The position numbers and the translations under genes were made by a program. 40,608 bases of DNA from Burkholderiaceae bacterium (GTDB lineage Bacteria > Pseudomonadota > Gammaproteobacteria > Burkholderiales > Burkholderiaceae_C). The stretch lies in the NCBI GenBank assembly GCA_013360485.1, contig JABWBN010000011.1:1-40608 (forward strand), written 5' to 3'. How positions within the stretch are numbered: the stretch's first letter is position 1; every line of letters begins with the position of its first letter. Below, piece by piece: positions 1 to 40,608 of the stretch. The notes beneath the pieces are model-generated. The model ran no database searches, was not told where the DNA came from, and saw only the letters and a list, made by a program, of their open reading frames with translations.

Positions 1-1
1 C

Positions 2-901
2 CCGCTGCAGATGCGCCACGCGCGACGCCAGGCGCTGCGCGAGGCCGATTGCGTACTGCTGGCCGGCGTGCCGTGCGACTTCCGGCTCGACTACGGGCGC
101 CATGTGCGGCGCAGTGCCACGTTGATCGCCGCCAACCGCAGCCGGCGTGACGCGCGACTGAACCGCCGCCCCGATGTCGCCGCCATCGGCGATGCGGGCG
201 AGTTCATCCAGGCACTGGCGGCGGCGCATCCTCGCGCAGCAACGTGGGACACATGGGCCCAGTCCCTGCGCCAGCGCGACGAGGCGCGCGAAGCCGAGAT
301 CGCGATCCAGTCAGCGGTACGTGGCACGCATGTCAATCCGTTGGCGCTGCTGCGCGAGATCGACCGGCAGGCTGACGAACAGGCCGTGTTCGTCGCCGAC
401 GGCGGCGACTTCGTCGGCACCGCCAGCTATGTGCTGCGCCCGCGGGGGCCACTGGGCTGGCTGGACCCGGGCGCTTTCGGCACGCTGGGCGTGGGCGCAG
501 GCTTTGCGCTGGGAGCGGCGCTTTCCGGCAGCGGTGGCGCACCGCCGGAGGTCTGGGTTCTGTATGGCGACGGCGCCTGCGGCTGGGGCTTGGCCGAGTT
601 CGACAGCTATGTGCGCCAGGGCATCGCGGTGATCGCGATAGTGGGCAACGATGCAGGCTGGACCCAGATCGCCCGCGAGCAGGTGAAGATGCTGCACGAC
701 GACGTGGGCACGGTGCTCGCGCGCGCCGACTACCACGCCGTGGCTGCGGGCTTCGGTGCCGAGGGCCTGCTGGTGCGCCACGATGACGAGGTGCCCGTCG
801 CGCTGCAACGCGCGCGCGAACTGGCGCGTCAGGGCCGGCCGGTGCTGGTCAACGTGTGGCTGGACCGCACCGACTTCCGCGAGGGTTCGCTGTCGATGTG
901 A
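2..901 (+). CDS. Thiamine-pyrophosphate-dependent enzyme (acetolactate synthase-like), 5' end cut by window edge
   Basis: Frame open from base 2; TPP-binding GDGACGWGLAEFDSYVRQGIAVIAIVGNDAGW motif and C-terminal ThDP-enzyme layout. Confidence 0.85.
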   Translation, partial: PLQMRHARRQALREADCVLLAGVPCDFRLDYGRHVRRSATLIAANRSRRDARLNRRPDVAAIGDAGEFIQALAAAHPRAATWDTWAQSLRQRDEAREAEIAIQSAVRGTHVNPLALLREIDRQADEQAVFVADGGDFVGTASYVLRPRGPLGWLDPGAFGTLGVGAGFALGAALSGSGGAPPEVWVLYGDGACGWGLAEFDSYVRQGIAVIAIVGNDAGWTQIAREQVKMLHDDVGTVLARADYHAVAAGFGAEGLLVRHDDEVPVALQRARELARQGRPVLVNVWLDRTDFREGSLSM

Positions 902-914
902 TGGCGGCCCCTGC

Positions 915-1847
915 TCAAGGGTGCCGCCGGGTGCCCAGCCAGGTGCCGCCCAGCACGGCGGCCAGGCCCAGCATGTGCCATGCTGTCAGCGGCTCACCCA
1001 GCAGCAGCACGGCGAAAGCGACGCCGAAGATCGGCACCCAGTAGGCATACAACGCCGTCCGCGCCACGCCCAGATCCCGAAGGGCGCGGTTCCACACCAG
1101 CGCGCCCAGAGCCGTGGCCAGAAGACCGGACAGCGCGACGGCAGCCGCGTCGCCCAGGTCGAAGCCCGCCAAAGCGTCGGCCTTCGGCTCCCCGAGCAGC
1201 GCCTGGTGGGCCAGCAGCATGGTCGCACCCAGCAGATGCACGCCCAGGCTGATCCAGCCCGTATCCACGCTGCGCGCCAGGCGCTGCACCACCATGCCCC
1301 CGACCACCCAGGTGAGCACCGACGCGAGCACCATCAAGTCCCCCAGCCCGCCCGGCCCGATGACGGCGCCAGGGCGATGGAGCACCACCAGAGCAACACC
1401 GCCGAAGCCCAGCGCGACACCGGTCAGTCGGGCCGGCGTCAGGCGATCGCCCAGAACGCCAGCCGCCAGCAGGGCCGAGGCCAGCGGGTTGAGCGCGATG
1501 ACCAGTGCCGCATTGGCGGCCGTCGTGCGGGCCACGCCGCCGGTGAAGAGGAACTGGTTGACGTACACCATCAGAACGGCACAAGAGGCGATGCCCAACC
1601 AGGCACGCCCTGCCGGAGCCGGGCCTCGCGGCGGCCACAACCGCACGAAGGCCAGCAGGGCCAGCGCCGCCGCCGCCATGCGCAAGCTGGCAATGGTCAT
1701 CGGGTCATAGCGGTTGACCAGCCACTTCACAACCGACAGATTCCCGCCCCAGATGGCCATCGTGACCAGCAGCCAGCCGCGAATCGCGGCGGGGTCCGCA
1801 CCCCGACGTCGCTGGGTTGCGGGTAGCGATCTGTCGGCATCGGGCAT
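915..1847 (-). CDS. EamA/DMT family transporter (RhaT/YdcZ-like)
   Basis: About ten hydrophobic segments, WGGNLSVVKWLV near the N-terminus and repeated EamA halves; start at MPDADRSL. Confidence 0.85.
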   Translation of the reverse strand: MPDADRSLPATQRRRGADPAAIRGWLLVTMAIWGGNLSVVKWLVNRYDPMTIASLRMAAAALALLAFVRLWPPRGPAPAGRAWLGIASCAVLMVYVNQFLFTGGVARTTAANAALVIALNPLASALLAAGVLGDRLTPARLTGVALGFGGVALVVLHRPGAVIGPGGLGDLMVLASVLTWVVGGMVVQRLARSVDTGWISLGVHLLGATMLLAHQALLGEPKADALAGFDLGDAAAVALSGLLATALGALVWNRALRDLGVARTALYAYWVPIFGVAFAVLLLGEPLTAWHMLGLAAVLGGTWLGTRRHP

Positions 1848-1891
1848 CGGGCGCATTCTCGGCCGGTGCGCAATGCCCGGCCTGGGCAGGG

Positions 1892-3151
<1,260 letters not shown>

Positions 3152-3216
3152 GGGCCCATTCTGGTTGGCGGCACCTGCGACGCGTTGTCGCGTGCGGGAC
3201 CTGGCACGATAGTGCC

Positions 3217-4452
3217 TTGATGCACCGCAACGCACCCATGCCAGACAGCGTCCGCCGGCGCAGCCGCCGGCCGCGTGACTGGCTGTGCCTTGGGCGCGCA
3301 ATCTGCGGCAATCGGATTCGCCTGTCCGCAGCGGCGACGCGATGGCTGGCCCTGATGCTGGGCAGCGGGCTGCTCGCGGCCCAGCCCCGCGCGCTGCCGC
3401 TCGATCGGATCGAACTGCCACCGGGCATGCGCATCGAATTGCTGGCCCGCGTGCCCAACGCCCGCCAGATGGCTCTGGGACCGGCCGCCCAGGGCGGCGG
3501 GCATGTGCTGTACGTGGGCTCGAAGACCGACGGCCGCGTGCATGCACTCGAGCTCGATGCGCAGGGTCGCCCCGGTGCGCTGCACGTGATCGCCCAGGGA
3601 CTGCGCATGCCGGTCGGCGTGGCCTGGCGCGACGGCGACCTGTACATCTCAGCCGTCGAGCGCATCGTCCGGCTCGAGCGCATCGCCACGCGGCTGCACA
3701 TCCCACCGGCACCGGTGGTGGTGCGGTCGGACCTGCCGCGCGAGGCCAGCCACGGCTGGCGTTTCATCGCCTTCGGTCCCGATGGCTGGCTGTACGTTCC
3801 GGTGGGCGCGCCGTGCAACATCTGCGCGCCCGATCCCGATCGCTATGCCGCCATCCTGCGCATGCGCGCCGACGGCAGCGATCTGCAGACCTACGCACGG
3901 GGCGTGCGCAACAGCGTCGGCTTCGACTGGCACCCGGAAACAAGCGAGCTCTGGTTCACCGACAACGGCCGCGACCACCTCGGCGACGACGCGCCGCCAG
4001 ACGAGCTCAACCGGGCGCCGCGCGCGGGTCTGCACTTCGGCTACCCGTATTGCCATGGCGGCACCGTGCCCGATCCGCGGTACGGCGGCGAGCGATCGTG
4101 CAGCGAGTTCACGCCGCCGGCGCAGGCGCTCGGTGCGCATGTGGCGGCGCTGGGCATGCGCTTCTTCACCGGAGCGACCCTCGGGCCGGCGTGGCACGGC
4201 CGGGTGTTCATCGCCGAACACGGCTCGTGGAACCGCAGTCGGCCCGTGGGCTATCAGGTCAGCACGGTGCGCCTGGAAGGCAGCCGCGCCGTGGCCTATG
4301 AGCCGTTTGCCAGCGGCTGGCTGCACGAAGGACAGGCCTGGGGCCGGCCCGCCGATGTGCTGATGGCGCCTGACGGCACGCTGCTGGTATCTGACGATCT
4401 CGCCGGCGCCATCTATCGCATCCGCCCCGACGAAGGCCGTCGGCGGCCCTGA
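3217..4452 (+). CDS. PQQ-dependent sugar dehydrogenase / sorbosone dehydrogenase family (beta-propeller)
   Basis: PVGVAWRDGDLYISAVERIVRLE, ARGVRNSVGFDWHPETSELWFTDNGRDHLGDDAPPDELN; N-terminal hydrophobic segment. Exact start uncertain. Confidence 0.85.
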   Translation: MMHRNAPMPDSVRRRSRRPRDWLCLGRAICGNRIRLSAAATRWLALMLGSGLLAAQPRALPLDRIELPPGMRIELLARVPNARQMALGPAAQGGGHVLYVGSKTDGRVHALELDAQGRPGALHVIAQGLRMPVGVAWRDGDLYISAVERIVRLERIATRLHIPPAPVVVRSDLPREASHGWRFIAFGPDGWLYVPVGAPCNICAPDPDRYAAILRMRADGSDLQTYARGVRNSVGFDWHPETSELWFTDNGRDHLGDDAPPDELNRAPRAGLHFGYPYCHGGTVPDPRYGGERSCSEFTPPAQALGAHVAALGMRFFTGATLGPAWHGRVFIAEHGSWNRSRPVGYQVSTVRLEGSRAVAYEPFASGWLHEGQAWGRPADVLMAPDGTLLVSDDLAGAIYRIRPDEGRRRP

Positions 4453-4511
4453 ACCGGCCTCGGCAAGGTGGCCGCAACGTCACGGCTCCGCCATAAGGTG
4501 CATTTTCAATC

Positions 4512-4540
4512 TTGCTTTTGCTGGCGTCTCCCGGTACCAT
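4512..4540 (+). promoter_or_regulatory. Candidate sigma70-type promoter of the DUF2249-nsrR genes
   Basis: TTGCTT (4512-4517), 17-nt spacer, TACCAT (4535-4540). Confidence 0.45.
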
Positions 4541-4544
4541 TAGC

Positions 4545-4559
4545 TGCATTCACAATGCA
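4545..4559. promoter_or_regulatory. Candidate NsrR operator TGCATT-CAC-AATGCA
   Basis: Perfect 6+3+6 dyad just downstream of the candidate -10. It resembles the published NsrR signal (gATGyATTTaaAATrCATc-like, from memory). A related half-site AAGGTGCATT lies at 4495-4504. Confidence 0.65.
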
Positions 4560-4580
4560 CCTTTCACAGGAGCCGTCTCG

Positions 4581-4865
4581 ATGACCACCGCTACCGCCGC
4601 TGCCAACGCCACCATCGACGTGCGCCAGGTGCCGCCCCGCGAGCGCCACTCGCTGATCTTCGCAACGTTCGACCGCCTGCCCTCCGGCGGGGCGCTGGAA
4701 CTGGTGAACGACCACGACCCACAGCCGCTGCGCGGCCAGTTCGAGGCCCTCATGCCTGCCAGCTATGAGTGGGCCTACCTCGAGTCCGGCCCCGAGACCT
4801 GGCGCGTGCGCATCACCAAGAAGCCCGACACCGGCCACTGCTGCGGCGGCTGCTGCGGCCGCTGA
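4581..4865 (+). CDS. DUF2249 domain protein with Cys-rich C-terminus
   Basis: IDVRQVPPRERHSLIFATFDRLPSGGALELVNDHDPQPLRGQFEA is typical DUF2249; ends GHCCGGCCGR. Confidence 0.85.
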   Translation: MTTATAAANATIDVRQVPPRERHSLIFATFDRLPSGGALELVNDHDPQPLRGQFEALMPASYEWAYLESGPETWRVRITKKPDTGHCCGGCCGR

Positions 4866-4898
4866 CCGGCCACAGCGCATCGCCGACCGAGCGCGCCC

Positions 4899-5387
4899 AT
4901 GAAGCTCACCAGCTTCACCGACTACAGCCTGCGCGTGCTCATCTACCTGGCCGCGCAGCCGCAGCGGCGCGCCACCATCGCCGAGATCGCGCATGCCTTC
5001 GCCATCAAGGAAAACCACCTGACCAAGGTGGTGCACTTCCTCGGCCAGAACGGCTGGGTGGCCACGGTGCGCGGCAAGGGCGGCGGGCTCAGCCTGGCGC
5101 TGCCGGCGGCCCAGATTCCGGTGGGCGCCGTGGTGCGCCAGACCGAGGGCGCCGACATGCCCGCCGAGTGCTTCGACACGGAGTCCGACGCTGGGCACGG
5201 CCACTGCGCCATCGCGCGCATCTGCCGCCTGCGCGCGGTGCTCGCCGAGGCGGCACAGGCCTTCCACAGCGTGCTTGATCGCTACACCGTGGCCGACCTG
5301 GTACACAACGCCCCGGCCATCCAGGCGATGCTGGCATTGCCCGTCAACCGCCGGCCCGGAGCGACCGACCCGGTCACGGCCGGCTAG
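4899..5387 (+). CDS. nsrR: Rrf2 family transcriptional regulator, NsrR-type (NO-sensing)
   Basis: MKLTSFTDYSLRVLIYLA, ATIAEIAHAFAIKENHLTKVVHFLGQNGWVATVRGKGGGLSLA; three conserved Cys (ECF...HCAIARICRLRAVL). Confidence 0.9.
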   Translation: MKLTSFTDYSLRVLIYLAAQPQRRATIAEIAHAFAIKENHLTKVVHFLGQNGWVATVRGKGGGLSLALPAAQIPVGAVVRQTEGADMPAECFDTESDAGHGHCAIARICRLRAVLAEAAQAFHSVLDRYTVADLVHNAPAIQAMLALPVNRRPGATDPVTAG

Positions 5388-5433
5388 GCCATCGACCGCC
5401 AGCACTGTCCCGCAGGCTCGCCCCATCCGCATC

Positions 5434-6555
5434 ATGCACGCCATGCCCAAGGTCGCGATGAAGATCGCCGTGGCCATCGCCGTCGTCGCCTTGATGCTCG
5501 CGGGCCTGGGCGGTGGGCTGCAGCGCGCCGGCAGCGCCGAGCTCGCCGCGCTGCCGGGAACCGCCGCTGCCTTGCACGCCTGGCTGATGATCAGCGCCTT
5601 CTTCGGCACCGTGATCGGCATCGAGCGCGCCGTTGCGCTGAAGTGGGGCCCCGCCTGGGGAGCGCCCCTGGCCAGCGCCCTGGGCGGCTGGTGCCTGTTG
5701 GCGGCACAGGTGCAGGTCGGCGGCTGGGCGCTGCTGCTGGGCTCGCTGCTGTTCGCCGCCGGCAGCGCCCGGGTGGTGCTGCAGCAGGCCGTCGCCCACC
5801 ATGTGCTGCTGTTGGTGGCCGCGCTGTGCTGGGTGGCCGCCAACCTGCGCTTTGCGCTGGGCACGATGGACGATGCGACGCTGGCCATGGGCCTGGCCTA
5901 CCTGGTCCTGACCATCGCCGCCGAGCGGCTCGAGATGACCCGCCTGATGCAACGCAAGCCGCTGGCACTGGCCGCGTTCGCCGGCGTCGTGGGCCTGCTG
6001 CTGCTGGCGCTGGTGCTCCTGTGGGGCAGCGCCGACGGTAGCCGCGCGCACGCGCTGGCCATCACCGCCTATGGCGCCGCATTGAGCCTCCTGGGCGCAT
6101 GGCTGATGGCCTATGACCTCGCGCGCCGCACGATCCGCACACAGGGGCTCACCCGCTATATGGCCGTGTGCCTGCTGATCGGCTATGCGTGGCTGACGTT
6201 CGCGGGGCTGGCCTGGATCGGGCTGGCGCTGGGCCAGCCCTGGCGCGATGCCGCACTGCATGCGCTGGGCCTGGGTTTCATCATCAGCATGGTGATGGCC
6301 CATGCACCCGTGATCCTGCCGGCCGTCTCACGCTTGAAGCTGGCGTATACACCGCTGTTCTACCTGCCGCTGGCGCTGTTGCATGCCTCGCTGCTGTGGC
6401 GCCTGCTGGGTGAGTTCGTGCTGCCCGGCGCACGCGCGCAGGGCGCCCTGCTGAACGCCTTGGCCATCGTGGCCTTCGGCCTGACCATCCTGCGCGCCGC
6501 GCTGCTGGCCCGCCGCGGCAGCCCGCGACCCACACCCCTGCACACACACCCATGA
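5434..6555 (+). CDS. Polytopic membrane protein, NnrS-like/adjacent family
   Basis: About 12 hydrophobic segments, LHAWLMISAFFGTVIGIERAVAL, GLGFIISMVMAHAPVILPAV; stop overlaps the start of the next gene. Confidence 0.7.
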   Translation: MHAMPKVAMKIAVAIAVVALMLAGLGGGLQRAGSAELAALPGTAAALHAWLMISAFFGTVIGIERAVALKWGPAWGAPLASALGGWCLLAAQVQVGGWALLLGSLLFAAGSARVVLQQAVAHHVLLLVAALCWVAANLRFALGTMDDATLAMGLAYLVLTIAAERLEMTRLMQRKPLALAAFAGVVGLLLLALVLLWGSADGSRAHALAITAYGAALSLLGAWLMAYDLARRTIRTQGLTRYMAVCLLIGYAWLTFAGLAWIGLALGQPWRDAALHALGLGFIISMVMAHAPVILPAVSRLKLAYTPLFYLPLALLHASLLWRLLGEFVLPGARAQGALLNALAIVAFGLTILRAALLARRGSPRPTPLHTHP

Positions 6556-7745
6556 GCACACTCCTCGGCATCGACGAGCCCCCACGCCCGCTGCCGCCCA
6601 AGGGCTACGCCCTGTGGGCGCTGGGCTTCCGCCCGTTCTACCTGTTCGCCGCCGTGTTTTCGGCGTTGTCGATCGCGCTGTGGGCGCTGCAGTTCTCCGG
6701 GCTCATCCCGTTGCCCTACCTGCGCGGACCGGTGTGGCATGCCCATGAAATGCTGTTCGGCTACACGCTGGCCATCATCGTCGGCTTCCTGTTCACGGCC
6801 GGGCAGAACTGGACCGGCCAACCCACCCCCAAGGGTGGCACGTTGGCGGCACTGGTGGCGCTGTGGCTGGCCGGGCGGGTGATGGTGCTCACGCCGTGGG
6901 GCGTGGCTGCAGCTTTGGTGAACGTGGCGTTCCCCCTGGCCGCAGCCGCGGGCATCGCCCGGCCCCTCATCGCGGCGCAGAACAAGCGCAACTACTTCTT
7001 CATCGGGATGCTGGTGCTCATGGCGCTGGCACAGGCGGTCGTGCACGCCGTCCAGTTGGGTTGGTTGACCCTGCCCACGACGATCGGGCTGCAGTTCGGA
7101 CTCGACATCGTGCTGTTCATCATGGCGGTGATGGGCGGCCGCGTCATTCCGATGTTCACCAACAACGGCGTGCCCGGCACGCAGGCCGTGCGCCAACCGC
7201 ACGTCGAGAAGCTGGTGCTGGGCAGCGTGCTGACACTGCTGGCCGCCGACGCCGTGGGCCTGCGCGGATGGTGGTTGCTGCCCTTGCTGCTGGTGGGCAC
7301 CGTCGCCCATGGCGCGCGGCTGTGGCTGTGGCAGCCTTGGCGCACCACGCGCACGCCGCTGGTGTGGGTGCTTCACGCCGCATACGCCTGGATCCCGCTG
7401 CACCTGCTGCTGCGCGCCGGCGCAGAGGTCGACCTGCTGGTCGCGTCGACCGCGACCCATGCGCTGACCGCGGGCGCCATCGGCACACTCACGCTGGGCA
7501 TGATGACGCGCACCGCGCGCGGGCATACCGCGCAGCCGCTGCGCGCGGACCGTTGGGACACGATGGCCTACACGGCGGTGCTGGCTGCCGCGGCGGTTCG
7601 GGTGTTCGTGCCGTTGGGGGCACCTTCGGCGGTCGCAGGCGCCGCGCTCACGTCGGGCCTGCTGTGGTCGGCGGCCTTCGTCATCTACGCCTGGCGCTAT
7701 GCGCCGCTGCTGATACGGCCGCGCGCCGATGGCCGCCCCGGCTGA
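6552..7745 (+). CDS. nnrS: NnrS family protein
   Basis: GFRPFYLFAAVFSALSIALW, GPVWHAHEMLFGYTLAIIVGFLFTAGQNWTG, GGRVIPMFTNNGVPG. Confidence 0.93.
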   Translation: MSTLLGIDEPPRPLPPKGYALWALGFRPFYLFAAVFSALSIALWALQFSGLIPLPYLRGPVWHAHEMLFGYTLAIIVGFLFTAGQNWTGQPTPKGGTLAALVALWLAGRVMVLTPWGVAAALVNVAFPLAAAAGIARPLIAAQNKRNYFFIGMLVLMALAQAVVHAVQLGWLTLPTTIGLQFGLDIVLFIMAVMGGRVIPMFTNNGVPGTQAVRQPHVEKLVLGSVLTLLAADAVGLRGWWLLPLLLVGTVAHGARLWLWQPWRTTRTPLVWVLHAAYAWIPLHLLLRAGAEVDLLVASTATHALTAGAIGTLTLGMMTRTARGHTAQPLRADRWDTMAYTAVLAAAAVRVFVPLGAPSAVAGAALTSGLLWSAAFVIYAWRYAPLLIRPRADGRPG

Positions 7746-7752
7746 GCACCCG

Positions 7753-9159
7753 ATGGCCGAGACCGACAACGGCCTGCTCTCGCTGTACGAGAAACAGGTC
7801 AAGATCTACCCACGCGCGGTGAGCGGCTGGTTCGCGGGCTGGCGCTGGGCCATGGTCTGGCTCACGCAGCTCGTGTACTACGGCATGCCCTGGCTGAGCT
7901 GGAACGGCCGCCAGGCGGTGCTGTTCGACCTTGATCAGCGCCAGTTCTTCGTATTCGGGCTGGTGTTCCACCCGCAGGACTTCATCTACCTGGCCGCGCT
8001 GCTGGTGATCTCGGCGCTGGCGCTGTTCTTCTTCACCGCGGTGGCCGGGCGTCTGTGGTGCGGCTACGCCTGCCCGCAGACGGTCTACACCGAGATCTTC
8101 CTGTGGATCGAGCGCCGCCTGGAAGGCGACCGGGTGGCCCGCATTCGGCTGGACGCTGCGCCCTGGGGCCCGGCCAAGATTCTGCGCAAGGGCGGCAAGC
8201 ACGCCGCATGGGGCCTGTTCTCGATGGCCACGGGGTTCACCTTCGTGGGCTACTTCGTGCCCATCCACGACCTCGCACGCGCGGGCATGGCGCTGGCCTG
8301 GTCGCCCTGGGAGTGGTTCTGGATCGTGTTCTATGGCCTGGCGACCTATGGCAACGCCGGGTTCCTGCGCGAGCAGATGTGCAAGTACATGTGCCCGTAT
8401 GCGCGCTTTCAGAGCGCGCTGATCGACGCCGACTCGCTCATCATCACCTACGACCAGCGCCGGGGCGAGCCCCGTGGCGGGCGCGCCCGCACTGCTGACC
8501 CCAAAGCCCTGGGACTGGGCGACTGCGTCGACTGCAGCCTTTGCGTGCAGGTCTGCCCTACCGGCATCGACATCCGCAAGGGACTGCAGAACGAATGCAT
8601 CGGCTGCGCAGCCTGCATCGATGCCTGCGACGGCGTGATGGACCGTCTGGGCTACTCGCGCGGTCTGATCCGCTATGACACCGAGAACGGTGTGGCGCGC
8701 GGCCTCAGCCGCGGCCAGAGGCTGCGCCGCGTGTTCCGCCCGCGCGTGCTGATCTACGGCGCGCTGCTCACCGCGCTGGTGGTGGCGTTCGGCACCACGC
8801 TGGGCCTGCGCAGCGGTCTGAAGGTCGACGTGATCAAGGACCGCAACACGTTGGCACGCATCGTCGACGACGGCTACGTCGAGAACGTGTACCGGCTCCA
8901 CATCTTCAACGGCAGCGAACTGCCCCGGCGCGTGCGCCTGCAGGTCAGCGGCATCGATGGCCTGAGCTTCGGCACGCCCCAGGACGTGCACGTGCCCGCC
9001 ACCGGCATGGAAGCCGTGCCGGTGCGGCTGCGCCTGTCGCCCGAGGCCGCGCAGGCGCTGCGAGGGCGGTCCAACCCCATCGTGTTCCAGATCCGCGACG
9101 CCGACGGCCCTGAAGGCGCCAGCGTCAACGAGAAGTCGGCGTTCTACGTGCCGCGGTAG
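7753..9159 (+). CDS. ccoG: Cytochrome c oxidase accessory protein CcoG/FixG (RdxA)
   Basis: GRLWCGYACPQTVYTEIFLWIERRLEGDR; CVDCSLCVQVCPTGIDIRKGLQNECIGCAACIDACDGVM; C-terminal Ig-like domain. Confidence 0.95.
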   Translation: MAETDNGLLSLYEKQVKIYPRAVSGWFAGWRWAMVWLTQLVYYGMPWLSWNGRQAVLFDLDQRQFFVFGLVFHPQDFIYLAALLVISALALFFFTAVAGRLWCGYACPQTVYTEIFLWIERRLEGDRVARIRLDAAPWGPAKILRKGGKHAAWGLFSMATGFTFVGYFVPIHDLARAGMALAWSPWEWFWIVFYGLATYGNAGFLREQMCKYMCPYARFQSALIDADSLIITYDQRRGEPRGGRARTADPKALGLGDCVDCSLCVQVCPTGIDIRKGLQNECIGCAACIDACDGVMDRLGYSRGLIRYDTENGVARGLSRGQRLRRVFRPRVLIYGALLTALVVAFGTTLGLRSGLKVDVIKDRNTLARIVDDGYVENVYRLHIFNGSELPRRVRLQVSGIDGLSFGTPQDVHVPATGMEAVPVRLRLSPEAAQALRGRSNPIVFQIRDADGPEGASVNEKSAFYVPR

Positions 9160-9216
9160 CGCAACGCCGGGCTACGATGGGCCCACTGCGCCGCCGTTGG
9201 TGCGCGGAATCCACCC

Positions 9217-10497
9217 ATGGACCTGATCGTTGCCCGCAACTTCCTCATCGCGCTGTTGATTGGCGCGCTGGTCGGCATCGAGCGCGAGAAGAAGAAGGTC
9301 AACGATCCCGGGCAGTCGTTCGGCGGCATCCGCACCTACACCCTGCTGTCGCTGTTGGGCGCCGCAACGGCGTGGCTGTCGCGTGAGTTGGGCACACCCT
9401 GGCTGCTGGCGGCGGTGCTGCTGGTGGTGGGTGCGGCGGTCGTGGCCAGTTATGTGCTGCAGACGCGCTCCAGCCCGGACATGCCAGGCCTGACCAGCGA
9501 AGTCGCCGCCGTTTTCGTGTGCGTGCTGGGCGCGCTGGTGGTGGTGGGCAACGCCATGCTGGCCGTCGCGCTGGCCGTGGCCACGTCGGCGCTGCTGGCC
9601 TTCAAGCAGCCGCTGCACGGCATGGTCAAGCGCATCGGCACCGATGACCTGTTCGCCGGAATCAAGCTGCTGATCGCCTCGTGCATCGTGCTGCCACTGC
9701 TGCCGGACCATGCACTGGACCGCTGGGGTGCACTCAATCCCTATGCGCTGTGGCTGCTGGTCATCCTGATCTCCGCGCTGTCGCTGGCGGGCTATGTGGC
9801 GGTGCGCTTGCTGGGGCCGAGCCGGGGCGCTGCTGTCACCGGCCTTGCCGGGGGCCTGGTGTCGTCCACCGCGACCACCCTGAGCTTCGCGCGCCAGAGC
9901 GCCACCCAGGCCGACGGCGGTGGCCACGCGCTGGCCGCAGGTGTGCTGCTGTCTTGGTTGGTGATGGCCGCCAGGCTGCTCGTGGTCGTGGCCCTGCTCA
10001 GTCCCGGGCTCGCATCCGTGCTGGCCGCGCCGCTGGGCGTGCTGGCCGCGACGACGGCGACCTTTGCCGCGCGCCACTACTGGGCGAGCCGATCGGAAGC
10101 CCAGGGCGTAGCTTGCGCCGGTGGTGGATCGCCTGGCCTGGCAGTTCGCAACCCCTTCAGCCTGGCGGCTGCCATTCAGTTCGGAGCCCTGTTCGCGCTG
10201 GTGATGCTGGCCACCCGACTGGCCCAGCTGCATGCGCCGGAGGTTGGCGTGTATCTGGTGTCGGTGCTGGCCGGCCTGGTCGATGTCGACGCCATCGCGT
10301 TGTCGATGGCGCGCATGCCGGCAGACGCCGACAACTCGGTGGGCGCGGTGGCGATCACGCTGGCGGCGCTGTCGAATACGACCGTCAAAGCAGCCATGGT
10401 CGCTTTGCTCGGCCGCGGGCCGCTGCGCCGCCACACACTGGTGGCGGCGGCGGCCATCGTGCCGGCAACCGCTGCCACCGCCTGGTTGCTGGCCTGA
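9217..10497 (+). CDS. MgtC/SapB-DUF4010 family membrane protein
   Basis: NFLIALLIGALVGIEREKKK...FGGIRTYTLLSLLGA N-terminal MgtC motif; GLAGGLVSSTATTLSFARQS DUF4010 motif. Confidence 0.9.
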   Translation: MDLIVARNFLIALLIGALVGIEREKKKVNDPGQSFGGIRTYTLLSLLGAATAWLSRELGTPWLLAAVLLVVGAAVVASYVLQTRSSPDMPGLTSEVAAVFVCVLGALVVVGNAMLAVALAVATSALLAFKQPLHGMVKRIGTDDLFAGIKLLIASCIVLPLLPDHALDRWGALNPYALWLLVILISALSLAGYVAVRLLGPSRGAAVTGLAGGLVSSTATTLSFARQSATQADGGGHALAAGVLLSWLVMAARLLVVVALLSPGLASVLAAPLGVLAATTATFAARHYWASRSEAQGVACAGGGSPGLAVRNPFSLAAAIQFGALFALVMLATRLAQLHAPEVGVYLVSVLAGLVDVDAIALSMARMPADADNSVGAVAITLAALSNTTVKAAMVALLGRGPLRRHTLVAAAAIVPATAATAWLLA

Positions 10498-10503
10498 CGC
10501 AGC

Positions 10504-11418
10504 TCAGGCGCGCCGCAATCGCCTGCACAAGCCGGTGGCCAGCGCCAGCAGAACGGCCGCCAGCAGGCTGTGCAGCACCGTGATGGCCAGCGGCATCGGT
10601 CCAGAACGCATCAGCCAGCCCAGCAGGGGCCCCGAAACCGCGACGGTGGCCAGTGCCATCGCCGGGCCAGGCAGGCTTCGCCGCGCGCCCCAGGCGACGA
10701 CCAGGGCTACCACGACGGTGAGCGCGCCACTGACTGTGTGCAGTTGCAGCACCGCCTGGCGTTGAGGCGCATGCATCGAAGGCGGCAGCGACGCGTTCGA
10801 ACGCATGGAATCGAAGGCGCCAGCGGCATCGGAAGGGAACAACGGACAGTTGCCATCCTGGCAGGCGGCAGCAGCAGAGCGGGCACTGACCAGCCCGCCG
10901 ATCGCTGCCTGCGCCAGCACCAGGACCATCAGCAGCACCACCATGGCCGGTAGCCAGGCCGATGTCGTGGCGCTGGAGTGATTGGCCAGCCGCGGCCGCA
11001 CGAGCATCCAGCCCAGTGCGGCCAGCAGCAGATGACCGCCCAGGAGATTGGCCTGCACCACCACCGGCAACGGCGATGGTGTGTACCTCCCGAGCAGAGC
11101 CAGCCCGACAGAGACGGCCAGCAGCACGAGCGCCGCGCAGCGCTCGCTGTAGCTCCAGCGCCGCCACCCGAACAAGGTGGCCATTAGGAACAGCAACCCG
11201 GCCAGCGACGCCGTGACCCGGTGCGCGAGCCGCACACCGCGATGCCAGCCAGGCACTTGCTCGGGCGTCAGCGACGTCTGCACCGCGTGGTCGGCACGCG
11301 TCTCGTAGCACGCCGGCCATGGCGTGCAGCCCGCGCCTCCCAGCGACAACCGCAGCATCGCACTGGAGACCGCCACGATGAGGGTGAGCGCCGCGGCCAG
11401 CGCCAGCAGCAGCTTCAT
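10504..11418 (-). CDS. ctaA: COX15/CtaA family heme A synthase
   Basis: LSLGGAGCTPWPACYE, WHRGVRLAHRVTASLAGL, VVVQANLLGGHLLLA, LQLHTVSGAL; start overlaps upstream stop (ATGA). Confidence 0.88.
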   Translation of the reverse strand: MKLLLALAAALTLIVAVSSAMLRLSLGGAGCTPWPACYETRADHAVQTSLTPEQVPGWHRGVRLAHRVTASLAGLLFLMATLFGWRRWSYSERCAALVLLAVSVGLALLGRYTPSPLPVVVQANLLGGHLLLAALGWMLVRPRLANHSSATTSAWLPAMVVLLMVLVLAQAAIGGLVSARSAAAACQDGNCPLFPSDAAGAFDSMRSNASLPPSMHAPQRQAVLQLHTVSGALTVVVALVVAWGARRSLPGPAMALATVAVSGPLLGWLMRSGPMPLAITVLHSLLAAVLLALATGLCRRLRRA

Positions 11419-12833
11419 GTGCGCGTGCGCGCCGTGCGCCAGACCACCACGATGAACAACAGGCCGCCGATGATGGCCACCAGGCCCCCGAGGCCCATCA
11501 GGCCCATGCCCGCCACCTCCTGCGGCGTGCGCAGCACCTGGGCCGCGCCGGCCACCTTGCGCTGCACGCCGTAACCTCCCGACCAGACCAGGCCCACGAT
11601 GTGCATCAGCTGACCGGCGCCGTAGATCACCGGCTGCCACACCGCCAGCCGCGACTGCGGCGTACCCAGCCCGAGCCGTGGCATCAACGCGTAGACGGTA
11701 CCCATCATCGCCAAGGTCACGCCGACGATCGAGCCGTGGTAGTGGGCTGGAATGCGCACGTCGCTGCCCTGGATCAGGAAGCCGATGCCACCGCCGATGC
11801 AGAACAGGGCGACCGACGACCACAGCGCCGAGCGCAGTGGCCGTGCCCATTGCGGGCAGCGACCGGCACGGGTGACCCCGATACCCAGCGCCAGCACCAT
11901 TGGCAGGATCGCCAACCCGCCACCGAAGCGCATGAGCCAGGTGAACAGCTTGCTGTGTTCGACGGAGCCCACATCCCAGGCGAGGTAGATCACCGGCGTG
12001 GCGAACACCGACATCAAGGCCACGCCAAACAACAGCAGCACCACCCGCGGAGACAGGGGCACGGGCACCTCCGTCAGCGTTGCCAGCCACAGCCAGCCGA
12101 CCAGCATCAGCAGAGTCCAAGTGAACTGCAGCACGTGTCCAGGGCCCCAGAACAACAGCTCGAAGTAGGTGCGATCCTCGAGCCCCTGCGCCAGCCCGTG
12201 GCGCAAGGCGAGCCAACTCCAGATCTGCGCACCCAGCGTGACGGCTGTGGCCACAGCGGCCGCGTTCAGGCCGAACCGCATGACACCCTCGCCGGGCAGG
12301 CTCAGGCCCACACGCCCAGGGAAGGCCAACGCCCTCAGTGTGACGATGCCCAGGCCCAGGCCGAACAGCACCAGCCCGTACAGGAACATGCGCGAGGTGA
12401 TCACGGGGACGTAGTTGGACATCACCGGTGCGCCGACGTCGATGAACGGCGCCGCGGCCATGGTCATGGCACCGAGCGCGCACAACGCCCAACCGGCCCA
12501 GCCGGCCTCGATCCAGCGAGCGGCGCCGGACAACGACCACAGCGACCCGGCGATGCTGACGAACCACACCAGCACCGACAGGTCGACGTGGACCACCAGC
12601 GCCACATGGAAGAAGTCGACACCTGGCAGCATCGACTGCACGCCGGGTGTGCGCGCTCCCACCAGCAGCACCGCGAACAGCCCGGACCCGACCAGTGCCG
12701 CCACGGCCAGCCAGAGCCAGGCGCGCGCCAACGGCTGCCGATCGTCCGCCGGCACGGAAAAGTCGTAGCGGTACAGCACCAACCCCGCCGCGCGGCCACT
12801 GGGCTCCAACGCCCCGGCCGGTGAAGTCTTCAT
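11415..12833 (-). CDS. Orphan heme-copper oxidoreductase subunit I-like protein
   Basis: FFHVALVVHVDLSVLVWFVSIAG, FWGPGHVLQFTWTLLMLVGW, VEHSKLFTWLMRFGGG, IPAHYHGSIVGVTLAMMGTVYALMPRLG; about 12 TM segments. Confidence 0.82.
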   Translation of the reverse strand: MKTSPAGALEPSGRAAGLVLYRYDFSVPADDRQPLARAWLWLAVAALVGSGLFAVLLVGARTPGVQSMLPGVDFFHVALVVHVDLSVLVWFVSIAGSLWSLSGAARWIEAGWAGWALCALGAMTMAAAPFIDVGAPVMSNYVPVITSRMFLYGLVLFGLGLGIVTLRALAFPGRVGLSLPGEGVMRFGLNAAAVATAVTLGAQIWSWLALRHGLAQGLEDRTYFELLFWGPGHVLQFTWTLLMLVGWLWLATLTEVPVPLSPRVVLLLFGVALMSVFATPVIYLAWDVGSVEHSKLFTWLMRFGGGLAILPMVLALGIGVTRAGRCPQWARPLRSALWSSVALFCIGGGIGFLIQGSDVRIPAHYHGSIVGVTLAMMGTVYALMPRLGLGTPQSRLAVWQPVIYGAGQLMHIVGLVWSGGYGVQRKVAGAAQVLRTPQEVAGMGLMGLGGLVAIIGGLLFIVVVWRTARTRT

Positions 12834-13357
12834 CGGATGCTGATGCCGCCTTGGTCGGCCTTGAAGTCGATCAGGACAATCTGCCCCTCGCGAACCGTGA
12901 CTTCGGCGCTACGCTCAAAGGTGGGCGCACCGGGACGCAGGTCGTCCTTGAAGTGGACCCGCAGGCGGTGGGTGCCGGCGGCGATGGGCGTGCGCCAGTA
13001 CCCGCTCGCGGCGCCGTCCTGTGCCAGGCCGGCGGGCCGGAAGCTGCGGTCGATGAGAATCTTGTCGTCGACCTCGACCCGCGCCTGCACCGGCGAGCGC
13101 GTTCGCTGGCAGTCCTGGGCTGCGCGCATCTGCGGCGGCATCTTGGCCAATTCCTCGGCAGTGCGCTGGCGACAGTCGGTGGCGAACTTGCCGGGGTGGC
13201 TGAACGACAGGCGCAGCAGGCCGTGGCCCGGAGGCAGCAGCGAGACCGGGGGCTGCGAGGCAAAGTAGCCCACGAACGCGGCGAACAACGCGTACAGCAC
13301 GATCTGGCCGGTCCACTGAAGCGGACCGAGTCGCTGTTTCGGCAGGGTTTCAGTCAT
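12830..13357 (-). CDS. Uncharacterised protein with one N-terminal TM segment and a predicted periplasmic beta-rich domain
   Basis: MTETLPKQRLGPLQWTGQIVLYALFAAFVGYFAS...; ATGA overlap with the downstream gene and overlap with the upstream stop. Confidence 0.7.
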   Translation of the reverse strand: MTETLPKQRLGPLQWTGQIVLYALFAAFVGYFASQPPVSLLPPGHGLLRLSFSHPGKFATDCRQRTAEELAKMPPQMRAAQDCQRTRSPVQARVEVDDKILIDRSFRPAGLAQDGAASGYWRTPIAAGTHRLRVHFKDDLRPGAPTFERSAEVTVREGQIVLIDFKADQGGISIR

Positions 13358-14936
13358 CGGAGTTCTCCTGGATGGGTAGAGTATCGAGGCGATCGCGCCA
13401 CTGAGCGACTTGTTCGGCCAAGGCCTCACCCTGTTCGCGGGCGGCCCAGACCAGATGCACACGGTCGCGCGACACCTGCGCCCGCAGGTGGGGCATGCGT
13501 TCGCCGGCCAGGCGCTGGGCGGTCCATTGGGGACCGAGCCGGTACTCGCAATCGCCCGGCGGGCAGCCGGTGACCAGCACGCCATCGGCGCCGTGCCGCA
13601 GCGCATACTCAATGAAGACCGGTGGCCAAAATGCCGTGCAGGCCGACGCGATCATCTGAACGCCTGGCAACGGTTGCGGCAACCGTGCGGCATGCTCGCA
13701 ACCGAGCACCAGCACCCGCGGGTGTGGCTGAGCTTCGAGGTGCTTCAGCGCAGCATCCAGTCGCTCACGTTCGCCTTGCAGCGGTGTACCGGGCAGGTCG
13801 ATGCCGGTGGTCACAGCGGCGCTGCGCCGAAACGGCGTGGCCGAGGGGCAGGCGCCGACGCACACGCCGCACGCTGCGCAAAGATCGGGGTCGACCAGAG
13901 CCATGCGCGATGCGGGGCGCAACGGATGGGGCACCATGGTGACCGCGGCATAGGGGCAGTCCTGCAGGCACAACGTGCAGCCGTTGCAATGCACGGGATC
14001 GACCACCGCGGGTGGGCCAACGCGAGCAGGTGCAACGGCGCCCGGCTCAGTTGCGGCGCGCCCCTGGCGCGACCTTGGCAACCAAGGCAGGGCCACGAGG
14101 AGCACCGTGGCCAACACCAGCACCGACCACGTGAGTATCGGCGCGCGATCGGCCAAGGGCAAAGCGACGAGGTAGAACCAGTCCAGGTCGACCGCCATCG
14201 GCTGGCGGCCCGGGTCGGCGCGCGGCATCGACAGGGCCGGCCAGAACAGCGCCAGCAGCATGAGGGTGATGAACGTGCCAGCGGCCAGCCGCCGATGCGG
14301 CTGTGTCTGGGGGCGCGCCAACCGCACGATATGCACCCACAGGCCCAGCAGCAGCAGCAAAGGCACCCCGATGTGCAAGAACGCGAGCAGACTGAAGAAC
14401 CGGTCGGTCACCGCCTGGGCATCGAGGAAGTTGCGCACGACCTCGAGGGTCACCCCGGGCAGCACCGACATCCACTCGAGCACGGAGACGCCGACGTACA
14501 GCGCGCGCTCGTCCCAGACCATCCAGTAGCCGATGATGCCCGAAATCACGGCCAGCCACAGCAGCGGCACGCCGCTGACCCAGGTGAACCAGCGGAACGC
14601 GCGGTAGCGGCCCATCAGAGCCTCGCGCAACAGATGCACGGCGCTGACCAGCAACAAGGCGTCGGATGCATAGCGATGCAGGCCGCGCATCAGGCCACCG
14701 GTGTACGGTTGGTCCGCGTTCATTTCGTGGACCGATCGCCATGCACCGTCGACGCTGGTCTCGTAGAGCGCGTAGATCCAGAAGCCCGAGGCGACCACGA
14801 TCCACAGCAGCCAGACTGCCAGCGCACCCAGTTGGCGCAGCGGATTGGCTTGGCAGCCGAACACACGATCGAAGCCCTGCTCCACACGGCGAACCAGCCG
14901 CACGGCAGCCGCGTCGGGCGCAGCTGGCACCATCAC
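13350..14936 (-). CDS. Fusion: cytochrome b N-terminal (PetB-like) + 2x[4Fe-4S] ferredoxin + MvhD/FrhD-type hydrogenase iron-sulfur domain
   Basis: GLMRGLHRYASDALLLVSAVHLL and FLHIGVPLLLLLGLWVHIVRL (four heme His); CNGCTLCLQDCPYA and CAACGVCVGACPSA; RVLVLGCEHAARL...ADGVLVTGCPPGDCEYRLG. Confidence 0.88.
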   Translation of the reverse strand: MMVPAAPDAAAVRLVRRVEQGFDRVFGCQANPLRQLGALAVWLLWIVVASGFWIYALYETSVDGAWRSVHEMNADQPYTGGLMRGLHRYASDALLLVSAVHLLREALMGRYRAFRWFTWVSGVPLLWLAVISGIIGYWMVWDERALYVGVSVLEWMSVLPGVTLEVVRNFLDAQAVTDRFFSLLAFLHIGVPLLLLLGLWVHIVRLARPQTQPHRRLAAGTFITLMLLALFWPALSMPRADPGRQPMAVDLDWFYLVALPLADRAPILTWSVLVLATVLLVALPWLPRSRQGRAATEPGAVAPARVGPPAVVDPVHCNGCTLCLQDCPYAAVTMVPHPLRPASRMALVDPDLCAACGVCVGACPSATPFRRSAAVTTGIDLPGTPLQGERERLDAALKHLEAQPHPRVLVLGCEHAARLPQPLPGVQMIASACTAFWPPVFIEYALRHGADGVLVTGCPPGDCEYRLGPQWTAQRLAGERMPHLRAQVSRDRVHLVWAAREQGEALAEQVAQWRDRLDTLPIQENSDD

Positions 14937-15934
14937 GTGCTCCGTGGCCGCCGCAACTCCCGAATCATGAACCAGGCGAGGGCACCCAAGAACGTGATGC
15001 CGCAGAACAGTTCGAAGAACAACGAGTAGTTGAGCTTGTAATTGCCGCTGGAGGGGTCGTAAACCGTGCAGTACAACTTGACCTTCAGCCAGATGTTCTC
15101 CACCGACAGCCGTTGCGCGGCCTCGCCGGACATCACAGCCTTTAGCGGCCCGATGAACTGCGGCAGGTCGATGGTGTCACCATAGACCTGCGCGGCAATC
15201 ATGCCCTGTGCGTCGACGATGGTCGCCTGCGTGATGTGATCGAAACCCTTGGGCGTGGCGGTGTAGCTGAATCCGAAGGCACGCAGCAGCGCCGGCACGT
15301 CGTCGGTGCGGGGGCTCAGGAATCGCCAGCGTTCGTCGACGATGCGTGCCTGTCGCGCAAACGCGCCCATCGCCTCGGGCGTGTCGAAGGGCTGGTTGAA
15401 TCCAATGCTCAGCACATGGAAGCCATCCGCGCCGAGTGCCGTTCGGGCAGCCGCCACGGCCTTCATCAATCCCTGGGTGGCCACCGGGCATGCCTGGTAG
15501 CAGCCGGTGTAGACGAAGCTCACCACGACCGGCTTGCCGCGCAGGTCGGCCAGCGTCAAGCGACGATTCTGATGGTCGGTGAACACCATGGCCTCGACCG
15601 GCCCGAGGGGCTGGCCGATCACCGCCTGACTGGCCTGAAGCGCGGCGTTCCAGCCCGCTGCGACCTCGGGCGCCACGCCAGCGCCCTGCGCACGGACCGC
15701 ATGGCCGACGCACGCGAGCAGGACGACCAAGCCTGCCCAGATGAGTCGCCAGGCGGCATGTGCCAAAGGCCGAGTGTGACGACGCGCGCGCGCCGGCCAA
15801 CCCAGCGAACAGGACCCGCCCGGCTGTTGCCAGCCGGCGGGGCCCTGCGTGGGATATGGGCCATCCGTCGAGCGGGTGGCTCCGCGGTGCCGGCCACCGC
15901 CGGCGACGGTGGCCGACTGCGGGAGGGGGGTCAT
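14933..15934 (-). CDS. SCO1/SenC family copper chaperone with C-terminal TM extension (start uncertain; could be internal near 15.77 kb)
   Basis: LRGKPVVVSFVYTGCYQACPVATQGLMKAV with CxxxCP, VLSIGFNQPFDTPEAMGAF; C-terminal LNYSLFFELFCGITFLGALAWFMIRELR. ATG at 15934 overlaps the ctaB stop. Confidence 0.88.
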   Translation of the reverse strand: MTPLPQSATVAGGGRHRGATRSTDGPYPTQGPAGWQQPGGSCSLGWPARARRHTRPLAHAAWRLIWAGLVVLLACVGHAVRAQGAGVAPEVAAGWNAALQASQAVIGQPLGPVEAMVFTDHQNRRLTLADLRGKPVVVSFVYTGCYQACPVATQGLMKAVAAARTALGADGFHVLSIGFNQPFDTPEAMGAFARQARIVDERWRFLSPRTDDVPALLRAFGFSYTATPKGFDHITQATIVDAQGMIAAQVYGDTIDLPQFIGPLKAVMSGEAAQRLSVENIWLKVKLYCTVYDPSSGNYKLNYSLFFELFCGITFLGALAWFMIRELRRPRST

Positions 15935-16794
15935 GCGATAGCGGCGTCGACCATCACGCCGATCAACACCAGCGACAGCTCGACCAACGATGCCGCAAAA
16001 CTGCGCATGGCACGGGAGCGGTTGGGCTGCAACTGCAGGCGCAATGCCTCGACCACGAACCAGATACCGCCCAACGCAGCCAGTACCGTGGTCACCCAGC
16101 CGCCCGACATCAGGCCCAGGGCCACCGTCAGGATCAGCAGGGCCACGGCATGGCCCGTGATGGCCCAGGCTGCGATCCGGTCGCCCTTGGCCACCGGCAG
16201 CATGGGCACACCAGCAGCGGCGTAGTCGTCGCGAAATGCAATGGCCAGGCTCCAGAAGTGCGGCGGTGTCCACAGGAACAGCACGATGGTCAGCAGCCAG
16301 GCTTGCGGCGACAGGGCCGGATCGACCGCAGCCGCTCCGGCCAATACGGCAAAGCTGCCTGCCAGGCCGCCAATAACGATGTTCCACCAGGTGCGGCGCT
16401 TGAGCCACACCGTGTAGACCACCGCATATACCAGCGCACCAGCCACCGTGTAGATGGCTGCCGGCCCGTTGCTGATGGACCAAGCGACAAGCCCGGACAG
16501 CAGCACCATCGCGATGATCAGGGCCAGCCATCCGGCATGAGGCGTGAGCGCCCCGGTAGCGAACGGTCGGCCCTTGGTGCGCTTCATCAGCCGGTCGAGG
16601 TCAGCCTCCCACCACTGGTTGAAGGCCCCCGCGGCGGCCGAGGCCACCAACACGCACAGGAACAGCAGCGCCACCCCCGCCCAGCCGGGCCCGCGCCCGG
16701 GCTGGACCGCCACGCCGCCCAGCGCGGTGACGGCGATCACCACCCCGATGCGCAGCTTGAACAGCGAGAACAACTCGCGGGTTGCGATGCTCAT
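15931..16794 (-). CDS. ctaB: Protoheme IX farnesyltransferase (heme O synthase)
   Basis: GAFNQWWEADLDRLMKRTKGRPFATGALTPHAG, LFLWTPPHFWSLAIAFRDDYAAAGVPMLPVAKG. Confidence 0.95.
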   Translation of the reverse strand: MSIATRELFSLFKLRIGVVIAVTALGGVAVQPGRGPGWAGVALLFLCVLVASAAAGAFNQWWEADLDRLMKRTKGRPFATGALTPHAGWLALIIAMVLLSGLVAWSISNGPAAIYTVAGALVYAVVYTVWLKRRTWWNIVIGGLAGSFAVLAGAAAVDPALSPQAWLLTIVLFLWTPPHFWSLAIAFRDDYAAAGVPMLPVAKGDRIAAWAITGHAVALLILTVALGLMSGGWVTTVLAALGGIWFVVEALRLQLQPNRSRAMRSFAASLVELSLVLIGVMVDAAIA

Positions 16795-16810
16795 GGACAG
16801 GCTCCGCGGG

Positions 16811-18514
16811 TCAGCTCAGGCCCCACACCGTGGACAGGTACTTCCAGTTCACGAAGTAGTAGAGCACGAACGCACCCAGGAACACGAGGGCGAAGACGAA
16901 GGTGCCCGGGACGCCGACATGGGCTTCCTGGCCGCCATGCCCAGTCAGGGCGCTGGCCACCGGCATCTTCAGCACCGTACCCTTGGTGGAGTAGGTGCCT
17001 TCGTCGAGCTTCTTGCCGAAGAGGATGGTGAGCACGGTCAGGCCGATGTAGATCGCACCGCCGACAACGGCGGCAACGCCCGACACCCCGACGATGGCCA
17101 TCATCAGCCACGCAGACCCCGGGAACTCATAGGGCAGCGCGGTACCGGCGAAGCTCATGTCCCAGTGGCGGCGGGGTACACCCAGCGTACCGGCACCCAT
17201 CATGGCCAGGCAGAACACCCCCATGCCACCGCCGAACAGGTAAGGCTGCCACTTGGCCAGGCCAGGCATCAGCACCTCGCGGTTGAACAGCGTCGGCAGC
17301 AGGAACCAGGTCAGCGACATGAACGCCAGCGTGGTACCGATCACGACCGTGGCGTGGAAGTGGCCCGGCACGTAGATGGTGTTGTGGATCAGCATGTTGA
17401 GCTGCTCCGTACCCATCATCACGCCGGTGATCCCTCCCAGGAAGCCGAAGCCGATGAGCGAGATGAACATGCCCGAGAACACCGGGTTGCCCCAGGGCGC
17501 CTTGCGGATCCACTCGAACAGGCCCTTGGTGTAGCCCTTGCGACGCTGCGCGGCTTCGATGGCACCCGGCACGGTCAGGCCGTGGATCATCGACGCCAGC
17601 ACCGCCAGGTACATGGCGTAGCTGGTGTTGAAGACCTTCCACTCGACCGACAGGCCGGGGTCGGACAACAGGTGGTGCGCGCTGGCCAGTTGCAGGAAGA
17701 AGATGTACAGGGTGAAGGCCATGCGCGACACACGCTCGCTCATCGGCTTGGCGCCGAAGACGATGGCGGCGATGGCGTACCACACCGCGATGTGCGCGCT
17801 GACGTTGATCTGCTGCGACGAGTGACCGAAGGCCCACCAGATCGTGCGGTACATCAGCGGATCGATGGTCTTGATGTAGCCCAGCGACCACAGGAAGGTC
17901 GGGATCAGGATGATGGCGCCCGAAGCGATCGTGAAGATCGCGATGATGCAGGCGGTCATCGCCCCGAAGGTGACCAGCGGGATCGAGCCTTCATAGGTCT
18001 TCTCTGCCTTGGCCACGACCAGCGTGCCCAGGAAGATGAAGCAGGCGATCAGCGCGCCGACGGCGAACAGGATCAGGCCCAGGTAGAAGGCCGGGTGCGC
18101 CGGCAGCGGCACGTAGGAGGTCATCATCACCGTCGCGTTGCCGGTGAAGATGGCCACGTTGAACGTGACGGCGCCGATGATCATCAGCGCAAATGCGAGC
18201 CAAGCCAGCTTGGGTGTCGCCAGTCGACATCTCAAGAGCGTTGACGAGCAGAAGTAGAGGATCGCCACCTCGAAGAAGATGATCCAGACCACCAGCATGT
18301 CCAGGCCGTGGGCCGTGAGGATCATGTAGAAGGTGTCTGCACCCACCAGGTGCACCGCTTGCCAGCGCGTGAGCGTGATCAGCAGTGCGAGGACGCCCCC
18401 GACCAGCAGCGCCACCACGGCCGCGACTGCGTTGAGCTTGATCAGCCCCTCGGCCGACTTGTGATATTGAAGCCCCGTGCGGGGGCAGATGCGGAACAGG
18501 TCCGTGCTTGCCAT
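16811..18514 (-). CDS. Heme-copper oxidoreductase subunit I, predicted nitric oxide reductase type (Gln at active-site Tyr position)
   Basis: Six metal-ligand His conserved: TAHGLDMLVVW (H69), FGHSSQQINVSAH (H231), ASAHHLLSDPG (H280/H281), VPGHFHATVV (H385/H387). Position +4 from H231 is Q235. Confidence 0.88.
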   Translation of the reverse strand: MASTDLFRICPRTGLQYHKSAEGLIKLNAVAAVVALLVGGVLALLITLTRWQAVHLVGADTFYMILTAHGLDMLVVWIIFFEVAILYFCSSTLLRCRLATPKLAWLAFALMIIGAVTFNVAIFTGNATVMMTSYVPLPAHPAFYLGLILFAVGALIACFIFLGTLVVAKAEKTYEGSIPLVTFGAMTACIIAIFTIASGAIILIPTFLWSLGYIKTIDPLMYRTIWWAFGHSSQQINVSAHIAVWYAIAAIVFGAKPMSERVSRMAFTLYIFFLQLASAHHLLSDPGLSVEWKVFNTSYAMYLAVLASMIHGLTVPGAIEAAQRRKGYTKGLFEWIRKAPWGNPVFSGMFISLIGFGFLGGITGVMMGTEQLNMLIHNTIYVPGHFHATVVIGTTLAFMSLTWFLLPTLFNREVLMPGLAKWQPYLFGGGMGVFCLAMMGAGTLGVPRRHWDMSFAGTALPYEFPGSAWLMMAIVGVSGVAAVVGGAIYIGLTVLTILFGKKLDEGTYSTKGTVLKMPVASALTGHGGQEAHVGVPGTFVFALVFLGAFVLYYFVNWKYLSTVWGLS

Positions 18515-18532
18515 GTTCTTGTCTCCGCGCGG

Positions 18533-19072
18533 TTACTTCACGTACAGCTTGGACACCATCTTGTGGTGGCCGATGCCGCAGAATTCGTTGCAGACGATGG
18601 CGTAAGTGCCAGCCCGGTTGGGCGTGATCGTCACCACGTGCTGGTAGCCCGGGATCACCTGAATGTTGATGTTCTCCGGCTGCAGCGAGAAGCCGTGCTG
18701 GTAGTCCATCGAAGTCAGGTGCAGGCGGTAGGTCTTGTCCTTCTCGAGCTCGAGCATCGGCCACCATGCCCACAGGCGAGCCACCAGATAGACGTCGGAG
18801 CCAGCCGGCGGCTTGACGACCGGAATCTTCTCGTCGGTCTCGGTGCGCACGGTGTACTTGTCCACCATTTCCTGTGCAGCGCGCGAGAACTGCTCGGGCT
18901 TGACCTTGTAGGTCTCGGTGGAGAGGTTCTGCCTGCCGTACAGATGCCAATACGGCATCATGAAGAACATCACCATGCACCAGGCAAAGGCGATGAGGAC
19001 CCAGAGGATTTCAACCCTGTCGATCGGTTGTTTCCACCAGATTCGTTGTTCGGGCGGGAGGATGGCACTCAT
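18533..19072 (-). CDS. Cytochrome c oxidase subunit II-like CuA protein
   Basis: Single N-terminal TM; CuA motif YAIVCNEFCGIGHHKMVSKLYV with upstream His (SMDYQHGFSL). Confidence 0.92.
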   Translation of the reverse strand: MSAILPPEQRIWWKQPIDRVEILWVLIAFAWCMVMFFMMPYWHLYGRQNLSTETYKVKPEQFSRAAQEMVDKYTVRTETDEKIPVVKPPAGSDVYLVARLWAWWPMLELEKDKTYRLHLTSMDYQHGFSLQPENINIQVIPGYQHVVTITPNRAGTYAIVCNEFCGIGHHKMVSKLYVK

Positions 19073-19087
19073 GTGTCGGCTCCTGGA

Positions 19088-19264
19088 CTACTTGGCCAGC
19101 GGGCTGATGGGGATGCCCGCGATCTCCATCACACCCCACAGCGTGTAGAGCACGGTGGGCAGGGCAACCCCGACAAACAGCAGTAGGAAGGGGTTTTCCA
19201 GGAACTGCTGCATCGCGGGGATGCGTTCTTCCTCGTTCGTAGCGGCTTCTTTGTCATTGGCCAT
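19088..19264 (-). CDS. Small single-TM protein (58 aa), first gene of the oxidoreductase operon
   Basis: MANDKEAATNEEERIPAMQQFLENPFLLLFVGVALPTVLYTLWGVMEIAGIPISPLAK; directly upstream of subunit II, same strand. Confidence 0.7.
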   Translation of the reverse strand: MANDKEAATNEEERIPAMQQFLENPFLLLFVGVALPTVLYTLWGVMEIAGIPISPLAK

Positions 19265-19326
19265 GACGCGTTCTCCTGTGACCCGAAAGGTGGGCGCCAA
19301 TCTAAGGGCCCGAGACCCTCATGGAA

Positions 19327-19340
19327 TTGAAATGCGTCAA
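19327..19340 (-). promoter_or_regulatory. Candidate FNR/DNR box for the minus-strand oxidoreductase operon
   Basis: TTGAAATGCGTCAA fits TTGA-N6-TCAA. A TAGATT -10-like hexamer on the minus strand (19304-19299) places the box centre at -41.5. Confidence 0.6.
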
Positions 19341-19384
19341 GAAATCGGGAGGTTCGGCGGCCCTCCGACACCTTGTCCGGATTC

Positions 19385-19398
19385 TTAATCCAGATCAA
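19385..19398 (+). promoter_or_regulatory. Candidate FNR/DNR box for the plus-strand cytochrome b-ferredoxin reductase gene
   Basis: TTAATCCAGATCAA (one mismatch to TTGAT-N4-ATCAA), 56 nt upstream of the GTG start; weak TAGCGT -10-like hexamer at 19422-19427. Confidence 0.55.
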
Positions 19399-19453
19399 GG
19401 GGGTAAACAGCTAGGCGGCGCTAGCGTGTCGCATTGCCTCTAGGGTTTCCACT

Positions 19454-21364
19454 GTGTTGCGACTGATTCCGGCCGCGGGGCGGCGCTTGTTCCTGACTGC
19501 CGACAAGGTGTTCAACCGCCTGTTCGGTGATGCATTCAACCCGCTGTACTACCTCGGAACCATCAGCTGTCTGATGTTCGCGCTGGTCACGATCAGCGGG
19601 TTCTACCTCTACGCGTTCTACGACACCGGCATCGACACCACCTACGCGTCGGTCGAAGCCGTCACACATGGACAACGCTGGGTCGGCGGCATCATGCGCA
19701 GCGTGCACCGCTACGCCAGCGATGCCATGGTGCTGACCATGCTGCTGCACCTCGCGCGTCACTTCAGCTTCGACCACTATCGGGGTTTCCGGGCGTTCTC
19801 GTGGGTCAGCGGCATGATCCTGCTGTGGCTGGTGTACGTCTCTGGCGTCAACGGCTACATGCTGCCCTGGGACCGGCTGGCCCAGTTCACCGTGACGGCC
19901 ACCGCCGAGTGGATCGACGCGCTGCCGGCATTTCGCGGCACGCTGGTCCGCAACTTCATCCTGCCCGAGGCGATCACCGATCGCTTCTTCTCGCTGCTGC
20001 AGTTCCTCCACATCGGCATACCGCTGGCGGCGCTGGCCGGGCTGTGGATCCACATCCAGCGCGTGCCGCGCGCCCGCGTCCTGCCGCCGAAGCCGCTGCT
20101 GATCGGCCTGCTGGCGATGATGCTGGTGCTGTCGGTCGCCAAGCCGGTGACCAGCCAGGGCCCGGCCGAAATGCTGAGCATGCCGCTGACCGTCGAGATC
20201 GACTGGTTCTACCTGATGGTGTTGCCATTGGTGCAGTCCTGGGACCCGATGGCGCTGTGGATGGCCGTCGGCGGCGCAACCGTCCTGGGCATCTTGCTGC
20301 CCTGGCTGCCGCCCAAGAGACGCAGCCAGGTTCAGGCCTGGCAGGTGAAGGTGCATCCCGGCAACACGACGCTATCGGCGCGGCCCGGCGAGACGCTGCT
20401 CGAGGCGGGCCTGCGTGCGGAGCTCCCCATTCCGTTCAGTTGTCGCGCCGGCGGCTGCGGACTGTGCCGGGCGCGGCTGCTCAACGGTCAGGTCGACGAT
20501 GGCGGCGACCAGGCCGTCGCATTGACGGCCGAGCAGCGCCGCCAGGGCGACATCCTGCTGTGCTGCAGCTGCGCCGAATCGGATGTCGAGATCGAACTCG
20601 ATGCCGGCAGTGTTCTGGCCCAGGCGGCGGCGGCAGGCTATCGCGCCAGGGTGGTGGAGTTGACCCGGCTGTCACCGGATGTGATGAAGGTGGGACTCGA
20701 TCTGCTGGAAGGGCGGCGCATGCAGTTCGAAGCCGGCCAGTTCGTCCAGGTGGTGCTCGAAGATGGGCAACGCCGCGCTTACTCGTTCACCGTGCCCAGT
20801 GGCGAAACCCACCGCATCGACCTGCACATCCGGCTGATGCCCGGGGGCCTGTTCACCACGCGGGTATTCGAGTCGATGAAGCTGGGCGACGAACTGCAGA
20901 TCGAAGGCCCGTTGGGCAACTTCGTCCTGCGCGAGCCCAGCCCGCGACCGCTGATCTTCGTGGCCGGGGCAACCGGATTCGCGCCGGTGAAGAGCCTGCT
21001 CGAAGAGGCCTTCCGCAACGGCCTGGGCAAGCAGATGCACTTCTACTGGGGTGTGCGCCGCCCGCAGGACCTGTACATGCGAGAGCTGCCCGAGCAGTGG
21101 GCGCGCGAGCATGCCAACTTCCACTTCGTGCCGGTGATTTCGGAGCCGCAGCCCGGCGATGGCTGGCAGGGGCGTACAGGCCTGGTGCACGAGGCCATCC
21201 TGAAAGACTTCCCCGACATGTCGGGACACCTCGTGTATGCGTGCGGCTCGCTGCGCATGGTCGAGGCCGCCAAGCCGGCATTCATGGCTCAGGGCCTGGG
21301 CGAGGATGCGTGCTTCTCCGACGCCTTCACACCGGCTGCCAGGCCGGGGGCGGCACCACACTGA
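19454..21364 (+). CDS. Fusion: cytochrome b N-terminal + plant-type [2Fe-2S] ferredoxin + FAD/NAD(P)-binding oxidoreductase
   Basis: GIMRSVHRYASDAMVLTMLLHLARH, FLHIGIPLAALAGLWIHIQRV; SCRAGGCGLCRARLLNG...LLCCSC; QRRAYSFTVPS, LIFVAGATGFAPVKSLLEEA, VYACGSLRMVEA. GTG start. Confidence 0.88.
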   Translation: MLRLIPAAGRRLFLTADKVFNRLFGDAFNPLYYLGTISCLMFALVTISGFYLYAFYDTGIDTTYASVEAVTHGQRWVGGIMRSVHRYASDAMVLTMLLHLARHFSFDHYRGFRAFSWVSGMILLWLVYVSGVNGYMLPWDRLAQFTVTATAEWIDALPAFRGTLVRNFILPEAITDRFFSLLQFLHIGIPLAALAGLWIHIQRVPRARVLPPKPLLIGLLAMMLVLSVAKPVTSQGPAEMLSMPLTVEIDWFYLMVLPLVQSWDPMALWMAVGGATVLGILLPWLPPKRRSQVQAWQVKVHPGNTTLSARPGETLLEAGLRAELPIPFSCRAGGCGLCRARLLNGQVDDGGDQAVALTAEQRRQGDILLCCSCAESDVEIELDAGSVLAQAAAAGYRARVVELTRLSPDVMKVGLDLLEGRRMQFEAGQFVQVVLEDGQRRAYSFTVPSGETHRIDLHIRLMPGGLFTTRVFESMKLGDELQIEGPLGNFVLREPSPRPLIFVAGATGFAPVKSLLEEAFRNGLGKQMHFYWGVRRPQDLYMRELPEQWAREHANFHFVPVISEPQPGDGWQGRTGLVHEAILKDFPDMSGHLVYACGSLRMVEAAKPAFMAQGLGEDACFSDAFTPAARPGAAPH

Positions 21365-21368
21365 ACGG

Positions 21369-21383
21369 CCCACCGCCGGTGGG
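21369..21383. terminator. Short GC-rich hairpin between convergent genes, possible bidirectional terminator
   Basis: CCCACC-GCC-GGTGGG perfect 6-bp stem, 5 nt after one stop and 7 nt before the other; no T tract. Confidence 0.35.
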
Positions 21384-21390
21384 TGCGTCG

Positions 21391-22089
21391 CTACTGCACC
21401 TGGTAGGTCGACAGGCGGCGCACGTCCAGGATGCGGATGTCGCGCTTGTCGACCTCGATCAGGCCGGCAGTCTCGAGTTCGTGCAGCACGCGCGAGAAGT
21501 ACTCGGGCGTGAGCGACAGGCGGGACGCGATGGTGGCCTTGCTGACCGGCAGGGACACGGTGATGGTTTCGTGCGTCGCGCAGTCCTCGACCTCCTGCTC
21601 GCGCAGCAGGTAGCCGATGACGCGCTGCGTGCCGCTGTGCAGGGCATAGGCCTCCACATCGTGCACCAGGCCGTGCAGACGCCGCGAAATGCCGGCCAGC
21701 ATGCGCAGCGCGAACTTCGGTTCACGCTCGATCTCCGCCAGCACCGCCTGCTTCTTCACCACCAACAGCAGCGAGTCGGTGAGCGTCTGGGCGTTCAGGA
21801 TGTAGGGCTTGCCGGTGAACATCAGCGCCTCGGCGAAGCTGTTGCCCGGCCCGATGAGCTCGATCACCTTCTCCTGCCCGGACGGGGAGATGGCGAACAG
21901 CTTGACCTGTCCGATCACCGTGACATGGAACTCTTCACACGGCTGACCGACGTGGAACACCATGTCGCCGCGTGCCAGCCGGCGCAGTTGGCAGCCCAAC
22001 GCCAGACGCTCGAGCTCGGTCGGGCTCATCTCATTGAAGAGCGGCAGCACCGACAGATAGCGCGGCAGGTCGAATGAGCGGGACTCCAT
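21391..22089 (-). CDS. dnr: Crp/Fnr family transcriptional regulator, DNR/NnrR-like
   Basis: cNMP-binding fold, C-terminal HTH with TPEYFSRVLHEL (ExxSR as in FNR); lacks the N-terminal FNR Cys cluster. Confidence 0.85.
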   Translation of the reverse strand: MESRSFDLPRYLSVLPLFNEMSPTELERLALGCQLRRLARGDMVFHVGQPCEEFHVTVIGQVKLFAISPSGQEKVIELIGPGNSFAEALMFTGKPYILNAQTLTDSLLLVVKKQAVLAEIEREPKFALRMLAGISRRLHGLVHDVEAYALHSGTQRVIGYLLREQEVEDCATHETITVSLPVSKATIASRLSLTPEYFSRVLHELETAGLIEVDKRDIRILDVRRLSTYQVQ

Positions 22090-22158
22090 GAACCGGGACT
22101 CCTGGCCGTGTCGGGCTGTGATGAACGACGGTCCGCATCGACCGCCGCCAGCTAATTT

Positions 22159-22172
22159 TTGATAATAGTCAA
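22159..22172. promoter_or_regulatory. Candidate FNR/DNR box upstream of the dnr-like gene
   Basis: TTGATAATAGTCAA (TTGA-N6-TCAA), about 70 nt upstream of the Crp/Fnr start. Confidence 0.5.
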
Positions 22173-22242
22173 GATTTTGCGGGGTGGCAAGCCTGTGATT
22201 CTGCCCTGTGTGATCGGGCCTCGCACCAGCCGCAGCATCCGT

Positions 22243-23535
22243 CTACCGCTGCGATCGGGCGCCTGCGCGAGCAGTGATGAACCAGCGCCCGTAGCGCAAG
22301 GCCCAGCCGGTCGCGGCCATGGCCCAGAACAGTGCTGCCAGTTGCGCGCCTGACGCCCCCACCGCGGGATGGGTCGGGGCCAACCAGGCGCCCAGCACAC
22401 GCGCCGCTGCCGCCAATTGCGCCAGCCAGAACAGCCCCCAGGCATACCCGTCGGCCACCACGGCACGGCCGTGCTGCGCGCAGGCGACCCGCGTCACCAT
22501 CGCCAGCATGATGCTGCCCATGAAGCCCAGGGCCAGTGCGTGCAGCGACGCCAGGACGGCGCCCGCCGCCCATGGCGTTCCCGCACCCAGGTCGCCAAGC
22601 GCCTGCAGCGCCAGCGCGATGGCCAGCCACACCACGCCCGCGTAAAGCATGGCCACCAAACGGATGCGCACGTTCTGCACCCAGGCCCAGTGCCCGACCA
22701 TGGCGGCCACGATCACCGCTGCGGCCAGCGCGCAGCCACCGCGGACCAGGGCGACCATGGGCGAGCCGCCCGCCGCACCGGGTGCCGGCAACCAGACCCC
22801 CGGCGCTTGCGCGGCCATCAGGCTGGTGACGATGATGGGCATGACGCCAGGCCAGCGATGCTGGAGTGCGGGCCAGGCGCCGGCCGCGAAGTACGGAACA
22901 AGACGGTGGGCCGCCGCCATGAACACGACACCATGGCCCGCCCACAGGCTGGCGCGCACGATGAGGGGCACCGCCGACGCCTGATCCGAGGCCACACACA
23001 GAGCTGCGGCCAGGAGTGCCGCAACGCCGGCGGCCTGCCCCAACAGCAACAGACGCACATGCAAGCGGTCGCGGCTGCCACTGGCGCGGATCCAGATGGC
23101 CAGCCGCCACAGCGCCGCCGCCAGGCAGAGCGCCACCAGCGCCAAGCCAGCAGCAGCGGCCGCCTTGGCCACGTTCACGCCGGCGAAGACCAATGCCCAG
23201 CCTGCCAACATGCCGCCCACCGGCACCAGCAGCTGGCGCGCCGGCACCGGTGCCAGCCCCATCCAGCGCGGCGCACCGGTGCAGGCAAAGCCCAGGAAGA
23301 AAAACGGCATGAAGCCGTGCGCCATCAACAGGGCATGCGCACCGGCGGGCGGCACGGCCCAGGGCAGCGCTATGCCTGCAGCCCGAGTCAACAGCACCGC
23401 GAGCCACCACAGTGCCGTGGCGGCCAGCATCAGGGCGCCGGCAAAGAAGGCCAGGCGGTGTGGCGCATCCAGCAAGTGGCGCAACGAGCGCCGGCTTGGT
23501 TGCGCCCTCGCCTGCGGCCGCCCGGTGCCGCTCAC
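22243..23535 (-). CDS. nnrS: NnrS family protein
   Basis: HALLMAHGFMPFFFLGFACTGAPRWMGL, LWAGHGVVFMAAAHRLVPYFA, SLHALALGFMGSIMLAMVTRV. Confidence 0.88.
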   Translation of the reverse strand: MSGTGRPQARAQPSRRSLRHLLDAPHRLAFFAGALMLAATALWWLAVLLTRAAGIALPWAVPPAGAHALLMAHGFMPFFFLGFACTGAPRWMGLAPVPARQLLVPVGGMLAGWALVFAGVNVAKAAAAAGLALVALCLAAALWRLAIWIRASGSRDRLHVRLLLLGQAAGVAALLAAALCVASDQASAVPLIVRASLWAGHGVVFMAAAHRLVPYFAAGAWPALQHRWPGVMPIIVTSLMAAQAPGVWLPAPGAAGGSPMVALVRGGCALAAAVIVAAMVGHWAWVQNVRIRLVAMLYAGVVWLAIALALQALGDLGAGTPWAAGAVLASLHALALGFMGSIMLAMVTRVACAQHGRAVVADGYAWGLFWLAQLAAAARVLGAWLAPTHPAVGASGAQLAALFWAMAATGWALRYGRWFITARAGARSQR

Positions 23536-23548
23536 GAGACCTCGAGGC

Positions 23549-24796
23549 TCAGGCCGTCATCGGCTGCGGCACCGGCACGCCGCGGGTGAGCAGCCTCTCG
23601 ACCAGGTCGCGAGCGCTGCGGATCTGTTCGCCAAACGGCAGCGCCCCGACGCCGCGGAAGTAAAGCCCCTTCTTCAGGTCGCCACGCAGCGCCGCAGCGA
23701 GCTGGTTGTCGATGCAGAACTGGCCCCAGTCCTTCAGCCCGTCGCGCAGCCCGCATTGCGCCAGGCAATCGAAGGCCTTGGTGCAGCGCGCCCGCACGTG
23801 GGCCACGGCCTGCAGCTTGGGCTCGAGCTTCAGGTAGGCCTTCAGCCACGGCGTGGCGACCGCGCGCGCGGGCAGGCCGGCCACGCTGGTGAACTCGATC
23901 ACGTCCTCCTCACGCGCTTCGGCCAGCACCCGCTTGAACGCGTCGCTGGCATCGCCCTCGGTGGTCACGGCGAACGGCGTACCCAGCTGTGCAGCGGCGG
24001 CACCCAGGCCCTGCACCCGCGCGATGTCCTCGCACGAACGGATGCCGCCGGCGGCGATGAGCGGCACCTCACGCTCGATGCCGGCCTGCCGAAGGAATTC
24101 GATCGACTCGGGCAGCACGCGCTCGAAGTCGAATCGCGGGTCGTTCAGGTCAGCGATGCGCGCTGCACCCAAGTGACCTCCAGCCAGCCGCGGATGCTCG
24201 ATGACGATGGCATCTGGCAGGCGCTTCTTGCGCTCCCACTTGCGCACCAGCAGCGAAACGCCGCGTGAGTCGGACAGGATGGGCACCAGCAGCTTGTCGG
24301 GATGGTCGGCCGCCAGGTCGGGTAGATCGAGCGGCAACCCCGCGCCCACGACAACCATGTCGACCCCGGCTTCGAGCGAACGGCGGATCTGGGCGGCGTA
24401 GTCGCTCACGGCGCGCATCACGTTCATCGCGATCAAGCCCAGGCCACCCGCGGCGGCACGTGCCGCCTTCACTTCGCGCTCCAGGGCCTCGAGATTGGCA
24501 TCGTCGATGCGCGCCTTGGTGTCGGCATCGCACCCGGAGCGAGTGGACAAACCTTCAGTGCGTGCCATCAGATCCGGGTGGTGGCGGCGCAGGTCGACCG
24601 AACTCAGCGTGCCCACCCCACCCAACGCCGCCACTGCACCTGCCAGGCGATGGGCCGACACGCCCACACCCATGCCGCCCTGCACGATGGGCAGCAACTT
24701 GCGGCCAGCGATCTCGAGAGGACGCAGTCCGCTGCCCGTCAGGCGCGGCAGCAGGTCGGGCAGGATGCCCCAGGGGGATGCGGAGGATGCGGACAT
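23549..24796 (-). CDS. Nitronate monooxygenase (2-nitropropane dioxygenase family)
   Basis: LLPIVQGGMGVGVSAHRLAGAVAALGGVGTLSSVDL, VPLIAAGGIRSCEDIARVQGLGAAAAQLGTPFA. Confidence 0.92.
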   Translation of the reverse strand: MSASSASPWGILPDLLPRLTGSGLRPLEIAGRKLLPIVQGGMGVGVSAHRLAGAVAALGGVGTLSSVDLRRHHPDLMARTEGLSTRSGCDADTKARIDDANLEALEREVKAARAAAGGLGLIAMNVMRAVSDYAAQIRRSLEAGVDMVVVGAGLPLDLPDLAADHPDKLLVPILSDSRGVSLLVRKWERKKRLPDAIVIEHPRLAGGHLGAARIADLNDPRFDFERVLPESIEFLRQAGIEREVPLIAAGGIRSCEDIARVQGLGAAAAQLGTPFAVTTEGDASDAFKRVLAEAREEDVIEFTSVAGLPARAVATPWLKAYLKLEPKLQAVAHVRARCTKAFDCLAQCGLRDGLKDWGQFCIDNQLAAALRGDLKKGLYFRGVGALPFGEQIRSARDLVERLLTRGVPVPQPMTA

Positions 24797-24881
24797 GGGT
24801 GGTGATCCAGGCGGCGGCATGACGCCACCCTGCGGTCGAACGGGCAGCCCGACAGGCTAGGTCCAGAACCGGCGCAACAGC

Positions 24882-24895
24882 TTGATCGATGTCAT
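24882..24895 (-). promoter_or_regulatory. Weak candidate FNR/DNR box upstream of nitronate monooxygenase-nnrS
   Basis: TTGATCGATGTCAT (one mismatch to TTGA-N6-TCAA); TAGCCT on the minus strand at 24859-24854 gives a -41.5 geometry. Confidence 0.35.
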
Positions 24896-24921
24896 GGGAC
24901 CGCCCTGACGGCCCGACCGCT

Positions 24922-25371
24922 TCACCGCGCCGGCAAGCGGCGCGCCGGATCGGGCTTGCGCCCGGTGAGGGCGCGCCGCAGGCCATCCTGAAACAGCTTC
25001 AGGTTCAGCGGCTTGACCCAATACTCGTAGGCACCGAGGCTCATCGCCTTGATGATGTCCATCGACAGGCTGTCGCCGGTCAGGATGGTCACCCGCAAGC
25101 CGCGCGCGGCGATCTCGGTGTTGAGCTGGCGCACCACTTCCAGCCCGGACATGTCGGGAAGATGCATGTCGAGCAAGACGAAGTCCGGTTGCTCGGTCCT
25201 GACCAGCCGGATGCCCTCGGCGCCGCTGCCCGCATGAACAAGGCGCACGCCCGGATGCTGAAGCAGTGCGGCCTCGACCAGCGCGACGTTGGTGGGCTCG
25301 TCCTCGATGTACAGCAGCGTGCCCTGCAACGCGATCGCGGCGTCTGTGGCACTGGCATCGATCATGGTCAT
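24922..25371 (-). CDS. Single-domain (CheY-like) response regulator
   Basis: GTLLYIEDEPTNVALVEAAL, FVLLDMHLPDMSGLEVVRQL, TGDS, EYWVKPLNL. Confidence 0.9.
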   Translation of the reverse strand: MTMIDASATDAAIALQGTLLYIEDEPTNVALVEAALLQHPGVRLVHAGSGAEGIRLVRTEQPDFVLLDMHLPDMSGLEVVRQLNTEIAARGLRVTILTGDSLSMDIIKAMSLGAYEYWVKPLNLKLFQDGLRRALTGRKPDPARRLPAR

Positions 25372-25518
25372 CGCACACCCCCTGTCCACCAGCGCACCCC
25401 GCCGGCGCGCCGATCCAGGGCCGCAGCATAGGCGCTGCACCGGGTTTGGCAAGAGGGCAACCGATGGTGCCGCACCATTTACACGCAAGGCGATGCCATC
25501 GCTCGACGGAGCCGCCGC

Positions 25519-25974
25519 TCAGCCAGGGGCGCGCCGCGCGACCAGACCCTCCATGGCCAGTGCGTAGCCGTGGATCCCGAAACCGACCACGATCCCGCTG
25601 GCCACGGGCGACAGATACGAATGATGGCGAAAGGCCTCGCGGGCATGCACATTCGAGATGTGCACCTCGATCACCGGAACGCCTGCACCCTTGATTGCAT
25701 CGTGCAACGCCACCGATGTGTGCGTGTAGGCACCTGCATTGAGCACCACACCGATCACGCGGCCCGCGGCATGCTCCCGCCCCGCCTCGTGGATCCAATC
25801 GATCAGCACGCCCTCGTGGTTGGACTGCCGGCACTGCACCTGCACGCCCAGGCCGGTGGCCGCATCGCGGCAGAGCTGCTCGACGTCGGCCAGGGTGGCG
25901 CTGCCGTAAACCTGCGGCTCACGCGTACCGAGCAGGTTGAGGTTCGGTCCATTGAAGACCAGGATCGTCGCCAT
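25519..25974 (-). CDS. aroQ: Type II 3-dehydroquinate dehydratase
   Basis: [82 protein letters not shown]. Confidence 0.97.
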
Positions 25975-25981
25975 GGCCACC

Positions 25982-26425
25982 TCAGCGCACGATCAGCACG
26001 GGCAGCGCCGTCTTGGACAGCACCGCCTTGCTGTGCGAGCCGAACAGCCACTCGCCGAGCGGCCCTCGGCCACGGGTGGCCATGACGATCATGTCGCAGC
26101 CAGTGTCCTGGGCATGGTCGGCGATGGTCTGGTCGATGTCACCGGACTGCACGTGCAAGCCCGTGAACGACACGCTGGACTGAGCCGCTTCGACCTCGAA
26201 ACGCTGCAGCCAGTCGCGGGCAAAGGCGTCGGTGCGCGCCAGGTGAGACTGCTCGGTGCGCTCGTACTCGTCGAGCAGGTTGCCGATGCCCGGCAGCGGC
26301 GGTTGCGGCACCGCCATGAAGCCGACGAGGGCAGCGTCCAGCTGCTGGGCGAGCTCGATGCTGGCGGTGATGGCACGCGGCGTCACGTCGCTGCCGTCGA
26401 TCGGTACGAAGAGCTTGCGATACAT
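25982..26425 (-). CDS. Universal stress protein (UspA family)
   Basis: [64 protein letters not shown]. Confidence 0.95.
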
Positions 26426-26508
26426 GCGGTCAGCCTAGTAAGTGTCATGGGCATCAACTCTAACCGCGCCGCCGCCGGATCCGAAGGGCTCGCGCCGGTG
26501 GCGTCGAG

Positions 26509-27174
26509 TCAGCCTGTGCGCACGACGCCCAGCGGCTGGCGCGCCGCAGCGTCCCACTGCGGGCCATCGAACCAGGGCGCGCCGCCGATGCACGCGCCAA
26601 GCATGGGCAATGCGTCCTGACCCCAGAACGCACGCCCCTGGGCGACCAGGGTCGGAACGCCGAAGACCCCCTGGCGGACCGCGGCGTCGGTCAGCGACCG
26701 CAATTCGTCCTTGACGTCGGCGCTGTCCGGGCGGCGCACCACGGGCAGTCGTTCGGCCAGTTCGGCCAATGCGGCAGGCTCGGTGGGGTCCGCGCCCGCG
26801 CGACACCAGGCGTGACGGAAGACGGCTTCGACGATGCGGCGGTTGGGCATGACATCGGGTTCGCAGGCGGCCAGCGCGAGCCGCAGCAACGGCAGCGGAT
26901 TGAACGGATGGGGTTGCGGCAGCTCGAGCACCGTACCCTGCTCATGCGCCAGCCACTGCACATGACGGTAGGTCCATGCGCGCTTGGGCTCGATCTCGGC
27001 CGGCCCCTTCTGCCCCCACGCGCGCAGCAACCCGGCGAACAACACCGGGCGGTACTCGACGACATGGCTGTGGCCTTCGAGCGCCTGCGGCAGCCGCTCG
27101 AAGGCCAGCCAGGCATACGGCGACACCACGTCGAACCAGAACACGATCGGGGTCACGGCAAGCTCCTGGTTCAA
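26509..27174 (-). CDS. 2-hydroxychromene-2-carboxylate isomerase / DsbA-like family
   Basis: IVFWFDVVSPYAWLAFERLPQAL, KRAWTYRHVQWLA, GVFGVPTLVAQGRAFWGQDALPML. Confidence 0.9.
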   Translation of the reverse strand: MNQELAVTPIVFWFDVVSPYAWLAFERLPQALEGHSHVVEYRPVLFAGLLRAWGQKGPAEIEPKRAWTYRHVQWLAHEQGTVLELPQPHPFNPLPLLRLALAACEPDVMPNRRIVEAVFRHAWCRAGADPTEPAALAELAERLPVVRRPDSADVKDELRSLTDAAVRQGVFGVPTLVAQGRAFWGQDALPMLGACIGGAPWFDGPQWDAAARQPLGVVRTG

Positions 27175-27722
27175 GCGGGCGCGGCGCTGTCGGTGCTGCC
27201 GCCCGCGCCGCTGTCGGCCACCACGACATCGGCCACCGGCGCGCCGGTGAGCCCCACCAACTGCGCAGGTGCAGCACAGAACACACCGTTGGGGTGCCCA
27301 GCCGCAGCCCAGATACGATCGAAGCGGAACAGCTCACGGTCGATCAGCACCACCGGTGGCTGCACATGGCCCACCGGCGAGACGCCACCGATCGAGAAGC
27401 CGGTTCGCGTCTTGACGAACTGCGCATCGGCACGGCCGATGGCCCCCACCTGCGCGGCCACGCGGTGCTCGTCGACACGCCGGTCCCCGCTGGTGATCAC
27501 CAGCACCGCGGCATCGTCCGCGCGGCGACGGAAGATCACGCTCTTGGCAATCTGCCCGACCTGCACCTGCAACGCCTGCGCGGCCTCGGCGCAGGTACGG
27601 GCAGCAACATCCAGCCACAGGGGTGCATGCGGGTGCCCCTGCTCCTGAAGGACTTGCGCCACGCGGCGGAATCCCTCCGGGCGTGCGCCATCCATGTCTT
27701 CGACGGTGGTCGGTCGGTTCAT
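27171..27722 (-). CDS. YbaK/EbsC family (aminoacyl-tRNA deacylase-like) protein
   Basis: QVQVGQIAKSVIFRRRADDAAVLVITSGDRRVDE, RTGFSIGGVSPVGH. Confidence 0.92.
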   Translation of the reverse strand: MNRPTTVEDMDGARPEGFRRVAQVLQEQGHPHAPLWLDVAARTCAEAAQALQVQVGQIAKSVIFRRRADDAAVLVITSGDRRVDEHRVAAQVGAIGRADAQFVKTRTGFSIGGVSPVGHVQPPVVLIDRELFRFDRIWAAAGHPNGVFCAAPAQLVGLTGAPVADVVVADSGAGGSTDSAAPA

Positions 27723-28684
27723 GCCGCCTCCGACGTGCGCCGCGCCAGCAGCGCCTTGCCGGCGCGCGAAACCGGCGTCCGTCCCAGCGCGCCCGAGATG
27801 TAGCCGCCGGCCGTGACCAGTGCGTCGAGGTCGATGCCGGTGTCGATGCCCATGCCGCGCAGCATGAACACCACGTCCTCGGTGGCCACGTTGCCGGTGG
27901 CCCCCTTGGCATAGGGGCAGCCACCCAACCCGGCCACGCTGGCATCGAACACATGCAGGCCCATTTCGAGACAGGCATAGATGTTGGCCAGCGCCTGGCC
28001 GTAGGTGTCGTGGAAATGCCCGCTCACTTCGTCGAGCGGGAAGTGCCGCAGCGCCCGCTCCATCACTGCCTGCACGCGCCGTGGCGTGCCCACGCCGATG
28101 GTGTCGGCCACCCCGCAGTGCTGGACACCGATGTCTTTCATCAGCCGCACGACGTGCTCCACTTCATCGGCGCTCACGTCGCCCTGGTAGGGGCAGCCCA
28201 GCGCGCACGACACCGCCGCGCGCACCTTCACCCCTGCACTGCGGGCCGCGGCCACCACCGGCGCGAAGCGCTCGACGCTTTCTTCAATGCTGCAGTTGAT
28301 GTTGCGCCGGCTGAAGGCCTGGCTGGCGGCGCCGAACACCACCACCTCGTCAGGCCACACGGCAGGCCGTGGCCCTACGGGCGTGGCTGTCTCGACAGCC
28401 AGGTCGCGCCCGTGCAGCGCCGCCTGCAGGCCCTGCATGTTGGGTACCAGCACCGAATGCCGCACTCCGGCAGGCCGCGCGATGGCCGCCATCACCTGCG
28501 CGTTGTCGGCCATCTGGGGCACCCACTTCGGGCTGACGAAGCTGGTGACCTCGATCTCGCGCAGGCCGGCCGCCTGCAGCCGGTGCACGAGCTCGACCTT
28601 GATGTCTGTCGCAACCTGTTGCGCCTCGTTCTGCAGGCCGTCGCGCGGGCCGACTTCCACCAGCGTCACTCGGTTGGGAAACAT
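27719..28684 (-). CDS. Hydroxymethylglutaryl-CoA lyase
   Basis: VTLVEVGPRDGLQNEAQQVATDIKVELVHRLQAAGLREIEVTSFVSPKWVPQMADN; SVAGLGGCPYAKGATGNVATEDVVFML. Confidence 0.95.
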   Translation of the reverse strand: MFPNRVTLVEVGPRDGLQNEAQQVATDIKVELVHRLQAAGLREIEVTSFVSPKWVPQMADNAQVMAAIARPAGVRHSVLVPNMQGLQAALHGRDLAVETATPVGPRPAVWPDEVVVFGAASQAFSRRNINCSIEESVERFAPVVAAARSAGVKVRAAVSCALGCPYQGDVSADEVEHVVRLMKDIGVQHCGVADTIGVGTPRRVQAVMERALRHFPLDEVSGHFHDTYGQALANIYACLEMGLHVFDASVAGLGGCPYAKGATGNVATEDVVFMLRGMGIDTGIDLDALVTAGGYISGALGRTPVSRAGKALLARRTSEAA

Positions 28685-28834
28685 CAGCGTCACCTTCAAA
28701 CAGGGGGTCGCAATAGCGACCGGTTACACGGGTTTTCAAACAGGCACCGCTTCGCCTGAATTGGGGGGGTGCCGCAGGCAGCCTGAGCGCACAGAATCGA
28801 TGCCGAGTTGTACCCCACCTGCCGAGAGCCCGCC

Positions 28835-29269
28835 GTGACCCAAAGCCCCAGCCCCCTGCAGATCGCCACCAAGATCCACTTCTTCCTGCTGCGCGAGCTG
28901 GGCCAGGGCATCGACGTCGAGCGCATGCTCACCCACCGGCGGTATGAGCGCGACGTGCTGCTGGTGTGTGATGCCTGCAAGGGAACGGAGTTGGCGACCC
29001 TGGCCCGCCAATACCGCGACGTGCGTGCGCTGTATCGGCGGCTCGAGCACCGAGAGGCCGCCCTGGCCGCCGTGGGCGGGCCGCCCACTGAATGGCCGCG
29101 CGAATCCACCGGCTTCGGCGCATCGCGTCCGCTGGAGTCCGCCTCGCTGGACTCACGCCCGCTGGACATCGCCGCAACCGAGTCACGGCCCATGCTGCCG
29201 ACCGACATGCCGCCGCCCGTCGACGGCACAGGCCGCCGCGGCTGGCTGCAGCGCTGGCTGCAGCGATAG
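28835..29269 (+). CDS. Hypothetical protein with low-complexity SRPL-repeat C-terminal region
   Basis: GTG start; compact N-terminal domain (IATKIHFFLLRELGQGIDVERMLTHRRYERDVLLVCDACKGTELATLARQYR). Confidence 0.65.
   Translation: MTQSPSPLQIATKIHFFLLRELGQGIDVERMLTHRRYERDVLLVCDACKGTELATLARQYRDVRALYRRLEHREAALAAVGGPPTEWPRESTGFGASRPLESASLDSRPLDIAATESRPMLPTDMPPPVDGTGRRGWLQRWLQR
29241..29264. repeat. Perfect 12-bp tandem duplication (GCTGGCTGCAGC x2)
   Basis: Read directly; encodes the C-terminal WLQRWLQR of the hypothetical protein. Confidence 0.85.
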
Positions 29270-29297
29270 CGGCCTGGGTGGCAACAGGCGGCCACGT

Positions 29298-31379
29298 TCA
29301 CGCTGCAGGCACGTCGTCGAGCCGCAGCAACTCGCCGCCCTCGGCCACCTGGTCGCCCACCGAATAGAGCACCTCGGCCACCACGCCGTCGCGCGGTGCG
29401 TGCAGCGTGTGTTCCATCTTCATGGCCTCCATCACCGCCAGCGGCTGGCCCTTGCTCACCCGCTGCCCGGCCTGCGCGTGCAAGGCGATCACCTTGCCTG
29501 GCATCGGCGCGGTCAGCCGGCCGCCCTCCCCGGCATGATCGCCGGCATGTGCGATCACGTCGATTTCGTGCGCGATGGCCATGCCGTCGTCGGCAAACAC
29601 CGCCACTCGCTCGCCGTGGGCGTAGACCACCAGCGACAGGCGCCGCGTGCCGAGCTGGATGTCATGGGTCGAGGCCCCGCGCTGCTGGCAGGTGTAGGTC
29701 CAGCGCTGCTCACCGATCTGCAGTTCGAGCGAGCCATCGTGCAGGCGGGCAACAGCCACCGCGTGGTGGGTGCCCGCCAGTTCGATGTCGAAGTGCCGAC
29801 GCGCGCCACCATGCAACCGCCAACCGTCACTGCAGCTCCACGGGTCGCGCCAGACCCCCACGTCTGAAACCGAGTTCGCGGCCGCTGCAGCCGCCGACCC
29901 GGGAGCCCCTTCCGCCGCCAGCGCGTGTGCCACCACACCGGCGGCCACCAATTCCAGCGCGAGCGTGGGCTGATCGAGCACGGCGACGCGCTCGCGCTCG
30001 ATCAAGGCGGTGTCCAGGTCGGCCGTGGCAAAGGCGCGGCAGTTCACCACCCGCCGCAGGAACGCCGCATTGGTATGCAGGCCGACGATGTGCGTGGCCC
30101 GCAACGCCGCATCGAGCCGAGCCAATGCCTGCGCGCGGTTCTCGCCCCAAACGATGAGCTTGGCGATCATCGAGTCGTAGTGCGGGCTGATCGCGTTGCC
30201 TTCGACGACACCGGCATCCACCCGCACCGCAGCCGGCTCGCCGTGGGGATCGGCGTCGGCGTTGCGCCGGAAGGCCACGTGAGCGGGCCAGCGCAGCACG
30301 TCCATCGTTCCGGTGGCCGGCAGAAATCCGGCGTCCGGGTTCTCGGCGCAGATGCGCGCCTCGATCGCATGGCCGTGGATCTGCAGGTCCTGCTGCGCTC
30401 GCGGCAGGGGCTGTCCGGCGGCCACCCGCAGCTGCCACTCCACGAGGTCCAGGCCGGTGATGGCCTCGGTGACCGGGTGCTCGACCTGCAGCCGGGTATT
30501 CATCTCCATGAAGTAGAAGCGCAGGTCGCCGTCGTCGACTTCCTCGGCGATGAACTCGACCGTACCTGCGCCCACATAGCCCACCGCGCGGGCAGCCGCC
30601 ACCGCAGCGGCGCCCATCTCCTCGCGGCGCAGCGGGCTCATGCCGGGGGCGGGCGCCTCCTCCAGCACCTTTTGGTGGCGGCGCTGCACCGAGCAGTCGC
30701 GCTCGAACAGGTGCACGCAATGCCCCAGCGTGTCGGCGAAGACCTGGATCTCGATGTGGCGCGGCCGGGTGACATATCGCTCGACCAGAACATGGTCGTC
30801 GCCAAAGCTCGAACGGGCCTCGCGCTGACAGGCCGCCAGCGCGGCATCGAAGTCCTCGGCGCGATCGACCCGGCGCATGCCCTTGCCGCCACCGCCGGCA
30901 CTGGCCTTGATGAGCACGGGATAGCCGATGCGCGCCGCCTCGCGCGCCAGCAGCGCCGGATCGTTGTCCTTGCCGTGATACCCCGGCACCAGCGGCACGC
31001 CAGCCCGCTCCATCAGCGCCTTGGCTGCCGACTTGCTGCCCATCGCGGCAATGGCCGAAGGGGGTGGACCGATGAAGGCAATGCCGGCATCGGCGCACGC
31101 CTGCGCAAAGGCCTCGTTCTCGGACAGGAAGCCGTAGCCGGGGTGCACCGCCTCGGCGCCAGTGGCGCGCGCCACCTCCAGGATGCGCTCGGCGCGCAGG
31201 TAGCTGTCCCGGGGCGCTGCACCGCCGATGCACACCGCCTCGTCGCACGCGTGCACATGCTGCGCCTGGGCGTCGGCTTCGGAGTACACCGCCACGGTTC
31301 GGATGCCCAGGCGGCGCGCGGTGGCTGCGACGCGACAGGCAATTTCGCCGCGGTTGGCGATGAGGATCTTCTTGAACAT
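29298..31379 (-). CDS. Biotin-dependent carboxylase, probable methylcrotonyl-CoA carboxylase alpha subunit
   Basis: MFKKILIANRGEIACRVAATARRLGI, KASAGGGGKGMR, EMNTRLQVEHPVTE; biotin site VMEAMKMEHTL. Confidence 0.93.
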   Translation of the reverse strand: MFKKILIANRGEIACRVAATARRLGIRTVAVYSEADAQAQHVHACDEAVCIGGAAPRDSYLRAERILEVARATGAEAVHPGYGFLSENEAFAQACADAGIAFIGPPPSAIAAMGSKSAAKALMERAGVPLVPGYHGKDNDPALLAREAARIGYPVLIKASAGGGGKGMRRVDRAEDFDAALAACQREARSSFGDDHVLVERYVTRPRHIEIQVFADTLGHCVHLFERDCSVQRRHQKVLEEAPAPGMSPLRREEMGAAAVAAARAVGYVGAGTVEFIAEEVDDGDLRFYFMEMNTRLQVEHPVTEAITGLDLVEWQLRVAAGQPLPRAQQDLQIHGHAIEARICAENPDAGFLPATGTMDVLRWPAHVAFRRNADADPHGEPAAVRVDAGVVEGNAISPHYDSMIAKLIVWGENRAQALARLDAALRATHIVGLHTNAAFLRRVVNCRAFATADLDTALIERERVAVLDQPTLALELVAAGVVAHALAAEGAPGSAAAAAANSVSDVGVWRDPWSCSDGWRLHGGARRHFDIELAGTHHAVAVARLHDGSLELQIGEQRWTYTCQQRGASTHDIQLGTRRLSLVVYAHGERVAVFADDGMAIAHEIDVIAHAGDHAGEGGRLTAPMPGKVIALHAQAGQRVSKGQPLAVMEAMKMEHTLHAPRDGVVAEVLYSVGDQVAEGGELLRLDDVPAA

Positions 31380-31451
31380 GGAGGTGTCCTTCGGGGTCGA
31401 CGTATCGGGTGCGGGGAGATGGGCCGGTGTGATGGACGATGTGGTGGTCGA

Positions 31452-32072
31452 TCAGGACGCCGCGGCACCGCCGTAGCGCTGGCGCAGCGCACGCACGGCG
31501 GCCAGCAGGAAGCGGCCCAGGCGCACGATCAGCCAGACCATCAGCACCAGTGCCAGGCCCAATGCCACCGCAAACGCCAGCGGGTGAGTCCAGGCCAGCC
31601 ACAGCATGGCCGGCACCACGGCATCACCTGCGAGCGAGGCCAGCATGTTGGAGAACGGCTCCGGGGATGTGTTGATCGCGGCACGTGTGGTGGCCTTGGC
31701 GACATGGCTGGTGGCGGCCAGCGTGCCGCCCATCAGCGCGGCCACGGCAGCCCAGGCCGCGTGATCGCCGCCGAACACGGCGGCTGCCAGCGCCGCGCCG
31801 GCTGGAATGCGGATGAAGGTGTGCACCGCATCCCACAACGTGTCCAGCGCGGGAATCTTGTCGGCGAAGAACTCCGCGGCGACCATCAGCCCGGACGCGC
31901 CCAGCACCAGTGGCTGCTGCAGCACCTGCAGGCCGTTGGGCAAGGTGACCCAGCCGGCGAAGCCGGCCAGGCTGGTGAGGAACACCACCGCGTACAGCCG
32001 CAGTCCACTGGCCCAGCCCAGGGCGGCGGCCAGCGCCAGCAATTGGGCGGTGTCGAAGGTTTGCGGTTGCAT
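31452..32072 (-). CDS. DUF4126 family membrane protein
   Basis: ALGWASGLRLYAVVFLTSLAGFAGWVTLP, AEFFADKIPALDTLWDAVHTFIRIPAGAALAAAVFG. Confidence 0.85.
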   Translation of the reverse strand: MQPQTFDTAQLLALAAALGWASGLRLYAVVFLTSLAGFAGWVTLPNGLQVLQQPLVLGASGLMVAAEFFADKIPALDTLWDAVHTFIRIPAGAALAAAVFGGDHAAWAAVAALMGGTLAATSHVAKATTRAAINTSPEPFSNMLASLAGDAVVPAMLWLAWTHPLAFAVALGLALVLMVWLIVRLGRFLLAAVRALRQRYGGAAAS

Positions 32073-32109
32073 GTTCAATGACTCCAGGCTCCGGTGAGAC
32101 CCAGCCGCA

Positions 32110-32895
32110 TCATGGTGCCAGCCAAGCCGGTTTGCGCCGCGCCAGGAACGACTGGATGCCCTCGCGACCTTCGGGGCTGACGCGGATGTCGGCGATGCGG
32201 CGCGCCGTGTCGACGCGCAGGTCGTCGTCGATCGTGCGACCGGACAGATCCTGCACCAGCCGCTTGCTGGCACGCACCGCCGCAGGGCCGTTGGCCACCA
32301 AGGCCTGCGTCAGTGCACCGACCTGCTCATCGAGTGCCTCGGGCGCGCTCAGCACATGCACGAACCCGAGCCGGTGCGCCTCGGCCGCGGAAAAGCGCTC
32401 GGCCGTGATGAAGTAGCGGCGCGATGCCTGCTCGCCCAGCGCCCGCACGACGTACGGACCGATGGTGGCCGGCAGCAACCCGAGCCTGGCCTCGCTGAGG
32501 CAGAAGTGCGCGCCTTCGGCGGCCACCAGGACGTCGCAGCAGGCGGCCAGGCCCATGCCACCGGCGTAGCAGTCGCCATGCACACGCCCGACCACGGGCA
32601 GCGGGCAGCTGTAGAGCGTCCACAGCATGTCAGCCAGGGCCTGGGCGTCGGCACGGTTGTCGTCCCAGGTGTATTCGGCCATCGAGCGCATCCAGTTCAG
32701 GTCGGCGCCGGCGCAGAACACGGGCCCGTGTCCGCCCAGCACGACGGCGCGCAGGGCTTCGTCGCAGCCCAGCGCCGAAAAGACGCGTGTCAGTTCGGCA
32801 ATCACCTCGCTGTTGAACGCGTTGCGCACGTCCGGGCGATTCAGGTAGACATGGGCCACGGCGCCCTCGCGCCGCAGGTCGATCAGGTCGGTCAT
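32110..32895 (-). CDS. Enoyl-CoA hydratase/isomerase family (probable methylglutaconyl-CoA hydratase)
   Basis: VAHVYLNRPDVRNAFNSEVIAEL, VFCAGADLNWMRSMAEYTWDDNRADA, GDCYAGGMGLAACCDVLVAAEGAHFCLSEARLGLLPATIGPYVV; carboxylase cluster context. Confidence 0.93.
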   Translation of the reverse strand: MTDLIDLRREGAVAHVYLNRPDVRNAFNSEVIAELTRVFSALGCDEALRAVVLGGHGPVFCAGADLNWMRSMAEYTWDDNRADAQALADMLWTLYSCPLPVVGRVHGDCYAGGMGLAACCDVLVAAEGAHFCLSEARLGLLPATIGPYVVRALGEQASRRYFITAERFSAAEAHRLGFVHVLSAPEALDEQVGALTQALVANGPAAVRASKRLVQDLSGRTIDDDLRVDTARRIADIRVSPEGREGIQSFLARRKPAWLAP

Positions 32896-32970
32896 CACTG
32901 CTCCTTCCAGAGGTACAGCCAGCGATGCTGGTTGCATCGAGGGGCGGGCACCAGCAGCCCGCCCGCGGGC

Positions 32971-34593
32971 CTACATGCGAAACACCCCGAACCGGGTCTG
33001 AGGAATCGGCGCATTCAGGCTCGCACTGAGCCCCAACGCCAGCACGCGACGCGTGTCCGCGGGGTCGATGACGCCATCGTCCCAGATGCGGGCGCTGGCG
33101 TAGTAGGGGTGACCTTGGCGCTCGTACTGGGCTCGGATCGGGGCGCGGAAGCGCTCCTCCTCGTCAGCGGGCCAGGTGCCGCCCTTGGCTTCGATGGCGT
33201 CGCGGCGCACCGTGGCCAGCACGCTGGCAGCCTGCTCGCCGCCCATCACGCTCACGCGGGCATTGGGCCACATCCACAGGAAACGTGGGCTGTAGGCGCG
33301 GCCGCACATGCCGTAGTTGCCGGCGCCGAAACTGCCGCCGATGATGATCGTGAACTTGGGCACTGCGGCGCAGGCCACTGCGGTCACCATCTTGGCGCCG
33401 GCACGGGCAATGCCATCGTTTTCGTACTTGCGCCCGACCATGAAGCCGGTGATGTTCTGCAGGAAGATCAGCGGCACTTTGCGCTGGCAGCACAGCTCGA
33501 CGAAGTGCGCGCCCTTGTTGGCGCTCTCGGCAAAGAGGATGCCGTTGTTGGCGACGATGCCCACCGGCATGCCCTCGATGTGGGCGAAGCCGCACACCAG
33601 CGTGGTGCCGTAGCGCGACTTGAATTCGTCGAACTCGCTGCCGTCGACGATGCGGGCGATGATCTCGCGCACGTCGTAGGGCTTGCGCGTGTCGGCCGGC
33701 ACGATGCCGTGCAGTTCGTCGGCCGCGTACTTCGGCGGTCTGGGCGGCTGCAGCAGCATCTGCTGCGGCTTGCGCCAGTTCAGCCGGCCCACGGCTTGGC
33801 GTGCCAGTGCCAGCGCGTGCAGGTCGTTCTCGGCCAGATGGTCGGCCACGCCGGACAGCCGGGTATGGATGTCGCCCCCGCCCAGGTCCTCTGCGCTCAC
33901 CACCTCGCCGGTGGCCGCCTTTACCAGCGGCGGACCGCCCAGGAAGATGGTGCCCTGGTTCTTGACGATGATGGTCTCGTCGCTCATCGCCGGCACGTAG
34001 GCGCCGCCGGCGGTGCACGAGCCCATCACCACCGCCACCTGCGGAATGCCGGCGCCCGAGAGGTTGGCCTGGTTGTAGAAAATGCGGCCGAAGTGGTCTC
34101 GGTCGGGGAAGACCTCGTCCTGCGTGGGCAGGTTGGCGCCGCCGGAGTCGACCAGGTAGACGCAGGGCAGTCGGTTCTGCGCCGCGATCTCCTGCGCGCG
34201 CAGGTGCTTCTTGACGGTGAGCGGGAAGTAGCTGCCACCCTTCACCGTGGCGTCGTTGCAGACGATCATGCACTCGACGCCATTGACGCGGCCGATGCCC
34301 GCAACCACGCCGGCCGACGGCGCGGCGTCGCTGCCGTCCTTCTCGAGATAGACGCCCATGCCGGCCAGCGGCGCGATCTCCAGGAACGGTGTGTCCGGAT
34401 CGAGCAGGCGCTCCACGCGCTCGCGTGGCAGCAGCTTGCCGCGGGCCACATGCTTGGCGCGAGCCTCGGCGCCGCCGCCTTCCGTCATGCGCGCGAGCTG
34501 CACGTTCAGGTCGTCGACCAGTGCGCGCATGGCGGCGGCATTGACCTTGAATTCTTCGCTGCGCGGGTTGACCTTGGCCTCGAGGACGGACAT
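32971..34593 (-). CDS. Carboxyl transferase, probable methylcrotonyl-CoA carboxylase beta subunit
   Basis: [87 protein letters not shown]. Confidence 0.95.
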
Positions 34594-34791
34594 CGTGGAG
34601 CTCCTAGCACCCTGGGGGACGACGCGGGGCGCGGATGGTACGCGCCGCCGGGCAGACCAATGTAGCGCCGTATGCGGCACACGTCGCCCGCTCCGGCCGC
34701 ACGGGACACAGCTGCGAGCTTAGGCAGCACGGTGGCGCACGGTGTGCCGACAGGGTTGCAAATCGTGCCATATGCATCGACACTGGCCGTC

Positions 34792-35817
34792 ATGAGAAAG
34801 CCCGCCGCCGCAACGCCGATCGCCTTTGTCCGGGCCGTCGTCCTGGCATACGCGCAGCGCGGCCTCGATCCCTCGGCGGCACTGAAACAGGCACAGATTG
34901 CGCCAAGCGACCTGTACCGCGCCGATGGCCGCATCACCGCCGCGCAGCTCGAAGAGGTGTCTGCTCACGCCATGCGCGAGCTCGACGACGAAGCGCTGGG
35001 CTGGTTCTCGCGCCGGCTGCCCTGGGGAAGCTACGGCATGCTGGCGCGCGCCTCCAGCGGCGCACCAACGCTGGGCTTGGCACTCAAGCGCTGGTGCCGT
35101 CACCATGGGTTGCTGACCGACGACGTGCGACTGACGCTCGAAACGCACGATCGCGTGGCGCGGCTGCGCATCGAGGAGCGCCGGGCGCTGGGCGCACTGC
35201 GCGAGTTCTGCCTCGTCACGCTGCTGCGCAACGCACACGGCTTGGCGTGCTGGTGGATCGACGCGCGCGTGCCGCTGTTCGAGACCCGATTGCCCTTCCC
35301 TGCCCCAGCGCATGTCGACGTGTACCCGCTGCTGTTCCCGGGCAACCAGCACTTCGGGGCCGAGGCTGCCGGCCTCGACTTCGACGCGGCCTTCCTGGCG
35401 CGGCCGCTGTGCCGCGACGAGACCGCGCTGAACCAGATGCTGCAGCGCGCCCTGCCGCTGACGGTGTGGTCGTATCGCCGCGAGCGCCAGCTGGCGCAGC
35501 GCGTGCGCCAGCTCGTGCGCGCACGCCCGCACGAAGCCCACAGCGCGGCATCGCTGGCGGCACAGCTGCACGTGTCGGTGCGTACGCTGCACCGACTGCT
35601 TGCCGAAGAAGGCACAGCCGTGCAGACACTCAAGGACGAGGCCCGCCGCGACCACGCGCTGGCGCTGCTGTCGCGCACCCAGCGCCCCATCAAGCAAGTG
35701 GCGCGGGCCGTGGGCTATGCCAGTGCCAAGAGCTTCGCGCGCGCCTACCGGCAGTGGACGGGGGAGATGCCCAGCCACACGCGCCTGCGCGGCGCACCCA
35801 GTTCAGGCCCTGGGTGA
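34792..35817 (+). CDS. AraC family transcriptional regulator (OruR/ArgR-like)
   Basis: N-terminal AraC-arabinose-binding-like domain; HTH SLAAQLHVSVRTLHRLLAEEGT and IKQVARAVGYASAKSFARAYRQWTGEMPS. Confidence 0.92.
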   Translation: MRKPAAATPIAFVRAVVLAYAQRGLDPSAALKQAQIAPSDLYRADGRITAAQLEEVSAHAMRELDDEALGWFSRRLPWGSYGMLARASSGAPTLGLALKRWCRHHGLLTDDVRLTLETHDRVARLRIEERRALGALREFCLVTLLRNAHGLACWWIDARVPLFETRLPFPAPAHVDVYPLLFPGNQHFGAEAAGLDFDAAFLARPLCRDETALNQMLQRALPLTVWSYRRERQLAQRVRQLVRARPHEAHSAASLAAQLHVSVRTLHRLLAEEGTAVQTLKDEARRDHALALLSRTQRPIKQVARAVGYASAKSFARAYRQWTGEMPSHTRLRGAPSSGPG

Positions 35818-35840
35818 GCACAGGGCGTGAACCCCCGCGC

Positions 35841-37529
<1,689 letters not shown>

Positions 37530-38136
37530 GGTCGCCCTCATCCACGCGCGAGCGCGCGTGGCGCACGGTTGCCCTGACACCGAAGTGCTCGCACAGCCCT
37601 TCGAGCAGCCCGATGACCAGCGGCGCGAGTCCGGCGCGATGCGAGTAATAGCCCACCACGATGTGGCCGACAGGCTCGCGGCGCACCGTGAACGACGGCG
37701 GGCGCAGCCCCGGCATCTGATTGCCCAGCGTGGCGTGCAGGTTGTTCAGATTGCCGATAAAGGTATAAAGGTCCGGTCCACTGAACGCGAACAACTCGCG
37801 ATACTCATGGCGCGATGTGTGGGCCACCCAGTCGCGCCCGATCAGGCGCATCAGGTCGGCCGCCGCCACCGACAAGTGGCTGCATGCGGTCGCGACGATC
37901 GCGTAGGTCTCGTCGTCGTCATAGGGCTGCATCGCCACATAGCGGTGGCTGTCGAACGGCAGCGCACGCGATGCCTCTCGCCACCGGTCCGCGCCATAGT
38001 GCCGCTCGATCGTCGCAACGACCAGCTTGTTCACCAGTCCGTACATTGCGATCCATCCCGTTGCTTGCGCCGACTGCGCCCAGGCGCAACGAACCGGTCG
38101 TCCACGATCGCCGACTTGGCCTCGCGACGCCGCCCC

Positions 38137-39231
38137 TCATGCGACATCGGGCTTGGCCTCCCCCGCCAGACGCTGCACCGGGAGCACGATGCGAAACGTC
38201 GTGCCCTCGCCGACTTGCGACTCGACATCGATGCGTCCGCCATGATCGCGTACGATACCCCAGGACAGCGAAAGCCCCAACCCTGTTCCCGAGCCGACCG
38301 GCTTGGTCGTGAAGAACGGATCGAAGATGCGGGGCAGGTGCTGCGGCGCAATGCCGCTGCCGTTGTCACGGAATTCGATGAGAACGTGATCGGCATCGGG
38401 TTGGGAAGTGCGCACTACTATGCGTCCGCGCGGCCCGCCCTTGATGGCATGCGCGGCGTTGACCAGCACGTTCATGAACACCTGGTTGAGCTGCGAGGCG
38501 TGGCACTCCACCTCGGGCAGTTCGCCATACTGGCGCTCGACGTCGGCAACATACTTGACCTCGTTGGCGACGATGTTGAGCGTGCTGTCCAGGCCCTTGT
38601 GCAAGTCGGCGTACTGCCAGGCCCGCTCGTCGACATGCGAGAAGTCCTTCAAGTCCTGCACGATCTGCTTGACACGCCGGATGCCGTCGCCCGACTCGTC
38701 CAGCAGCGCCGGCATGTCCTCACGCAGGTACTCCCATTCATGCTGCTCGAGCAACCCGCCGGCTTCCAGCGGCGCCAGCGCCGCCAGCCCGTCGACGATT
38801 GCGACCACTGTTTGCGCATATTGCTGCATCGTGCTCAGGTTACTCGCCACGAAGCCGATCGGGTTGTTGATCTCGTGCGCGACGCCGGCAGCAAGCTGAC
38901 CGATCGACGCCATCTTTTCGGACTGCAGCAGCTGGTTGTGCGCTTCTTCCAGCCGCGCGATCAGCGCCTGCTGCTCGGCAGACTTGAGCTCGAGTGCCTC
39001 CCGCGCGCGCTGGCGCTCCTCGAGCTCGGCCTGCAACTGGGCATTGCGCTGCGTCAGCTCCTGCGACATCAACTCGAGCGAGCGCTCGATCATCGTGCGA
39101 TCGGCGTCGGCGTCGGCGTAGGCCTGGCTCACCACTGCCAGCAGCGCCTCCATGCCGGCAGGCGCCGCCTCGGGCGAGCCGTAAGCGCGCCGCAGCTGGC
39201 GTACGAGCAGCTTGTGCAGCTGCGCAGTCAT
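38137..39231 (-). CDS. Sensor histidine kinase with N-terminal coiled coil
   Basis: SEKMASIGQLAAGVAHEINNPIGFVASNLSTM, NVLVNAAHAIKGG, DPFFTTKPVGSGTGLGLSLSWGIVRDHGGRIDVES. Confidence 0.93.
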   Translation of the reverse strand: MTAQLHKLLVRQLRRAYGSPEAAPAGMEALLAVVSQAYADADADRTMIERSLELMSQELTQRNAQLQAELEERQRAREALELKSAEQQALIARLEEAHNQLLQSEKMASIGQLAAGVAHEINNPIGFVASNLSTMQQYAQTVVAIVDGLAALAPLEAGGLLEQHEWEYLREDMPALLDESGDGIRRVKQIVQDLKDFSHVDERAWQYADLHKGLDSTLNIVANEVKYVADVERQYGELPEVECHASQLNQVFMNVLVNAAHAIKGGPRGRIVVRTSQPDADHVLIEFRDNGSGIAPQHLPRIFDPFFTTKPVGSGTGLGLSLSWGIVRDHGGRIDVESQVGEGTTFRIVLPVQRLAGEAKPDVA

Positions 39232-40373
39232 GTCTCGCTGAGCGTAGTGACGGTCATGGTCTGGTTGTGCAGCTCGCAGACGCCCATCGTGCCCTGCGGG
39301 CAAATCTCGCCGTAGGAATAGAAGCCGCACAGGCGCGCCTGGGGTCCCAGTGCGTCCTGCACGGCCTCGGTCTCCTCTTCGACACGCTGTCGCAACACCA
39401 GCTTGCGGCCGACACAACTGATCAGCAGCGCCAACTCCGCCGGTGCATCGTGCAGACCGGCCACGCCGGCCTGGGCAGCGCCGCTGGCGCCGTCGACCAG
39501 TCGGTCGAAGTTGGCCTTCATCAACCGGGCCTGCAGGCCAACTGGCATGTCGCCGGCGAAGGTCATCGTACCGGTGGCTTCATCGACAGCCAGCACGGTG
39601 CGCACCAGCCCGCAGCCGCCATCGCCGTCATCGAGTGCCAGCGGGAACAGCAATGCCGATGCCGGCAACCCGGCCGCGTGTTCGCCCAGGTAGCTCTTGT
39701 ACAGCGCGAGCGCGCTCTGGCCGTCGAGTTCGTGCAACACGTTGCCGCTGGCCTTGGTGATGCGTCGCCAGGGCCCGAACGGATCCCAGCCGCCCATCGA
39801 GCCCCAGCCCACCCGCAGCGCCGAGCCGTAGAGCCCGACGGCCACCACCTGGGCGGAAGTGGCCACACCATCGGCCAAGGTCGTGGTGCGGGCAAAGCGA
39901 TCGCCATCGCCGGCCAGGCCGCCGGTAGCCGACACGCCTGCAGGCAGCGCCGATCGCAGCGCCGCCGCGAGCTCGCTGCCGTTGACCTTCAGGCCATCGC
40001 TGAGCACGAGCACGTGGCGCAGCCCGGCGTGGCGCGCAACGAGGTCGTCGGCAAGCAAGCGCGCCACCTGTGCGCTGTGTGCGGCGTCGTCGATGGCGGC
40101 GCGGGCGACTTCGACCCCCGTACGCTCGAAGGCGATCGCCGTGGCGACGATCGAGTCGTCGTGCACCCGCGTGCCGGTGATCTCACCAGCCGTCGAGCAG
40201 CCCACCAGATGGGCGCTCGGATGGCGCTGGCGCAGCGCATCGACCGCCTCTGCGCGATCCAACGCGGCCGTAGCGCCGAACACCAGCAGGAGCGACGCGT
40301 CGGACGCGCCCGCCGGCGCAGACTCGAAACGCCAGCCGGTCTTCGGATCCCAGACATGTTGCGCAATGCGCAT
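39228..40373 (-). CDS. FIST N/C-domain protein (NosP-like candidate)
   Basis: HPSAHLVGCSTAGEITGTRVHDDSIVATAIAFE, GVSATGGLAGDGDRFARTTTL, ALALYKSYLGEHAAGLPASALLFPLAL, CGFYSYGEICPQGTMGVCELHNQTMTVTTL; ATGA overlap with the kinase gene. Confidence 0.9.
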   Translation of the reverse strand: MRIAQHVWDPKTGWRFESAPAGASDASLLLVFGATAALDRAEAVDALRQRHPSAHLVGCSTAGEITGTRVHDDSIVATAIAFERTGVEVARAAIDDAAHSAQVARLLADDLVARHAGLRHVLVLSDGLKVNGSELAAALRSALPAGVSATGGLAGDGDRFARTTTLADGVATSAQVVAVGLYGSALRVGWGSMGGWDPFGPWRRITKASGNVLHELDGQSALALYKSYLGEHAAGLPASALLFPLALDDGDGGCGLVRTVLAVDEATGTMTFAGDMPVGLQARLMKANFDRLVDGASGAAQAGVAGLHDAPAELALLISCVGRKLVLRQRVEEETEAVQDALGPQARLCGFYSYGEICPQGTMGVCELHNQTMTVTTLSET

Positions 40374-40412
40374 GATGGCCTCCCCTTTCAAGCCGGGCGC
40401 ACCCAGGGCCAT

Positions 40413-40608
40413 GCACGCACCCAGCCTTCCCAGGTGGGGCTGGCGGGCACAACGCCTGCGGCCCGGCGAAGGCTACGCGGTCGATTATCGCCTCGACGTG
40501 TACGAGGATCCCCCGGCCGCGCGCGGCGAGGCGCGCATCCTCGACTATCTCGAAGACATGCGCGGCTCGGTGCGCCGCCCGCAGGACGCGCTCGGCCACG
40601 TGCTCGCG
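40413..40608 (+). CDS. Possible divergent ORF running off the window end, unknown function
   Basis: Open from ATG 40413: MHAPSLPRWGWRAQRLRPGEGYAVDYRLDVYEDPPAARGEARILDYLEDMRGSVRRPQDALGHVLA...; no stop before the window end. Confidence 0.4.

Follow-up and report, generated by a model that had tools for sequence, protein, structure and literature searches.

Subunit I of the heme-copper oxidoreductases (HCOs) is among the best-studied folds of bioenergetics and is nearly always treated as a catalytic subunit. In the ba3 oxidase it carries three CuB histidines and a cross-linked tyrosine. NnrS is a further multi-transmembrane (TM) heme protein of NO metabolism. The eNOR family is marked by a glutamine replacing the cross-linked tyrosine together with a cupredoxin (CuA-type) subunit II (PMC8756737), and its subunit I resembles the B family (Hemp and Gennis 2008, cited by PMC8756737). 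Accessory proteins of heme A oxidase assembly include DUF420 proteins, Surf1 and CtaG, whose genes occur with ctaA/ctaB and COX clusters (PMC8239418). We describe here a protein that belongs to none of these accessory families, being itself an HCO subunit I paralogue in which the HCO fold and both heme sites are retained and the CuB site (two of three histidines) is lost. Searches of open-access literature, which did not extend to the main NOR survey, found no publication on its family or on CuB-less or subunit I-like proteins.

The window, a stretch of 40,608 nucleotides, contains an operon of nine genes running from 19264 down to 10504, of which the subunit I-like protein is encoded by the eighth and a CtaA/Cox15-like protein X by the last (Table 1). 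The subunit I-like gene shares 4 nt with each of its neighbours, namely the small gene, whose end lies at 12830, and the CtaA-like gene, whose start lies at 11418. The enzyme encoded upstream combines a GHSSQQ motif, a retained CuB histidine pair (HH) and a CuA subunit II, which makes it an eNOR-type enzyme, with predicted NO reductase activity and presumably an A-type heme. The fusion of cytochrome b, ferredoxin and FlpD/MvhD is unusual; it is conserved among eNOR operons, which often carry it in duplicate. The small periplasmic protein matches no Pfam family, and its confident structure model gave no informative fold match. In an alignment, relatives of protein X keep three of the four heme histidines (H66, H227, H283) and two Cys pairs, while the second heme histidine is mostly Met or Leu and the catalytic glutamate (E57 equivalent) is missing. 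A CtaA variant with E57K and H123N occurs in betaproteobacteria such as Accumulibacter (PMC8239418), and the two are possibly the same group.

Two FNR/Dnr-like boxes lie upstream of the operon, and a perfect TTGAYNNNNRTCAA box stands 70 bp upstream of the start of a Crp/Fnr-type regulator; upstream of solo family members such boxes were found at one site in 20, not a clear enrichment. A qNOR-like protein of 759 aa, a cbb3-like oxidase and an A-type oxidase (types taken from length and score) are encoded in the same genome, which also has d1-heme (nirS-type) genes.

Table 1. Operon genes, residues of the subunit I-like protein and other features of the window
Feature	Position	Strand	Basis or remark
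58-aa single-TM protein, first operon gene	19088-19264	minus	sequence
CuA subunit II (CNEFCGIGHHKM)	18533-19072	minus	Pfam COX2 and sequence; CuA motif complete
eNOR-type subunit I; helix VI GHSSQQ (Gln for Tyr), helix VII HH kept	16811-18514	minus	sequence, Pfam
CtaB, heme O synthase (UbiA family)	15931-16794	minus	Pfam
SCO1/SenC copper chaperone	14933-15847	minus	Pfam; start uncertain
Diheme cytochrome b + 2[4Fe-4S] ferredoxin + FlpD/MvhD fusion	13350-14936	minus	Pfam, sequence
Small periplasmic protein, one TM helix + beta domain	12830-13357	minus	ends 4 nt inside the start of the subunit I-like gene
HCO subunit I-like protein, CuB site lost	11415-12833	minus	single ORF, ATG start, 472 aa
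H82, helix II (VVHVDLSVLVWF), low-spin heme ligand	12588-12590	minus	aligned to H69 of eNOR-like subunit I
H233, helix VI (GPGHVLQF), sole CuB-type His kept	12135-12137	minus	profile alignment, conservation
I282-Y283, at the positions of the CuB His pair of helix VII	11985-11990	minus	profile alignment
E292-H293, start of helix VIII, variable	11955-11960	minus	AF2 model, family alignment
H364 (high-spin heme) and H366 (low-spin heme), helix X PAHYHG	11736-11744	minus	alignment, conservation
CtaA/Cox15-like protein X	10504-11418	minus	Pfam COX15-CtaA 2e-18; 4-nt overlap with the subunit I-like gene
FNR/Dnr-like box, upstream of operon	19327-19340	.	1 mismatch
Second FNR/Dnr-like box, upstream of operon	19385-19398	.	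1 mismatch
Crp/Fnr-type (Dnr-like) regulator	21391-22089	minus	named from sequence
Perfect box upstream of the regulator	22159-22172
NnrS	6552-7745	plus	Pfam 1e-109
NnrS	22247-23535	minus	Pfam 4e-44
370-aa multi-TM protein	5443-6555	plus	no Pfam or NCBIfam family

Fold and metal sites of the subunit I-like protein

The preliminary description had read the gene as an HCO subunit I-like ORF with about 12 TM segments, and the ORF, its COX1 match and the AlphaFold (AF2) model agree with this. The ORF is a genuine gene of a family that is conserved but uncurated. Its match to Pfam COX1 (PF00115) is full-length but weak (2e-6, residues 36-441), scoring 27.3 bits and so under the curated cut-off of 34.8 bits; all 62 aligned family members match PF00115 at 0.01 or better, and none of the 62 matches an HCO model of NCBIfam at E 0.01 or better. 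The AF2 model (mean pLDDT 90.7) has 12 TM helices, and its best solved match is the B-family ba3 oxygen reductase subunit I (PDB 3s8f, 1ehk; TM-score 0.70-0.73), with 3s8f the top Foldseek hit (E 3e-9); of the CuB histidines of ba3 the protein retains one. A PDB search with the single sequence gave no match and one with its profile a single weak match. NnrS (PF05940) is a different Pfam family, and the protein matches COX1, not NnrS. Both hallmarks of the COX1 superfamily, the 12-TM fold with a profile match and the bis-His low-spin and high-spin His ligands, are found in the protein, which is an HCO subunit I paralogue. Annotation pipelines that score COX1 matches can mistake it for an oxidase.

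Residues were assigned through a profile alignment with the operon's own eNOR-type subunit I (hhalign probability 99.7, 26% identity, 428 columns); the distal pocket was judged by alignment alone. The two proteins share the fold and their heme ligands align one to one (H82-H69, H364-H385, H366-H387), as does the CuB-type histidine (H233-H231). R425-K426 aligns with the RR propionate loop of eNOR. Across the conservation set (153 homologues and the window protein, 3 of these being eNOR strays) H233, Q236, W229, Y141, H364 and H366 never vary and H82 does so once; R425 is near-invariant in about 150 members. The three strays, apparent members with Gln at 237, are eNOR subunit I and were excluded. 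Since the motif residues are conserved throughout the family, they are not there by chance, and the earlier reading of a helix II histidine, a GPGHVLQF motif with Phe at H+4 and a helix X AHYHG, with both heme ligands kept, holds family-wide for H82, H233/F237, H364 and H366.

The CuB side is altered. F237, four residues beyond H233, occupies the position of the cross-linked tyrosine, and the invariant Q236 lies at +3. The CuB pair H280-H281 of the eNOR-like subunit I aligns with I282-Y283, and positions 282-283 are HH in no true family member of the conservation set. An EH had previously been placed where the helix VII pair is expected; the pair is indeed missing, but the residues named are the wrong ones. 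As modelled helix VII (262-285) stops at 285 and helix VIII begins at 291, E292-H293 forms the first turn of helix VIII, and H293 is conserved in only 15 of 28 family members. Because the helix VII pair position is I282-Y283 and is never His-His, two of the three CuB ligands are gone. The label of degenerate metal-site motifs fits CuB but not the heme sites, which are intact; the alignments show no normal HH site, which would have spoken against it. Two of the CuB ligands are missing throughout the window's clade, where I/A/T282 with Y283 is the usual combination and leaves one CuB-type histidine. The invariant heme-site residues and the missing HH together suggest that the protein, at least in this clade, probably binds both hemes but no CuB.

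The protein is probably not a terminal enzyme. It differs from eNOR-type subunit I in the missing helix VII pair, in a Phe where that protein has the Gln/Tyr position, in a length smaller by 95 residues and in having no subunit II. Three features of catalytic HCOs are absent, namely a three-His second metal site (H233 only, with I282-Y283 for HH), an active-site Tyr, Gln, Glu, Asn or Asp near CuB (Phe at +4, with the Gln at +3 instead) and a co-encoded electron-entry subunit (CuA or heme c). As the preliminary description noted, no subunit II or III accompanies the protein; the operon's one subunit II precedes the eNOR-like subunit I.

Distribution and gene neighbourhoods of the family

The family is widespread, with at least 584 related stretches confirmed in a GTDB scan, one of the matches listed coming from Nitrospirota (L150). 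It was found in 59 of 399 genomes of a phylum sample and in 36 of 274 class genomes at 1e-3, or 29 of 274 at 1e-30, a cut-off that leaves out matches to eNOR itself; the plasmids searched gave no match. A widespread family that keeps its heme sites and drops CuB would naturally test what the fold does without copper.

Linkage to eNOR is strong. Among the matches listed, the eNOR subunit I, the cytochrome b fusion and the small protein adjoin the gene in 54 of the 80 closest loci, and the protein marks the operon of a poorly studied NO reductase family. In a tree made by a quick method, with several long branches that limit how finely it can be read, the window falls in a clade of 35 rows (support 96), 34 of them from eNOR or module contexts. 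Within the 274 class genomes eNOR occurs in 22, the family in 29 and both in 17 (Fisher p = 2e-15). The family is nevertheless not an obligate eNOR partner, since eNOR is missing from 12 of the 29 family genomes and the family from 5 of the 22 eNOR genomes, these five being at least 95% complete; the absence from these five also places the protein outside the eNOR catalytic core. In the two such genomes whose operon was read (L067:13966-15458 and L069:2261-3814), the slot of the missing gene, next after the small protein, is taken by a hemerythrin-like gene and a ctaA. The names hemerythrin, ResB, CcsA, RpoH, NirJ and NirF rest on inspection of the sequences rather than on curated searches, and gene calls beyond the window come from a simple ORF picker. 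A role in serving eNOR only was abandoned given the family genomes without eNOR, the eNOR genomes without the protein and the other neighbour contexts.

A further 28 loci keep the cytochrome b module or the small companion with no eNOR in view; most relatives are MAGs and some contigs are short, so that loci with the module only may hide eNOR. Outside the eNOR and module contexts, ctaA, ctaB, SCO, cox2, cox3 or DUF420 genes are neighbours in 32 cases, ResB/CcsA in 7, rpoH in 2 and none of these in 19. When loci were thinned to representatives below 72% identity, 16 of 28 outside eNOR and module loci lay within 400 bp of ctaA, ctaB or ccsA, as did 13 of 36 within them; with genomes having one to three matches to CtaA, we estimate that well under 1% would be expected by chance. 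Gene pairs with CtaA recur in distant loci (L210, L211, L212, L050, L195). ResB and CcsA are proteins of system II cytochrome c synthesis, and six of the seven members adjoining them form their own divergent clade in the tree, the seventh being a long-branch row. In the sister clade beside them (L062, L213, L214, L215, L216, L224) H411 is lost. The two members adjoining rpoH (L047, L048) are solo family members of the same class.

Proposed role and alternatives

In many bacteria the family adjoins genes for making or delivering modified heme, and in denitrifiers it sits in the eNOR operon, and for this reason a heme-carrying helper seems likelier than a second enzyme. With a probability of about 0.48, just short of even, we propose a bis-heme, copper-less HCO-like accessory protein in heme handling and in the maturation of eNOR and heme-A oxidases. 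The membrane protein would carry heme and thereby link heme modification or delivery (CtaB, the CtaA-like protein) to the assembly of heme-A-type HCOs, which in the window's operon would be the eNOR-type nitric oxide reductase. We infer its heme occupancy, the transfer step and the partner. In support, genes for CtaB, SCO and a CtaA-like protein are part of the operon, the last of them overlapping the gene. The neighbouring genes of the family point to an unsolved step, the route by which modified heme reaches subunit I. Against the proposal, some members lie near no heme gene (the rpoH neighbours and the 'other' group), and shared regulation or a general clustering of HCO-related genes could also bring the family close to cta genes. 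Of the roles first proposed for the protein, heme binding and the tie to the upstream enzyme are supported by the invariant ligands and the closest loci, and the assembly option gains from the ctaA, ctaB and ccsA/resB neighbours. Co-occurrence with the Gln-type subunit I had been offered as a check, with frequent separate occurrence counting against the tie, and such occurrence is largely what the genomes show.

More speculatively, and rather improbably, the CuB-less paralogue and the CtaA-like protein might act together, the paralogue receiving heme or accepting the electrons of heme O oxidation, such that A-type heme is made or loaded during NO respiration with little or no oxygen; the ResB/CcsA sister clade would then be an equivalent for cytochrome c synthesis.

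That H233 and Q236, distal to the high-spin heme, are strictly invariant also speaks against a passive carrier, which would not need the ligand binding that this suggests. An NO-binding subunit, whose open high-spin heme would bind NO as a sensor, buffer or supply for eNOR in denitrification, is an unlikely reading, favoured by this invariance, by the operon linkage and by the genome co-occurrence with eNOR. Of the 29 family genomes 22 have nirS-type (d1-heme) proteins, compared with 6 among 32 hand-picked controls, and d1-heme biosynthesis genes adjoin a homologue in L045 and L059, a richness that fits an NO-linked role equally. The protein has no soluble signalling domain, however, and neither the ResB/CcsA clade nor the CtaA/CtaB neighbours carry an NO link. 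Seven family genomes lack a nirS-type gene, among them G083, G116, G213 and G232, which have an A-type oxidase.

Less probable again is an electron-transfer partner in which the two hemes relay electrons among the quinone pool, the cytochrome b-ferredoxin protein, the CtaA-like protein X or eNOR, for example by accepting electrons from heme oxidation by the CtaA-like protein. The retained bis-His low-spin heme, the diheme cytochrome b/Fe-S/FlpD fusion preceding the gene and the loci that keep module or companion with no eNOR in view (some on short contigs) are all consistent with such a relay, but electron transfer alone leaves the joint conservation of H364, H233 and Q236 unexplained, and eNOR already has its own CuA subunit II. 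The second catalytic centre with altered CuB suggested in the preliminary description, reducing NO or O2 alone at a site of H233 and Q236 with His at 239 or 283 in some clades (14 of 19 'other' members and 9 of 31 'Cta' members carry His at 283, and His is frequent at 239), is very improbable despite the invariance of H233 and Q236, given the single CuB-type histidine in most of the window's clade, an HH pair in no true member and no subunit II or other electron entry belonging to the protein.

Two NnrS proteins flank the eNOR operon in the window. Adjoining one nnrS gene is that of the 370-aa multi-TM protein, relatives of which are found near eNOR operons in L096 and L109.
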